This document shows, piece after piece, positions 1-64,000 of a DNA stretch of 64,000 nucleotides. Source of the DNA: Pirellulales bacterium (GTDB lineage Bacteria > Planctomycetota > Planctomycetia > Pirellulales > JADZDJ01); assembly GCA_035499655.1 (NCBI GenBank), contig DATJYL010000021.1, positions 1-64,000 of the forward strand, given 5' to 3'. Below the pieces are notes generated by a model, which was given only the letters and a program-made list of their open reading frames with translations, ran no database searches and had not been told where the DNA came from. A program made the position numbers and the translations under genes. Every line of letters starts with the position of its first letter. Position 1 is the first letter of the stretch.

Positions 1-750
1 GCCTACTATTACAATCGAGGCGAAGAATGGGGCAAGCAGGTTTCCATCACCACCAAGAAGGCTGCTTACTCACCGACCAACGATAACACCGCAACGATTG
101 GTTCGATCATCGATTTTGAAAAAGTTGGAGCGCGTTCGCCCTCAGCAATCCGCACGGGTTCGTGGCAGGTAGATGATCCGATTGCTGGCAACAGTTGGGG
201 TTATGTCCGCGATTTACGACTCAGCAAGCCTGAGACCATTTTGAGCCATCTAATCGATACCGTGAGCAAAAATGGCAACTATGTGCTTAATATTTCCCCC
301 ATGGCCGACGGCACGATTCCGGACGATCAACAAGCGATTTTATTGGAAGTTGGCAAGTGGCTGGAGATCAACGGCGAGGCGATTTACGACACCCATAATT
401 GGATTCAGTTCGGCGAAGGTGGTTCAGGTAAAGCCGAACTTAACATACGTTTTACGGTCAAAGACCAATCTCTATATGCCATGATCCTGGGCAATTGGCC
501 AAATTCCGCTATTTCGATCACCGCCTTGGCCAGCGGTCGTGTAAAAGGAAAAATTGTGTCGGTCGCACTTTTGGGGCACGACGGTGATCTGGAATTCAGT
601 CAAGACACGCAAAAACTGAAAGTGGAGTTGCCTGCGGAAGCTCCGTGCAAATACGCGTATTCGCTGAAGATTACTGGGCTGACCATGGATGGCCCGACAG
701 CAACTCCCTCCGGCAATCCGCTCGCCAGCCAATCCAGTGACGGCAACTAG
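1..750 (+). CDS. Alpha-L-fucosidase (GH29), C-terminal part, 5' truncated by window edge
   Basis: The frame is open from base 1 to a TAG at 748-750, so this is the last about 249 residues of a longer protein. The stretch NGNYVLNISPMADG followed by a Gln-rich helix and the WLEINGEAIYDTHNW segment is the conserved end of the GH29 catalytic barrel. The preceding WQVDDPIAGNSWGYV segment is also typical of the family. A beta-sandwich C-terminal domain follows. GH29 enzymes remove alpha-L-fucose from fucosylated glycans, usually outside the cytoplasm. The catalytic nucleophile lies upstream of the window, so activity cannot be judged. The last about 25 residues are a Ser/Thr/Pro-rich tail. Family assignment is confident; substrate is unknown. 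Confidence 0.88.
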   Translation, partial: AYYYNRGEEWGKQVSITTKKAAYSPTNDNTATIGSIIDFEKVGARSPSAIRTGSWQVDDPIAGNSWGYVRDLRLSKPETILSHLIDTVSKNGNYVLNISPMADGTIPDDQQAILLEVGKWLEINGEAIYDTHNWIQFGEGGSGKAELNIRFTVKDQSLYAMILGNWPNSAISITALASGRVKGKIVSVALLGHDGDLEFSQDTQKLKVELPAEAPCKYAYSLKITGLTMDGPTATPSGNPLASQSSDGN

Positions 751-984
751 TGTGGATTGGCCAATGCGACTTCTGTCGCGCGGCAGCCTGCGCTTTGACA
801 ATGGTTTGACCAACGCATGGGGAAAGAGGGGGGAAATCTTTGCGGGGCTTGTTACGGAGGTCTTTTCCAGCGATACTTTTCAGCACTGGTCACGCTCCCA
901 GATCAATCAGGTGTCGAAACGGGTGTAAACAGAATAATATACCCATGCTCGAAAACGTCAATTACCGCGTAAAACATAGTCTAA

Positions 985-1058
985 GCGCGCATAGCTCAGT
1001 TGGTTAGAGCGCCACCCTGATAAGGTGGAGGTCCTTAGTTCGAATCTAAGTGCGCGCA
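985..1058 (+). tRNA. tRNA-Ile (anticodon GAT)
   Basis: A complete 74-nt cloverleaf is visible. The acceptor stem GCGCGCA (985-991) pairs with TGCGCGC (1051-1057), followed by discriminator A at 1058. The anticodon stem CCACC/GGTGG (1012-1016 and 1024-1028) encloses the loop CTGATAA, with anticodon GAT at 1019-1021. The T arm contains GTTCGAATC. CCA is not encoded. No 16S or 23S rRNA lies nearby, so this gene is not part of an rRNA spacer here. Confidence 0.96.
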
Positions 1059-1189
1059 CTTTATTGACGCCCTTGCCACTCGTCGGTTCGGCTCCGCGGC
1101 TGTCGGCAGGTCTATCTTCCAAATCGGCCCCGCACTGATCACGCCGATTTTCATCTCGCTATTTCCACGTTCTGCGACTAAAAAAATAC

Positions 1190-1600
1190 CTAATTCGCAA
1201 TTTTGACTTTGGCGCAATTAGAATCACTGCTTGTATCCGCGCCACATGCCGGCGGCCCGCACGTTGAGCCCGGCGGAGTATAACAGGGCGAAACTATGGG
1301 TAGCGGCTTGCGGCAATAGTCATCGCAGCCGAAACCGCAATACGGCGAAACGCACAGCGGCGGCTTGCAGCAATAATCGTTCGGCCCAAAGCAGCACACC
1401 GGGCACGGAGGGCAGGGCGGTGGTTTGCGGCAATAATCGTCCAGACAACACAAACAAGGCCGATGCAGCGAAATGCCCGGACACAGCCACCAACCGTCGC
1501 TAGGCTGTGCCGCGGCAGCCATCAAGCACAGCACGGTCGAACCGAGCAAGCCGATTGCCGACAAAACGCAGATACACCCCAACAGATTGATCCGTCGCAT
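1190..1600 (-). CDS. Small secreted Cys/Pro-rich repeat protein, last gene of the RND operon
   Basis: A protein of about 136 residues with a hydrophobic N-terminus (NLLGCICVLSAIGLLG) that looks like a signal peptide. The ATG at 1600 is preferred because GGAG lies 6 nt upstream, in the 10-nt gap after the stop of the outer-membrane-factor gene. The mature part contains about 19 of 22 cysteines and three copies of a DYC-(R/C)-KP motif (LDDYCRKPPP, NDYCCKPP, DDYCRKPLP), separated by CPPCPVCC-like stretches. I recognise no named family. The Cys density suggests metal binding or disulfide cross-linking, which is inference. Tight spacing suggests co-translation with the efflux outer-membrane factor. 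Confidence 0.72.
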   Translation of the reverse strand: MRRINLLGCICVLSAIGLLGSTVLCLMAAAAQPSDGWWLCPGISLHRPCLCCLDDYCRKPPPCPPCPVCCFGPNDYCCKPPLCVSPYCGFGCDDYCRKPLPIVSPCYTPPGSTCGPPACGADTSSDSNCAKVKIAN

Positions 1601-1610
1601 AAGCACTCCC

Positions 1611-3848
1611 TTACGGATGGGCAGCGGGCTGCACCACGGTCGGTAGGGTGATGTATCCGGACGGATTCGGCACGGCTGGCGCCATCGCCGGCGCTGGGGT
1701 AACGGGCGGTACGGGCGGCGACGTAACCGCCGCCGTCACCGGAGGCGCCGGTTGCGAACTGGCTTGCGGAAAAAAAGCCATCGGCGACGTCGCAGGACGT
1801 GTCGTCACGGCCATCGCCGCTTGGGAATCGTCTAAAAACGACGCCGAAACCGGCAATACATTAAACTCTTGCTCCCTCTTCTGCGGCTGCACGTTCTCCC
1901 CTTGCTGCTGCAACACTTGTTGACTGTCCCCTTGCCGATTGCCGACTGGACCCGTAACCACCGGCGCGGCCATGAATGGGTTCCGATTTTGAGGCAGCGA
2001 GGTTTGCGGCGGCGAATGCGCTCCCGGAGCCGGCAGCCCTTTGGGCGTTGGCAACTGCGGAAATGGCGATGGCAACGTGGGCGACTGATTCGCTGGAGAT
2101 TGCGGCGGCGGCAATGGCTGTGTTGATGTCTGCGGCGCCACCGTTTGTGGCGTCACTGTCTCTGGCGGCGCCGTTTGCGGTGCTGCCGCCGGTGAAGCCG
2201 ATTCTGGCGTTGCTGTTTCTGGCGCTGCCGATTCGGGCTTGGGCAATTCGGGATTTGGCGTCGGTACCGTTTCCAACGTTGGCGGCGGTGCATTCACTTC
2301 ACCCGGTTGCGGCGGCAATTCTTCGTTGCAGTTCGTCAAGCGAATCTGCCATCCCCCTCCCAGCGCACGGTATACCGCGATCAAGCCCGTCGCAATTTCC
2401 CCTTCCGTCTGAGCCAGCAAATCTTGTTGCTGAACTTGAATCTGCTCCACTTGCGTCACGGTGGTGAAATCGGCCGTGCCCGCCTGATATTGCTTGAGCG
2501 CGATGTTCACGGCCTGAACCGCGCTATCCACCGCGGTCTGTTGATGGCCCGTCCGCTCCTGTCCGCGCAAAAAGGTCACCAACCCGCTTTCCACATCCTG
2601 GTTGGCCGCCAGCACGCTGTTCTGATACGTCGCCAGAAACTCCTGAAAAGTGGCGTCCTGCAGCTTCACGTTGTTCAGCAGCCGACCGTAGTTCAGCAAA
2701 TCCCACTGGAACGATGGCCCCACATTGCTGTTCAGTGCGCCGGGCTCAAACAAGTGGCCCAAATTTTCCGCGCTCCAACCCAACGTGCCGTTGATTGAAA
2801 TGTGCGGATAAAATTCCGATTCAGCAACGCCAATCGCCGCGCACTGGGCCGCCAATCGCCGCTCGGCGGCACGCACATCGGGCCGGCGCCGCAGCAGATC
2901 GGCGGGAATGCCCACCGCCACGTCCTTCGGAGCCGTGGGAATCGGCGCCGCCCCGACCCGCGCCAACAAATCTTCCGGCGGCATCCCCAGCAAAATGCAC
3001 AGTTGCAAAATACTTTGACGCAACTGAATTTGCAATTCCGAAATGTCGGCTTCCGTGGCCTCCAGCGTGGTGCGGGCCTGATCGACATCCAACTCGCTGA
3101 TGGTGCTTACTTTGAAGCGCGCCTCGACAATATTCAGGGTGTCTTTCTGAATCCGAACGTTGTCTTCGGCATATTGAATTCGCTGCTCCAACGTCCGCAT
3201 GTTCACGTAAGCCGTGGCGACGTCGCCCAACAGGGTGACCAGCGCCGCGTCGTAATCTTCCACCGAGGCGTCCAGCAAATCGGAATTCTCCTCGATCGCC
3301 CGGCGAAAGCGACCCCAAAAATCCAACTCCCACGCCAAATTGAAGCCAAAGTTCCATTGATTAAAAAATTGCGGGCCAAATCCGCCCTGCGCCGTTTCCT
3401 GACTGTTCGCAATCGCCATGTAACTGCCCGCAGCGTTTTGCGTTTGTGGAAAAAAGCTGCCAATGGCAATGCCGAATTGTGCCCGGGCTTCCAACACGCG
3501 GAAGCCGGCTTCACGCAAGGTGAGATTTTGGTGATAGGACGTGCAAACCAGATCGTTCAAAATGGGATCATGAAATACCGTCCACCACTGGCAAGGATCG
3601 TCTTCGTCGGTCTTCACGCGCTTGTCGTTGGCGTCGATCCACTCTTTTGCCACGGGCGCCGCCGGCCGACCGTAATTGGGGCCGACCTTAAATCCGTTAT
3701 GAAAATAGTCGCGCCACGAAGTGCAGCCGCTAAGCACCAGCGCGCAGAGTATGACCACCACCAGCAAACGCACTCGCCGGTTTACAACGGCGCATTCGCT
3801 GGCAAGGGGCTCGCGCGCAGTCGGTCTTTCGCGATGAATTGTCGGCAA
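1611..3848 (-). CDS. RND efflux outer-membrane factor lipoprotein (NodT/OprM type) with long Pro-rich C-terminal tail
   Basis: TolC-like channel subunit of a tripartite drug-efflux pump. Residues about 26-42 form a lipoprotein signal ending in the lipobox LVLSGC. Two OEP repeats follow (about 85-290 and 315-500), including the conserved IPADLLRRRPDVRAAERRLA stretch. Family members are usually about 470-500 residues; this one has an extra tail of about 237 residues (509-745) rich in Pro, Gln, Thr and Ala. The first possible start is TTG at 3848. A GTG at 3773, just before the hydrophobic segment and preceded by GGCGA, would give a more normal lipoprotein signal and may be the true start. It lies downstream of two RND permeases on the same strand. 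In OprM-like proteins the C-terminus is periplasmic, so the tail would be too. Confidence 0.9.
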   Translation of the reverse strand: MPTIHRERPTAREPLASECAVVNRRVRLLVVVILCALVLSGCTSWRDYFHNGFKVGPNYGRPAAPVAKEWIDANDKRVKTDEDDPCQWWTVFHDPILNDLVCTSYHQNLTLREAGFRVLEARAQFGIAIGSFFPQTQNAAGSYMAIANSQETAQGGFGPQFFNQWNFGFNLAWELDFWGRFRRAIEENSDLLDASVEDYDAALVTLLGDVATAYVNMRTLEQRIQYAEDNVRIQKDTLNIVEARFKVSTISELDVDQARTTLEATEADISELQIQLRQSILQLCILLGMPPEDLLARVGAAPIPTAPKDVAVGIPADLLRRRPDVRAAERRLAAQCAAIGVAESEFYPHISINGTLGWSAENLGHLFEPGALNSNVGPSFQWDLLNYGRLLNNVKLQDATFQEFLATYQNSVLAANQDVESGLVTFLRGQERTGHQQTAVDSAVQAVNIALKQYQAGTADFTTVTQVEQIQVQQQDLLAQTEGEIATGLIAVYRALGGGWQIRLTNCNEELPPQPGEVNAPPPTLETVPTPNPELPKPESAAPETATPESASPAAAPQTAPPETVTPQTVAPQTSTQPLPPPQSPANQSPTLPSPFPQLPTPKGLPAPGAHSPPQTSLPQNRNPFMAAPVVTGPVGNRQGDSQQVLQQQGENVQPQKREQEFNVLPVSASFLDDSQAAMAVTTRPATSPMAFFPQASSQPAPPVTAAVTSPPVPPVTPAPAMAPAVPNPSGYITLPTVVQPAAHP

Positions 3849-4263
3849 GAGCAGCTCGAGGAGTAGTGGACTGAAAAATCGCTATGATCCACACAATCGG
3901 AATCATCGGCATTCTCGGTAAAGTCGAATCCGTATCGCGCTGCTAGCACCGTAGATACCGCCAAGCCTGCGCAGTTTCCGGCTGCGACAGAATTCATTCG
4001 GGTAGGAGGGCCAGCTTTTCCGGAGAACCGATCACCTAGAATGCACTGCTAGCCAGTTCTATCACGACTCTCAGCGGGCCAACAATTCTAGGTCGTCGCC
4101 TAATTTGAAAAATGTAGCGGTCCCGGCGCGTCGGGATCCCCAGACGCCCGCAGTTTTTCTCGAAGAAAAACGGCTGAGGACCCCGGTGCGCCGGGGTCAC
4201 TACATCGTGGTGATTCAAATTAGGCGACGAACCAATTCTTCGCTTCGCTAACAGCGCGTGGCG
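3849..4263. other. 415-bp intergenic stretch holding one MITE
   Basis: This separates the outer-membrane-factor gene from the first permease gene, both on the minus strand. About a third of it is the inverted-repeat element at 4091-4232. No convincing reading frame or RNA gene is seen in the rest. The gap may mean that the outer-membrane factor has its own promoter. Confidence 0.6.
4091..4232. mobile_element. MITE, long class (142 bp), copy D
   Basis: The ends are imperfect inverted repeats: GGTCGTCGCCTAATTTGAA at the left, and its complement with one mismatch at the right. An 8-bp duplication flanks it, CAATTCTA at 4083-4090 and CAATTCTT at 4233-4240. The interior holds further hairpins (CCCGGCGCGTCGGG, GTTTTTCTCGAAGAAAAAC, CCCCGGTGCGCCGGGG). 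It shares ATGTAG, AGACGCC and CGGCTGAGGAC blocks with copy E at 57092. It encodes no protein and must have been moved in trans. Confidence 0.8.
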
Positions 4264-7200
4264 TCAGGAATGTGCGCCGCCGCTCTTTAACCGGTGCGGC
4301 TCCAATGATTCGACCGCCTGCGCAACATGCTTTTTCGCCCGGCGGTCGTTCCACGCCTGAATCACATAGAAAAAAATCGGCGTCAAGAACACGCCAAACA
4401 GCGTCACGCCCAGCATGCCGCTAAACACGGCAATTCCCAGCGTGCGGCGCATTTCCGCCCCGGCGCCGCTGGCCACCACTAGCGGCACCACGCCCAATAT
4501 GAACGCGAACGAAGTCATCAAAATCGGCCGCAGTCGCAGCCGCACGGCTTCTAAAACTGCTTCCCGCCGCGGCACGCCCGATTCGTGCTGCACCTTGGCA
4601 AATTCGACAATCAATATCGCATTCTTGCTGGCCAAACCCACCAACACGACAAAGCCGATCTGCGTGAATATATTCAGGTCGTTGTGCCCCACCTGAATGC
4701 CCGTGACCGAAAATAGCAGGCACATCGGCACCACCAAAATCACGGCCAGCGGCAGCGACCAACTTTCGTACTGCGCGGCCAACACCAAAAATACAAACAG
4801 TACCGCCAAGGCGAAAAACCACATCGCGCTATTCCCGGCCTGCAGCTGCAAGTACGCCAAATCAGTCCATTCGTAGGCCATCGAACGGGGCAATTCGCTT
4901 TGGGCAATTTCCGCCGCCAAATCGACCGCCTGCCCGGAGCTGGTTCCCGGCGCCGCTTCGCCCGTCACCGCCGCCGCCGAATATAAATTGTACCGCATCA
5001 CCATCACCGGCCCGCTCGTGTCGCGCACGGTCATTAGCGTCGCCAACCGCACCATTTGCCCTTGATTGTTGCGTACCTGGAGTTGGCGCACGTCGGGTAC
5101 CTGGTTGCGAAAGGTGGGATCGGCCTGCACATTCACTTGCCACGTGCGCCCAAACTCGTTGAAGTTATTCACGTAATAAGAACCGAAATAAACCTGCAGT
5201 GTGTTGAACAAATCGGCCACGGAAATTCCTAGCGCCTCGCATTTGGTGCGATCGATTTCCAAATACAGCCACGGCGTATTCGCTCCGGAGCTGTTAAACA
5301 GTCCCTTTAAGCCCGGTGTGCGATTGCCGCGGGAAACAATTTGCTCACTCACTCGCTGCAATGGTCCCAAGCCCAAATTCCCGCGGTCTTCGACAATCAT
5401 TTTGAAGCCGCCGGTCGTGCCCAAGCCGTCAATCGGCGGCGCGCCAAACGCAGCCACCATCGCTTCGCTCACTTCTTGGTGGCAGCGCTGCTGCAAGTCG
5501 GCGGCAATGGCGTCGGCAGTTAAATCGGCCCCGCGCCGCTCGTCGAACGGCTTCAGCATCACGTACATCGAGCCCAAGTTCGGCGCGTTGGCGTTCAAAA
5601 TCAGCGATTGCCCGGAAATGCCGACCGTGTGAGCCACCCCCGGCGCACGGCCCACGACCTCCTCAATCCGCGCCATCGACGCCTGGGTTCGCTCGACCGA
5701 AGCCGAATCGGGCAATTGCACGTTAAGCAACAAGTAGCCTTTGTCCTGTTGCGGCACAAAGCCGGTCGGCGTGCGATTGAACTGCCACCACGTCACCACC
5801 AGCAAGCCGCCATACACAGCCAGTGCCAACGCGCTGATTCGCAACAGTGCCCCCACCGTTTTGCCGTACACGGTAATCACGCGATCGAAAAGCACATTAA
5901 ATGCGCGAAACAGCGAGCCCAGCACTGCGTTGACCGAATCAATAACCCACCAGCCGATCCCCCCGCCCAGTATAGCCCCTGGAATAAATAACGCGGCATC
6001 CACGGCCCACGACATGGCGGTCGACAGTCCCTCGCCTTGTTCGGCGTTCAGTCCTAACCGCTGGGCCAGCAATTTGTCCCCCAGCCAAACGCTCAGGCAT
6101 CCGCCCACAATGCCGAAAAACCACCAGGGCAGCGCCTCTTTTTTATGCTGATGGCCATGCTCGCCTACTTCCGATTTGAAAATCACCGCCGCCCGCGAAG
6201 GCGTCATCGTAATCGCGTTCACCGCCGAAATAATGGTCGACACCGCTATCGTCACGGCAAATTGCCGGAAAAATTGCCCTGTCACGCCCCCCAAAAAACA
6301 GCACGGCACAAACACGGAACTAAGAACCAGCGTAATCGCCATAATCGGTCCGGTAATTTCGTGCATCGCCTTAATCGTGGCGCTGCGCGCATCCAGCCCG
6401 GTGGCGATTTGCCGTTCGATATTTTCCAGCACTACAATCGCATCGTCCACCACAATGCCGATCGCCAACACCAACCCGAACAGCGTCAAGTTGTTCAGCG
6501 TGAATCCCATGGCCGCCATAATTGCAAACGTGCCGATCAGCGAAACCGGCACGTCGATCATGGGCAGAATCATCGCCCGCCAGTCCTGCAAGAACAGCAG
6601 CACCACGATGGCGACCAGAATCACCGCATCGCGCAGCGTGCGAAACACTTCGTTCACCGATTCACGGATAAACGGCGTGGTGTCGTACACGATGCGATAA
6701 TCCAACCCGTCCGGAAATCGTGTCTTCAATTCCCGCATTTTTGCGTACACGTTGCCGGAGGTATCCAGCGCGTTGGAGCCCGGCAGTTGATAAATCGACA
6801 ACGCCACGGAAGGCTGTCCATCCAGCGTGCACGATTGCTCGTATTGCTGCGAACCCAATTCGACGCGCGGCTTTCCGTCGGCCGTTTTGGTCACCACGTC
6901 GCGCAAGCGAACAATGCCCGTCGACGGCGCAGCCGCCGGGTTCGATCCGCCAACATTCGCCGCGGCCGTCGATCCGCTGGTTCCACCCGCGCCAGGCTGC
7001 CCCGTAGAAGCTGCGCCGGCCGTGGACATGGGTCCGCCGGCATTGGCCGCTTTGATGATAATGTTGGCAAATTGTTCCGGGTCGGTCAGTCGGCCCAGCG
7101 TGTTGATGGTCAATTGAAACTGCTGGCCCGCCGGGGCTGGCTGCTGGCCAATTTGTCCGGCCGCCACTTGAATGTTCTGCTGCGCAATCGCGTTGACAAC

Positions 7201-7812
7201 GTCGTTGGCCGTCAAACTGAGCGCGGCCAATTTGTCCGGATCCAGCCAAGCGCGCAGGCTGTAATCGCGCTGGCCCAAATAAGTAATGCCCGCCACGCCG
7301 GCCACGCGCCCCAACTCGTCTTTGACGTAAATCGTGGCGTAGTTGCTTAGAAAAATGTCGTCATAGCGTTTGTCGGGCGAAATCAGATTCACAATCATCA
7401 ACGTATTGGGGGACATCTTCTTGACGTTGATGCCCTCGTTTTGCACGACGGCCGGAATCACCGGCAGCGCCAACGACACGCGATTTTGCACCAGCACCTG
7501 GGCCATGTCGGAATCCATTCCCAGATTGAACGTAACCGTCAGTTTGTACGCGCCGTCGTTGGTCGATTGGCTCGACATGTACATCATGCCTTCGACGCCG
7601 CTGATTTGCTCCTCGATGGGCGCTGCCACGGTGTCGCGCACTGTCTCCGAATTGGCCCCAGGGTAGGAAGCCGTCACTTGCACCGTCGGCGGCGTGACAT
7701 CCGGATATTGCGCCACCGGCAGCGTGAATACCGCCACGCCTCCGGCCAGCACAAACACGACCGAAATCACGGTCGCGAAAATCGGGCGATCGACAAAAAA
7801 TTCCGCAATCAC
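4264..7812 (-). CDS. RND efflux permease, HAE1 family (first of two tandem permeases)
   Basis: An AcrB/MexB-like inner-membrane proton/drug antiporter of 1182 residues (E. coli AcrB has 1049). The N-terminus MIAEFFVDRPIFATVIS is typical. The proton-relay acids are present as DD at residues 456-457 in GIVVDDAIVV, and the TM10 lysine is present in GLASKNAILIVEFAK. Two inserts explain the extra length. Residues about 256-298 are a Gly/Ala/Ser-rich stretch in the docking domain just before VRLRDV. Residues about 551-630 follow TM6 and add a His-rich patch (EHGHQHKKE) and two extra hydrophobic segments. The start is GTG at 7812. It is separated by 94 bp from the second permease and probably shares its transcript. 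Confidence 0.95.
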   Translation of the reverse strand: MIAEFFVDRPIFATVISVVFVLAGGVAVFTLPVAQYPDVTPPTVQVTASYPGANSETVRDTVAAPIEEQISGVEGMMYMSSQSTNDGAYKLTVTFNLGMDSDMAQVLVQNRVSLALPVIPAVVQNEGINVKKMSPNTLMIVNLISPDKRYDDIFLSNYATIYVKDELGRVAGVAGITYLGQRDYSLRAWLDPDKLAALSLTANDVVNAIAQQNIQVAAGQIGQQPAPAGQQFQLTINTLGRLTDPEQFANIIIKAANAGGPMSTAGAASTGQPGAGGTSGSTAAANVGGSNPAAAPSTGIVRLRDVVTKTADGKPRVELGSQQYEQSCTLDGQPSVALSIYQLPGSNALDTSGNVYAKMRELKTRFPDGLDYRIVYDTTPFIRESVNEVFRTLRDAVILVAIVVLLFLQDWRAMILPMIDVPVSLIGTFAIMAAMGFTLNNLTLFGLVLAIGIVVDDAIVVLENIERQIATGLDARSATIKAMHEITGPIMAITLVLSSVFVPCCFLGGVTGQFFRQFAVTIAVSTIISAVNAITMTPSRAAVIFKSEVGEHGHQHKKEALPWWFFGIVGGCLSVWLGDKLLAQRLGLNAEQGEGLSTAMSWAVDAALFIPGAILGGGIGWWVIDSVNAVLGSLFRAFNVLFDRVITVYGKTVGALLRISALALAVYGGLLVVTWWQFNRTPTGFVPQQDKGYLLLNVQLPDSASVERTQASMARIEEVVGRAPGVAHTVGISGQSLILNANAPNLGSMYVMLKPFDERRGADLTADAIAADLQQRCHQEVSEAMVAAFGAPPIDGLGTTGGFKMIVEDRGNLGLGPLQRVSEQIVSRGNRTPGLKGLFNSSGANTPWLYLEIDRTKCEALGISVADLFNTLQVYFGSYYVNNFNEFGRTWQVNVQADPTFRNQVPDVRQLQVRNNQGQMVRLATLMTVRDTSGPVMVMRYNLYSAAAVTGEAAPGTSSGQAVDLAAEIAQSELPRSMAYEWTDLAYLQLQAGNSAMWFFALAVLFVFLVLAAQYESWSLPLAVILVVPMCLLFSVTGIQVGHNDLNIFTQIGFVVLVGLASKNAILIVEFAKVQHESGVPRREAVLEAVRLRLRPILMTSFAFILGVVPLVVASGAGAEMRRTLGIAVFSGMLGVTLFGVFLTPIFFYVIQAWNDRRAKKHVAQAVESLEPHRLKSGGAHS

Positions 7813-7843
7813 GCCGCTAAACTCCCTAGACCTCTGCCGGAAA

Positions 7844-7878
7844 CCCTCTCCCTGTGGGAGAGGGTAGGGTGAGGGTGC
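7844..7878. repeat. Dispersed hairpin repeat CCCTCTCCC-GGGAGAGGG, copy 1
   Basis: The stem CCCTCTCCC (7844-7852) pairs with GGGAGAGGG (7856-7864), followed by AGGGTGAGGGTGC. The same block occurs reversed at 58307-58344. Here it sits between the two permease genes and could act as a processing or attenuation hairpin in the operon mRNA. Confidence 0.7.
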
Positions 7879-7906
7879 TTCTGTTTGCTTTTCAACATAA
7901 CCTCGC

Positions 7907-10900
7907 TTACGAGCCGCCCGCCGGATTTTGCAGCCGAATCCGCCGGTGAATTTCCAAAATCACCAGCGCCGCCAACACTCCCGCCGTGGCTCCCACAAAA
8001 CACGCTGTCCCCACGGCGAACCCGCCCAACTGGCTTGATAAAAAACCGATGGTCAAACCCAACGCCCCGCCCGCCACGCTGGAGCCTATCCACCGCGTCC
8101 GCTCGGCGGTCAGCAGCTGCGATTCTCCCAGGCCTTGAATCACATAAAAGAACACCGGCGTCAAAAAAATGCCGAACAGCGTCACGCCCAACATGCCGCT
8201 GAACACAGCCACCCCCAGCGAGCGCCGCATCTCGGCGCCGGCGCCAGAAGCAACCACCAGCGGAGCCACGCCAAAAATAAACGCGAACGAAGTCATCAAT
8301 ATCGGCCGCAGCCGCAACCGCGAAGCTTCCTCCGTGGCGTCAAACCGCGATCGCCCTTCCTCTTCGTGCAACTGCCGGGCGAACTCGACCACCAGAATCG
8401 CGTTTTTGCAGGCCAAGCCCACCAGCACGACCAAACCAATTTGCACGAAAATATTCACATCGCGTTGAGTCCACAATACGCCCACCACCGAACTCAACAA
8501 GCACAACGGAACCACCAAAATCACGGCCAACGGCAACGACCAACTTTCGTACAACGCCGACAGCGCCAAAAACACGCTCACCACCGCCAGCGCAAACACA
8601 TACATCGACGTGTTCCCGGCCCGCTTTTGCATGAACATCAGTTCGGTCCAATCCGCCCTCATGCTCAGCGGCAACGAAGCCGCCGCGATCTCATCGACCC
8701 GCTTGATCGCCGCGCCGGAACTGTAGCCGGGTTGCAAATTCCCCGTAATGGCGGCCGCCGAGTACAAGTTATACCGCGTCACACTGCTGGGCCCATTGAT
8801 TTCCTGCAGTTGCACCAGCGTCCCCAGCGGCACCATTTGTCCTCGATTATTTCGCACCTGGAATAAATTAATATCGTCCGTGTGGTTCCGGAACTCGCCG
8901 GCGGCTTGCACGGTCACCTGCCAATGCCGCCCGAATTCGTTGAAGCTGTTCACGTACAGCGAACCGAGCAATATCTCCAGCGTTTGATTCACGTCGGTCA
9001 GCGAGACGCCCAGCGCGGCGGTTTTCATCCGATCGATGTTCAACAGCAACTGCGGCACTTTGGAGCGAAACTGCGTCGTCACGCCGACTAAGCCGGGCAC
9101 TTGTTTTTGCAGCTTCCCCACCAAATCGTCGGTTTGTTGTTGCAACACGGGAAGTCCCAAGTCCCCCCGGTCTTCAATCATCACCTTGAAGCCGCCCGCC
9201 ACACCCAGCCCCGGCACCGGCGATGCCCCGTACACCGTCACCTGCGCATCCTGCACTTCCTTGGCCCACTGGCGGCGCAAGTTTGACATAATGGCCGTAT
9301 CCGGCAAATTTCGCCGTTCGGCAAATGGTTTCAGCACAATGAACATCGATGCATAATTCGGGCTTGTCGCCTGCATGACAAACGACAATCCGGATATTCC
9401 CACGGTATGTGCCACGCCCGGCGCCCGATTGGCGATCTCGGCCACTTGCTTCATTGCCTCCTGCGTGCGCTGCAACGAAGAAGAATCGGGCAATTGAATG
9501 CTGCAGATCAGCCGTCCCTGATCCTGTTGCGGCACAAAGCCGATCGGCGCACTGCTGAACGTCACGTACGTAATCAGTATCAACAAGCCGTACACAAACA
9601 GCACCGCCACGCTGAATCTCATCATGCGTTCAACGACCCACGAATACGCCGACGTGCTCACGCCGAATAGCCAGTTGAATAGCCGAAAAAACCAGCCCAA
9701 TACCAGGTCTAACAGCCACGTGACCGGATCCCGGCGGCTACCGTGCGGTTTCAGCAAAATGGCAGCCAAAGCGGGGCTCAGGGTCAAAGAACTGATGGCC
9801 GAAAACACCGTCGAAACCGAAATTGTAACCGCAAATTGCCGATAGAATTGCCCCGTGATCCCGCCGACAAATGCGCACGGCACAAACACCGCGCACAACA
9901 CCAACGCCACAGCAATAATGGGACCGGTCACCTCTTCCATTGCTTTCCGCGTGGCTTCGCGCGGCCCCAGGCCGTGCGTCATCCAACGTTCGACGTTCTC
10001 CACAACGACAATGGCGTCGTCCACCACGATGCCAATCGCCAACACCAAACCGAACAGCGAAATATTGTTGAGGCTGAATCCCAACGCAGCCATCACCGCA
10101 AACGTGCTGATAATCGCCACCGGCACGGCAATCAGCGGAATAATGACCGACCGCCAATTTTGTAAAAATATCAGCACCACGATCGCTACCAAAAACACCG
10201 CCAGGAACAAAGTTCGAACCACGTCGGAAACCGATTCGCGAATATACGGAGTCGTATCGTATGCGATGGCGTAATCCACTCCCTCCGGAAACCGCGACTT
10301 CAATTCTTCCATTTTCGCCTGCACTCGGTCGGCCACATCCAAGGCGTTCGTGCCCGGAAGTTGATACACCGCCAAACCGACCGAAGGCTGGCCGTCGAAC
10401 AAGCACGATTGATTGTAATTCTGCGCGCCCAGTTCGACGCGCCCCACATCGCGCACCCTTACGATGGCAATCGAGGGCTGGCCCGGCCCCGCCGGCGATG
10501 CTCCGCCTGCGGCCCCGGCTCCCGCCGCGCTGTTAATCGAAATTCCTTCAATCGTGCCCGTGGTGTTGGTGTTGTCGGTGGCTGTGCCGGCAGTTGAAGT
10601 TGTCGAAGAAGCGCCGCTGGCGCTGCCGCCGGTTGAACCGCCGCCCCCCGTCGCGCTGCCGCCGGTCGTTGTGCCGCCGCCGGCTGCGCTGCCGCCTCCG
10701 GTCGTGGAAACGCCCAAATTGGAACTCGTTCCGGTGGTGGTCGTCGTTGCCGTAGAGGACATAGAACTAGAAGGCGCCACCGTGGCGGTACTGCTGGCTC
10801 CGCCCCCGCTAGTAACCGAATTCGCCGCCAGCGCGCTGCCGCCGGCGGTACCCGTCGTAGCCGTACTTGAAGATGCCCGAGCAGCGCTGCTTGCCGCGCT

Positions 10901-11746
10901 GGCTGCCGCAGCCGGCACGCCAATGCTCCCCACCACCGAGCGCGGCGAGCCTGTCGCTTGCGCCGGCGGCGTCGTTTGGCTCACCTTGACAATAATGTCG
11001 CCGAACTGTTCCGGCTCGGTTAGCCGGCCCAGCGTGTCGACCGGCAATTGGAACACTTGTCCCTGCGGCGCCGGCTGCTGGCCAACTTGTCCAGCCGGTG
11101 CGTCTAAATTTTGGTTGCGAATGGCCGTGGCCACATCCAACGCCGTCATGTTGCGGGCGGCCAGTTCCTGCGGATCAAGCCAGATGCGGATGCTATAATC
11201 GCGCTCTCCCTGATACGTAATGTCGGAAACTCCCGGCACCCGCAACAATTCATCCCGGATATTGATGGTCGCATAATTGCTCAAATAAATATCGTTGTAT
11301 CGATGGTCCGGCGAAAAAAAGTTCACAATCATCAAAATGTCGGGCGTTCGCTTGCGGATCGTAATCCCCTGGTTTTGTACCTGCGTGGGCAATTGCGGCA
11401 TGGCCAGCGTTACCCGGTTCTGCACCATCACCAGCGCCGTATTCAAATCGACGCCGATGTCGAACGTCACCGTCAGCGTATACGAGCCGTCGTTCCCCAT
11501 TTGCGAAGACATGTACAACATGCCGGGAACGCCGTTCACTTGCTGCTCGATCGGGGCAGCCACGGTATCGGCCACCACTTTAGCGCTTGCGCCCGGGTAG
11601 TTGATGGAAACCGAAACCCCCGGCGGCGTGATCCGCGGATATTGCGCAATGGGCAAATAAAAGAGCGAGATCGCCCCGATCAGCGTCATCACAATCGAAA
11701 CGACCGAGGCAAAAATCGGCCGGTCGATGAAAAATCGTGATATCAT
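7907..11746 (-). CDS. RND efflux permease, HAE1 family (second permease), with about 171-residue low-complexity docking-domain insert
   Basis: A 1279-residue AcrB-like permease starting at ATG 11746. It has the DD pair at residues 576-577 (GIVVDDAIVV) and the TM10 lysine in GLACKNAILVVEFAR, so proton coupling looks intact. Residues about 256-426 (10469-10981) are almost wholly Ser, Thr, Gly and Ala. They lie between IIVKVSQ and IVRVRDVGRVELG, the same docking-domain position as the shorter insert of the neighbouring permease. The C-terminus carries about 70 extra residues with two more hydrophobic segments. It follows the adaptor gene by 51 bp. Two unlike permeases in one operon recall MdtB/MdtC, where heterotrimers form; that analogy is inference. 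Confidence 0.95.
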   Translation of the reverse strand: MISRFFIDRPIFASVVSIVMTLIGAISLFYLPIAQYPRITPPGVSVSINYPGASAKVVADTVAAPIEQQVNGVPGMLYMSSQMGNDGSYTLTVTFDIGVDLNTALVMVQNRVTLAMPQLPTQVQNQGITIRKRTPDILMIVNFFSPDHRYNDIYLSNYATINIRDELLRVPGVSDITYQGERDYSIRIWLDPQELAARNMTALDVATAIRNQNLDAPAGQVGQQPAPQGQVFQLPVDTLGRLTEPEQFGDIIVKVSQTTPPAQATGSPRSVVGSIGVPAAAASAASSAARASSSTATTGTAGGSALAANSVTSGGGASSTATVAPSSSMSSTATTTTTGTSSNLGVSTTGGGSAAGGGTTTGGSATGGGGSTGGSASGASSTTSTAGTATDNTNTTGTIEGISINSAAGAGAAGGASPAGPGQPSIAIVRVRDVGRVELGAQNYNQSCLFDGQPSVGLAVYQLPGTNALDVADRVQAKMEELKSRFPEGVDYAIAYDTTPYIRESVSDVVRTLFLAVFLVAIVVLIFLQNWRSVIIPLIAVPVAIISTFAVMAALGFSLNNISLFGLVLAIGIVVDDAIVVVENVERWMTHGLGPREATRKAMEEVTGPIIAVALVLCAVFVPCAFVGGITGQFYRQFAVTISVSTVFSAISSLTLSPALAAILLKPHGSRRDPVTWLLDLVLGWFFRLFNWLFGVSTSAYSWVVERMMRFSVAVLFVYGLLILITYVTFSSAPIGFVPQQDQGRLICSIQLPDSSSLQRTQEAMKQVAEIANRAPGVAHTVGISGLSFVMQATSPNYASMFIVLKPFAERRNLPDTAIMSNLRRQWAKEVQDAQVTVYGASPVPGLGVAGGFKVMIEDRGDLGLPVLQQQTDDLVGKLQKQVPGLVGVTTQFRSKVPQLLLNIDRMKTAALGVSLTDVNQTLEILLGSLYVNSFNEFGRHWQVTVQAAGEFRNHTDDINLFQVRNNRGQMVPLGTLVQLQEINGPSSVTRYNLYSAAAITGNLQPGYSSGAAIKRVDEIAAASLPLSMRADWTELMFMQKRAGNTSMYVFALAVVSVFLALSALYESWSLPLAVILVVPLCLLSSVVGVLWTQRDVNIFVQIGLVVLVGLACKNAILVVEFARQLHEEEGRSRFDATEEASRLRLRPILMTSFAFIFGVAPLVVASGAGAEMRRSLGVAVFSGMLGVTLFGIFLTPVFFYVIQGLGESQLLTAERTRWIGSSVAGGALGLTIGFLSSQLGGFAVGTACFVGATAGVLAALVILEIHRRIRLQNPAGGS

Positions 11747-11797
11747 GGCTGGCGCATCAACTGCGTGAAAGCGGCCTTCGCTGACCCGGTTTGCATT

Positions 11798-13093
11798 TCA
11801 ATTGGTCTTGGCAGGACCGGGCGAGGTTTCCACCGCGCCGGGTTGGTTGGAATCTTTGGAATCCGTGGAGGAATCAACGGATTTGCTTTCCGCGGATTTA
11901 CCCTCGCCCGCGGAAGTTCCTTCACGAATTGCTCCCAGCGTCGGCATCGGTTCGCGGTCGGGAGTAATCTGCATTCGGGGGCGAACTTGCTGAATGGCGC
12001 CGATCACAACCCATTCGGAGGTCTTCAATCCAGAATCAATCACCCGTAATCCATCTTCTTGCAAAGCACCGGTGTCGACCCGCTGCTGCTGCACAATATT
12101 TTTGTCGTCCACGGTGTACACGTACTTCATGCCTTGATCGGAACCAATGGCACGGTCGATCACCAACAGTGCGTCGTGCGGTTGGCCAATCGGCAGCCGC
12201 ACGCGGACAAACATTCCCGGCGACAGCAACCGCACCCCATTCGCCGGCTTCGGATTCGGCACCACCCCGCGAACCGTAATGCTGCCCGTGCCGGGGTTCA
12301 CCTGGTTATTCACGAAATTGATGGTGCCTTCGTGCAGATAGCCATCTTCCCCTTCCAGCCCGATGAAGACCGGAATTTCTCCCTGCTGATAACGCACAAT
12401 TTTGCCTTCGTTCACCGCTCGCCGAACGCGCAACACCGTGTTCTCGTCGATGTCGAAATACACGTACATCGGATCGACCGACACCACCGTGGTCAATTGC
12501 GTTTGATCCTGATTGACCAAATTTCCCGGCGTCAAATAATAACGCGATATTTGCCCCGTCAGCGGCGCCGTCACTTTACAAAAACCCAAGTTCAGCTTGT
12601 ACACTTCCAGGCTGGCCTTGGCGGCTTGCACCGATGCCTCCGCTTCTTCCTCGGCCGCCTGATACCGATCCAAATCTTGCTTGCTGATCGCGCCCGGCGT
12701 TTTGGCCAGCTCCTTCGCCCGGGCGTTGTCCGCCTCGGCTTCCTTCACGCGCGCTTCGTTCAGCAGCACTTGTCCTTCCGCCTGATCGTACTGTGCTTGA
12801 TAAGGTCGGGGATCAATTTCAAACAGCACTTCTCCCTTTTTTACCTCCGCGCCTTCCTTGAACGGCGCGCTAATCAAATATCCGGTGACGCGCGGCACAA
12901 CGCTAACCGCTTCCGGAGCCTCAATCCGGCCGGTGAAATCAACATAGTCCGTCACCTGCCGCTCAACCGGCTGGCTGACTGGAATTGCCGGCGGCTCCGC
13001 TGGCGCTACGTTCAGCGACTTGGAACTGCATCCCGCCGCCAACGTAAGGGGCAAGCACACACAGGCCCCCCAAAATGCAATTTTCTGCTCCAT
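11798..13093 (-). CDS. RND efflux periplasmic adaptor (membrane fusion protein), lipoprotein
   Basis: An AcrA/MexA-type adaptor of about 431 residues. ATG at 13093 is chosen over the upstream GTG at 13108 because AAGG lies just before it. The signal ends in the lipobox LTLAAGC. The order of parts is typical: a barrel-sandwich strand (VVPRVTGYLISAPFKEGAEVKKG), a helical hairpin (about residues 95-170), the second lipoyl half (FCKVTAPLTGQISRYY), then beta-barrel and membrane-proximal domains. The last about 50 residues are a charged Ser/Glu/Lys-rich tail. It is the first gene of the efflux operon. No regulator gene (TetR or MarR) is adjacent. Confidence 0.94.
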   Translation of the reverse strand: MEQKIAFWGACVCLPLTLAAGCSSKSLNVAPAEPPAIPVSQPVERQVTDYVDFTGRIEAPEAVSVVPRVTGYLISAPFKEGAEVKKGEVLFEIDPRPYQAQYDQAEGQVLLNEARVKEAEADNARAKELAKTPGAISKQDLDRYQAAEEEAEASVQAAKASLEVYKLNLGFCKVTAPLTGQISRYYLTPGNLVNQDQTQLTTVVSVDPMYVYFDIDENTVLRVRRAVNEGKIVRYQQGEIPVFIGLEGEDGYLHEGTINFVNNQVNPGTGSITVRGVVPNPKPANGVRLLSPGMFVRVRLPIGQPHDALLVIDRAIGSDQGMKYVYTVDDKNIVQQQRVDTGALQEDGLRVIDSGLKTSEWVVIGAIQQVRPRMQITPDREPMPTLGAIREGTSAGEGKSAESKSVDSSTDSKDSNQPGAVETSPGPAKTN

Positions 13094-13490
13094 AATGCCT
13101 TTCGCCACCTGGGTTGCATCATCCGAGGCCGGCCGTGCCGCCCCTCGATGGCAGACAACTTCGGCACGCTATCCCCACAGCAATCATATCAAATCGAGTC
13201 CGATATACCACGAGCGCTTTTTTAGGCCCTCAGTCGCGGCAGAAAAATGTTCCTGTGGGAAAACTGAAAAGCCGTTCGCATGCGGGTGCCAGGCCGCTTC
13301 TTTAAGTGGGTAGTATTAACTGTCTGGCCGCCATGCCCTTATGCAACAAAACTTAAACAGGAGATAACAGAGTAAACGGAGACCTTTTTTCAAATTCTAT
13401 TTCCATGATTACTCTGTGCCCTCTGTTTCCTCCTGTTGAATTTTTGCCGACGTTAGCACCGGAGCCGCATGCAGGTGCTATGGCCACACT
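13094..13490. promoter_or_regulatory. 397-bp upstream region of the efflux operon with an imperfect inverted repeat
   Basis: This must contain the promoter of the minus-strand efflux operon, though I cannot point to firm -35/-10 boxes. An imperfect inverted repeat lies at 13356-13437: AACAGGAG-NN-AACAGAG at the left and its complement at the right, with an AT-rich centre. The arms could serve as a regulator site or as a terminator for other transcripts. No gene is seen. Confidence 0.45.
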
Positions 13491-15650
13491 CTACGGCATC
13501 GGCTGCAAGCCCTCGTAGCGCACCTTCCAATTCTTTGGAAAGCCCGGGGCGTGCTCAGTGTGACCGTCCCAGCCGGCGGCCATCATCGCCACGGCCGCCA
13601 GCCAACCGCCGTTGGCCGGCATGTACATCGGCGTTTGATTCGGCCGCCGAATGGTATAGCCCGACGGCCGGAACGACTTGACATCCATATCGCCCACCAG
13701 CATTTTGATGGCCGTCTCCGGTTCATTCAGCCGGGCCGCGCACATGGCAACCATCGCCGTCCCCCACGTTTGATCTTCCTCCGGATGCCAATGGGCGCCC
13801 CCCGTAACCGCGTGCAGCGTATTTCGCATGACGTCCACGTCGATGTCGCGACCCGGCAGCACACCGTACAACCACGTCGCCATGCGGGCCGCCGTATTTT
13901 CCACCGGAATTTCCAGCGTCGGGTAAATGCCCTCGCGAACCGTCAGCGGCGCGAAGTGATGAATCACGTCGTCCCATTTTTCATCTCGCGGCATGCCCAG
14001 CCTCACGCGCCACTCCTGCGCCGTTTCCAAGGCCCACTTCCAATAACCAAGTTCCATGGTCGGGTTCAGGTTGTGTTCGTAATCGCTGTGTTTTTCTTCC
14101 GCCGAAGCCACCGCGGGGCCCAGCACGTATTGCTTCCGCTCAGCATCGTAATCCACGAAGCTGGCCATATAGTCGGCCGTTTCGAAGACAATATCCTTAT
14201 AGCGATCCAATGTCGCCTGATCGTGGCGCGCCCGCCACAGCAATTCCGCCAGATAAATCGGATGCGGCTGCTGCCACACCAGCACCGGGCCTATCCCCGA
14301 CGGGCTTTCCACGCCGCTGGGGTCGGTCATTTTCGACCACTTCACTCCTTTGCACCCTTCGCGCTGGGCCATCGCCTGGCCCGGCGGCATCATTTGCTTC
14401 AAATGCTCGAAGCTCTTTTCCAAAATTTCCGGTCGGCCCCACAACGCCCAATGCGCGGCATGCCACCAATACATTTCCATGTGAAATTTGCCAAACCACG
14501 AATTCACCGCCAGCCCGGTTTCCTGCGGCGGCAGCGAACCCGCATCGTGTACCGCCATGACATACTCCGACAGCACTATCCGCCGCTCCAACTCCGCGGC
14601 CTGTGGATCGTCGTTGCCCGATAAATCAATCGCCCCGCCGCTGCTCCAGTAATGCTGCCAATGCTCTTGCGCTGCGCGTTGCACGGCAACCACACTATCC
14701 GCCTCGGCCTGAATCGCCTGCGGCGAGAACCAGGCCGTTAGTTCGATGTGCTGGATGGATGGATTCGCCGCGAGATCCGCACTCAGCAAATACTGATGTT
14801 TGTCGGTTTGTGTCAACTTGACGCCATTGGACCAGCATGCACGCACAAAATAGTGAGTGTCGTCCAAAGTTCGCGCAAAATCGGCCCCGCTTATCCCATG
14901 CCCAGCAAATACAGAATGCAAAGTTTGGTGCGCGTCAGGTTTCGTCCAATCCTGATAATCCGGCCCAAACGACATCAGCGCGTACGGAAACGCAATCCGC
15001 ACTTTCAGCCGGCCGCTGGCGATCAATGGCGAATCGATCGCCACCGCCACCTCGTCCCGCTGCGGATGCACCGCCGTCTGCACGTGCACCGGCACGCCTT
15101 CCACTTCGAACGAACTGCTCGCCAGGCCGCTCCACAAATCCAGCCGCTCATCAAGATTTTTCAAATCGCCTATCGCTACCGAAGTGCCGTCGGCTTTGGT
15201 CATTTCCAACCCGATGCGCCCCAGCCCAAATCGATGCGGATTGCCACGCAAATATGCCGCGTCGGGCGCCGGATTGCTCGTGCTTGCCGCTGGATACACA
15301 AACTCCCGATCGTGCTTCGCGAGGCTCTTCATTTTGAACTTATCCAGCGTGTACCCTTCCGGGTTGGGAAAACTGTGCCAGCCCCAATTGCTCAAAATGC
15401 CAATCGGCATCGTTTTCTCGTAATACTCCGGGAAGCTCTGCAGCCCGGTAACGTCGAAATTAAAGGCGAATTCCCCGTTGCCTACCGCCATGGCGCCGTT
15501 CGGATCGATCTCGTGGATTTCGATGTTATGTCGGTTCACCAAGGCGTGCCGATCGATCGCACTGTCTGCTTCGGCGCCCTGCGCACAGGTAATCGCAGCA
15601 CAAACAGCCACACACACCGCTGCCACGGGCCAGGTGTAAACAATCCGCAT
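13491..15650 (-). CDS. Secreted putative six-hairpin (alpha/alpha)6-barrel glycosidase
   Basis: About 719 residues. ATG at 15650 is preferred because GGGAG lies about 9 nt upstream and a clean signal peptide follows (VAAVCVAVCAAITCAQGAEA). The N-terminal half resembles the beta-sandwich of GH65/GH95-like enzymes. The second half shows helical-barrel features such as WFGKFHMEMYWWHAAHWALWG, NLNPTMELGYW and the closing NGGWLAAVAMMAAGWDG. The exact glycoside hydrolase family and the sugar are not settled from sequence alone. Its start lies 29 bp after the stop of the dehydrogenase gene, so the two are probably one transcript. Confidence 0.7.
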   Translation of the reverse strand: MRIVYTWPVAAVCVAVCAAITCAQGAEADSAIDRHALVNRHNIEIHEIDPNGAMAVGNGEFAFNFDVTGLQSFPEYYEKTMPIGILSNWGWHSFPNPEGYTLDKFKMKSLAKHDREFVYPAASTSNPAPDAAYLRGNPHRFGLGRIGLEMTKADGTSVAIGDLKNLDERLDLWSGLASSSFEVEGVPVHVQTAVHPQRDEVAVAIDSPLIASGRLKVRIAFPYALMSFGPDYQDWTKPDAHQTLHSVFAGHGISGADFARTLDDTHYFVRACWSNGVKLTQTDKHQYLLSADLAANPSIQHIELTAWFSPQAIQAEADSVVAVQRAAQEHWQHYWSSGGAIDLSGNDDPQAAELERRIVLSEYVMAVHDAGSLPPQETGLAVNSWFGKFHMEMYWWHAAHWALWGRPEILEKSFEHLKQMMPPGQAMAQREGCKGVKWSKMTDPSGVESPSGIGPVLVWQQPHPIYLAELLWRARHDQATLDRYKDIVFETADYMASFVDYDAERKQYVLGPAVASAEEKHSDYEHNLNPTMELGYWKWALETAQEWRVRLGMPRDEKWDDVIHHFAPLTVREGIYPTLEIPVENTAARMATWLYGVLPGRDIDVDVMRNTLHAVTGGAHWHPEEDQTWGTAMVAMCAARLNEPETAIKMLVGDMDVKSFRPSGYTIRRPNQTPMYMPANGGWLAAVAMMAAGWDGHTEHAPGFPKNWKVRYEGLQPMP

Positions 15651-15679
15651 TTGCTTCTCCCAAATTTGTCGCATGCTTC

Positions 15680-16909
15680 CTATTTACCCAGCGAAGTCAG
15701 TCGCAGTTCAAACACATCCGCCTCTGCGCGGCGCAGGCCATTTAGTATGTCTTCCCCCGGTGCGGTTTCCAACTGGATATTGGCCACCGCCGCCTCAGCC
15801 CCCTCGAACACTATATTTTCCATCTCTTGCACGTTGATCCGTGCCGCGCTAATGGCATCCAACACCCGCGCCAATACTCCCGGTCGATCACGATGTCGCA
15901 CACTCAACAAGTACGTGGCCGGCGTATGCCGAGCAATATTGACCACGTTGGGCGCCCGCCCCGTCTCTTGAAAACTCCGGATAATGCGCACCGTTTCGGC
16001 TGCAATGGCTTCCTGTGCCTGTTCGGTCGACGCGCCAATATGATGCGTGCCGTACAGAGTGGTTTCCTGCGCGATAGGGTCGCTGAACGCGCCAGCGCTT
16101 TCCGTCGGTTCGCTGGCGTAAACGTCCAATCCCACTCGAATCTTCCGTTCCCGCATGGCCCACACCAACGCCGTTTGATCGACCAGCTCCCCCCGCGCCG
16201 TGTTGATGAAGTATGCTCCCGGCCGCATGGCTTTGAAAAAATCCGCGTCGAGCAACCCCCGGGTTTCCTTGGTCAACGCCAAATGTACGCTAACCACGTC
16301 CGCCTCGCCCGCAACTTCCGACGGCGTGTTTTTGTTGCCAATATTCAGTTGCTTGGCCCGCTCCGCGGTCAGGCTGCGGCTCCAGGCTATCACCGGCATG
16401 CCAAACGCTTTGGCGCGGGGCAGCATCTCCATGCCGATTTGTCCCAGTCCAATTAAGCCCAGCGTCCGGCCAAACAACCCCCGCGCCTGTGAAAACTGCT
16501 TCTTATTCCACTGGCCGGCACGCAGCGCAATCACGTTGTCCGCCAAGCGCCGGTCCAAAGCCAACATCAATCCGAAGGCCAACTCAGCCACCGCCACCGA
16601 GTTTTTCCCCGGACAGTTCGACACGTAAATACCTCGCTTCGAAGCGGCGGCCACGTCGATCGTGTTGTAACCCGCTCCTGCGCGCACCACCAGCTTCAGC
16701 CAAGGCGCCTCCAATACCGCGGCGTTCACTTTCGTCGAACGCACTACCAAAATGTCCGGCCGCAACTCGTGCGCAGCTTGCGCCAAAGCCTCGTCCGCCA
16801 ACTTGGGCTCGTACAAAACTTCGCATCCAAGGGCCGCCAGCGCTTCGCGCCCCGAGGGTTCAAACGTGTCCGCAATCAACACTCGCACAGCAAAATGGTC
16901 CTCCACCAT
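15680..16909 (-). CDS. D-3-phosphoglycerate dehydrogenase-like 2-hydroxyacid dehydrogenase with ACT domain
   Basis: About 409 residues. A D-isomer-specific 2-hydroxyacid dehydrogenase core is clear: the NAD-binding loop GLIGLGQIG, the substrate Arg in NTARGELVD, the Glu in DVYASEP and the catalytic His in GTHHIGAST. A C-terminal ACT domain begins near YLLSVRHRDRPGVLARVLDAI. This is the layout of SerA-type enzymes that make 3-phosphohydroxypyruvate for serine synthesis. It is upstream of, and probably co-transcribed with, a secreted glycosidase, so a sugar-acid substrate is also possible. The start is ATG 16909, just after a GTG in the same frame. Confidence 0.85.
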   Translation of the reverse strand: MVEDHFAVRVLIADTFEPSGREALAALGCEVLYEPKLADEALAQAAHELRPDILVVRSTKVNAAVLEAPWLKLVVRAGAGYNTIDVAAASKRGIYVSNCPGKNSVAVAELAFGLMLALDRRLADNVIALRAGQWNKKQFSQARGLFGRTLGLIGLGQIGMEMLPRAKAFGMPVIAWSRSLTAERAKQLNIGNKNTPSEVAGEADVVSVHLALTKETRGLLDADFFKAMRPGAYFINTARGELVDQTALVWAMRERKIRVGLDVYASEPTESAGAFSDPIAQETTLYGTHHIGASTEQAQEAIAAETVRIIRSFQETGRAPNVVNIARHTPATYLLSVRHRDRPGVLARVLDAISAARINVQEMENIVFEGAEAAVANIQLETAPGEDILNGLRRAEADVFELRLTSLGK

Positions 16910-17169
16910 CACCGTCCGCGAAAGTCGCCCAAAACTTTGGAACAGGCGAAAAAAAATGCCTGCAGCGTTTTTGGAACGGTGCCCAGCTATGAGTTATAGA
17001 CTTACCTGATGTGTACTTTCAACCAGTCCCAACTTGGACCGCGAACTTGCCTTGCAAAAGCACTGTCAAATTGTAAGATCGTGGACGGGATTCGATGAAG
17101 CTTCATCCCTGATTCCCCACCACCGTACCCGCTTCACTCACCCCACACCATTCACCACTCACCCTTACC

Positions 17170-17242
17170 GGGGACGTAGCTCAATTGGGAGAGCACAGCC
17201 TTTGCAAGGCTGGGGTTGCCGGTTCGATCCCGGTCGTCTCCA
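17170..17242 (+). tRNA. tRNA-Ala (anticodon TGC)
   Basis: A 73-nt cloverleaf. The acceptor GGGGACG (17170-17176) pairs with CGTCTCC (17235-17241), with one G-U pair, then discriminator A. The anticodon stem CAGCC/GGCTG encloses TTTGCAA, with TGC at 17203-17205. The T arm is GGTTCGATCC. CCA is not encoded. A pyrimidine-rich leader (about 17105-17169, CACTCACC-like words) precedes it. Confidence 0.96.
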
Positions 17243-17777
17243 CTTCGATCTTTGGCCCCAAGATGCCTTTTCCCACGGAAAGGGGGTGGTGCGCCAATTT
17301 GAACATAGCCCGACTGTGTCAGTCGGGAAAAGCGGCTGTCGGAATTTCAAATTGGCCCACCACCGGAATAAGGGCGGCCTGAGGGCCGCGTTTTGTGCGG
17401 CGAAACTCCTCGAAGCTTCCCCCCCTCGCTACGCGAACTCTCCGCCTGCCGAGAAAAGAATGACCTGCCCAGGCCTCGGCCTGGCCAGTCTCTTCCTGCT
17501 GCGACGCAAAGCCGACCTGCCGCACATTCTGTCGGCATGACGCCCCGTTTGGGCTGGAGACCGGAAGGAAACAGCCCCGCCATTTTGTGGGGTAAAACGT
17601 GGCATATATTTGTGTATGGGCCGCCGGGGTCGCATTGAAAAACTGCCATTCCGATCAACTCCTTCACACAGGACTTGTTCAGGTCAAGTTACTGGGTCAG
17701 TGCTGCCACGTCGTCAGGGTAATTTCCCAACCCGATCCGCCCCGACTGCCATGCATCTTTGAACCGTGCGGCCATCC
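17243..17777. other. 535-bp intergenic stretch with one MITE, no supported gene
   Basis: Apart from the 80-bp element at 17285-17364, I see no coding signal. A short frame ending at 17540 reads LGLASLFLLRRK, which only superficially resembles a sorting-signal end. A weak GC stem (CCCCGC/GTGGGG) lies near 17575-17592. The promoter of the downstream kinase gene is presumably in the last 150 bp. Confidence 0.5.
17285..17364. mobile_element. MITE, short class (80 bp), copy A
   Basis: Terminal inverted repeats GGTGGTGCGCCAATTTGAA and TTCAAATTGGCCCACCACC match with one mismatch. The interior carries a perfect hairpin CCCGACTG-TGT-CAGTCGGG. It is nearly identical to copies B (26861) and C (45599). 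The flanks GGAAAGGG and GGAATAAGGG suggest a decayed target duplication. Confidence 0.85.
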
Positions 17778-19577
17778 ATGTCCTTTCTGTCACGATTTGT
17801 TGATCTACAAATCTCCAAACAGCTTCGCAGCAGCGGAGTCGATGTGCACCGCCGCGCCCGCCAAATCGTGGCCTTCACCCTGGCTTTGATTATCTGGGCG
17901 CCGGTCTTCTCGGTGCTTTATTTTGCCGTGCATCTCCCGACGCTGGCCATCAGCATCCTCCTCGCTGCCGGGCTGGGTCTCATCAATCTCGGGCTCATGC
18001 GCCGGTTTGGATCGGTCATGCTGTCGGGCAATTTGATGACGCTCATCTTGTACGTCCTGCTGGCATATCTTTCCGTCCGCAGCGGGGGAATTAACTCGCC
18101 CGCTGCCGCTTGGTTCGCGGTGATTCCTGTTCTGTCCACCATGATGTTGGGTTACCGCAACGGAATCGTCTGGCTGGCCGCAACGCTGGCGATCATGCCG
18201 GTCTTGTTCCTTGAGCAGCGCTCAACCTGGCCCGTAACGCTCTCGCTCGACAACCATCAACTGTCGATTTGGGGAGTGGCCTCCGCGGTGGGAATTACCC
18301 TCGTGATTTACTCCCTGACCCTGATTTACGAACACCTCAAAGATGCCGCCGTGAATTCGCTCCTGATCGCCAACCGCACCAAGAGCGAATTCCTGGCCAA
18401 CATGAGTCACGAAATCCGCACTCCCCTCACCGCCATTTTGGGATACACCGACTTGTTGATCGAGCAAGACGCCGAGGAAGGGCAAGACTCCGCTTGCCGC
18501 GCCGAAAAAATGGCCACCATCAAATGCGCGGGCGAACACTTGCTCACCGTCGTCAACGACATCCTCGACCTCTCGAAAATCGAAGCCGGAAAAGTGCAGG
18601 TCGAAGAGGTGGAATGCGATCTGCCAAATCTGCTGTCCGAAGTCGATTCACTCATGCGTCCGCGGGCCATTGGCAAAGGCCTGGCCTTTGAAGTTCGCCT
18701 AACCACCGCGGTCCCCTGTCGAATCCGCACCGATCCTACTCGCTTGCGCCAGATTTTGCTAAACCTGGCAGGCAATGCCGTCAAATTCACCGAGCATGGC
18801 TATGTGGAAATTACGACTGCCGTCGCCGGTCAGGGGGCCGAGGCGCTGCTGCACATCGATATTCGCGATACTGGACTGGGAATGACGCCGGAACAAACGT
18901 CGTGGTTGTTCACGCCGTTCAATCAAGCTGACAACAGCGTGACTCGTCGCTTTGGCGGCACCGGGCTGGGTTTGGCCATTTGCCGACGACTGGCGCAATT
19001 GATGGGCGGGATGATCGCTCTGCAGCACACCTTGCCGGGCGTAGGTTCGGTATTTCGTGTCGAATTGCCTCTCCGCGCCGCGCCCGACGCACCCTGGACC
19101 GCCGCCTTGAAGCACATCCAGACTTTAGCAGCCGTGCCTCTGGCTCCGCATCGTCTTCAGGGACGTGTGCTGCTGGCAGAAGATGGTCCCGACAACCAAC
19201 TGCTCATCGCCTTTTATCTGCGTAAGGCCGGCATGGATATCGAGTTTGCCAACAATGGACGTGTCGCATTGGAAATGCTGGAAAGGACCGAGTCGGGCTT
19301 GCCCGGCGTGCCGCGGTACGACCTGCTCTTGACCGACATCCAAATGCCGGAAATGGACGGTTACACTTTGGCCCGCATTCTGCGCAAACGCGGCAGTGCC
19401 ATCCCCATTATCGCCTTGACTGCGCATGCCATGGAAGAGGACCGGAAAAAGTGCCTCGAGGCCGGCTGCGACGACTTCCTTACCAAACCGGTCAACAAAA
19501 TCCAATTGCTCTCGATGTGCACCCATTGGATCGGCTGCAAAAGCAATGCGGCCAAAAACCGCCAGCCGGTCAATTGA
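17778..19577 (+). CDS. Membrane hybrid histidine kinase with C-terminal receiver domain
   Basis: About 599 residues from ATG 17778 (an in-frame GTG lies at 17766). Five or six hydrophobic segments occupy about residues 30-180, with little periplasmic domain. The kinase follows: H-box [21 protein letters not shown]-box NLAGNAVKFTEHG, and G-boxes DTGLGMTPEQ and GGTGLGLAICRRL. The receiver domain shows LLAEDGPDNQ, the phospho-accepting Asp in LLLTDIQMPEMDGYT, and Lys in FLTKPV. No Hpt or DNA-binding domain is present, so phosphate must pass to another protein. It is convergent with the GH27-pectate lyase gene, with 19 bp between stops, at one edge of the arabinose region. A role in sensing pectin breakdown is inference. 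Confidence 0.93.
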   Translation: MSFLSRFVDLQISKQLRSSGVDVHRRARQIVAFTLALIIWAPVFSVLYFAVHLPTLAISILLAAGLGLINLGLMRRFGSVMLSGNLMTLILYVLLAYLSVRSGGINSPAAAWFAVIPVLSTMMLGYRNGIVWLAATLAIMPVLFLEQRSTWPVTLSLDNHQLSIWGVASAVGITLVIYSLTLIYEHLKDAAVNSLLIANRTKSEFLANMSHEIRTPLTAILGYTDLLIEQDAEEGQDSACRAEKMATIKCAGEHLLTVVNDILDLSKIEAGKVQVEEVECDLPNLLSEVDSLMRPRAIGKGLAFEVRLTTAVPCRIRTDPTRLRQILLNLAGNAVKFTEHGYVEITTAVAGQGAEALLHIDIRDTGLGMTPEQTSWLFTPFNQADNSVTRRFGGTGLGLAICRRLAQLMGGMIALQHTLPGVGSVFRVELPLRAAPDAPWTAALKHIQTLAAVPLAPHRLQGRVLLAEDGPDNQLLIAFYLRKAGMDIEFANNGRVALEMLERTESGLPGVPRYDLLLTDIQMPEMDGYTLARILRKRGSAIPIIALTAHAMEEDRKKCLEAGCDDFLTKPVNKIQLLSMCTHWIGCKSNAAKNRQPVN

Positions 19578-19596
19578 ATCTTCGACCGACGCCGAT

Positions 19597-22269
19597 TTAT
19601 TGCCCTTCCGGCGCGGCCAAACTGTTCACATACACTTCTAAATTCGTGTAGCCGCTCGCAGTCAGTTTGTCTCCGTCCGCCGCGTCATTGGGGTTCAGGC
19701 CGTGGGCGGTTTCCCAGGCATCGGGAATCCCATCGCCGTCGGAATCTTTGGGCGCGGAACCCCCGCTTAGTTCGCCATAACCGTTGCCCCCAAAGTCCGC
19801 CGCCAAATCGGTCTGGCTGTTCAACAGCTTCCCCGTTTTCGTGGTCAGTGTTTGAATCAGATACTTATCCACCGCGTCGCGATGCAGCGAGCAACCCACG
19901 CCCGCCACAATTTTCTCGTAGGCTCTCTCCGGCGTATCGACCGTCACCGCCGCCGGCGGCCGGGCCCAATCTTCTTTCAACGTCGTGACTACGGTCGGTA
20001 TTTCCAGCGGCTGCCCGTCGAGCACATTTCCCTCGGCAAACACCTGGTCGTTGCTGTTGGCCTGATACCACGGGGCGTGATTGCCGCTCGCCGGCCCGCG
20101 AATGAAATTGTTATTGATCAGCTCGTGATAACTCACCCCCGCCGAATGCGCCAGATCGTAACCCCCCACGTTCCAATCGTACACCACGTTATTGATGAAC
20201 TGCACTTTGCCCTTGCTCTTGGGATTGCGGCCGTGATTGCTGATCCACAGGTCGTGGCTGAACGTCACGCCGTCGCTTTCGCACAAGCAGCCAAACCGCT
20301 GCGGCGCAATGCCCGGACCAATAATGCAATTCTGCATCGTGATGTTCGCGCTTTCGGTCATGCCGATCGTGTCCCAACGGCCGTACTGGATCGACACATG
20401 GTCGAAAATCATGTCCTGCCCCTGATGAATGTCAACGGCGCACTTTTTGTCTTGCTTCGGCGTCTCGCCCTGACGGAAACGCAAATACCGGACAATGATA
20501 TTGTGCGCTCCAGAGAACGACACCTCATAATTCTTCGTGCCAATGCCATCGCCGGGCGCCGTTTGCCCGGCAATGGTAATGTTGCTGGCCACGGGCAATA
20601 CCGATTCCAACGCCACATACCCGCCCACGTCGAACACGACAATCCGATTCTGTTTGCTTACGGCCTCGCGCAACGAGCCCGGGCCGGAATCGTTCAGATT
20701 AGTGACATGCACCACGCTGCCACCCCGCCCGCCGATTGCCAGTGCGCCGAACCCTTCCGCCCCCGGAAAGGCCAAAATCGGCTTGCCATTGCCCGCGCTT
20801 TCCCTGGTCTTGGTTTCGCCCGGCTTGTTTTCGTCGATGGCCACGCGAAATAATCCCGCGCCATGAAAAGGAATCGTCGCTACAAATTTGTCACGAAAAG
20901 TGCCCAGCGCCGTATGCCGCCATAAATCGCGCACCTGGCACGGACCGGAAAAGCCCAGCCTCATTAAATCGACGCCGATTTCCTGCCCCGTTGAATCCGC
21001 CCCTTCTTTGGCATCCTGCGCGTTAAACAGCGCCAAATATTTGTCGCCGCTCTCGGGCACATCGGCCACCCAAGCGATTAAATCGTCATTGCGAAACAGC
21101 TCGCGCCCCCCCGTGCTGTGCTGATCGACCGCGATCACCTCATCGTTCGTCAGCAGCGACAGCGTGAAATCATCGTTCTCGGGCAGATTCGAGCCAATGA
21201 TTAGCGGCGACCGGCAGATCGACCACAGCGTCATCACCGTGGTTTCTTCGTCATGTGTGAAATGCGTTCCGGCGTTGCGTTGCCCCACGCGCACCTGGCC
21301 GAACGGCAGCATATCAGCGTCGGGCCAGTGTCCTGGCCCGGCGTACTGCGCCCAGTTTTTGCAGCGCTGGAATTGCTCTTTCAGCGATTTCCAGTTGTCC
21401 CAAAAATCGTCGCTGATCCGCCACATGTTCGCGTGCGTGACAACATGATCTGCCTCTGAGAGCAGTGTTTCGCCCGGCGATGTACTAAGCACGATGGGCC
21501 GGCCCGTATTGTCGATGGCTTTGCGAATCGCTTCAATCTCCGGCTTGTTTTGGTCGTACGGCCGACTGAGATCGTCCACCTTCACAAAATCGACATCCCA
21601 CGACGCAATCAGCTTGAACACCGAATTGTAATACTCCTGTGCGCCGGGTTTCGTCATGTCGACACCCCACATGTCGCCGTTCCATTTACAAGGATGTTCT
21701 TTGTCGGCGATATCGGCGGCGTGGTAGTCGGTGCCCAAAATCGGCGTGTTGGCCTCGACCGCCTGCCGCGGAATGCCCCGCAACAAATGAATGCCGAACT
21801 TCAAGCCCTTGCCGTGCACGTAATCGGCCAGTGGCTTGAACCCCACCCCGTCGGCCGCCGACGGAAAGCGATTGGGCGCCGGCAACAACCGCCCGTACTC
21901 GTCCATTTCCAGCTTTGCATTTTTGCGATAGTTAAAACCCTTGGCCTGCGGCTCGTACCACTGAATGTCGACCACCACGTACTGCCAGCCGTGCGCAGCC
22001 AGCTTGTCGGCCATGTAATCGGCGTTTTCCTTGGTTTCGTCTTCCGTCACCGCTGCGCCGTAGCAATCCCAACTGTTCCAACCCATCGGCGGCGTTTGCG
22101 CCCATTGGTGAAAGGGCAGGGCAGGGGCCGCAGTTTCCTCGCCCCTAGCAGCGAAGCAACTGACTATCGCTGCCAAAATCAAAACCAACCAAAGATTTTT
22201 AGTCTTCGCATAATAATCGCTTTGGATTTCTCGGACTTGCGCAGATGGAACCGTTGGGGTGCGTTTCAT
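19597..22269 (-). CDS. Secreted fusion of GH27 alpha-galactosidase-like domain and family-1-type pectate lyase
   Basis: An 890-residue two-domain enzyme with a hydrophobic signal at about residues 25-42. Residues about 55-480 are a GH27 barrel: TPPMGWNSWDCYG, the nucleophile Asp232 in DFVKVDD, and the acid/base Asp288 in WRISDDFWDNW. GH27 enzymes act on alpha-galactosides or beta-L-arabinopyranosides. Residues about 498-800 are a parallel-beta-helix pectate lyase: FPGAEGFG, GGRGGSVVHVTNLNDSGPG, and RYLRFRQGE. Near the C-terminus DSDGDGIPDAWETAHGLNP resembles a calcium-binding thrombospondin-3-like loop. It is the last gene of the arabinose operon. The fusion suggests cleavage of a pectin backbone and trimming of its side chains by one protein. 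Confidence 0.9.
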   Translation of the reverse strand: MKRTPTVPSAQVREIQSDYYAKTKNLWLVLILAAIVSCFAARGEETAAPALPFHQWAQTPPMGWNSWDCYGAAVTEDETKENADYMADKLAAHGWQYVVVDIQWYEPQAKGFNYRKNAKLEMDEYGRLLPAPNRFPSAADGVGFKPLADYVHGKGLKFGIHLLRGIPRQAVEANTPILGTDYHAADIADKEHPCKWNGDMWGVDMTKPGAQEYYNSVFKLIASWDVDFVKVDDLSRPYDQNKPEIEAIRKAIDNTGRPIVLSTSPGETLLSEADHVVTHANMWRISDDFWDNWKSLKEQFQRCKNWAQYAGPGHWPDADMLPFGQVRVGQRNAGTHFTHDEETTVMTLWSICRSPLIIGSNLPENDDFTLSLLTNDEVIAVDQHSTGGRELFRNDDLIAWVADVPESGDKYLALFNAQDAKEGADSTGQEIGVDLMRLGFSGPCQVRDLWRHTALGTFRDKFVATIPFHGAGLFRVAIDENKPGETKTRESAGNGKPILAFPGAEGFGALAIGGRGGSVVHVTNLNDSGPGSLREAVSKQNRIVVFDVGGYVALESVLPVASNITIAGQTAPGDGIGTKNYEVSFSGAHNIIVRYLRFRQGETPKQDKKCAVDIHQGQDMIFDHVSIQYGRWDTIGMTESANITMQNCIIGPGIAPQRFGCLCESDGVTFSHDLWISNHGRNPKSKGKVQFINNVVYDWNVGGYDLAHSAGVSYHELINNNFIRGPASGNHAPWYQANSNDQVFAEGNVLDGQPLEIPTVVTTLKEDWARPPAAVTVDTPERAYEKIVAGVGCSLHRDAVDKYLIQTLTTKTGKLLNSQTDLAADFGGNGYGELSGGSAPKDSDGDGIPDAWETAHGLNPNDAADGDKLTASGYTNLEVYVNSLAAPEGQ

Positions 22270-22352
22270 TGGGATCGACTTTCTTTCCTTCGCGTCCTCT
22301 GCGTCCTTCGCGGTTCAAAATTCCATCGCTGTGCTACCGTGCGATTGTAAAC

Positions 22353-23075
22353 TTACTTGCCCTCCGCCTGCCCATACGTTGCCGCAGCGCCATGTTTACG
22401 CAGGAAATGCTTGTCCAGCAACGTTTGCGAAATCGCCTTAGCTTTGGCGTTGATTTGATACGCCTCCACCTGCATGCCGGCCACGTATTCCAGCGCGATG
22501 GCGTTTTCCAGCGCATTTTGCAGTGTGCTGCCCCATACAAACGGCGCATGGCTGGCCACCAGCACCGCCGGCACTTCGTCAGGATTGATCCCGCCCTTGA
22601 GAAACCGCTCCGCAATCACTTTGCCCGTGTTCAATTCGTAATCAGTTTTGATTTCCTCGGCCGTCAATTCCCGCGTCACCGGCACCGTGCCGTAAAAATG
22701 ATCGGCATGCGTGGTGCCTAAGCACGGAATTTCCACGCAGGCCTGCGCGTACGCCGTGGCATGAAACGAATGCGTATGCACAATCCCGCCGATGTTGCCG
22801 AACTCGCGGTACAATTCCAGATGCGTTTGCGTATCCGATGAAGGCCGCTTCGTCCCTTCGATCACTTTCCCGCGGGCCAGCGACACAATAACAATGTCCT
22901 CGGGCTTTAACTTGTCGTAATCCACGCCCGAAGGTTTAATCGCCATCACGCCGCGGCCACCATCGGCTTTGCGATCCACCCCGCTGGCATTGCCCCAAGT
23001 GAGCACCACCAGGCCCGACTTCACCAGCGCCACATTCACATTCAGCACAGCGCGTTTCAAATCATCGTATGCCAT
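22353..23075 (-). CDS. araD: L-ribulose-5-phosphate 4-epimerase
   Basis: A class II aldolase-fold protein of 240 residues, close to E. coli AraD (231). It has the phosphate-binding GNASG segment, KPSGVDY, the zinc ligands in HTHSFHATAYAQA, and the third His in VASHAPFVWG. It converts L-ribulose-5-phosphate to D-xylulose-5-phosphate, the last step of arabinose catabolism, in the cytoplasm. It lies 150 bp downstream of the ribulokinase gene and about 80 bp upstream of the GH27-lyase gene on the same strand. Confidence 0.94.
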   Translation of the reverse strand: MAYDDLKRAVLNVNVALVKSGLVVLTWGNASGVDRKADGGRGVMAIKPSGVDYDKLKPEDIVIVSLARGKVIEGTKRPSSDTQTHLELYREFGNIGGIVHTHSFHATAYAQACVEIPCLGTTHADHFYGTVPVTRELTAEEIKTDYELNTGKVIAERFLKGGINPDEVPAVLVASHAPFVWGSTLQNALENAIALEYVAGMQVEAYQINAKAKAISQTLLDKHFLRKHGAAATYGQAEGK

Positions 23076-23086
23076 ACATAAAGCCG

Positions 23087-23102
23087 TCCCGGCGCGCCGG
23101 GA
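23087..23102. repeat. 16-bp perfect palindrome between araB and araD
   Basis: TCCCGGCGCGCCGGGA is self-complementary and lies in the 150-bp gap between the ribulokinase stop and the epimerase start. In the operon mRNA it would fold 11 nt upstream of the araD start codon. It may tune translation or RNA stability. Similar GGCGCG-centred hairpins occur inside MITE copy D. Confidence 0.6.
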
Positions 23103-23166
23103 TTGGTCGCTCTCGAATCACCAACAAATGTTGAAGCCCCTCGTTTCGCGTGTTCAACGGCGTCCC

Positions 23167-23199
23167 GTTTAGCCGCGACGCGGAGTCTGCGGAGCGGAG
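23167..23199. repeat. 33-bp dispersed repeat, copy 1 (GTTTAGCCGCGAC type)
   Basis: This begins GTTTAGCCGCGACGCGGAG and matches 43174-43206 at 28 of 33 positions. An internal GGAGTCTGCGGAGC unit is duplicated in tandem here (about 23182-23210). It is intergenic, between araB and araD. Confidence 0.6.
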
Positions 23200-23225
23200 T
23201 CTGCGGAGCGGAGCGCGCCCGAACT

Positions 23226-24911
23226 TCAGCCCCGCTTCGCCGCATCGCGAATCGCCAGCAGTTCCTTCATCATATCACCCAGCGCGTCGCTGTGCCCGGA
23301 AACGCCGAACGAATCGTGCAACCGCCGATACAGCCTATACAGCTTGTTGTAAACCGCCACGGCTTCCGGCTGCGGCGTAAACGTCCGGTCGGCCGGGCTG
23401 GCCATTGCAGTAATGGCCTCGGCGAAATGGTCAAATCCGCCCGCTTTCTTCCCAGCGACCACGGCCCCGGCAATGGCTGACCCCAAGGCGCAAGTTTGCT
23501 GGCTGCGTGTGACTGACAGGGGCCGCCCCATGGCGTCGGCGTAAATTTGCATCGCCACCGGATTTTTCGCCGCAATGCCCCCGCCGTTCACGATCCGCTT
23601 CGCCGGGCAGCCGTATTCTTCATAGCGCTCCATAATCACTCGGGCGCCAAACGCCGTGGCTTCGATCAGTGCCCGATAAATTTCCGCCGGGCTGGAATGC
23701 AGCGTGAGCCCAACAATCAATCCCGTCAATCGCTGATCGACCAGCACCGTGCGGTTGCCGTTGTGCCAATCGAGCACCAGTAAGCCCGACTCACCCGGCC
23801 GCAGCGCCGCCGCCGCTTTGGACAGCTTGGCGTGATCTGCCCCGGTCGTGCCCCCCGGCTGCAGCACGTTCACAAACCAATTGAAAATGTCCCCCACCGC
23901 CGATTGCCCCGCCTCCAACCCGTAATAGCCCGGCAACACTGAGCCGTCGACAATGCCGCAAATGCCTGGCACATCGGCAATTTTTTCGCTGGTGGGCACA
24001 ATCGCCAAATCGCAGGTGGACGTGCCCATGATTTTCACGAGCGTGCCCGGCGCAATGCCCGAGCCGACGGCGCCCAAATGCACGTCGAACGCGCCCACGG
24101 CCACGGGAATACCGGCTTTCAAACCGAGCCGGTCGGCCCACGTTTCCGACAGCGCGCCCGCCGCATCGGCCACGGTGTAAACTTTCTCCGGCAGCGATTT
24201 GCGAACTTTCTCCAACCGCGGATCGAGCGCTTTCAAAAACTCGACATCGGGATAGCCACCCCAACGGGCGTTGAAAAACGCTTTATGCCCGGCGGCGCAC
24301 ACTCCGCGTTTCACTTTCGCCGGCGCAAGCGTCCCGCACAGCATGGCCGGAATCCAATCGGCAATTTCCACCCAACTGGCCGCCGCATCAAACACCGCCG
24401 GCGCAACTCGGGCACAGTGCAAAATTTTCGCCCAGAACCATTCCGACGAATACCGATTTCCGATTTTCGCCAGATATTCCGGATGCTTTTTCCCGCCGAC
24501 GCTGGTAATTTCTTCCGCCTCGGCGTGCGAAGTGTGATCTTTCCATAGCCACGCCAGTGCAGCAGGATCGTTTTCAAATTTCTTGTCGTAGACCAGCGGC
24601 ATGCCTTGCGCATCAACCGGCAACGGTGTGCTGCCCGTGGTGTCGACCCCAATGCCAATAATTTCTTCCGGCTTGACGCCTTTCTTTTCGCGCCCTTCTT
24701 TCAGCACGCCTTTGACGGCCGCTTCAGCTCCAACTTCGTAATCGCGCGGGTGCTGCCGGGCCAAATTCGGATCGCGGTCGTTAATGATCACGCCCCCCGT
24801 GCCGTGCGGATAATCGAACACGCTGGCCGCGACTTCTTCGCCCGCCGTGCTCACCAGCACCGCCCTCACCGAGCCGGTGCCGTAATCCAGTCCGATGGTA
24901 TAGTGAGGCAT
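23226..24911 (-). CDS. araB: Ribulokinase (FGGY family)
   Basis: About 561 residues, near the 566 of E. coli AraB. ATG 24911 (MPHYTIGLDYGTGSVRAVLV) is preferred over an in-frame ATG at 24935, which lies inside the preceding VOC gene. The N-terminal phosphate-binding loop DYGTGSVR, the IGVDTTGSTPLPVD segment, the FDVHLGAVG stretch with the catalytic-type Asp, and the C-terminal ATP-binding NGGGIAAKNPVAMQIYADAMG all fit ribulokinase. It phosphorylates L-ribulose in the cytoplasm. Its start codon lies 8 nt after the stop of the VOC gene, pointing to one transcript. Confidence 0.94.
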   Translation of the reverse strand: MPHYTIGLDYGTGSVRAVLVSTAGEEVAASVFDYPHGTGGVIINDRDPNLARQHPRDYEVGAEAAVKGVLKEGREKKGVKPEEIIGIGVDTTGSTPLPVDAQGMPLVYDKKFENDPAALAWLWKDHTSHAEAEEITSVGGKKHPEYLAKIGNRYSSEWFWAKILHCARVAPAVFDAAASWVEIADWIPAMLCGTLAPAKVKRGVCAAGHKAFFNARWGGYPDVEFLKALDPRLEKVRKSLPEKVYTVADAAGALSETWADRLGLKAGIPVAVGAFDVHLGAVGSGIAPGTLVKIMGTSTCDLAIVPTSEKIADVPGICGIVDGSVLPGYYGLEAGQSAVGDIFNWFVNVLQPGGTTGADHAKLSKAAAALRPGESGLLVLDWHNGNRTVLVDQRLTGLIVGLTLHSSPAEIYRALIEATAFGARVIMERYEEYGCPAKRIVNGGGIAAKNPVAMQIYADAMGRPLSVTRSQQTCALGSAIAGAVVAGKKAGGFDHFAEAITAMASPADRTFTPQPEAVAVYNKLYRLYRRLHDSFGVSGHSDALGDMMKELLAIRDAAKRG

Positions 24912-24919
24912 ATTCAAAC

Positions 24920-25282
24920 TCACTTGGGTTCCCAAATTTGGATGGGGTTATCTTCAGGATCGCTCAACCGAGCAAAACGACCGTTAGGATATTCCTCCTG
25001 ATCAACTTCTACATCGATTCCCGCTGCCCGCAGTTGGGCAATCATAGCGTCTAAATTTTGCACGCGAAAGTTGATCATCCACGACTGTTTTGCGTTTCCA
25101 AAATATTTTGTATCTAAGGGAAACGGCGCGAATACAGTCTCTCCCGCCTCTTGCTGCCAGGCAGGTTGGCCGTAACTTGTGGGCACAGGCAAGATGCCAA
25201 AATGCTTCAAGTACCACTGACTTAGCGCATCGGGATCAGTGGCTCGAAAGAAGAATCCGCCGATTCCCAATGCTCTTTCCAT
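24920..25282 (-). CDS. VOC (glyoxalase/bleomycin-resistance fold) family protein
   Basis: A 120-residue protein starting at ATG 25282, 14 nt after the isomerase stop, and ending just before araB. It has the paired beta-alpha-beta-beta-beta layout: GGFFFRATDPDALSQWYLKH at the front and FARLSDPEDNPIQIWEP at the end, which carries the usual metal-ligand Glu. VOC proteins include dioxygenases, isomerases, glyoxalases and resistance proteins, so function is open. Its position between isomerase and kinase is unusual for an arabinose operon. It might act on sugar-derived aldehydes, which is inference. Confidence 0.82.
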   Translation of the reverse strand: MERALGIGGFFFRATDPDALSQWYLKHFGILPVPTSYGQPAWQQEAGETVFAPFPLDTKYFGNAKQSWMINFRVQNLDAMIAQLRAAGIDVEVDQEEYPNGRFARLSDPEDNPIQIWEPK

Positions 25283-25296
25283 AATCGCGATTAGCC

Positions 25297-26697
25297 CTAA
25301 GCGTGTCGATACACATCCCATTTCAAGTACGTGGTCAGCGCGTCGTACACCGCTTCGCCGACAGAAACTTTCGTGGCCGCCACGTGATGTTCGAAACCGT
25401 TGCGGCAAATAAACTGCAGCAATTCTTGCAAGCGTTCCACGCGGAAGGTGCCGTAGCCGCCAAAGCTGTTCAGTTTGTCGTCGGTGAATTGCCCCTCGCC
25501 CACGTAAGCCCGCATTTTGCCGGTCAAATCGTCGGTCGAAACCCGGCAATACGTGAACGGACCCGGCGCAATTTTTCCGACAATCGTGCCAAATGTGTTT
25601 TCTTTGCCGACCGTGCCCGCGATGATTTCCTGATAATCCATCTTCTGGCTGCTGAAAAAATCCTTGGGCAAGTTGGAGCAGTGAAACACCACGCCCATGT
25701 TCGGATCGGTGCCGAAATTATTGTTCCAATCGAGCAGCGCAGCCGGCTTGCCGGCAGCCGCCGTTAGCGCCAGCATGCCTATCAAACCCGTAATGTCCGT
25801 CTCGCACGCGCTGGGAATCAGGCTGTTCGATGACATGCTCATAATCGTGCATGGCACCACGCCGTAAAACTCCTCCAGGGCGGTCCAGCACTGAATGGCC
25901 GTGCCGATCAGCTTTTGCTCGTTCGACCACCGTTCAATCACTACCCCTAGCTTGGCCATTTTCACCAGCGGCCCTTCCGGGACGTTGGCGGTATTGGTGT
26001 ACGCTTTGATGGCCGCCATTTTTTCTTTCACCGCCGCGTCATCGTCGGCTAATTTGCGGGTCCAGCCCAGCACTTCGGACAAATCGAGCGTTTCACATGT
26101 AATGCCGTAGTGCTCCAGAATCTTTTCGCTGTAGCGAACTGTGTTGAACGCCCCGGGCCGCGCTCCGATGGCCCCCACGCGCGCGTTTTTGAACTTTTTC
26201 ACCACCCGGCACGTGGCCGTGAAGCGTCGCACGTCGTCGGCAAACTCCGGCCGTACCGGATCGATCGTGTGCAGGCCGGTCAGCGAATACGGAATGTTGT
26301 ACTGCCTCAAATTGTTGCAGGCCGACATTTTTCCGCAAAACGCATCGCGGCGATCTTTAATGGTCATGGTGCCCGGCGCGTCGTCAAAGGCATGCACCAA
26401 CACCGGCACGTTCAAGTTGGCCCACCGCAGCGTGTTGGCCACGGCCCGCTCGTCGCCGAAGTTCGGCAGCGTCACCAGCACGCCGTCGAGCTTGTCGGAG
26501 TTGGCCCGAAACAAATCGGCGCACTTGCGGGCGTCTTCCAGCGACTCGACCGCGCCGAATTTGGTGGCGTCGGTCGGCAGCGCGACCACTTGCACATCTT
26601 GCGCCGCCAAAACTTTCATCACGGCTTCGCGCCCCGTGGCACACAAATGGTCGGGAAAGAAGCCTCGATTGCCAACAACCAAGCCCAATGTATTCAT
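25297..26697 (-). CDS. L-fucose/L-arabinose isomerase-superfamily sugar isomerase (likely supplies the arabinose isomerase step)
   Basis: A 466-residue protein of the fucose-isomerase-like fold. The presumed metal ligands are Glu in SACETDITG, Asp in ALLDWNNNFG and His in VVFHCSNLP, which match the Glu/Asp/His pattern of FucI. It does not look like classical AraA (about 500 residues). Placed directly before ribulokinase and near ribulose-5-phosphate epimerase, in a locus with three arabinosidase genes, it most likely converts L-arabinose to L-ribulose. That is inference from context; L-fucose or another aldose remains possible, and a GH29 fucosidase lies elsewhere in the window. Confidence 0.85.
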   Translation of the reverse strand: MNTLGLVVGNRGFFPDHLCATGREAVMKVLAAQDVQVVALPTDATKFGAVESLEDARKCADLFRANSDKLDGVLVTLPNFGDERAVANTLRWANLNVPVLVHAFDDAPGTMTIKDRRDAFCGKMSACNNLRQYNIPYSLTGLHTIDPVRPEFADDVRRFTATCRVVKKFKNARVGAIGARPGAFNTVRYSEKILEHYGITCETLDLSEVLGWTRKLADDDAAVKEKMAAIKAYTNTANVPEGPLVKMAKLGVVIERWSNEQKLIGTAIQCWTALEEFYGVVPCTIMSMSSNSLIPSACETDITGLIGMLALTAAAGKPAALLDWNNNFGTDPNMGVVFHCSNLPKDFFSSQKMDYQEIIAGTVGKENTFGTIVGKIAPGPFTYCRVSTDDLTGKMRAYVGEGQFTDDKLNSFGGYGTFRVERLQELLQFICRNGFEHHVAATKVSVGEAVYDALTTYLKWDVYRHA

Positions 26698-26860
26698 AAT
26701 GCCGATACACTCCGCAGAGATTTACGTTCAGAGCGCGTCCTCAGCCGACAAGCTTCAGTACAGAGTCGCATTCAAATTGCCCGGAAAATTCGACGCTGTT
26801 CACCCCAAACGCCATTAGATTAACAAACCAACGAGCGTCTCACAACTGACGGGAATCGTG

Positions 26861-26940
26861 GATCGTGGGCCAATTTGAACATAGCCCGACTGTGTCAGTC
26901 GGGAAAAGCGGCTGTCGGAATTTCAAATTGTCCCACCACC
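26861..26940. mobile_element. MITE, short class (80 bp), copy B
   Basis: The same core as copies A and C. The right end TTTCAAATTGTCCCACCACC is intact; the first bases of the left end have drifted (GATCGTGGGCCAATTTGAA). An 8-bp duplication flanks it, GAATCGTG (26853-26860) and GAATCATG (26941-26948), 7 of 8 identical. It lies between the GH51 and isomerase genes, 14 bp beyond the GH51 stop, so it would form a hairpin in the operon mRNA. Confidence 0.88.
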
Positions 26941-26954
26941 GAATCATGCCGGTT

Positions 26955-28526
26955 TTACCGCAGCTCTAGCACCACGATTGCCTTCGCCGGCATCTCGACG
27001 GTTAAATTCTCGCCCTCGACTTTGGTCGCGCTGAATCCGGTGGGCTTCACTACATCAGGCTGATCAAACGTGTTGTGGTCGCTTAGCTTCGCCGACGTAA
27101 GCACCGTGCCCGAATTGACCGAGCTTCCATCCGGCACTTTTATCGTTACCGTTGTCCCGTGGTTCGCGTCCAAATTCACCAGCGAGATGTGAATTTTCCC
27201 GTCCGTGTCTTTGGAAGCCGTCGCATGGACGGCCGGCACTTTCTTCTCGTTCAACTCGTAATCCGCGGTTTTCACTTCCACCGGAATCAATGTCGCCCCC
27301 TGATGCACTTGGTACATGTCGAACACATGATACGTCGGCGTCAGGACCATTTTTTCGTTGTCGGTCAATATCATCGCCTGCAGCACATTCACCATTTGGG
27401 CAATGTTTGCCATCGAAATGCGGTCGGCGTGGGCCTGAAATAAATCCAAGTTCACGGCCGCCGTCAGCGCGTCGCGCAGCGTGTTCTGCTGATACAAAAA
27501 GCCCGGATTGCTGCCTGGCTCCACGTCGTACCAGTTCCCCCATTCGTCGACGACCAGGCCAATGCGCTTGCGCGGATCGTACCGATCCATAATGGCCGAG
27601 TGCTTGCTGAGCAGCTCTTCCATTTTGAACGCGCCCACCAGCGTCAAATGGTACGCCGCCTCATCAAAATCCGTGGCCGAGCCTTTGTGGTCCCAACTGC
27701 CGCTGGGCACCGTATAATAATGCAGCGAAATGCCCTGCATGAACTTCGCCGCATTTTTCATCAGCACTTCCGTCCAGTTGTAATCGCCGCTGTTGGGGCC
27801 GCCCGCCACGCGATAAATTTTGTTGGCCGGATCGTAATTTTTGATGAACGTGTTATAGCGGCGAAATTCGTCCGAATAATACTCCGGCGTCATGTTGCCG
27901 CCGCAACCCCACGATTCATTCCCTACTGCAAAGTATTTCAGCTTCCACGGTTTGTCGCGGCCATTTTTGCGCCGCAAGTTGGCCATCGGACTGTCGGCGT
28001 CGGAGGTCATGTATTCGACCCATTGCATCATTTCTTCCACGCTGCCGCTGCCCACGTTGCCGCAAATGTACGGCTGGCAGCCCACTTGCTCGCAAAAATC
28101 CATGAATTCGTGCGTGCCGAAGGCGTTGCTTTCCACCACGCCGCCCCAGTGGGTGTTGATCATTTTCGGCCTTTGGTCGCGCGGGCCAATGCCGTCTTTC
28201 CAATGATATTCGTCCGCGAAGCAGCCGCCCGGCCAACGCACCACCGGCACGTGGATGTTCTTCAGCGCCGCCACCACGTCGTTGCGAATGCCCCGGGTGT
28301 TGGGAATGGGCGAATCTTCGCCGACCCAAATGCCGCCGTAAATGCAGTGCCCCAAATGCTCCGCAAATTGTCCATAAATTTCCGGCGCGATGCGCGTTTT
28401 CGCCTGGTCCAAGTGCAGCGTCACCGTGGCTTGCAGCGCACCTTCGTCGCTTTGCGCCACGGCATCATTGCATGCACACACCAGCAGCACGGCGCCACTA
28501 CAGACGGCTATCAGTCGCTTCGACAT
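26955..28526 (-). CDS. Secreted alpha-L-arabinofuranosidase (GH51)
   Basis: A 523-residue protein with signal peptide ([20 protein letters not shown]) and a strong ribosome site GGAGGAA before ATG 28526. The GH51 barrel shows [32 protein letters not shown], the acid/base Glu204 in [12 protein letters not shown] and the nucleophile Glu328 in [10 protein letters not shown]. The C-terminal beta-sandwich ends in [10 protein letters not shown], as is usual. It releases L-arabinofuranose from arabinan or arabinoxylan. Most bacterial GH51 enzymes are cytoplasmic, so secretion here fits outside digestion followed by uptake through the nearby ABC system. Confidence 0.95.
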
Positions 28527-28564
28527 GAAATTCCTCCGAATGGAATAAACGCAGAATTAATTTT

Positions 28565-31447
28565 TCACTGAGCGGCGGTCGTGGAGGCCGTTTCGTCGCG
28601 AATCCACACGGCCGAATGGCCGGAGCGGTTGTTGCGGGCATAATTGGGTATGGCCAACAGCGGCGAACCGTCCGCCGCTTCCGCTTGAATGGCAACCACG
28701 CCGTTGAGCAGCTCGGGCTTCCACTCGGCCGTTAGCGGCGAACCTGTTTTCAGCGTCGGTAAGTTACGCCCCTCCATCCCCGGATTGTCGGGCTGTTCGA
28801 AATTGTAAACCAGCGGGCCATACTTTACCGCCACCCGGCCGCGATCCGCCGCCACTTTGTCGATGGCGGTCACACGCTGCGGCTTCATGGGCAACTCGAA
28901 TTCTATTTTATCGCCCGGCTTCCATTGCCGGGTGATCACGGCGTATCCCTGCTCGATTTGCGGCTGCACGCTTTCGCCATTGACGGCCAACGAAACGAGG
29001 CCTGCAACCGCCGGCATGGCCTGATACAGTTCGCTCGTGGCGCGGTCAGGCACACGAATGCGGATCGAAAACTCTTTGCTTGCCTCAGGATTGACCGTGA
29101 TGGCAACTCTGCCATCCCACGGATACCACGTCGATTGCACCACCTGCACCTTCGTGCCGGCCACGTTGGGCACGTCGACGGTGCTGCCGATGAATAAATT
29201 CACGTACAAACTGTCCGGGCTCGTGGCGTACATCCACGTCGGCAGCATCAGCAATGTCCGCGGGATGTTTCCGACACAGCAGGGACATTGGTGCCAAGGA
29301 TAGCGGAAGCCCACCAAAGTCGCGTGGTATTGCCGATAGCTTTCGGCCGCTGCGGAGTGATCGTCGTCCGCCGGATAACGCGGATCGGGTGTGCCGGCCG
29401 TTTCCAATTCATTGGTGTAGCAAAAGTTTCTGCCGTCCAAATCTGTATCGCCCAAAATGGCGTTGTACAGCGTCTCCTCCATCAAGTCGGCATACTTCGC
29501 ATCCTGGTACGTGAGATCCAATTTGTAGTTGAAGAACAACACGGCCGTGCCCGAGCACGATTCGCAGTAGGCGTTGTTGCGCAGCGAATAATCGGGGCCA
29601 AAGCCCTCGTCCCCTTTTTCCGCAGTTCCGATGCCGCCGGTAATGTAATACTTCTTGTTCACAATGTTGTCGCTCAGCGAGCACACCGCGCTTTGATAAT
29701 CCAAGTCGTGCGTCATCATGGCAATATCTGCCATGCCGCTGTAAAAATATCCGGCCCGCACTGCATGACCGACGGCTTCGTACTGTTCGTAAGCCGGCAA
29801 ATGGCTTTGATCGTACTGGCTGCCGCCGCGGCGCGAATCAATTAAAAACTTCGCCAGTTCCGTGTACTTATCCCCTTTGCCCACGCCTTCCACGTGATCG
29901 ACCATCCGCGCAAACCGCACCAAAGCCTGTTCCATTTCCTGATGCCCGTCATACCACGCTTTTTTGGGCGGCGGCCCGATATTGTCGTACCAGCAGTCCG
30001 CTAATTTTTTCGCGGCATCGTACAGCCGCCGGTCCTGTCCGCCGGTCATGTTGTAGTGCGAAATGGCCGCTTCCAAAAAGTAGCCGGCAACGTATCCTTC
30101 GTGCTCGCCGCGCCCTTGCGGACTCCAATGCGGCGGCGCGAGATCCACATTACCCGTGCGACGGTTCAGCGTGCCCAATGTGAACCGCGACTGCAGATAA
30201 CCGTCCGGTTCCTGGGCCGCCAGGATAATCGGAATCCACTCGTCGATTTTCGCCCGCATCACCTTCTGTGCATCGACGATTTCCTGATCGCCGTTCGGAT
30301 CCACCATTTGCGCAATGCACATCGACTCCAGCGTGTTGTAAATCCAAGCATTGGAAAACGGATAGCCCACGTGAGGCTTGGCCGGCTCGCCGCGCAGCTT
30401 TTTCCCGGCTTCAATCAGGTTGGCAATTCCCCCTTCTTTCAAGTTCAAATCGGAAATCTCGGCATAGCAGTGGGGAATCCAATTCACAATTAAGGCTTTG
30501 GCCCGACTGTTCCACAGCGGACTGTCGAGCTTGTAGTGCGTCGTGTAAACCGGCTCCAAGTGTGCGGCATCGGCGGCAGGCACAACCTTGACGCGCAACG
30601 TGTCGGACGAAGTTAAATCTCCTTCGCCCGCGCTCAGCGTCAACGTGTAATCGCCCAAGGCGGAAAATGCCGCCCGCGTCACCGGCGAGTGCACATCGTC
30701 AAACGTCACTTCGCCCGGACCGGAGGTTTTGCTCCAGGCAAGTTGGGCAGTATCGCTGTTGTCCACCGCGCGGCTGCTGCCGTTCAAAAATGTTTTGGCG
30801 CCCAGCACCACCACCCGGTCTGGTCCCGCTTTCACCCGCGGCGGAAACTTCGGCGATTTGCCCGAATCGAACACGCGGAACTCGGTAATGCCCGTCGAAA
30901 TGTCGCGGCCTCCTTCGGCATCGAACTCCAATCGAATTTTGTCGGTTGTAATTTCGTCGAACGTGGTTTCGTTCCACACGTCTGCATCTACGCCCAAACC
31001 CTGGGCATTCAGCACGTCGACAAACTCGCTGCCATTAAAATATTTCAGACGGCAAGCCTTAGGCAGATGAAGTCCTCTGCCGTCGACGTACCAATACACG
31101 TCGGCCTTGTTGGTGCTGATCGGCTTGGGCCACGTGTATTCCACCCATTGCGTACCGCCCCGGGGCCAGTTGCCGTAATGCTCGCCAGAGCGACGTGGAT
31201 TTGCGCCATCGTTAATGGCCAAAATATTTTGGTCGCCGGAGACGTACGAAGTCGAAGGCGTGGCCACCAGCGCTAAATTCACTAGATCAACATTGGAATC
31301 CTCCAGCGGCGGCAAACGCCCGCGCCCGCCATCTTGCGCCAGGGCCGTTTGCTCGCTAAGCAGATGCCGGCCGAACATCGCCGCGATAAAAATCACGCCA
31401 GCGGCCATCACCGTGCCACCAGCGACACGAATTGTGCTCCCCTTCAC
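28565..31447 (-). CDS. Beta-L-arabinofuranosidase (GH127) with N-terminal discoidin-like and PKD/Ig-like domains
   Basis: 960 residues. The first about 37 hold a membrane-spanning signal. Residues about 55-195 look like an F5/8-type carbohydrate-binding domain and about 205-290 an Ig/PKD-like domain. The GH127 catalytic part spans about 300-930. Residues Glu629 and Cys631 (CESCSG) and Cys723-Cys724 (CPCCVGNIPR) match the zinc site and Cys nucleophile known in HypBA1 of Bifidobacterium. It would remove terminal beta-L-arabinofuranose. It lies between the ABC permease and GH51 genes. The start appears to be GTG at 31447. Bifidobacterial homologues lack the long N-terminal modules. Confidence 0.92.
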   Translation of the reverse strand: MKGSTIRVAGGTVMAAGVIFIAAMFGRHLLSEQTALAQDGGRGRLPPLEDSNVDLVNLALVATPSTSYVSGDQNILAINDGANPRRSGEHYGNWPRGGTQWVEYTWPKPISTNKADVYWYVDGRGLHLPKACRLKYFNGSEFVDVLNAQGLGVDADVWNETTFDEITTDKIRLEFDAEGGRDISTGITEFRVFDSGKSPKFPPRVKAGPDRVVVLGAKTFLNGSSRAVDNSDTAQLAWSKTSGPGEVTFDDVHSPVTRAAFSALGDYTLTLSAGEGDLTSSDTLRVKVVPAADAAHLEPVYTTHYKLDSPLWNSRAKALIVNWIPHCYAEISDLNLKEGGIANLIEAGKKLRGEPAKPHVGYPFSNAWIYNTLESMCIAQMVDPNGDQEIVDAQKVMRAKIDEWIPIILAAQEPDGYLQSRFTLGTLNRRTGNVDLAPPHWSPQGRGEHEGYVAGYFLEAAISHYNMTGGQDRRLYDAAKKLADCWYDNIGPPPKKAWYDGHQEMEQALVRFARMVDHVEGVGKGDKYTELAKFLIDSRRGGSQYDQSHLPAYEQYEAVGHAVRAGYFYSGMADIAMMTHDLDYQSAVCSLSDNIVNKKYYITGGIGTAEKGDEGFGPDYSLRNNAYCESCSGTAVLFFNYKLDLTYQDAKYADLMEETLYNAILGDTDLDGRNFCYTNELETAGTPDPRYPADDDHSAAAESYRQYHATLVGFRYPWHQCPCCVGNIPRTLLMLPTWMYATSPDSLYVNLFIGSTVDVPNVAGTKVQVVQSTWYPWDGRVAITVNPEASKEFSIRIRVPDRATSELYQAMPAVAGLVSLAVNGESVQPQIEQGYAVITRQWKPGDKIEFELPMKPQRVTAIDKVAADRGRVAVKYGPLVYNFEQPDNPGMEGRNLPTLKTGSPLTAEWKPELLNGVVAIQAEAADGSPLLAIPNYARNNRSGHSAVWIRDETASTTAAQ

Positions 31448-31575
31448 ATGACACCCCCGAATCTATGCCCGGATTGAATGAACGACCGTTCGCCGACACA
31501 TCCCAACCCATCATGCTACCCGTACTTTCAGCACAGCACAAATCTCACCCCTCATCCCTCGCCTCTCGTCCTTCC

Positions 31576-32580
31576 CTACGCCCGCTGTTGAATAAGCCGT
31601 TTCTTGGCCCGCTTTTGGAGAATTTGATCGGCCAAGACTCCCACCAGCACCACCGCTCCCATCACCGCAAAGTTGAGCGAACTGGGAATGCCCAGCAGGT
31701 TCACCAGGTTTTGCAGCACTTGCAAAATGGCGGTCCCTAGCACGATGCCGACAATCGAGCCCTCGCCGCCGCGCAAACTGCAACCGCCCAGCACCGCCGC
31801 CGCAATGCCGTACAATTCGTAAAAATTGCCATGCGTCGAAGGCGAAACCGAATTCGTGCAAAACGCCAACATAATGCTGGAAACACCCGCCAGCAGTCCG
31901 GAAATGACATACGTGCTGGAAATAATCCGCCGGGTATTAATGCCCGAAAAACGTGCCGCCTGTTCGTTCTTCCCCACGGCAAACAGATACCGGCCGTACA
32001 CCGAGCGGTGCAGGGCAATCCACGCCACAATCGCCACCAATATTAATATGACAAACGGCATCGGGATGCCGGGGAACACCACTTTGTGCGTTTCCGGGTC
32101 GAGCGACCGAAACACCATCTCCGACGACACAAACCGCAGCGTGTCGATTCCCTCCGCGTCGCCAAACCCTTTGGTGCCGTCGTCGGCAATAAATCGGGCC
32201 ACACCGCGATACAACAGCAGCCCGCACAGCGTGACAATAAACGGCTGCAAATTCATCCGCGTAATCAACAGGCCGTGAATCCATCCCAACACCATCGGCA
32301 GCAGCAAAATGCTCAATACGGCCACCGGCCACGGCCAATGCCATTCACCTAGTTCCATGCACAGCAGCACGCCCGCCAGAGCTAACATCGAGCCGACTGA
32401 CAAATCAATGCCGCCGGTGATAATCACCAGCCCGCCCCCAATGCTGAACACGCCGTACACACCTATCCATTTGGTCAAATTCGTCAAATTCGCCGGCGAT
32501 AAAAAGCGATGATTAAACGCCGTCGTCACCGCACACAGCGCCACAAGGAAAACCAATAATACAGCGGTTTCTTTTTTCAT
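31576..32580 (-). CDS. Sugar ABC transporter permease (RbsC/AraH type)
   Basis: A 334-residue polytopic membrane protein with about nine hydrophobic segments. The family hallmarks are GGIDLSVGSMLALAGVL and, near the end, AAAVLGGCSLRGGEGSIVG followed by GTAILQVLQNLVNLLG. As in BPL_permease-2 transporters it would homodimerise and pair with the twin-domain ATPase encoded just upstream. GAAGG precedes ATG 32580. The context (arabinosidases, araB, araD) points to L-arabinose import. Confidence 0.93.
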   Translation of the reverse strand: MKKETAVLLVFLVALCAVTTAFNHRFLSPANLTNLTKWIGVYGVFSIGGGLVIITGGIDLSVGSMLALAGVLLCMELGEWHWPWPVAVLSILLLPMVLGWIHGLLITRMNLQPFIVTLCGLLLYRGVARFIADDGTKGFGDAEGIDTLRFVSSEMVFRSLDPETHKVVFPGIPMPFVILILVAIVAWIALHRSVYGRYLFAVGKNEQAARFSGINTRRIISSTYVISGLLAGVSSIMLAFCTNSVSPSTHGNFYELYGIAAAVLGGCSLRGGEGSIVGIVLGTAILQVLQNLVNLLGIPSSLNFAVMGAVVLVGVLADQILQKRAKKRLIQQRA

Positions 32581-32638
32581 GACCTTCGCAATTATCCTTA
32601 ATTTAGCCCCCGGTCAATGGCCGGGGGATGACCCAGCG

Positions 32639-34228
32639 CTATGCCGAATCCGTCACATTCTCGCATGGCGATTTAGCCGCCGCCACCGTACGCCCGACCG
32701 CCAGCTGCATAATGTTTTGTTCGCTGCAATCGGCCCGCTCCAGTACGCCGGAAATTCGCCCCTCGTACATCACCGCCACCCGGTCGCTGACGTGCAAAAT
32801 TTCTTCCATGTCACTGGAGATCATCAAAATCACGGCGCCCCCGTCAGCCAACTCGCGCATTAAGCGATAAATTTCCGCCTTCGCGCCCACGTCGATCCCG
32901 CGCGTCGGCTCGTCCAAAATCATCACCTTGGGACTCATGCACAGCCATTTGCCCAGCACGACCTTTTGTTGATTGCCGCCGCTCAAATTCACCACCCGCG
33001 CTTCCGCCCCCGGCGTTTTAATTTTCAGCACTGCAATTTGCTCCTGAGTGGTCTTTAATTCCCGCTGCCGACTGATAAGAAACATCGAGGCGAAGTTTTC
33101 CAGCGACGCCAGCGTGATGTTTTCCCGCACCGTCATCTCAGTCACCAAACCAGCGGCCCGTCGATCTTCCGGCGCCAAATAAATGCCGCGCGCTATGGCA
33201 TCCGCCGCACAGCCGATGTTCATTCGCTCGCCGCCAATCGCCATTTCCGCCCGGCCCTGCCGGTCCAAACCGACCAGCGCCTCGGCAATTTCCGTCCGCC
33301 CCGCTCCCACCAGCCCGGCAAAACCCAAAATTTCACCTTGCGCCGCGTCGAACGACACACTCTGCTTCGGATACCGGCTCGATCGAGCATTCCGTACTTG
33401 CAAATACCCCGGCGTTTTTTGCACCTGCGAAGCCACGTAAAAATTTTTGATTTCACGCCCCACCATCAAACTCACCATGCGGTCGTGGCTGATTTCTTCG
33501 CGGCTTAACTGCCCGGCATTTTTGCCGTCGCGCAACACCACCACCCGGTCGGCAATGCGATTCAATTCCGCCAGCCGATGCGAAATATACACCACGCTCA
33601 CGCCTTGCTTGCGCAGCTCAGCCACCAATTCCAACAACCGATCGGTCTCTTGCAGCGTCAGCGACGAAGTCGGCTCGTCCATGATGATCAGCCGGGCATT
33701 TAGCGACAGCGCCTTGGCAATTTCTACCAGTTGTTGCTGAGCGATCGGCAATCGATCCAGCCGCGTGTGGCTGGAGATTTGCAAACCCAGCCGCTGCATC
33801 AGCGGCGCGGCGTCGGCATGAATCCGTTTGCGGTCGATCAATCGCAGCGGCCCCGCCCAGCGCGGCTCGCGCCCCAAAAAAATGTTGGCCGCCACGTCCA
33901 GATTGTCCAGCACGTTCAACTCTTGATGAATGAACGCCACACCCAACCGCATGGCGTCGTTCACACTGCTGATCTTCACCGTCTGGCCGGCAAACTGAAT
34001 TTCACCGGCGTCGGGCTGATACACGCCCCCCAAAATTTTCATCAGCGTCGATTTGCCCGCCCCGTTCTCACCGCACAGGCCCAACACTTCGCTGGGGGCG
34101 ACTTCCAGGCTGACATGATCCAGCGCCACCACGCCGGGAAAGCGCTTGGAAATGCCGCGCATCAAAAGCAGCGGGCCAGAGCTTTCGGTTACAGCGCTCG
34201 GTGCGCCGGCGTTGGAAACGTCCACCAT
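32639..34228 (-). CDS. Sugar ABC transporter ATP-binding protein, two ATPase domains (RbsA/AraG type)
   Basis: About 529 residues with two ABC domains in tandem. Domain 1 has Walker A GENGAGKST and Walker B LIIMDEPTSSLT, with the usual degenerate signature AQQQLVEIAKAL. Domain 2 has a normal LSGGNQQKVVLGKWL signature and VMILDEPTRGIDVGAK, but its Walker A region (GFAGLVGAGRTEIAE) is altered, as is typical for this subfamily. ATG 34228 is chosen over TTG 34243. It powers the neighbouring permease. Confidence 0.94.
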   Translation of the reverse strand: MVDVSNAGAPSAVTESSGPLLLMRGISKRFPGVVALDHVSLEVAPSEVLGLCGENGAGKSTLMKILGGVYQPDAGEIQFAGQTVKISSVNDAMRLGVAFIHQELNVLDNLDVAANIFLGREPRWAGPLRLIDRKRIHADAAPLMQRLGLQISSHTRLDRLPIAQQQLVEIAKALSLNARLIIMDEPTSSLTLQETDRLLELVAELRKQGVSVVYISHRLAELNRIADRVVVLRDGKNAGQLSREEISHDRMVSLMVGREIKNFYVASQVQKTPGYLQVRNARSSRYPKQSVSFDAAQGEILGFAGLVGAGRTEIAEALVGLDRQGRAEMAIGGERMNIGCAADAIARGIYLAPEDRRAAGLVTEMTVRENITLASLENFASMFLISRQRELKTTQEQIAVLKIKTPGAEARVVNLSGGNQQKVVLGKWLCMSPKVMILDEPTRGIDVGAKAEIYRLMRELADGGAVILMISSDMEEILHVSDRVAVMYEGRISGVLERADCSEQNIMQLAVGRTVAAAKSPCENVTDSA

Positions 34229-34333
34229 GGAAATTGAAATCAATATTTTCGGCCAAATTCCGAAAAGCGTTCTCGACCGCCACCTGCCGCCGGTTTTCCG
34301 CTAACGGTTTAGCATGCGCACCACCGACCCCCC

Positions 34334-35284
34334 TCACTTCCCCAAAATCTTTTTCAAATTCGCTTGAAATTCCGCCACGTCCGCCTTCTTAATGTTCCGC
34401 GTCGGCACAATAAGTTTACCGTCCGACAGCGCGGTTTTGTCGCCGTTCAAATATTTGTCCATCCGCGTAATCGCTTGCTTGCCGAATTCAAACGGCTGCT
34501 GCACCACGGTGCCATAAATGTCGCCCGAAGCCACGCCTTCCAGCGTCTCGGCGTTTTCGTCAAAGCACACAATTTTCACTTTGTCGGTCATGCCCGCATT
34601 GCGCACCGCGTTCAAAATCGCCGGCCCGTTGTAGCTCCACAAGCCGACCAAACAGGCCACGTCCGGATATTTCACCAGCGTGTCCTCCGCGTTTTTTTGC
34701 GCCCGCACCGTGTCGGTCTCGTCGGTTCGCACGTCGATAATTTCCACTTTCGAGCCGGCCAATTCCTTCTTAATGCCGGCGAACCGCTCCTTAGCGTTTT
34801 GCGCATCGAGCGAACCGACAAACAACATAATTTTCCCGCCGCTGGGCAACACTTCCTTAATTAACTTTCCAGCCGCCTCGCCCGCGGCGGTGTTGTCGGT
34901 GCCGATGTAGCACACGCGCTTGCTTTTGGGCGCGTCGCTGTCGTGACACACCAGCAGTGTTTGGTCCGCAATTTTGTTCAAAAACTCGGTTTGATTTCCC
35001 GGATCAATCGGGCTCACGGCGATGCCGTCCACGCCCGCCGCCACCAGGTCGTCCAAAATTTGTTGCTGCTCGGCAATTCCGCCTGTCGAGGGAATGCGGA
35101 AATCCAACTGCACGTTGCCTAATTGTTTGGCGGCTTCGTCGCAGCCGGCCCGAGCAATGGTCCAAAATGTGGCCGCGTTGTTGGTCACAAACGCCAGCTT
35201 CACTTTTTTGTCCGCCGCCCAACCCCGCACACAAATCGCCAGCCCCAGCGCGACAACCGCCGCTCGCCAACAATAGGACCTCAT
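34334..35284 (-). CDS. Periplasmic sugar-binding protein of ABC transporter (RbsB-like)
   Basis: 316 residues with a signal peptide (WRAAVVALGLAICVRGWA). The type I periplasmic-binding fold of pentose/galactose-binding proteins is clear: KLAFVTNNAATFWTIARAGCDEAAKQ, DDLVAAGVDGIAVSPIDP, and the later YIGTDNTAAGEAAGKLI and VCFDENAETLEGV segments. It is the first gene of the operon, with GGGGGAAC just before ATG 35284. Binding-protein genes at operon heads are usually the most expressed. L-arabinose or its oligosaccharides is the likely ligand from context. Confidence 0.93.
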   Translation of the reverse strand: MRSYCWRAAVVALGLAICVRGWAADKKVKLAFVTNNAATFWTIARAGCDEAAKQLGNVQLDFRIPSTGGIAEQQQILDDLVAAGVDGIAVSPIDPGNQTEFLNKIADQTLLVCHDSDAPKSKRVCYIGTDNTAAGEAAGKLIKEVLPSGGKIMLFVGSLDAQNAKERFAGIKKELAGSKVEIIDVRTDETDTVRAQKNAEDTLVKYPDVACLVGLWSYNGPAILNAVRNAGMTDKVKIVCFDENAETLEGVASGDIYGTVVQQPFEFGKQAITRMDKYLNGDKTALSDGKLIVPTRNIKKADVAEFQANLKKILGK

Positions 35285-35621
35285 AGAAGTTCCCCCAGAT
35301 AAGTTGGATGATGTGCCAAAATTCCCTTGCGGAACTTGTAAATTATCCTACCGCCTGCGGGCTGTCCAGGTTCAGCCTGCCCAACGCCATCGCCGGAACT
35401 AATAATTTTTACCCGCCGATTGCAGCCCCCGACGCCGACAGTTAACATGAATCCAGATTCGGGGAAGCCGCCTCTAGGCGGTGGTAAGTGCAGGCGGTTT
35501 AGGCGCCACCAATCAAAGCCGCCGCGGCCCGCCCTGCTGCAAAACAACACCGATCGGTTCTCGTTGCCTGCGTTTTCAATTGCCTTCAAATGCTCACGCT
35601 CTGCTCAAGGGAGAAAGTGCC
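35285..35621. promoter_or_regulatory. 337-bp divergent promoter region of the arabinose locus
   Basis: This lies between the binding-protein gene (minus) and the large GH51 gene (plus), so it should hold both promoters. A hairpin GCCGCC-TCTA-GGCGGT lies near 35470-35485, followed by a related AGGCGGTTTAGGCGCC word. These are candidate operator or leader structures. I cannot assign -10/-35 boxes or name a regulator; no AraC, LacI or GntR gene is in the locus. Confidence 0.5.
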
Positions 35622-38123
35622 ATGATCCGTCGCCGGTTGTCGCACCAACTCGAATTGGCTTCGCTTTTTGCCGTGCTATTGACCATTTCTATCGTCTTGT
35701 GCAGCAGCGCCGCCCGCGCTGCCAATGACGCGGAGATTACCGTCAAAGTCGATCAGCCCGGCGCTAAAATTAGCCCCTCGCTGTATGGCCTGATGACCGA
35801 AGAAATCAACTACAGCTACGATGGGGGTTTATACGCCGAGCTGATCCATAACCGCGCATTCAAAGACGACGATTCCAAGCCCCTGCATTGGTCGCTCGTT
35901 AAAAGCGACGGCGCCGAAGGAAAAATCGATTTGGACTCCGCCGATCCGGTCAACACCACGGCCCTCACCAAAAGCCTTCGCTTAGACGTGAGCAAAGTGG
36001 GCGACGGCGGCCGCGTCGGCGTCGCCAACGAGGGTTACTGGGGCATCCCCGTCAAGCCAAACACAACCTATCACGCTTCCTTCTATGCCAAGGGCAAAGA
36101 CGATTTCAAAGGCCCGCTCACCGTCGACATCGAAAGCAATAACAGCACAGTCAATGCCTCCGCCACGGTGCCGCAAATCACCAGCGATTGGAAACAGTAC
36201 GACGTCACCCTTAAAACCGGCGACGGGCCCGAATCGTCCAAAAACCGCTTCGTCATTTCCGCCGCCGCCCCGGGCACAGTTTGGTTCAGCCTGGTCTCGC
36301 TGTTCCCGCCCACGTTCAACGACCGGCCCAATGGCAACCGTATCGACATCATGAACCTGCTGAAGGAAATGCATCCGGCGTTCTTGCGTTTCCCCGGCGG
36401 AAATTATGTCGAAGGCAACGACTTCGCCAACCGCTACAACTGGAAAATCACCGTCGGTCCGCTCGATCAGAGGCCGGGACACCTCAGCCCCTGGAATTAC
36501 CGCTCCTCCGACGGCATGGGCCTCTTGGAATTTCTGAATTGGTGCGAAGACCTGCACATGCAGCCGGTCATGGCCGTGTTCGCCGGCTTTTGTTTGAGAG
36601 GCACTTACGTGGCCACCGGCGATCAACTCAAGCCCTTCGTGCAAGATGCGCTGGACGAAATCGAGTATGTCACCGGCGATGCCTCCACCACCTGGGGCGC
36701 CAAACGGGCAGCCGACGGTCACCCCCAGCCGTTTATGCTCAACTACGTGGAAATCGGCAATGAAGATAACCTCGGCGGCGGCGCAAAAACCTACGAGGAA
36801 CGCTTTGCCGCCTTTTACGATGCCATCAAGGCCAAATATCCACAATTACAAATCATCGCCACCATGCCGGTGCATGACCGCAAAGCCGACGTGCTCGACG
36901 ATCACTATTATCGCAGCGCCAAGCAGATGGAACACATGACCCATCTTTATGATCCAGATCATCATCCTCGAAACGGCCCCAAAATTTTCGTCGGGGAATG
37001 GGCCACCCGCGAAGGCAGCCCCACGCCGAACATGAATGCCGCCCTGGGCGATTCCGCTTGGATGACCGGCCTGGAGCGCAATGCTGATTTGGTCCTCATC
37101 GCTTCCTACGCGCCGCTGTTTGTGAATGTGAGCGATCTCACTCCCCGCACCGGGTCTATGCAATGGGCCACCGACCTCATCGGTTACAACGCGCTGTCCA
37201 GTTACGGCTCGCCGTCGTATTACGCCCAAGTAATGTTCAGCCAGAACCGGGGCGACACCGTGTTGCCCGTTGAAATTGCCGCCACTGCCCAGCCCGATTA
37301 TGCCCCGCCGGAGCCGCACGGCCGCATCGGCGTGGCCACCTGGAACACCGACTCCGAATACAAAAACATCAAAGTCACGGACGGCGACAAAGTATTGTAC
37401 CAATCCGATTTTTCCAAGGGCGCCGACGACTGGCGCCCCGCACGCGGCACTTGGAACGTCGACGATGGCGCCTACCACCAATCGGCCATTAGCGAAAACT
37501 GCCGCTCCGTCGCCGGCGACCGCGATTGGACCGATTACACCCTCACCTTGCAAGCCCGTAAAAACTCCGGCCGCGAAGGCTTCCTCATCCTGGTCCACGC
37601 GACCGACGGCAATAATTACGTCTGGTGGAATATCGGCGGCTGGAACAATAAGTCGACCGCACTGGAAGCCATCGAAGACGGCGTCAGTACCGACATCAGC
37701 CCGCATGCTCCCGTCACCGTTGATCAAGACCGCTGGTACGATATCCGCATGGAAGTCAAAGGCCGCAACATCAAGTGCTACTTGGACGACAAGCTGGTTT
37801 CCGAAGGCACACAAACGCCCGCAACGCCTCCGCCCGCGCTGTTCGCCACCGCCAGCCGCGATGACGCCAGCGGCGAGGTCATTTTGAAAATGGTGAATGT
37901 CTCCGCCGAGCCGTGTTCGGCAAAACTGAACTTTCAGGGAGCCAAAAATGTGGCCCCGCAAGCGCAGCTCATCACGCTTTCTGGAGAGCCCGGTGATGTC
38001 AACTCCGTCGAGAACCCCACTAAGGTGGCCCCGCAAAAATCCACCCTCGACAATGCCGCGGCCAGCTTCACGCACGATTTTCCCGCGCATTCGGTCAGCG
38101 TCCTGCGACTGAAGACGCAGTGA
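35622..38123 (+). CDS. Large secreted GH51 alpha-L-arabinofuranosidase with N-terminal CBM and inserted laminin-G-like domain
   Basis: 833 residues from ATG 35622, preceded by AAGGGAG and followed by a signal peptide ending near SSAARA. An N-terminal carbohydrate-binding-like domain (about residues 90-220) precedes the catalytic barrel. The acid/base is Glu381 (IGNEDNLGG) and the nucleophile Glu459 ([10 protein letters not shown]). Residues about 560-735 form an inserted domain beginning [19 protein letters not shown], which resembles laminin-G/concanavalin-like modules. The protein is about 310 residues longer than the GH51 enzyme encoded at 26955 and resembles the plant-type GH51 group. It is divergent from the import operon and would be co-induced with it. 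Its 3' end overlaps the next kinase gene by 29 bp. Confidence 0.92.
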
Positions 38124-40575
38124 TGGGCTTGAGCTCGACCGCGGGACTGGAATCCATCGATGGCCATTGCTCCGTGCAGCGGTTTTGTTCCGCCTGCTGA
38201 TTTTTTTCCGCTTCAATTTCCACTTCAGTCCGGGTCAGTTCCGCCTGCAATTGCTGCAATTGCAGCTTCAACGCGGCCAACGATTCGTCGACGCGCGCGG
38301 TTTCGCCCGACCGGCCCAGGTCTTCCAGCTCCAAGGCCGCCTTGGCGCACCCGCCGGCCGAAATGTTCAACAACGCGCCTTTCAGCGAATGCGCGGCCCG
38401 GGTAATCGTCGGGCAATCGCGCTGCGCCACGGCGCTTTCGATCTCCGCCAACAGGGACGGCGAGCTGCTCAAAAACAACTCGATCATCTCCTCCAGTAAA
38501 TCCAAGTCTTGTTCCACACGCGCGCGCAACGATGCCAGATCGAGAATTTCGCTGCGATCGATCATCTGCGGCGGAGCGGCGTGTTCCTCACCAGCCGCGT
38601 TCGAGATTGCTGGACCCGCTTCACCCGACGCAAACTTCCCCGTTGCAGGCCGTTCCGCGCCGCCCACTCCGTCCGCGGCGCTGATTAACCAACGCTTCAG
38701 GGTGGCGAAAAAATGTTTGGGTTCAATCGGTTTGGAAACGTAATCGTCCATGCCCGCCGACAGGCAACGCTCTCGATCGCCGACCATGGCGTGTGCGGTC
38801 ATGGCCACGATCGGCAGATGTTCTCCCGTGGTCTTTTCCAGCTGGCGAATGGCTCCCGTAGCCTGCAAGCCGTCCATTTCGGGCATTTGCAAATCCATTA
38901 ACACCAAGTCGAATTGCTGACAGGCCAAAGCCCGCAGAGCCTGCTGGCCGTTTTCCACCGTATCGACCAGGTACCCACGCTTTTTGAGCAAGCCGGCCGC
39001 CACGCAACGATTCACCGGATTATCTTCCGCAACCAGGATATGCCGCGGATAGTCTGCAACTTTAGGCACGGCGCCTGGAGCATCGGCCGTGGCCATGTCC
39101 GATGCCGGCACGCCAGGCTCGCCGGGCTTGCTCAATGCGCCCAAAATGGCCCCCGCCAACTCCGGCGTGGCAATCGGCTTGCGAAGATACCGCGTAATGC
39201 CTAGCGCGCGGCAGCGGGCTGCGTCGCCGCTGTTGTCATCGGCCGAAAGCAGCATGATCACGTTGCGTGCAAGTTTCGAGTCGGCCCGTATTTGCTCGGC
39301 CACGGTAAAGCCGTCGGAACCAGGCATGGCCGCATCCAGCAAAACCAAATCGTAAGGATCGGCCTCGAGCAGCCCTTTTTTGAGCTCGGCACTAGCCGCC
39401 GCGGCGTTATCGGCCGTCGAGGGGCGCAAATGCCAACCCCAGGCAAGCTCTTCCAAAATGTTTCGGCTGGTCGCGTTGTCGTCGACAATTAATACTCGCG
39501 CGCCATGAAAATCCAACTGCCTCGGCGGCAATTCCCCAGGTCGACGCTGGGGCAATCCCAATCGCAACGTGAAATGGAAGGCGCTCCCCTGGCCCACGTT
39601 GCTTTCCACCCAAATCCGTCCCTGCATCAACTCGACAATCTGCTTGGAGATCGACAACCCCAAGCCGGTCCCGCCATATTTACGAGTGGAGGAACTGTCG
39701 GCCTGTGTGAACGCCTCGAATACCCTGGCTTGCATCCTTGGCGAAATTCCAATGCCGGTATCGCGCACAGAAAAATGCAAAATCGCTTGGCGTTTATCGG
39801 TGCTCTCCAAATTCACGTCCAGCACCACTTCGCCGCGCTCCGTAAATTTAATGGCATTGCCGATCAAATTCACGAGAATTTGCCGCATCCGCAACGAATC
39901 GCCAACCAGGTCGTCCGGAACCTCGGCGGCCACTCGATACAACAACTCCAACCCCTTTTCATGGGCCCGCAATCCCAACGACTTTAACGTGTCGCCCAGG
40001 CTGGCTCGCAGGGCCAGGTTGGCGGGAATTAATTCCAGTTTACCGGCCTCGACTTTGGAGAAATCCAAAATTTCGTTCAAAATGTGCATCAGGTTGTCAG
40101 CCGAGCTTTTGATCATTTGCAAATATTCACGCTGCTCGTCGCTAAGCGCCGTGTCCAATGTCAAATCGGTCATGCCAATGATGCCGTTCATCGGCGTGCG
40201 CAGCTCGTGCGACATGTTCGCCAAAAACTCGCTTTTGGCTTGGTTGGCAACTTCCGCCTGTTCCTTGGCGACTTTCAAACCGTCCACCGCTTTTTCGCGG
40301 TCGTGCAGCAGCCGCTTATTTTCGCGCATCCGGCGGATAGAAAACACACACAGCGCACTGCCCAAAAAAATCAACGCAATGAATGCTTCATCGGCGTTGT
40401 AATTCTCGTAATCTCTGATCGTGCTCGTCAGTTGTTCGAAAAAATTGTAGTGGGCCGATGCCACCCACAGGCAGACTGTCAACACGAAGATCATCGCCAG
40501 ATCAATCTTCCACAGAATACTTCGATGCCTGGGCCGATTTTCTTGCATAAACATTGCTGCTCGCATTCCGGCCAT
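38095..40575 (-). CDS. Hybrid histidine kinase with two receiver domains and an Hpt domain (BarA-like)
   Basis: 826 residues. Two hydrophobic segments (about 25-42 and 66-82) flank a small outside loop. The kinase core has [34 protein letters not shown] and [13 protein letters not shown]. Receiver 1 (about residues 360-480) has its Asp in [11 protein letters not shown]; receiver 2 (about 515-635) has [11 protein letters not shown] and YVSKPI. The C-terminal Hpt domain carries His in [11 protein letters not shown], then a coiled-coil-like tail. The complete phosphorelay is within one chain, but no output domain is present. It is convergent with the large GH51 gene, the two 3' ends overlapping by 29 bp, at the other edge of the arabinose region. 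Confidence 0.94.
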
Positions 40576-40731
40576 GGATCAGGCGCTGAAGTTGCGACGC
40601 CGTGCCTACGGCCAACCCCGGTTTCGCTGTTCGTCGTTTGCCCTCTGCCCGCTGATCGAGGTCTGTGGCCGGCGTTCCATTTTCACCGTCTGCTGCGCAC
40701 CGTCTGCTGCGCACCACCTGCCGCCTGTCCC

Positions 40732-41142
40732 TCAGGCATAACCGACAAACCGCCCGGCGATTTCGAAAAATGGTCCGGTCTGGCGGCAACGCACCACTTC
40801 CAACACCACGTTCAGCCGCTCTTCGTTGACGGTGTTGCCGGTCAACTCCAATTGCAAATAGCGCGATTCGACCGATTCCAGGTGATACATGCACAACCCG
40901 CCCACGGAAATATCGCGTGTGACCCCCAGGAATGCCTCGCCGTTGGGAACTTGCCTCTCGTCCAGCGGTGTGGCCCGCACCGGCATGGTCACCGGATACC
41001 GCAAACTGGTGCGACGTTCCGAGCCGGGGAAAAATTTTTCGCCCCGGATCACGCGCCGAATAAACATCACCACCGGCTCCAGGGTTTTCAATTTGTGCTT
41101 TCCCGCCGTCTCGGCTGTTTCGCCATTCAAAGTTTTTCCCAT
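40732..41142 (-). CDS. PilZ-domain protein (possible c-di-GMP effector)
   Basis: About 136 residues from ATG 41142, which has GGGGG about 9 nt upstream (an upstream TTG at 41157 is possible). The PilZ signature is visible: the Arg-rich SERRTSLRYPVTMPVRA segment and TRDISVGGLCMYH, corresponding to RxxxR and (D/N)xSxxG. These residues bind cyclic di-GMP in characterised PilZ proteins. There is no membrane segment and no second domain. It lies 156 bp upstream of the hybrid kinase gene start on the same strand, so the two may share regulation. Confidence 0.82.
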   Translation of the reverse strand: MGKTLNGETAETAGKHKLKTLEPVVMFIRRVIRGEKFFPGSERRTSLRYPVTMPVRATPLDERQVPNGEAFLGVTRDISVGGLCMYHLESVESRYLQLELTGNTVNEERLNVVLEVVRCRQTGPFFEIAGRFVGYA

Positions 41143-41497
41143 TTCAAGTGCCCCCAATTTCTCTTCCCTCGATCAATTCATGATTCGCAACAGCCCGACT
41201 TGTTGTTTTGCCAGCGCCAAATAAAAACAGAATGCGTTACAGCACCCCGAATAGAGCCTGCCCATCGGCGCACCGCGGACCGGGGTTTCGTCGACGCCGC
41301 TTTCCCAATCCAGGCTTCCTCTCAATTGGAGGTCATGCCCCGCAGAAAGCGAACCCCCGCCCCAACTCCCCCCGCGACATGCGGCAACCCGTAACGGTAG
41401 AATCGTGTTAACTGGTGTCTGATAGCGCGAGCGGCCAGCGACTAGCAATTAGCCTGAACCCTGAACCCTGCCCACTGCCCACTTTCCTCCTTCCACC
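41143..41497. promoter_or_regulatory. 355-bp divergent intergenic region with pyrimidine-rich leader before ettA
   Basis: This holds the promoters of the PilZ gene (minus) and ettA (plus). The last about 45 bases before ettA are almost all C, T and A (CCTGAACCCTGAACCCTG, then CCCACTGCCCAC) with no Shine-Dalgarno sequence on the ettA side. No gene is seen. Confidence 0.45.
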
Positions 41498-43171
41498 ATG
41501 TCCGAAAAATACATCTACACCGTTGCCGATCTCTCCAAAAAGCACGGCCCCAAAGAGGTCCTCAAAAACATCTGGCTTGCCTTTTATCCCGGCGCAAAAA
41601 TCGGCGTGCTAGGCAAAAACGGAGCCGGCAAAAGCACGCTCCTCCGCATCATGGCCGGCCAGGACAAAAACTTCGAAGGCGAAGCCCGTCTCACCGACGG
41701 CTACACCGTCGGCTATCTGTCGCAGGAGCCGCAACTCAACCCCGCCAAAACCGTGCAGGGCAATGTCGACGAAGCCGTCGCTCACATCCGCGCCATTCTC
41801 ACCCGCTTCGACGAAATCAACACCCGCCTCGGCGAGCCGATGGAGCCCGACGAAATGGAAAAGCTCCTGGCCGAGCAAGCCAAAGTGCAAGATCAAATCG
41901 ATCTCCACAACGCCTGGGAGCTGGACCGCCAAATCGAAATCGCCATGGATGCCGTCAATCTCCCGCCGGGCGATGCCGACGTCACCAAGCTTTCCGGCGG
42001 CGAGCGTCGCCGTGTGGCCCTCTGCAAAATCCTGCTCGAAAAGCCCGACCTGCTGTTGCTCGACGAGCCCACCAACCATCTCGATGCCGAAAGCGTTCAC
42101 TGGCTGGAGCGCCATCTGGCCGAATACGCCGGCACCGTCGTCGCCGTCACGCACGATCGATATTTTCTCGACAACGTCGCCAAGTGGATTTTGGAACTCG
42201 ACCGCGGCCGCGGCATTCCCTGGGAAGGCAACTACAGTTCCTGGCTGGAGCAAAAGCAGGCTCGCCTGGCCGTGGAAGAAAAACAGGCCACGGCCCGCCA
42301 AAAAACGCTGCAGCGCGAACTGGAATGGATTCGCCTCGCCCCCCGCGCCCGCCAGGCCAAAAGCAAAGCCCGCATCAACGCCTACGAGCAGCTTTCCAAC
42401 CAGCGCTTCGAGGAACGCGAGCAGGAATTCGAAATCCAAATTCCGCCGGGCAAGCACCTCGGCTCGCTGGTCGTCGAAATGAAAAACGTCAGCAAAGGCT
42501 ACGGCGACAATCAACTGTTCGAAAATCTCAGCTTCCGCCTGCCGCCCGGCGGCATTGTCGGCGTCATCGGCCCCAACGGAGCGGGCAAAACCACGCTGTT
42601 CCGCCTCATCACCGGCGAAGAAAAGCCCGATAAGGGCGAAGTCAAAATCGGCGACACCGTCGAGCTGGGCTACGTCGATCAAAACCGCGACGCCCTCAAG
42701 GCCGAAAACACGGTCTATCAAGAAATTTCCGGCGGCACCGACGTGCTCGAAATGGGCGGCCGCAAAATCAACTCCCGTGCTTACCTGGCCCGTTTCAACT
42801 TTACCGGCACCGATCAGCAGAAAAAAGTCGGCGATCTGTCCGGCGGCGAGCGCAACCGCGTACACCTGGCCAAACTTCTCCGCCGCGGCTGCAATCTGCT
42901 GCTGCTCGACGAGCCGACCAACGATTTAGATGTGGATACGCTCCGCGCTCTGGAAGAAGCAATCGTGAATTTCGCCGGCTGCGTGGTCGTCATCAGCCAC
43001 GACCGCTGGTTCTTAGACCGCATCGCCACGCACATTATTTCCTTCGAAGGCGATGGCTACGTCCACGTCTGCGACGGCAACTTCGCCGCCTACGAAGAAG
43101 AACGCCGCCGCCGCCTCGGCCAAGACGCCGACCAACCCCACCGGTTTAAATACAAGAAACTAGTGCACTAA
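41498..43171 (+). CDS. ettA: Energy-dependent translational throttle protein EttA (ABC-F)
   Basis: 557 residues, very close to E. coli EttA (555). Two ABC domains: Walker [10 protein letters not shown] with signature [13 protein letters not shown] and Walker [17 protein letters not shown]; then [22 protein letters not shown] and [15 protein letters not shown]. Between them is the P-site-tRNA interaction motif region, containing the basic [21 protein letters not shown] stretch. The N-terminus [19 protein letters not shown] matches EttA rather than other ABC-F types. In E. coli it binds the ribosomal E site and gates the first peptide bond according to ATP level. It appears monocistronic. Confidence 0.95.
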
Positions 43172-43173
43172 AC

Positions 43174-43206
43174 GTTTAGCCGCGACCCGAAGTCCGCGCA
43201 GGGGAG
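43174..43206. repeat. 33-bp dispersed repeat, copy 2 (GTTTAGCCGCGAC type)
   Basis: This starts 3 bp after the ettA stop and matches 23167-23199 at 28 of 33 positions. A small hairpin GCCGGCG-CAT-CGCCGG follows about 25 bp later. It may be a mobile remnant or part of a 3' end structure. Confidence 0.55.
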
Positions 43207-43267
43207 AGAGCTGCCTGCTGTTTAACACAAAGCCGGCGCATCGCCGGTCTGGCGAAAGACGCGATAT

Positions 43268-43645
43268 TCAATCTTTTATTACCCATAGCTCGGCAATTCC
43301 TCGACCTACCGCGCAAATCGCAGATAAAATAGGTTTTCTATATGCGATCACAAGAAACAAAATTGTAAGGCCGAATATGGTTGCGGCAAACACAATCCAA
43401 TTATCAAGGAAGTAATGGAAGGAATTCTGTACTCCTTGCGACGTCGACTCAGCAGCATTAGCCGTCCATCCGAAGAAGTTTGTCACCCATCCGATGATGG
43501 TTGGGATGCAATATAACACGAAAATAATTGAAAGAATTATTATCCATACTCCCGTGCCGCCCCCTTTCGATACACCGCCACTCCCACGATGAACACGTAT
43601 CCATTCATTGGGACTTGCATGGATATGCTTAATTTTTCTCGCCAT
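43268..43645 (-). CDS. Small two-TM membrane protein of unknown function, low GC
   Basis: 125 residues. A Lys/Arg/His-containing N-terminus (MARKIKHIHASPNEWIRVHRG) and a Gly-rich linker precede two hydrophobic segments, GVWIIILSIIFVLYCIPTII and WIVFAATIFGLTILFLVIAY. I do not recognise a family. Codon use is visibly AT-richer than all neighbours, which suggests recent acquisition or weak selection. It lies next to the 306-bp nested palindrome. The start is ATG 43645. Confidence 0.65.
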   Translation of the reverse strand: MARKIKHIHASPNEWIRVHRGSGGVSKGGGTGVWIIILSIIFVLYCIPTIIGWVTNFFGWTANAAESTSQGVQNSFHYFLDNWIVFAATIFGLTILFLVIAYRKPILSAICAVGRGIAELWVIKD

Positions 43646-43776
43646 ATCGGACGCTCCTATTCCGCCTTACTAAAAGCAACTAACCGAACGTCAAATTAGT
43701 CTACTCAATTTGGCGGGAATACACAACTTTTTATTGATCGCACGGGTGATACTGCCCAGCTGCGACAAACATCCCC

Positions 43777-44082
43777 AACGCCGAAGGCGTTGCACAACAA
43801 AGCCCAGGGTTGTCCGGCAACCCTGGGTAACGTGATTTAGGCCCGGAGGACCGTCAGGCAATAGCCCCGATCGTCAGATCGGGGTTCAGAGGGCATTAAA
43901 ACAATTCGAGGTCCGAAGGACCGGCACAGAAGGTAGCGGTCCTCCGGACCTCATTCATTTTTTGTTCCATCACACCGCAACCTCACGGTTGCGGCTATTT
44001 CCTGTCGGGCCTCCGGCCCTCAGGCAGAGAACGTACGGCGCTGCGCTGACCCTGGGCTGTGTTGTTCAACGCCTTCGGCGTT
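43777..44082. repeat. 306-bp nested palindromic element (REP-cluster-like)
   Basis: The outer arms of 34 bp (43777-43810 and 44049-44082) are complementary with two mismatches. They begin AACGCCGAAGGCGTTG and end in CCCAGGGT. Inside are further hairpins: CCCAGGGTTG/CAACCCTGGG, CCCCGAT/ATCGGGG, GAGGTCCG/CGGACCTC, GCAACC/GGTTGC, and a GGCCTCCGGCC palindrome. Each arm itself starts with a small hairpin (CGCCGAAGGCG). No frame or terminal duplication is evident. It resembles clusters of repetitive extragenic palindromes more than an insertion sequence. Confidence 0.75.
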
Positions 44083-44119
44083 AATTCGGCAATTGCCAAC
44101 TCTTAATTTCTGCATGGGT

Positions 44120-44239
44120 GCCGCCTACCGCTTGCTGACGCGCGCGGCTCTACATCTAAATTCTTCTTTGCGTCTCTGCGTCTCTGCGCGAGAAATGCCT
44201 GGGGCCGCCGCCTACCGCTTGCTGACGCGCGGGGCTCTA
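44120..44239. repeat. Pair of 33-bp direct repeats
   Basis: GCCGCCTACCGCTTGCTGAC begins both copies (44120-44152 and 44207-44239), which differ at one base. A shorter relative (CACCGCTTACTCACACGCGCGGCTCC) lies near 44922-44947. They do not form a CRISPR-like array. Confidence 0.65.
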
Positions 44240-44292
44240 TGTCATCGCACTGGCATCACTGCCTGCTGCCTGCCGCCCGCGGCCGACCTGTC

Positions 44293-44727
44293 TTAATTGC
44301 CGCTCCGCTGAAACTCGTACAGCACTTGGGCGGAGCCGCGGCTGGCGTCGAACGACTTCGGGTATTTTTGACCCTTCAGGTCGTAGCAGACCCGTAGCGA
44401 ATTTCCCTGGGCATCGTAAATGCCTTTGAACCGGCCGCCGAAGGTTCCGGCCGGCGTGTCGTGATGAAACACGTCGATGTGCTTTTGCTCCAGGTCGAGC
44501 TTGAACACATACGGCACCGCCGCCGATTGCCCGTTCAGACGAACGGTATATTGACTGCCGCTGACAATCCACTGCATATCCGCCATCTGCGCCGTTCCAT
44601 TGGCCATGCACGAAACCAGTTTCCAAGTTCCCTGCCAAGCTTGCGTATCGTCCCCCGCCGAACTGGCATAACTCACACTCCACCCGGCAAACAAACTAAC
44701 GAACAGAACAATTTTGAACCGGCGCAT
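44293..44727 (-). CDS. Secreted TIGR03067-type protein
   Basis: About 144 residues from ATG 44727, which has GGGAG upstream and is followed by a signal peptide (FKIVLFVSLFAGWSVSYASS). The mature part matches the planctomycete TIGR03067 pattern: an opening WQGTWKLVSCMANG, a middle HIDVFHHDTPAGTFGGRFKGIYD, then SLRVCYDLKGQKYPKSFDA. These proteins are lipocalin-like beta-rich proteins of unknown role, abundant in planctomycetes. It appears monocistronic. Confidence 0.8.
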   Translation of the reverse strand: MRRFKIVLFVSLFAGWSVSYASSAGDDTQAWQGTWKLVSCMANGTAQMADMQWIVSGSQYTVRLNGQSAAVPYVFKLDLEQKHIDVFHHDTPAGTFGGRFKGIYDAQGNSLRVCYDLKGQKYPKSFDASRGSAQVLYEFQRSGN

Positions 44728-45015
44728 GGTGATATCTCCCGACAAATAGATGCTTCCTCTGAATCTATTCAACTATAGCCCACCGCTTGCCACTGGCTCT
44801 GCCAGTGCCGGCCCGGCCCATTCTGCACGCTGCAATCTGCACTCTGCAATTGCCGTTGGACCCTCTGTTCCCCTCGGTTCTCTCCTGTGTTATTCTGCCT
44901 TCTGCTTTCTGCCTTCTAATCACCGCTTACTCACACGCGCGGCTCCAATTGTTGTCGCCACTCAACACTCACCCTTCACCACTCACTTCCTCACCACTCA
45001 CCTCCTCACCCACAC

Positions 45016-45507
45016 ATGTCAACTGCCGAAGCTGAAACCCAAATCTGGACCGGCAACCCCTCGCAATGGGCCGGCTTGGGCACGTACTTCTGGTGCGTGC
45101 TGCTGGCGATTATTTTCGGCGTTGCCGCCGTGCTCGTGCATCCTTATTTCTGGCTCGGTTTGCTCCTGCCGTTACTGATCGCCTTTACAAAATTCTGCCG
45201 CATTAAAGCCACACGTTACACGCTCACCAGCCAGCGGCTGAAAATTTACACGGGCATTGTCGATCGCAAAGAAGTCGAAATCGAATTGTTCCGCCTCCGC
45301 GATTTATCCATGGATCAATCCTTCCTGCAGCGCCTGGTCAACGTCGGCACGGTCGAGGCGCTTTCCAGCGACAAAGACGCGCCGGGCATTTTCCTGAGAT
45401 GGGTGAACAAGCCCGACGTGGTGAAAGATTTGCTCCGCACTCACATCATGCAGTCGCGCCAAGCCACCGGCACCCGTGACATCGATCTGACCAACACAAC
45501 CAACTGA
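45016..45507 (+). CDS. Membrane protein with bacterial PH-like domain (bPH2/DUF304, YdbS-like)
   Basis: 163 residues. The N-terminal WTGNPSQWAGLGTYFW is followed by two close hydrophobic segments (about residues 22-60). The bPH2 domain then shows RYTLTSQRLKIYTGIVDRKEVEIELFRLRDL. The function of this family is unknown; members are inner-membrane-associated. A leader of CACTCACC-type pyrimidine words (44960-45015) runs up to the ATG and there is no Shine-Dalgarno sequence. Confidence 0.85.
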   Translation: MSTAEAETQIWTGNPSQWAGLGTYFWCVLLAIIFGVAAVLVHPYFWLGLLLPLLIAFTKFCRIKATRYTLTSQRLKIYTGIVDRKEVEIELFRLRDLSMDQSFLQRLVNVGTVEALSSDKDAPGIFLRWVNKPDVVKDLLRTHIMQSRQATGTRDIDLTNTTN

Positions 45508-45598
45508 CGATTGGCCCGCTCCATTTGGCGGTGATGCGCTGAATTGACCGGCCGGTCGCAACAAAAGCGTGAAATATACATTCTGGCGAGCAGAGCCG

Positions 45599-45678
45599 GG
45601 TGGTGGGCCAATTTGAACATAGCCCGACTGTGTCAGTCGGGAAAAGCGGCTGTCGGAATTTCAAATTGTCCCACCACC
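45599..45678. mobile_element. MITE, short class (80 bp), copy C, with perfect 8-bp target duplication
   Basis: Ends GGTGGTGGGCCAATTTGAA and TTTCAAATTGTCCCACCACC are intact. CAGAGCCG at 45591-45598 and at 45679-45686 is a perfect 8-bp direct repeat touching both ends. It looks the youngest of the five copies. The right duplication is the 5' arm of a terminator hairpin, so the element inserted in that hairpin and the duplication kept it whole. Confidence 0.92.
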
Positions 45679-45679
45679 C

Positions 45680-45699
45680 AGAGCCGCGACCGCGAGGAA

Positions 45700-45716
<17 letters not shown>
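45680..45716 (+). terminator. Intrinsic terminator
   Basis: The stem AGAGCCGC (45680-45687) pairs with GCGGCTCT (45700-45707) and is followed by TTCTTTTTT. It lies about 170 bp after the PH-domain gene. Before the MITE arrived the distance would have been about 85 bp. Confidence 0.75.
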
Positions 45717-48047
<2,331 letters not shown>

Positions 48048-48108
48048 CAGCCCATCGCACGAGTTAGGCGGCGCGGACGCCGCGTCAAATTCGAAGTTGG
48101 AAATTCGA

Positions 48109-49422
48109 ATGACGAATGAAGCTGGAAGGACAGAAATTCGAAGTTCGCAATTCAAAAAATACCGATCGGGGATTGTGGCGCTTTACATCATCGCGCTGTT
48201 TGCGGCGTTGGAGATGGGACATTTAGCTGTGGCCCGGGCCGATTACGATTCGGCCACGGTAGTACCGGGCACGCGCTTGGTGTGGCACCCAGTGCGGCCG
48301 CAACGAACCGACGACAGCGCTAGCGGCGAGCGTTCGGATGATTCGGCTTCGGGCAAAAAAGACGCCGATAAGTCGGCTGACACGACTGCCGAAAAGAAAG
48401 CGGACTGCGGCAAAGATGACTGCGTCGACAGCGCCAAGCCAGCGGACATCGCCACCGGCAAGAATGCCCCAGCGCGAAGCGCGAACGTGGAAAATTTAGA
48501 GGGCAACAAAGTCGCGGGGCAAAAGCATCCGGTGATTGCCGCCGGATACGACGAGGACCAATCGGGCCAGTACGATCGATTGCGGAAAACCATTCGGCCG
48601 GCGGGCGGGCCCATTTTGGTTGGCGGCGCGAACTCGTCAAACGTGGCGCTGACCGATCCGTTCGGCGACAATTTGCCGTCGGTCAAAACTTCGCACCGGA
48701 TTGCGATGACGCCGCCGGAAGAAATCGACAGCTTGCCGGCGCCTGTGCAAAACGAAGCCGCTCCGCTGCGGATTGAATCGGCGGAACAAGATTCGAACGA
48801 GCCGACGCCGCCGGAATCGCTGCGCAGCGGCGAGCCGAAGCGCACCGTAGACACGTATCAAACGCAAATTTCCGGGCCGCCTGCGCCCGATTTGTTGCCC
48901 GGTGCCGAACCGGTTCCCTCGTATACCAGGCAGCCCGCGAAGAATCCGGAGGAAGCCTGCCGCGACGAGTACAACCAAATTAAGGCGCTGACGCTGGAGA
49001 AGTTGAGCATCGACATCACGCCGCCGGGCGCGAATGCCAAAGGAGACCAGGTTCCGTTTGAATGCTCGCTGAGCACCGATGCGTTTGTGCCGCGCAATTG
49101 GCAATGCCTGACGTACACGTGGAAGGCGTCGGCGCTGTGTCACAAGCCGCTATACTTTGAAGAAGACAGCATCGAGCGCTACGGGCACTCGTGGGGTCCG
49201 CTGGGATTTGAAGACGCGCAGACGTACATTCACTTCTTTGGCGATTTGGTGCTGCTGCCGTACAACGTGGGCGTGCAGACACCGTGCGAGTGCGATTACG
49301 CTTTGGGTTATTACCGCGTGGGCGATTGTGCCCCGTGGATTTGCGATCCGTTTCCGCTTAGCTGCCGCGGTCTGCTGACCGGCGCGATTGGCTACTGCGG
49401 CGTGGCGGCGCTGTTTCCGTAA
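48109..49422 (+). CDS. Secreted planctomycete protein of unknown function, Cys-rich C-terminus
   Basis: About 437 residues from ATG 48109. A hydrophobic segment (SGIVALYIIALFAALEMG) near residue 25 is probably an uncleaved or late signal. A long low-complexity middle (about residues 60-290), rich in Asp, Ser, Lys and Pro, includes KKDADKSADTTAEKKADCGK. The C-terminal about 130 residues look folded, with FECSLSTDAFVPRNWQCLTYTWKAS, HSWGPLGFEDAQTYIHFFG, and a Cys-rich end (PCECDYALGYYRVGDCAPW, ICDPFPLSCRG). I know no function. A strong terminator follows. Confidence 0.75.
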   Translation: MTNEAGRTEIRSSQFKKYRSGIVALYIIALFAALEMGHLAVARADYDSATVVPGTRLVWHPVRPQRTDDSASGERSDDSASGKKDADKSADTTAEKKADCGKDDCVDSAKPADIATGKNAPARSANVENLEGNKVAGQKHPVIAAGYDEDQSGQYDRLRKTIRPAGGPILVGGANSSNVALTDPFGDNLPSVKTSHRIAMTPPEEIDSLPAPVQNEAAPLRIESAEQDSNEPTPPESLRSGEPKRTVDTYQTQISGPPAPDLLPGAEPVPSYTRQPAKNPEEACRDEYNQIKALTLEKLSIDITPPGANAKGDQVPFECSLSTDAFVPRNWQCLTYTWKASALCHKPLYFEEDSIERYGHSWGPLGFEDAQTYIHFFGDLVLLPYNVGVQTPCECDYALGYYRVGDCAPWICDPFPLSCRGLLTGAIGYCGVAALFP

Positions 49423-49453
49423 AATTGCGGTCGGCAATCATCGAAAACGATGG

Positions 49454-49486
49454 AAGCCCTGGGGTTGCAACCCCAGGGCTTTTTTG
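49454..49486 (+). terminator. Strong intrinsic terminator
   Basis: AGCCCTGGGGTTG and CAACCCCAGGGCT form a 13-bp perfect stem (49455-49480) followed by a run of T. It ends the transcript of the secreted unknown protein and separates it from nnrE. Confidence 0.9.
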
Positions 49487-49507
49487 TTTACTGGAAGCGG
49501 GATTTTT

Positions 49508-50203
49508 ATGTTGATTCTTAGCCGAGACAAGGTGCGCGAGGTGGACCGCCGGGCCGTGGCCGAGTACGGCATGAGCGGGCTGGTGCTGATGGAAAACGCT
49601 GGGCGGGGCGCGACGGATGTGCTGTGCAGCCAATGGGCAGGGGGCGGCAGGTTCGCAGATCCGCGGATGGTAGTGGTGTGCGGTAAGGGGAACAACGGCG
49701 GCGATGGATTTGTAATTGCCAGGCACTTGGATTTGCGCGGCTGGCCGGTGATGGTGCTGTTGCTGGCCGAACCGAAGGAATTGCGGGGCGATGCGGCGGC
49801 GAATTTCGGGATTCTCGAAAAAGCCGGATTGGAAATTCAAACGTTTGGAGCGCCGCTGGATGAGGCGCGCTTTCGCGCGGCGCTGGCGGGGGCCGGATAT
49901 TTAGTCGATGCGATTTTGGGGACCGGCGCCACGGGGGAGCCGAAATCGCCGTATGCCGAAGCCATCAATCTGATGAACGCCAGCGGCGTGCCGATTCTCG
50001 CCGTCGATTTGCCCAGCGGATTAGATTGCGACACCGGCGCGGCGGCGCGGCATACGATTCGGGCGGCGAATACGGCCACGTTTGTGGCGGCCAAGCCAGG
50101 ATTTTTTGTGGCCGGCGCAGATCAATACGTGGGGGAAATTCACGTGTGCGACATCGGCGTGCCGCGACGGTTGGTGGAGGAGGTTGCGCGCTCGGCACGC
50201 TAA
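49508..50203 (+). CDS. nnrE: NAD(P)H-hydrate epimerase (YjeF N-terminal domain)
   Basis: 231 residues from ATG 49508 (GGAAGCGGG upstream). The YjeF_N fold is clear: SRDKVREVDRRAVAEYGMSGLVLMENAG, the GKGNNGGDGFVIARHL loop, VDAILGTGATGEP and VDLPSGLDCDTG. It epimerises damaged R-NAD(P)HX so that a dehydratase can repair it. Only the epimerase domain is present; no dehydratase (NnrD) domain is fused or nearby. Confidence 0.94.
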   Translation: MLILSRDKVREVDRRAVAEYGMSGLVLMENAGRGATDVLCSQWAGGGRFADPRMVVVCGKGNNGGDGFVIARHLDLRGWPVMVLLLAEPKELRGDAAANFGILEKAGLEIQTFGAPLDEARFRAALAGAGYLVDAILGTGATGEPKSPYAEAINLMNASGVPILAVDLPSGLDCDTGAAARHTIRAANTATFVAAKPGFFVAGADQYVGEIHVCDIGVPRRLVEEVARSAR

Positions 50204-50258
50204 GCCGCAAGCGGATGGCGATATTCCCCATTCCACACTCCCCATTCGTCGTCGTCAT

Positions 50259-51731
50259 TCACGCGATGATGTCTTTGATGACCTTGCCGCTGGTGATGGT
50301 GAGGCGTTCATCGCGGCCGTTGTGCTGGAAGGTGAGCTGCTCGTGATCGAGTCCGAGCAGGGCCAGCACCGTGGCGTGAATGTCGTGGATGTGGGCCTTG
50401 TTTTCGACGGCGTAGAGGCCGATTTCGTCGGTCGCGCCGTAAACCGTGCCCGGCTTGATGCCGCCGCCGGCCATCCACATGGTGAAACCATAAGGATTAT
50501 GATCGCGGCCAGTGCCGCTTTCGCTCATCGGCGTGCGGCCGAACTCGCCGCCCCAAATCACGAGCGTGCTGTCGAGCAAGCCGCGCTGCTTAAGATCTTT
50601 AAGCAGGCCGGCAATGGGGCGATCGGTTTCTTTGCAATACTGGCTGTGATTGCCTTCCACATCGGTGTGGGCGTCCCATTTGCTGCCGGAGCCCATGTAG
50701 AGCTGCACGAAGCGGACGCCCCGTTCCACCAGCCGGCGGGCGAATAAACAGTTGCGGCCGTTGGCGGCGGTGGCTTGCTGATCGATGCCGTACAGAGCAA
50801 GCGTGTCGGCAGTTTCGCCGGAAATGTCAGTGGCTTCCGGAGCGGCGGACTGCATGCGATAGGCGAGTTCGTAGGAGGCGATGCGGGCTTCGAGGTCTTT
50901 GTCGTCCTCGCGGCCCAGAAGATGTTGGCGGTTCAGTTGCTGGATGAAATCCAGTTCGCTGCGTTCCCGTGCGGCGGAGTAACCGGCTGGCGGATCGACG
51001 TGCAAGATGGGCGTTTTGCCGTCTCGGAATTTGGTGCCCTGGTACGTGGCGGGCATGAAGCCGGTGCTCCATTGGCGGCTGCCGCCGGGTGGTTCTTGGG
51101 GATAATCGGTCAGCACTACGTAGCCCGGCAGGTTTTCGCAGGCTGTGCCGAGACCGTAGAGAACCCAGGAGCCCATACAGGGGCGGCCCATGAGAATGCT
51201 GCCGGTGTTCATTTCGCAGACGCTGCCGACGTGGGTGAGTCCATCGGCCCAGCACGATTGAATGACGGCGATGTCGTCGACACAGGTGGCGATTTCGGGG
51301 AGCCAATCGCTGACCCAAATTCCGGATTGGCCATACTGTTTGAATTTCCGGGGGCTGGCCATCAGCGGCGTGTTGGCGGTTTTGCCCATGGCGGTTTCGG
51401 GGCGAGCGAAACTGGCCGGCAATGGTTGGCCAGCGAGCTTGTTCAGCGTGGGCTTGGGATCAAACAGATCGAGATGGCTGGGTCCGCCGTCGATGAAGCA
51501 CCAGATGACCGATTTGGCTTTGGCTGAGAACATCGGCGATTTGGGCGACAGCGGATTGAGCGCGGCGGCTGTGAGATCTCCGGCGAGGGCGCTGTCGGTT
51601 CCGGCGCGGGCAATGGACGAAGCATCGCGGCTCAAGAGCGACCACAGGGCCAGCGCGCCGAAACCGCCGCCGGCGCGGAAGAGAAAATCGCGCCGGGAAT
51701 GGGCGGATTCGTGGTGAGGAATGAGGGACAT
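50259..51731 (-). CDS. DUF1501 protein (sulfatase/alkaline-phosphatase-like fold), Tat-exported
   Basis: 490 residues. The N-terminus HSRRDFLFRAGGGFGALALW is a Tat-type signal with twin Arg. DUF1501 features include SVIWCFIDGGPSHLDLFDPKP, LPEIATCVDDIAVIQS, NGRNCLFARRLVERGVRFVQLY, and the C-terminal VIWGGEFGRTPM with HNPYGFTMWMAGGG. These planctomycete proteins are almost always encoded beside a DUF1549/DUF1553 gene, as here, and are thought to be secreted or periplasmic; their substrate is not established. No Shine-Dalgarno site is seen, because a palindrome ends just upstream of the ATG. Confidence 0.92.
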   Translation of the reverse strand: MSLIPHHESAHSRRDFLFRAGGGFGALALWSLLSRDASSIARAGTDSALAGDLTAAALNPLSPKSPMFSAKAKSVIWCFIDGGPSHLDLFDPKPTLNKLAGQPLPASFARPETAMGKTANTPLMASPRKFKQYGQSGIWVSDWLPEIATCVDDIAVIQSCWADGLTHVGSVCEMNTGSILMGRPCMGSWVLYGLGTACENLPGYVVLTDYPQEPPGGSRQWSTGFMPATYQGTKFRDGKTPILHVDPPAGYSAARERSELDFIQQLNRQHLLGREDDKDLEARIASYELAYRMQSAAPEATDISGETADTLALYGIDQQATAANGRNCLFARRLVERGVRFVQLYMGSGSKWDAHTDVEGNHSQYCKETDRPIAGLLKDLKQRGLLDSTLVIWGGEFGRTPMSESGTGRDHNPYGFTMWMAGGGIKPGTVYGATDEIGLYAVENKAHIHDIHATVLALLGLDHEQLTFQHNGRDERLTITSGKVIKDIIA

Positions 51732-51735
51732 GTTT

Positions 51736-51813
51736 ATAAAGCCGCGACCGGTGGTCGCGCTGAAAGTAAATTACGTTTTACACTGCTCGCGCGACCGACG
51801 GTCGCGGCTTTAT
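51736..51813. repeat. 78-bp paired-palindrome (BIME-like) between DUF1553 and DUF1501 genes
   Basis: The outer arms ATAAAGCCGCGACCGGTGG and the complement at 51789-51813 match with two mismatches over 25 bp. Each arm is itself a hairpin (GCGACCGGTGGTCGC and GCGACCGACGGTCGC). The element ends 4 bp upstream of the DUF1501 ATG (minus strand), so it occupies the place of the ribosome-binding site. Confidence 0.75.
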
Positions 51814-51822
51814 ACAGCAGGA

Positions 51823-54315
51823 TCAGTCGACGTACAAAAATTCGTTGGTACACATCAGGGCGTGGCATAGATCGACCACGGCGGCGGCTTTGGCGCGATC
51901 GACTTTGGAGGGCAGAGGGAGAGGGAGTTGTTTCTCGTCGGGCGGTGCGGCCTCGGCGGTGATGGTGGCGGCCTGGGCGTCGACGAACTTTTCGGCGGCG
52001 GTGATTTCGTTTTCTTGCGGCGGGCGGCCAAAGGCTTGGGTGTATGCTTCGCGCACCAATTTGGCTTCGTCGAGTTGTCCGTGCTGGTCGCAGTCGGAGA
52101 GCAGTTTTCCGCTCCAGTGTCGGGCTGCGGCCTGGGTATCTTCGCCGTTGAGCATTTCCAAAGCTTGCGGAGCCGTGATGGTGGCGGTGCGGCGCGGGCA
52201 ACTGTTTTGCATATCGGGCTGATCGTACGACTGCAACAGGGGAAGCCGCATGTTTCGCTGCGCGAGAACGTAAATGGAGCGGCGATTGCGGTCGGCGGGC
52301 TTTTGATCAGCGTCCCAACCGTACTTGGAATCTTCCAGCACTTGGGGCAACTCCGGCTTGGCGCTGGGGCCGTACATGCGCAGATTCAGTTGGCCGGAAA
52401 CTTGCAACTGAGCATCGCGGAGCTGTTCGCCTTCGAGCCGCTGGCGGCGCGCGTGCCAGAGCAAATTATCGGCGGCGTCGGCAGTTAAGGCGGCGGCTTG
52501 GGCGGCGGACGATGGATCGATTTTTGACGATTGGCAATACGTAGCGGAGAGGACGATGAGCCGTTGGATGGGCTTGAGATGCCAACCCTCGGCAATGAAT
52601 TCGTAGGCCAGCCAATCGAGCAGTTCTTGATGCGAGGGATTTCCACCCATGGCGCCGAAATCATTGGGCGTGGCGACGATGCCCTGGCCAAAATGATTGG
52701 CCCACAGGCGATTGACCATGACGCGGGCGGTCATGGGATTGTCGGCGCGGGTGAGCCACTCGGCCAGCGCAGTGCGGCGGCCGGTGGAAGCGGGCTTTTC
52801 GGGGGGCGGGGTAATTTCCGGTTCGCTGGCGCCCAAAAAGGCGGGGAAGCCGGGCGCGACTTCCTGCTCCGGCCGGAGATAATTGCCGACGGCCAGGACG
52901 CAGGTGGGGGGTGGTTGACCGTCGCCATCGGCCACGGCCATGGCGGTGGGTAAGGACTCGGGCTTGATGGCATCGTACTTCGACAGCTCCTCCATCTGCT
53001 GATCGTACTGTTTTCGTTCGTCCGGATTGCAGCGGCGATAGGCGCGTGCGATGCGGGAATCGATCCATTCTTCGGCCTCGGCGACGAGCTGTTTTTGGAA
53101 GCAGGAGCGTTTTTCCGGCGGCGTGTTGATGGCGGCCAAGGTTTGCGAATCGTAGGCGGCAATGGCGTCTTGTCGGGCGGCTTCGCGCTCGTCGGACAGC
53201 TCGTTGTCGATGCGATCGCGGATGGGCTTGGTGGCCTGCTCCCACGTTTCCATGCGCTTGTCGTAATTTTCGACCTGGTCTATGGACGCAATGGACACAC
53301 CATCGGCAGGCAGGATGGCGGCAAAACAGGCCTGGAGGCGGTAAAAATCGGTCTGCTTGATGTCGTCAAACTTATGATCGTGGCAGCGGGCACAACCGAT
53401 GGTCAGGCCCAGGAAGGCCAGGCCGGTGTTCTCGGTGATGTCGTCGAGGATTTCCTGGCGCTGCTGCACCATGTTGGAAGCGTTGATATCTTCCGGGTAG
53501 AGGCGAATGAAACCGGTGGCGATGAGGGCATCTGGATTGTTGGGCTCCAATTCGTCGCCGGCGATTTGCTGGCGGACGAAGCGGTCGTAGGACAGATCGC
53601 TGTTGAAGGCGCGGATGACGTAGTCGCGATAACGATGGGCGTCGAGACGGAGGCCATCTTTTTTGAAACCTTCGGTCTCGCTGTAGCGGACGACGTCGAG
53701 CCAGTGCTGGGCCCAGCGTTCGCCGTAGCGCGGCGAGGCCAACAAGCGATCGACCACTTTGGTGTAAGCGTCGGGAGAGTGGTCGGCCAAAAAGGCGGCC
53801 TGTTCTTCCGGCGTCGGCGGCAGACCGGTTAAATCGAACGTGACGCGCCGCAGGAGCGTGAGCTTATCGGCCGCATTGTTGGGCTGGAGTCCGGCGGCTT
53901 CGAGCTTTTGACCGATAAAATCGTCGATGGGGTTGTGGGCCCAGCCGTGCAATTTGCTGAGCGTGGGAACATTAGGACGGGTGAGCGGACGGAAAGGCCA
54001 ATCGCCAATTTTGAACAGCCCGGTTTTGGCGGAGTTTGAGCTCGAGCTGGAAGGCAAGGGCTTGGCGCCCGAGGCAGGTTTTAAAATGCCGGTCGGGGGC
54101 GAAACTGCGGCGATGGCTCCGTCGGCTTGCTTGGCGGCAACAATCGCGTGCGCAGCGGGGGATGAATCCAGACCGACTTGGTCCTTCGCCAGGGCGCAAG
54201 TTGCTCCTGCGGAGAGCCAAATCAATAGGTTAAACAGTATTCTAACCGTGTGGCCCGCATATCCATTGCGTGGCCGGGCCGCCTGGACAGCGGCGAGCCC
54301 CTGGTTGGGGATCAT
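51823..54315 (-). CDS. DUF1549/DUF1553 secreted protein with CxxCH motif
   Basis: 830 residues with a hydrophobic signal near residues 25-42 (ILFNLLIWLSAGATCALA). DUF1549 begins near PIDDFIGQKLEAAGLQPNN and includes LTLLRRVTFDLTGLPPTPEE, LASPRYGERWAQHWLDVVRYSE and a heme-type CARCHDHKFD motif. DUF1553 begins near GRRTALAEWLTRADNPMTAR and ends with EMLNGEDTQAAARHW and AYTQAFGRPPQENE. The usual N-terminal cytochrome-like PSCyt1 domain is missing. These proteins are paired with DUF1501 proteins, here encoded downstream. A role in degrading sulfated or complex polysaccharide is often proposed but is unproven. Confidence 0.92.
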   Translation of the reverse strand: MIPNQGLAAVQAARPRNGYAGHTVRILFNLLIWLSAGATCALAKDQVGLDSSPAAHAIVAAKQADGAIAAVSPPTGILKPASGAKPLPSSSSSNSAKTGLFKIGDWPFRPLTRPNVPTLSKLHGWAHNPIDDFIGQKLEAAGLQPNNAADKLTLLRRVTFDLTGLPPTPEEQAAFLADHSPDAYTKVVDRLLASPRYGERWAQHWLDVVRYSETEGFKKDGLRLDAHRYRDYVIRAFNSDLSYDRFVRQQIAGDELEPNNPDALIATGFIRLYPEDINASNMVQQRQEILDDITENTGLAFLGLTIGCARCHDHKFDDIKQTDFYRLQACFAAILPADGVSIASIDQVENYDKRMETWEQATKPIRDRIDNELSDEREAARQDAIAAYDSQTLAAINTPPEKRSCFQKQLVAEAEEWIDSRIARAYRRCNPDERKQYDQQMEELSKYDAIKPESLPTAMAVADGDGQPPPTCVLAVGNYLRPEQEVAPGFPAFLGASEPEITPPPEKPASTGRRTALAEWLTRADNPMTARVMVNRLWANHFGQGIVATPNDFGAMGGNPSHQELLDWLAYEFIAEGWHLKPIQRLIVLSATYCQSSKIDPSSAAQAAALTADAADNLLWHARRQRLEGEQLRDAQLQVSGQLNLRMYGPSAKPELPQVLEDSKYGWDADQKPADRNRRSIYVLAQRNMRLPLLQSYDQPDMQNSCPRRTATITAPQALEMLNGEDTQAAARHWSGKLLSDCDQHGQLDEAKLVREAYTQAFGRPPQENEITAAEKFVDAQAATITAEAAPPDEKQLPLPLPSKVDRAKAAAVVDLCHALMCTNEFLYVD

Positions 54316-54663
54316 GCGTGTGGAACCTCTGGCGCGAGAGCGTCGGGGTACGTGTGTGTGGAAAAAAGGGTGAGTGTGTTGTGGCGGCTTATATTAGTGT
54401 CTAACCGCCATTTTTGGCAATCAAGGTTTTTTCGTATTTCGGGAGCAATTCTTGCCAATTGCGGGAGTAAAACTGCTGTTGTATGCTGAAGGGGTGTAAA
54501 GAGTTAGGAATTAGGCGATGGTTCGATGCGGGTGGTTGGGTGTAAGTGGGGACATTGCCTGGGGCGAATAACCCTCGCAATATACTCTTATTGGTTAGCG
54601 AATTTGGCCGCCGGGTGACAGCAGCGCTCCGCCGGGCGAATTGAATATAGAAGGACAATAGTT
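54316..54663. promoter_or_regulatory. 348-bp divergent intergenic region
   Basis: This lies between the DUF1553 gene (minus) and the sulfurtransferase gene (plus) and should hold both promoters. AAGGACAAT precedes ATG 54664. A small reading frame on the minus strand (54401-54658) has no recognisable signal and is probably not a gene. Confidence 0.45.
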
Positions 54664-55566
54664 ATGACATCCTACGCACACCCTGAGGTGTTGGTTTCCA
54701 CCGTCTGGGTGGCCGAGCATCTCAACGATAACAGCATCCGGATTGTGGAATCGGACGAAGACGTGCTTTTGTATACCCAGGGGCACATTCCCGGGGCGGT
54801 GAAAATCGATTGGCATACCGATTTGCAGGACGCAATTGTGCGCGATTACATCGGGACGCAGCGGTTTGCCGGGCTGTGCCAGTCGAAGGGAATCGAAAAC
54901 GACACGACAGTGGTGTTTTACGGCGACAAAAATAACTGGTGGGCCTGCTACGCGTTTTGGGTGTTCAAGCTGTACGGTCACGAAAAATGCCTGATTATGG
55001 ACGGGGGACGGAAACGGTGGGAATTGGATGGGCGGGCGTGGACGCGCGATGCGGAGCCGACCTATCCGCAGACTCGTTACGTGGCCAAGGAGCCCGATTT
55101 GTCGATCCGAGCCTTCCGTGAAGAAACCCTGAAGCACAGCCGGGGCGGCAAGCCGCTGGTGGACGTGCGCTCCAACGGCGAATACACCGGCGAGCTGCTG
55201 CACATGCCGGACTATCCGCAGGAAGGAGCGTTGCGCGGCGGGCATATTCCGGGGGCGGTGAGCATTCCGTGGTCGAAGGCGGTGCAAGAAGATGGCACGT
55301 TCAAGCCGGCCAAGGAACTGGAAAAGTTGTACTGCAAAGAAAACGGCCTAAGCCGCCGGGGCCGGACCATTGCCTACTGCCGGATTGGCGAACGGAGCAG
55401 CCACACGTGGTTTGTGCTGAAATATCTACTGGGCTTTGGCAACGTGAAAAATTACGACGGCTCCTGGACCGAATGGGGCAACATGGTCGGCATGCCGATT
55501 GCCAAGGGGAGCGAGCCGGGCGGGGTGGCCGCACCAGAAAAACCGCAGACGGCGGTGGCGGGGTGA
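54664..55566 (+). CDS. Tandem-rhodanese sulfurtransferase (thiosulfate/3-mercaptopyruvate type)
   Basis: 300 residues with two rhodanese domains. The inactive N-terminal one contains [18 protein letters not shown]; the C-terminal one contains [13 protein letters not shown] and [13 protein letters not shown]. The active-site loop is [10 protein letters not shown] with Cys239, resembling actinobacterial CysA-type thiosulfate sulfurtransferases. It would carry sulfane sulfur as a persulfide. The downstream SufE-like gene begins 3 bp after the stop, implying a shared transcript and perhaps sulfur hand-over. Confidence 0.93.
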
Positions 55567-55568
55567 AC

Positions 55569-56009
55569 ATGCCCGTTGCCAGGCTGGATGAAATTGTCGG
55601 CGAGTTTGCTGATTTGGAGCCGCGGGAGCGGTTGGAACTGCTGCTGGAGTTTGCGGAGAATTTGCCGCCGCTTCCGGCCAAATACGAAGCGGAACGCGAT
55701 GCCGGGCTGCACCGGATTGCGGAGTGTCAAACGCCGACGTTCATTTGGGTGGAACTGGTCGAGGGGCGCGTGGAAATTCACGCTTATGTTGCGCCTGAAG
55801 CGCCCACGGTTAAGGGCTTTGTGGGAATTCTGATTGACGCTTTCAACGGAGCCACGCCCGAGGACGTGCTGAGCACACCGGAAGATTTGCTCAAGCGGTT
55901 GGGCTTGCTGGAATCGCTGGGGATGGTTCGGATGCGCGGGTTAGCGGCGGTGCAGCATTACATCAGGCAGCAAGTGCGGAAAGCGGCGACTGGACGGGAG
56001 AGTGCATGA
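55569..56009 (+). CDS. SufE-family sulfur acceptor protein
   Basis: 146 residues from ATG 55569; a GTG at 55563 overlapping the previous stop is an alternative. The SufE fold shows EFADLEPRERLELLLEFAENL, the acceptor Cys53 in RIAECQTP, and VKGFVGILIDAFNGATPEDVL. SufE proteins accept persulfide sulfur from a cysteine desulfurase for iron-sulfur cluster assembly. No suf operon is adjacent. Pairing with a rhodanese suggests a different sulfur donor, which is inference. Confidence 0.9.
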   Translation: MPVARLDEIVGEFADLEPRERLELLLEFAENLPPLPAKYEAERDAGLHRIAECQTPTFIWVELVEGRVEIHAYVAPEAPTVKGFVGILIDAFNGATPEDVLSTPEDLLKRLGLLESLGMVRMRGLAAVQHYIRQQVRKAATGRESA

Positions 56010-56062
56010 TGCACGGCGATCAGCGCTGGGCAAGCCCAGCGGCTATGTTGCGAATCGCCTTC

Positions 56063-57004
56063 TCACGTCATTTTGCGCACCAACCAATCGCCGAGGCGCG
56101 GAAACAGATGGATGGCGGCGATGAACAGGCGGGCCAGGGGGGGGTAAATGAGTTCCGGCTGGCGGCGGCGGCAGGCGGTGAGAATGGCCTGCGAAAGTTT
56201 TTCCGGACGCACTGGCGAAATTCGCACGCCGGCTCCCGGTTTGGCGGCGCGCGGGGGCAGGCCTTCCAGTTGATCGGCATAACGATCGGCGGCATCGTCC
56301 CGGGCGATGGGACCGGGTGAAACCAAAAGCACGTGCACGCCTTGCGGTTGCAGTTCTAAGCGAAGTTGCTGCGTGTATGCGGCCAGGGCGAACTTGGTGG
56401 CGGCATACGCGCCGACATAGCGGCTGGCGGATTTTCCCGACAGCGAGCCGATGTTGACGATTTGCCCGCGGCTGCGGAGCAAATGGGGCACCGCCGCCCG
56501 AGTGCAACGGACGGCGCTGAGAAAGTTGATGTCCATTAAGTTGGCGAAATCTTCGGGGGTGGTATCGAGCAGAGCGCCGCGGGTGGAGCGGCCGACGTTG
56601 TTGATCAGGACATCGAGGCGGCCGAAATGACGGACCGTTTGCTCGATGAGGTGTTCGACCTGATTTTGCTGCGTGACATCGGCGGGAATGGCGAGCACTT
56701 GGGCGCCTGAGACCCGCAGATCGGCGGCGACGGTTTCCAGTGTGTCGGCGGAGCGGGCGGAAACGACGACCTGAGCTCCGGAACGGGCAAAAGCTTGGGC
56801 CAAGGCGCGGCCCAATCCGCTGGAACCGCCGGTGATGAGCACCACTTTACCGGGCCAGAAGCCGGTGGCTTGACGCGCTTTAGGCGCGGTTACGGGCAAG
56901 GGCAGGGGAGGGTCACCGGCGGCAACCACAGCCACGCTGAGAGCGGCTGAAGGGGTCGGCGATGAGCCGCGCGGGGGCATGGCTGATATCTCGCTCATCG
57001 GCAT
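56063..57004 (-). CDS. Short-chain dehydrogenase/reductase (classical SDR) with Pro-rich N-terminal extension
   Basis: 313 residues. The first about 50 are Ala/Pro/Ser-rich and unusual for the family. The core has the NAD(P)-binding TGGSSGLGRAL, NNVG, the catalytic Ser in VNIGSLSGKSASR, and YAATK. The C-terminal part (SQAILTACRRRQPELIYPP, FIAAIHLFPRLGDWLVRKM) has a hydrophobic stretch and resembles membrane-associated SDRs. Substrate is unknown. It converges on the sulfurtransferase-SufE pair. Confidence 0.9.
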   Translation of the reverse strand: MPMSEISAMPPRGSSPTPSAALSVAVVAAGDPPLPLPVTAPKARQATGFWPGKVVLITGGSSGLGRALAQAFARSGAQVVVSARSADTLETVAADLRVSGAQVLAIPADVTQQNQVEHLIEQTVRHFGRLDVLINNVGRSTRGALLDTTPEDFANLMDINFLSAVRCTRAAVPHLLRSRGQIVNIGSLSGKSASRYVGAYAATKFALAAYTQQLRLELQPQGVHVLLVSPGPIARDDAADRYADQLEGLPPRAAKPGAGVRISPVRPEKLSQAILTACRRRQPELIYPPLARLFIAAIHLFPRLGDWLVRKMT

Positions 57005-57091
57005 TCAAATGATTCGTAGCGGTTCAATCGAACCCAGCTCTGTTCAATTTTAGTCTAACCCTGGGCCGGATGTTTGGCCAGCACAATTGGC

Positions 57092-57212
57092 GGTCGTGGC
57101 CCAATCTGAAAAATGTAGTGGCGTCTGTCCCTAGACGCCGGCAATTTTTTCGAACAAAACGGCTGAGGACAGCCGTCGCTACATCTATTTTCTTCCACAT
57201 TGGGCCACTACC
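57092..57212. mobile_element. MITE, long class (121 bp), copy E
   Basis: The left end GGTCGTGGCCCAATCTGAA pairs with the right end CATTGGGCCACTACC. The flanks CAATTGGC (57084-57091) and CATTTGGC (57213-57220) form an 8-bp target duplication, 7 of 8 identical. The interior shares AAAAATGTAG, AGACGCC and CGGCTGAGGAC blocks with copy D. It lies in the 318-bp gap between the SDR and diadenylate cyclase genes, which holds nothing else recognisable. Confidence 0.82.
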
Positions 57213-57322
57213 CATTTGGCTGCATTGTGCTTGCCCGATGCGAATAAAGTCCGTACGATGCGGCACGAAGACGTCTTTGCGCCTTCGTCAGCGGCACGTC
57301 AACTCCAACCAGGCAACGCTGT

Positions 57323-58264
57323 TTGAATCAGCCCATCACCGTGCAAAAGATTACCGAACAATTCCAGAGCATGATTCATCTGGCCGCTGAATTGGCGGAC
57401 GTGGTGACTGCCGATGCGCTGCTCATTTTGCTGGAAGGGCCCACCGCCTGGCAGGAGCTGCGCGAAGTGACCACGGGGCAACGGGTGGTGCTGGCGGCCG
57501 ACTACATGCAGGAATTGGACGGAGCGGCGGAGGCTGGGTTTCCGATGGTGGTTTTGAACATGGCGGAAAGCCCCGTGCACGAAAAGCTGACGCAGGCGCT
57601 GTTGGAAAGCGTGGCCGACGACATTTTGGCGGCCGGGGCGAAAGTGGTGGCCATTTACAGCGGCTTTGAAGCGGAGACGATCGATTCGATCAGCGTGATT
57701 CATTTGGACGAGCATTTGGGGCGGCTGACTTCGCACGATTTGCGGCAGTTGGAAGAGAAGGCGCCGCTGGATACGCTGAAAACCGTCGTCGAACTGGCCG
57801 TGGAAATTGGCCGCGAAGGGCGCGAAGGCAAACCAGTGGGGACGCTGTTCGTGGTGGGGGACACGCGGAAAGTGCTGGCCAGCAGCCATGCGCTGGTGTT
57901 CGATCCGGTGCGCGGCTACAGCCGTAAGGAGCGAACGCTGTTCGATCCGAAAGTGCGCGAGGGAATTAAAGAAATTGCGCAAATGGACGGGGCGTTTATT
58001 GTGGCGCTGGATGGGACGGTGGAAGCCGCTTCGCGGTACATTGACGCGTCGGCGGAAAGCATCACGCTTTCCAAAGGGTTGGGCGCGCGCCACTGGGCGG
58101 CGGCGGCAATCACGAAGAAAACCAAATCGGTGGCCGTGGTGGTGAGCGAATCGAACGGGACGGTGCGGATTTTTTCCGACGGTGAAGTGTTTTTGCGAAT
58201 CGAGCCGTTCCGCCGGGCGATGAAGTGGAAAGATTTTGAATACGAGCCGCCGGCGTTGGATTGA
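57323..58264 (+). CDS. Diadenylate cyclase with N-terminal pyruvate-kinase-C-like domain (DisA_N/DAC family)
   Basis: 313 residues; the start is TTG 57323, or possibly ATG 57371. The N-terminal about 150 residues resemble the PK_C domain of archaeal-type DacZ cyclases. The DAC domain follows, with the catalytic DGAF at residues 222-225, the nucleotide-binding GLGARHWAAAAIT (254-264), and VVVSESNGTVRIFSDG. The usual RHR motif reads RHW here. DAC enzymes join two ATP to give cyclic di-AMP, which controls osmolytes and cell-wall state. No cyclic-di-AMP phosphodiesterase gene is adjacent. Domain assignment is confident; the PK_C label is less so. Confidence 0.87.
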   Translation: MNQPITVQKITEQFQSMIHLAAELADVVTADALLILLEGPTAWQELREVTTGQRVVLAADYMQELDGAAEAGFPMVVLNMAESPVHEKLTQALLESVADDILAAGAKVVAIYSGFEAETIDSISVIHLDEHLGRLTSHDLRQLEEKAPLDTLKTVVELAVEIGREGREGKPVGTLFVVGDTRKVLASSHALVFDPVRGYSRKERTLFDPKVREGIKEIAQMDGAFIVALDGTVEAASRYIDASAESITLSKGLGARHWAAAAITKKTKSVAVVVSESNGTVRIFSDGEVFLRIEPFRRAMKWKDFEYEPPALD

Positions 58265-58306
58265 GGTGCGTCGCTCGATCAACGTTTGACTACCTTGAAA
58301 AGCCCA

Positions 58307-58344
58307 GCACCCTCACCCCGGCCCTCTCCCATCAAGGGAGAGGG
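58307..58344. terminator. Hairpin repeat CCCTCTCCC-GGGAGAGGG, copy 2, in a convergent gap
   Basis: The stem CCCTCTCCC (58322-58330) pairs with GGGAGAGGG (58336-58344). GCACCCTCACCCC precedes it, the reverse of the block at 7865-7878. It lies between the convergent diadenylate cyclase and FG-GAP genes and may end both transcripts. It lacks a clear T run, so termination is inferred from position. Confidence 0.6.
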
Positions 58345-58350
58345 AGAAGT

Positions 58351-59964
58351 TCAGGTTGTCGACGATCCGAACAGCGAACCGGCGGTGGCCGTGCCTTGTA
58401 AGCCCAGCAGCCCGAATCGCCAGAGCTGTTGATTTTTCTTGATGATGCCCGTGGTCGAGCCGTAATCGGTCTGCACGGCGCCAACGTTCAAGATCGTGCC
58501 GAAGCTTTGGTGCGGAATGCCGACAGAAATATCGTAGAAGCCGTCGCCGTTGTAATCGCCGGTGGTGATGCTCGTGCCGAAGTCGTAGCCGGCGGTGGGA
58601 GTCGCTTCGGTCATGGTCACGGTTCCGGTTGCGGTGGGACCGGTATTGGAGCCGTAAACAATTTGGACCAGGCCGGCGTCTTTTACGCCGTTCACGCCGG
58701 CGAAGGGGGTGCCAATGGCGAGGTCTTCGAAGGTATCACCGTTGAAATATCCGACCGCGAGGGAATAGCCGAATTGGTCGCCGGCCGCGGAAGTGGAGCC
58801 TAAGGAAGTGCGGGTCAGGAGTTGGTTGTTTTTCGACACTAACCCATCCCCGGCGAGACTTCCAAAGAGCACCGTTACGGCGCCGGCGGATGCATTTCCT
58901 ACCAGGGCGCCGGGCGCGCCGATGGCCAAGTCGGGAATAAAGTCGCCATTGAAATCGCCCGCGGCCAACGACCAGCCGAATTTGTCATAGATATTGGCCG
59001 AAAGTTTGACGCCGCCGATTCCAGGTTGCCAAATTTGATTGCCGGCGGAGGGGAGGCCGGTGGAATCGCCGTAAATGACGTTGACGCTTCCGCCGCGGGG
59101 AGCGGTGGGAGCGCCGATGGCCAAATCGGCGTAACCATCGAGGTTGAAATCGGCCGTGGTGAGCGCCTGACCGAAGGCGGCGCCTTGGCTGGGCGTGCCC
59201 AGAATTCCACCGGCGTGTTGTGTGATGATTTGTGGATCGCTGGATTCCAGGCCATTGGACGATCCAAAGATGACGTACACGGCGCCGGCTTTTTGAACGC
59301 CGTTGACGGTCATGAACGGCGCACCGATGGCCAAATCGGCGTAGCCGTCGCCGTTGAAGTCGCCGGTGGTGAGGGAATATCCAAATTCGGTTCCGCTTAC
59401 CAACGTGGTTAATGGAAACAGACTAGTCTGCGTGAAGAACTGGCTGCCGGTGGGAACCAAACCCGTGGGCGATCCATAAATGATGCTGACCGCGCCGACG
59501 CTTTTGAGCACGCCGACTCGAACGCCGCCGATCACAGTCGGCACGCTGCCGGCGGTTCCCAGAGGCACGATGGCGTTTCGGCCGGGCAGACCCACGGCCA
59601 GATCGGTGTAGCCATCGCCGTTGAAATCGCCGATGGCGAGTGCGGAACCGTAGGCGTCGCCGGCTTGTGTGCCGCCGACCATTCCCGGCCGGCTCATGGT
59701 CCACAGTTGGTTATTGGCGGTGGTCAGGCCCGTGCCGTTCTGGCCGTAAATGATGCTGACCGCGCCAGCGTCGGTGGCGGAGCCGGAAGTGAGGCCGGGC
59801 GAGCCGATGGCTAAATCGGTCAACCCATCGCCGTTGAAGTCGCCGGAGGCGGACAAAAGTTGGCGCGTTTCGAGCGATTCGAAGCGCAGGTGGCGTTTGG
59901 CAGCGGCTGATCGCGCCACAAGATTAGACCTTGTGGAACGACGAATTTTCCAGAAGTTCAGCAT
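58351..59964 (-). CDS. Secreted FG-GAP beta-propeller protein with N-terminal LEPR-type motif
   Basis: About 537 residues from ATG 59964, with GGAG about 11 nt upstream. The basic N-terminus leads to LRFESLETRQLLSASG, the LEPR-XLL-like motif that marks large surface or exported proteins of planctomycetes. Seven FG-GAP repeats follow, for example GDFNGDGLTDLAIGSPG and GDYNGDGFYDISVGIPH, each with a calcium-binding DxNxDG loop. Seven repeats fit one closed integrin-alpha-like propeller. A role in adhesion or calcium-dependent surface structure is inference. Nothing else is fused. Confidence 0.92.
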   Translation of the reverse strand: MLNFWKIRRSTRSNLVARSAAAKRHLRFESLETRQLLSASGDFNGDGLTDLAIGSPGLTSGSATDAGAVSIIYGQNGTGLTTANNQLWTMSRPGMVGGTQAGDAYGSALAIGDFNGDGYTDLAVGLPGRNAIVPLGTAGSVPTVIGGVRVGVLKSVGAVSIIYGSPTGLVPTGSQFFTQTSLFPLTTLVSGTEFGYSLTTGDFNGDGYADLAIGAPFMTVNGVQKAGAVYVIFGSSNGLESSDPQIITQHAGGILGTPSQGAAFGQALTTADFNLDGYADLAIGAPTAPRGGSVNVIYGDSTGLPSAGNQIWQPGIGGVKLSANIYDKFGWSLAAGDFNGDFIPDLAIGAPGALVGNASAGAVTVLFGSLAGDGLVSKNNQLLTRTSLGSTSAAGDQFGYSLAVGYFNGDTFEDLAIGTPFAGVNGVKDAGLVQIVYGSNTGPTATGTVTMTEATPTAGYDFGTSITTGDYNGDGFYDISVGIPHQSFGTILNVGAVQTDYGSTTGIIKKNQQLWRFGLLGLQGTATAGSLFGSSTT

Positions 59965-60249
59965 GGGATGGAACTCCACGGGCTGAGCGCAGCGTGGGCA
60001 CTAAACTTTACGCCGCGGGCACAATCGGCGCGCACGCTGCGCGCCCTACAACTCATTAGTCCGTTACTCGGCATGCGGTTGACCGGCACTTGATTGGTTC
60101 CCAGCGGCGCTTGACGCTGGGCTGGCGGAGCCCCTACGATCCAGAGCACTGGGTCGCGTATAATTTGTACGTTTTACGGAAATCCGCACGATCAAAGCGG
60201 TGATTTTTCCTACACGGTAGAACCGGATTACTCGTTAGAGTTTGCCACG

Positions 60250-63200
60250 ATGAAATCGCGATCGCGCAAAAAAGCGGAGCGTCAGATTGAGCTGCCCGGT
60301 TTGGGGGGGAATGAAGACGCTGCGGCTAATGGCGGCAGCGACAGGGCTGCGGAAGGGACGGCTGCGCGTGCTAAACCGCAAGCGGAGGTTGGATTGAAAG
60401 CAGGTGCGAAACCAGCGGCGGCTGATCCGCGAGCGCCGGCGGATTGTGAGTTTCCCGGTACGCCAGCGACCGGTGAAATGGGGGCAGATTGGGCCGAGCG
60501 GCCGGCAGAACCCTTGGAAGCGAAAGCCGCCGTGCCTGATCTGACGGGCAAAACGGTGTACGTGATCGATTCGCACTCGCTGATTTTTCAGGTGTTCCAC
60601 GCGCTGCCGGAAATGACCAGTCCGCGCGGCGAGCCGACCGGCGCCGTGTTTGGGTTTGCCCGCGACTTGATGTTTCTACTCGACGAGAAGCAGCCTGATT
60701 ATTTATTTGCGGCGTTCGATATGTCGGGGCCGACGTTTCGCCATGAGTTGTTCACAGGATACAAGGAACATCGCACGGAAATGCCGGACGATTTGCGGCC
60801 GCAGATTGTGAGCATTCGTCGGGTGCTGGCGGCGCTGGGGATTCCGGTACTGGAGTGTCCCGGCTATGAAGCAGACGATATTTTGGCCACGATGGCGCGG
60901 CAAGTGGAGCAAGCCGGCGGGGAGTGTCTGTTGGTCACGGGGGACAAAGATTGCCGGCAGCTTATTTCGGACCGCGTGGGAATTTTCAACATTCGCAAGA
61001 ACTTGGTGTTTGACGCGGCGGCGCTGAAAGAAGAGTGGGGGATTCGGCCGGAACAGGTGGTCGATTTCCAAACGCTGGTAGGGGATTCGGTGGACAACAT
61101 TCCCGGCGTGCCGCTGGTGGGACCGAAAGTGGCCGGCGAATGGCTGAACAAGTTCCAGACGCTGGATAACTTGCTGGCGCACGCCGACGAATTGCCGAAG
61201 GGAAAAAGGAAGGAGAATTTGCTGGCGGGCCGCGAGCAAATATCGGTCAGCCGGCGATTGGTGCGGCTGGATTCAGACATGGCGATTGCCGTGAATTGGG
61301 AGCAAGGGCGGGCGGGGCGGTTCGATCCGGCCGGGGCGGCGGAGTTGTTCGCGGAGTTCGGCTTTCATGGGTTGACGAATCAAATGCGGTCGCTGGCCAA
61401 GGCGGAGGCGCCGCAGTTCACGCATCAGTATGAAGCCATCACCACGCCGGAGCGATTGAAATGGTTGATCGGTGAAATGAGCCGCCAAAAGCAAATTTCG
61501 CTCGATACGGAAACGACCAGCGTTTATCCGCGCTGGGCGGAAATCGTCGGTTACTCGTTCGCTTGGAAACCAGGGCAGGCGTATTACGTGCCGGTTCGGG
61601 CTCCGGCGGGAGAGCCGCAGTTGGATCCGAAAGCGACGCTGGCAGCACTGCGGCCGGTGCTGGAAAACCCGGCGATTGGCAAGATCGGCCAGAACTTGAA
61701 GTACGACATGATTGTGCTGCGAAGCGCCGGCGTGGAGTTGGCGGGGTTGCAGTTCGACACGATGATTGCCAGCTATTTGCTGGATGCGGGGGAGCGGAAT
61801 CACAATTTGGACGAGTTGGCCGGGCGGTATTTGAACCACGTGACGACGAAAATCGAGGCGCTGATTGGCAGCGGGAAAAATCAAAAGCGGATGGATGAAG
61901 TGCCGGTCGCCGAAATCACACACTATGCGGCCGAAGATGCCGACGTGGCGCTGCGGCTGATGCCGCTATTGGCGGCGCGGCTGAAAGAAGCGAATTTGGA
62001 ACCACTGTTTCACGACCTGGAAGTGCCACTGGTGGAAGTGCTGGTGGAGCTGGAATTCAATGGCATTAAAGTGGATGCAGCACGGTTGGCAGAATTGAGT
62101 GCGCAGTACGGCAAGCGGATGACGGCGCTAGAACTGGAGATTTTCAAGCTGGCCGATCGGGAATTCAACATCGCCAGCCCTAAGCAGTTGCAGGAAGTAT
62201 TGTTCGTGGAGCAAAAACTGCCGGTTCTGAAAAAAACGAAAACCGGACCCAGCACCGATGCGGAAGTGCTTGAGGAATTGGCTCGGCAACATCCGCTGCC
62301 GGCAAAGATTATTGAATATCGCCAATACGCCAAGCTGAAGGGGACGTATGTTGACGCGCTGCCGGCGATGGTACACCCGCAAACGGGGCGTGTGCATACG
62401 TCGTTCAATCAAATTGTGGCGGCCACGGGTCGCTTGAGTTCCAGCGATCCGAACTTGCAGAACATTCCCATTCGGACCGAGGAAGGGCGGGAAATTCGGT
62501 CCGCATTTTTGCCGGGGCAGCCCAATTGGTTATTGCTGGCGGCAGATTACTCGCAGATTGAGTTGCGGGTGCTGGCGCATTTTTCCGGAGACGAAACGCT
62601 GCTGGCGGCCTTCGAGCGGGACGAAGACATTCACGCCCGGGTGGCCAGCCAGGTGCATCATGTTTCGCTTGATCAGGTGACGCCGGAAATGCGGCGGGTG
62701 GCGAAAGCGGTGAACTTTGGCGTGATTTACGGGCAAAGTCCGTTCGGGCTGTCGAAAATGTTGGACATTGAGCAGGAGGAAGCGGCGCGGTTTATCGATG
62801 CGTACTTTAATGGCTATCCCGGCGTGGAAAAGTTTTTGCGCGAAGTACTGGTGCAATGCCGCAAGCAGGGTTACGTGACGACTATTTTAGGGCGGCGGCG
62901 CGCGATTCAGGGGGTGCGCGACATTACGCTAACTAAGCCGGGCGATCCGGCGGCGCGGCAGAGGACCCTGCCGGAGCGGACGGCGATTAACACGGTGATA
63001 CAAGGGAGTGCGGCCGATTTGATGAAGCTGGCGATGTTGAATATTCACCGACGCTTGCAACAACGAGACACTGCCAGTTCAGCCCCGCGGCTTCGCTCTC
63101 GCATGCTGCTGCAAATTCACGACGAGTTGATTTTCGAAGTACCTCCAGACGAGATGGAGGCCATACAACAGCTGGCTCGTGACGAAATGTCGGGCGTCAT

Positions 63201-63261
63201 GTCGCTGGCCGTACCGCTGAAAGTTGACTTGAAAACGGGAAAAAATTGGGGCAGTTGTTAA
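60250..63261 (+). CDS. polA: DNA polymerase I with 5'-nuclease, 3'-5' proofreading and polymerase domains
   Basis: 1003 residues (E. coli has 928). The first about 98 are a low-complexity Ala/Gly/Pro/Glu-rich extension. The 5'-nuclease begins at VYVIDSHSLIFQVFHAL and includes ECPGYEADDILATMARQ and VTGDKDCRQLI. The proofreading exonuclease is intact: LDTETTS, NLKYDM and YAAEDADVALRLM. The polymerase has DPNLQNIPIRTEEGREIR, motif A ADYSQIELRVLAHFSGDE, the O-helix RRVAKAVNFGVIYGQSPFG (Phe, so discriminating against dideoxynucleotides), and motif C QIHDELIFEVP. It acts in Okazaki-fragment maturation and repair. RQIELPGL near the N-terminus could be a sliding-clamp-binding motif, which is speculative. 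Confidence 0.97.
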   Translation: MKSRSRKKAERQIELPGLGGNEDAAANGGSDRAAEGTAARAKPQAEVGLKAGAKPAAADPRAPADCEFPGTPATGEMGADWAERPAEPLEAKAAVPDLTGKTVYVIDSHSLIFQVFHALPEMTSPRGEPTGAVFGFARDLMFLLDEKQPDYLFAAFDMSGPTFRHELFTGYKEHRTEMPDDLRPQIVSIRRVLAALGIPVLECPGYEADDILATMARQVEQAGGECLLVTGDKDCRQLISDRVGIFNIRKNLVFDAAALKEEWGIRPEQVVDFQTLVGDSVDNIPGVPLVGPKVAGEWLNKFQTLDNLLAHADELPKGKRKENLLAGREQISVSRRLVRLDSDMAIAVNWEQGRAGRFDPAGAAELFAEFGFHGLTNQMRSLAKAEAPQFTHQYEAITTPERLKWLIGEMSRQKQISLDTETTSVYPRWAEIVGYSFAWKPGQAYYVPVRAPAGEPQLDPKATLAALRPVLENPAIGKIGQNLKYDMIVLRSAGVELAGLQFDTMIASYLLDAGERNHNLDELAGRYLNHVTTKIEALIGSGKNQKRMDEVPVAEITHYAAEDADVALRLMPLLAARLKEANLEPLFHDLEVPLVEVLVELEFNGIKVDAARLAELSAQYGKRMTALELEIFKLADREFNIASPKQLQEVLFVEQKLPVLKKTKTGPSTDAEVLEELARQHPLPAKIIEYRQYAKLKGTYVDALPAMVHPQTGRVHTSFNQIVAATGRLSSSDPNLQNIPIRTEEGREIRSAFLPGQPNWLLLAADYSQIELRVLAHFSGDETLLAAFERDEDIHARVASQVHHVSLDQVTPEMRRVAKAVNFGVIYGQSPFGLSKMLDIEQEEAARFIDAYFNGYPGVEKFLREVLVQCRKQGYVTTILGRRRAIQGVRDITLTKPGDPAARQRTLPERTAINTVIQGSAADLMKLAMLNIHRRLQQRDTASSAPRLRSRMLLQIHDELIFEVPPDEMEAIQQLARDEMSGVMSLAVPLKVDLKTGKNWGSC

Positions 63262-63604
63262 AGAGAGTTTCAGAATACAATTTACTCACCAGTTCTAGGG
63301 TTTAAAGAACACGCTGGTTAGCTCCCGTGCGAGTTCAAATGTGCACCTGCATGGTATTAATTTTTCATAAGATGCTAGCGAAGGTTTAGTACGTGGGTTA
63401 GACTCAACGTATAAAGTATCGAGGCCTCATTATTTCACCCTCACAGGCTTTGCTTCGCGAACGTTGCGGAGCATAAAAGGGTCTTAGCGCGTCGGCACGC
63501 GGCCACAGGTACTTCTGGGACAGAGTTCGGAATTTGATGCCGTAAGTTAACGGCGCCGACTCGCGTGCATCGTTGGTTCATTTGCCCTAGGACGAATCAG
63601 AAAA
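63262..63604. other. 343-bp intergenic stretch, relatively AT-rich, no gene seen
   Basis: It follows polA and precedes the truncated gene at the window edge. Base composition is lower in GC than the neighbours, with stops in all frames. Short complementary words occur (TTCGCGAACG near 63456), but there is no clear RNA structure, repeat or terminator. The downstream promoter is presumably here. Confidence 0.4.
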
Positions 63605-64000
63605 ATGTCGTACGGACAATTGCCAATGTCGAGCCGTGTTCAAATCGTGGGATGGCTGGCGCTGATCTTGATTCTGCCGGTGTTGGGCTGCGTTTTCGGG
63701 TTGCTTTCCTATCATTACCATTGGTTTCCGTATCGTTGGGCGCACGATGTTAGGCTAATTTGGGAACATCATGATGTCCCGATTTTAAAGCAAGATGTTT
63801 CCAATGAAATTGACATCCACACAGCGCGGGACGCTGTGAAGTTGCGGCAGCGTTTATGTCAATTTCTGTGGGATTCCCCGGAGCCGCCAAAAGTGATGCC
63901 GGCCAAAGTAGGCCCCGCCACCGACCGCCGCTGCGATGCCATGAAACAATGGCTGGATCACGCCGACGAAGTGGTGTTCGAAATGGAGTATGGCCTGACA
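63605..64000 (+). CDS. Membrane-anchored protein of unknown function, 3' truncated by window edge
   Basis: The frame is open from ATG 63605 to the last base (132 codons without a stop). A second ATG at 63626 is possible. Residues about 14-35 (VGWLALILILPVLGCVFGLL) form one membrane anchor, followed by a soluble charged region (WEHHDVPILKQDVSNEIDIH, ARDAVKLRQRLCQFLW, MKQWLDHADEVVFEMEYGL). The type is N-in/C-out or a signal anchor. I recognise no family from this part. Confidence 0.7.
   Translation, partial: MSYGQLPMSSRVQIVGWLALILILPVLGCVFGLLSYHYHWFPYRWAHDVRLIWEHHDVPILKQDVSNEIDIHTARDAVKLRQRLCQFLWDSPEPPKVMPAKVGPATDRRCDAMKQWLDHADEVVFEMEYGLT

Follow-up and report, generated by a model that had tools for sequence, protein, structure and literature searches.

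The window, a stretch of 64,000 nucleotides from a planctomycete of the order Pirellulales, contains an operon-like run of minus-strand genes encoding, in order, a periplasmic adaptor, two RND permeases (here denoted B and A) and an outer-membrane factor (Table 1). In profile searches both permeases pass the curated cutoffs of the NCBIfam models NF000282 (RND_permease_1) and TIGR00915 (HAE-1), scoring 1296.7 (A) and 1305 (B) bits against a cutoff of 1250, and 1084.1 (A) and 1090.9 (B) bits against one of 940.35. Their best solved relatives in a PDB comparison are BpeF, AdeG, OqxB, CmeB and AcrB. The proton-relay residues D407, D408, K940, R971 and T978 (AcrB numbering, assigned by motif) are all present in 29/29 A proteins and in 33/33 B proteins, except D408, which is found in 32/33.

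Table 1. Coordinates of the RND pump genes and of the features discussed in the text.
Feature	Position	Strand	Description
Outer-membrane factor, NodT family	1611..3848	minus	~245-aa Pro/Ala/Thr-rich C-terminal tail
Permease A	4264..7812	minus	1182 aa; second permease; NF000282 above cutoff
Permease A beta-hairpin 2 (LQVRNNQGQMVRL)	5044..5082	minus	DC counterpart without insert; internal control
Permease A insert, 45 aa	6916..7050	minus	residues 255-299; tip of DN beta-hairpin 1
Permease B	7907..11746	minus	1279 aa; first permease after adaptor; NF000282 above cutoff
Permease B insert, 173 aa	10466..10984	minus	residues 255-427; tip of DN beta-hairpin 1
Periplasmic adaptor	11798..13108	minus	RND_mfp above cutoff; nearest model MexE; low-complexity C-terminal tail

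Several parts of these proteins depart from the AcrB, MexB, OqxB and BpeF pattern or vary among relatives. Permease B ends in an extension of ~60 residues (residues ~1216-1279; 7910-8101) with two hydrophobic Gly-rich stretches, and an insertion at this site occurs in 33/33 members of the B clade and is absent from A. Permease A has an extra segment between TM6 and TM7 (residues ~557-629; 5926-6144), for which two additional helices are predicted; insertions here, of up to 79 residues, are found in 13/29 A proteins, 4/33 B proteins and 69/104 of the remaining permeases. Neither the extension nor the helical hairpin is shared with the four pumps named above. The tail of the outer-membrane factor (1611-2340) follows the NodT domain and is rich in Pro, Ala, Thr and Ser; it is much shorter in those relatives whose gene is in the data, and the long form is thus not conserved. 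Elsewhere in the set, at locus L183 (G070:C1:5554000-5567000), the open frame that contains the RND permease is exceptionally long, at 1719 residues.

An earlier note on this DNA had described Gly/Ala/Ser/Thr-rich inserts at one docking-domain position in both permeases, and the translations bear this out. In A, 45 residues (AANAGG...APSTG) lie between NIIIK254 and IVRLRDV, and in B, 173 residues (VSQTTPP...QPSIA) lie between DIIVK254 and IVRVRDV, Lys254 preceding the insert in each; both inserts are in frame and stop-free, and they differ in length between the partners as the note had stated. Its coordinates (6919-7047 and 10469-10981) were right as far as they went, each insert being one residue wider at each end. 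Among the 28 main ORFs of the window that were checked, the two inserts are the strongest stretches of Gly, Ala, Ser, Thr and Pro, which make up 76-77% of residues in the insert class, with Ser and Thr together at ~34% in both insert classes. Charged, aromatic, His and Cys residues amount to 5.1%; shuffling the bases of the same DNA gives 31.8%, and one-step nonsynonymous neighbours (stops counted) give 37.6%. A frame or assembly artefact is ruled out, the inserts being open in frame and recurring at matching places, with 45 and 175 residues, in G001, a genome of the same genus. They are real and inherited, and they mark a variant, specific to this clade, of an established kind of pump.

Their structural position follows from comparison with AcrB. 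Among the listed PDB matches, the alignment of B to solved RND permeases breaks at residue ~256 and resumes at 424-429, opposite chain position ~255-262 (AcrB 253-260), and because the alignments stop before the insert and resume after it, the insert is extra sequence. In AcrB, S258, within the VNQDGS of the DN beta-hairpin, can be cross-linked through Cys to S273 in the AcrA beta-barrel (PMC5404916), the barrel clasps hairpin 1 (DN) and hairpin 2 (DC) like a pincer (PMC6975555), and hairpin deletion leads to loss of TolC, as Weeks (2014) is cited in PMC4446572. Taken together, these data show the inserts replacing the tip of hairpin 1, the counterpart of AcrB 253-258, and so agree with the earlier note in having them face the adaptor and outer-membrane factor. 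Its view of them as flexible is also supported, since AlphaFold2 predicts disorder, with pLDDT ~29-38 over most of B 257-426 and ~23-37 over A 257-299 in shallow models (25-28 rows, mean pLDDT 60-62, B modelled up to residue 560) that show no secondary structure in the insert regions but keep the strands on either side in position. At the same apex, hairpin 2, the pseudo-symmetric counterpart of hairpin 1, has by alignment count a constant length in all 29 A and all 33 B proteins and in 102 of 104 other permeases.

The site was measured in 184 distinct permease ORFs drawn from a search for relatives, a scan of genome contigs and fetched regions, a few rows being overlapping fragments of one gene. 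Most other HAE-1 permeases, including those of Proteobacteria, Bacteroidota and Gastranaerophilales in the set, have 6 residues here. Long inserts occur in 23 B rows (125-215 residues, mean 164, CV 0.11) and medium ones in 33 A rows (30-63 residues, mean 45, CV 0.18). The first gene was long and the second medium in 19/19 long-insert pairs of the first survey, and across 24 such pairs the two ranges (125-215 and 30-54 residues) show no overlap. A separate class sample of 59 genomes, used as an out-of-sample set, gave six B genes with 126-186 residues and five partner A genes with 30-53, all inside the earlier ranges (five full pairs and one B whose partner lies outside the fetched stretch; two B lengths are trimmed). 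B-type genes were present in 5/59 of these genomes, besides the window's own, which makes the trait patchy within the class. Random length or position in close relatives, which the earlier note had named as the sign of neutral repeat expansion, is not what the survey shows: the inserts keep one position, and their length classes never overlap. A and B insert lengths show no significant correlation among pairs (rho 0.31, p 0.19), and coordination of the two lengths was set aside on this ground. A general low-complexity habit of the operon was likewise rejected, for the tails of the outer-membrane factor and adaptor, though also of low complexity, are highly variable and show no parallel conservation; the C-tails of adaptors in the same operons have a length CV of 0.45, far above those of the inserts.

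When the tree is built from the sequence outside the insert, A and B form sister clades of matching branching, and their distances are correlated (mirror-tree r 0.87; 0/2000 permutations as high); the two are sister paralogues that have been inherited together. Basal pairs (L120, L096, L147, L150 and L066) have 12-14 residues at the site in both permeases. Presence of the B insert requires two state changes on the tree, one gain and one loss, the loss falling in a lineage (L081, L085, L102 and L084) that keeps the pump genes and has 12 residues in B and 33-63 in A; for A there is one state change among the rows scored, plus a separate 30-residue case in L067. On this tree the long insert was gained about once in each paralogue. 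The B genes of the loss lineage carry an A-like tract just after hairpin 1, with identities over core columns 300-525 of 0.71-0.92 to their own A as against ~0.53-0.67 to other B's, which suggests gene conversion from the neighbouring A. Because of this tract it matters that a tree excluding the middle of the protein (with 26 rows dropped for lack of anchors) still places the group inside the insert-bearing B's. Two permeases of another clade, L181 and L184, have inserts of 45 and 27 residues at the same hairpin, which indicates that the site is permissive and has been enlarged independently. Insert sequence is poorly conserved across relatives. Seven close comparisons give the inserts a dN/dS of 0.02-0.67, above that of the flanks in six and below 1 in all, values that low-complexity alignments flatter. 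These patterns favour constraint on the length and composition of the insert and little on its sequence, with a common limit of tolerance as a possible alternative source of the same pattern.

Two known systems offer partial parallels. As in MdtBC and MuxBC, one adaptor gene accompanies two non-identical tandem permease genes, here co-inherited and with the adaptor present in 31/33 loci; the homotrimeric AcrB, MexB, OqxB and BpeF differ in this respect. The window permeases nevertheless fall outside the MdtB and MdtC families (454-510 bits against cutoffs of 1584-1774), and they carry hairpin-1 inserts, which do not figure in the description consulted for MdtB and MdtC. MdtBC is a B2C heterotrimer (PMC4338810), and by analogy A and B may co-assemble. 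With the homotrimeric HAE-1 pumps (best solved match BpeF 7wlv, then AdeG 8yr0) the window permeases share the whole fold, the proton-relay residues, hairpin 2 and both strands of hairpin 1, but the tip of hairpin 1 has ~6 residues in those pumps and 45 and 173 here. The other parallel is the EmrA adaptor, in which a disordered beta-barrel loop of 21 residues is needed to close gaps in the modelled ring (PMC4158417). The Aquifex EmrA loop likewise lies level with the beta-barrel in a tripartite pump and is modelled as gap-closing, but it is far shorter, conserved in sequence, and belongs to the adaptor of an MFS system, the window loops being in RND permeases. A full-text search of open-access literature found no paper describing hairpin-1 inserts of this kind.

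The reading that we tentatively prefer, with confidence somewhat short of even, is that the inserts serve as a disordered collar or seal where permease and adaptor meet in a two-permease planctomycete RND pump. A and B most likely share one adaptor as cooperating permeases and, by analogy with MdtBC, may do so as a heterotrimer. In this clade hairpin 1 of DN has grown into a nearly uncharged loop of Gly, Ala, Ser, Thr and Pro, predicted to be disordered, of ~30-63 residues in A and ~125-215 in B. Such loops may act as a soft collar, filling spaces about the funnel and the beta-barrel ring in the way modelled for EmrA and stabilising or adjusting the assembly; three loops of 45-173 residues at this level could close gaps as the EmrA loop does. 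Selection would act on chemistry and approximate length and hardly on sequence, and the length difference may mark the two permeases as non-equivalent, the unequal loops perhaps reflecting A-B co-assembly. Weighing against a collar are the poorly conserved sequence, the independent inserts of L181 and L184, and the lineage that lost the B insert and kept its pump genes, from which it follows that the insert is not always needed.

The main and serious rival, somewhat less probable than the collar, is near-neutral tolerance, according to which low-complexity DNA grew by slippage or repeat duplication at a tolerant hairpin tip into loops of no specific role, selection merely purging extreme lengths and charged, aromatic or aggregating residues. 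The B insert does show repeat traces (33-bp period, 2.3 copies), insert dN/dS is several-fold above the flanks in most pairs, and the gains in another clade and the loss in one lineage fit as well. Such freight sits less easily with inserts that were gained about once in each paralogue and then kept for long in several families, with non-overlapping length classes of low CV upheld in five new pairs, with a composition far from the base-shuffled expectation, and with hairpin 2, at the same apex, which never grew in the A and B clades. The geometric idea of the earlier note, that linkers of different length set the pump for variable membrane spacing, appears highly improbable even with inserts so near the adaptor and outer-membrane factor. 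Both ends of each insert sit on neighbouring beta-strands of one subdomain, for which reason it is a loop, not a spacer, and cannot set the distance between domains; the adaptor alpha-hairpin has 70-72 residues whether a pump carries inserts or lacks them, and A and B lengths show no significant correlation. As to the adaptors themselves, those of L136, L082, L114 and L086 (Gemmata-type) have a beta-barrel loop insertion of up to ~24 residues, which is seen only in lineages with permease inserts and is absent from the window adaptor. Co-variation of adaptor and inserts was rejected as a general rule, given the constant alpha-hairpin and the restriction of the barrel-loop insertion to these four.

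The size of the loops bears on how they could be accommodated. By the usual scaling for disordered chains, the radius of gyration is ~42 Å for 173 residues and ~19 Å for 45. The funnel opening of AcrB measures 30 Å (PMC4403515), so the B loops are unlikely to lie all inside the funnel. This mismatch would suit a partner-identity tag, in which loop lengths enforce a fixed A:B heterotrimer, as in MdtB2C, since three long loops cannot fit one funnel and mixed trimers would be favoured. The strict first-long, second-short rule, the co-inheritance and the existence of heterotrimeric RND permeases all point the same way, but the basal pairs with 12 residues in each permease and the loss lineage (12 and 33-63) presumably still assemble, and A-B co-assembly is drawn from analogy; we regard such a tag as quite unlikely. 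Less probable still, and in our view very unlikely, is that the loops are outward periplasmic anchors, either O-glycosylated Ser/Thr/Pro segments or contacts to peptidoglycan or the outer-membrane factor: the Ser and Thr content and the exposed apex position are in its favour, but the inserts are almost uncharged and their alignment has no conserved sequon or peptidoglycan-binding motif.

Beyond the collar itself, a bolder form, which we consider improbable, would have the length-coded pair of disordered loops, in a two-permease pump found across the clade, close or gate the mouth of the funnel entropically and fix an asymmetric A:B arrangement; if true, it would give intrinsic disorder a role that is not described for RND permeases in the literature consulted for comparison. 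The tip of hairpin 1 is among the main contacts of the RND tripartite assembly and has been thought short and precise, yet a planctomycete clade keeps 30-215 residues of predicted disorder there. This clade, with ready-made controls in the lineage that lost the B insert and in the basal pairs with 12-residue tips, offers a natural experiment on three questions: to what extent the joint between permease and adaptor has to be ordered, whether a disordered loop is able to seal or adjust it, and whether two-permease pumps are asymmetric by design.
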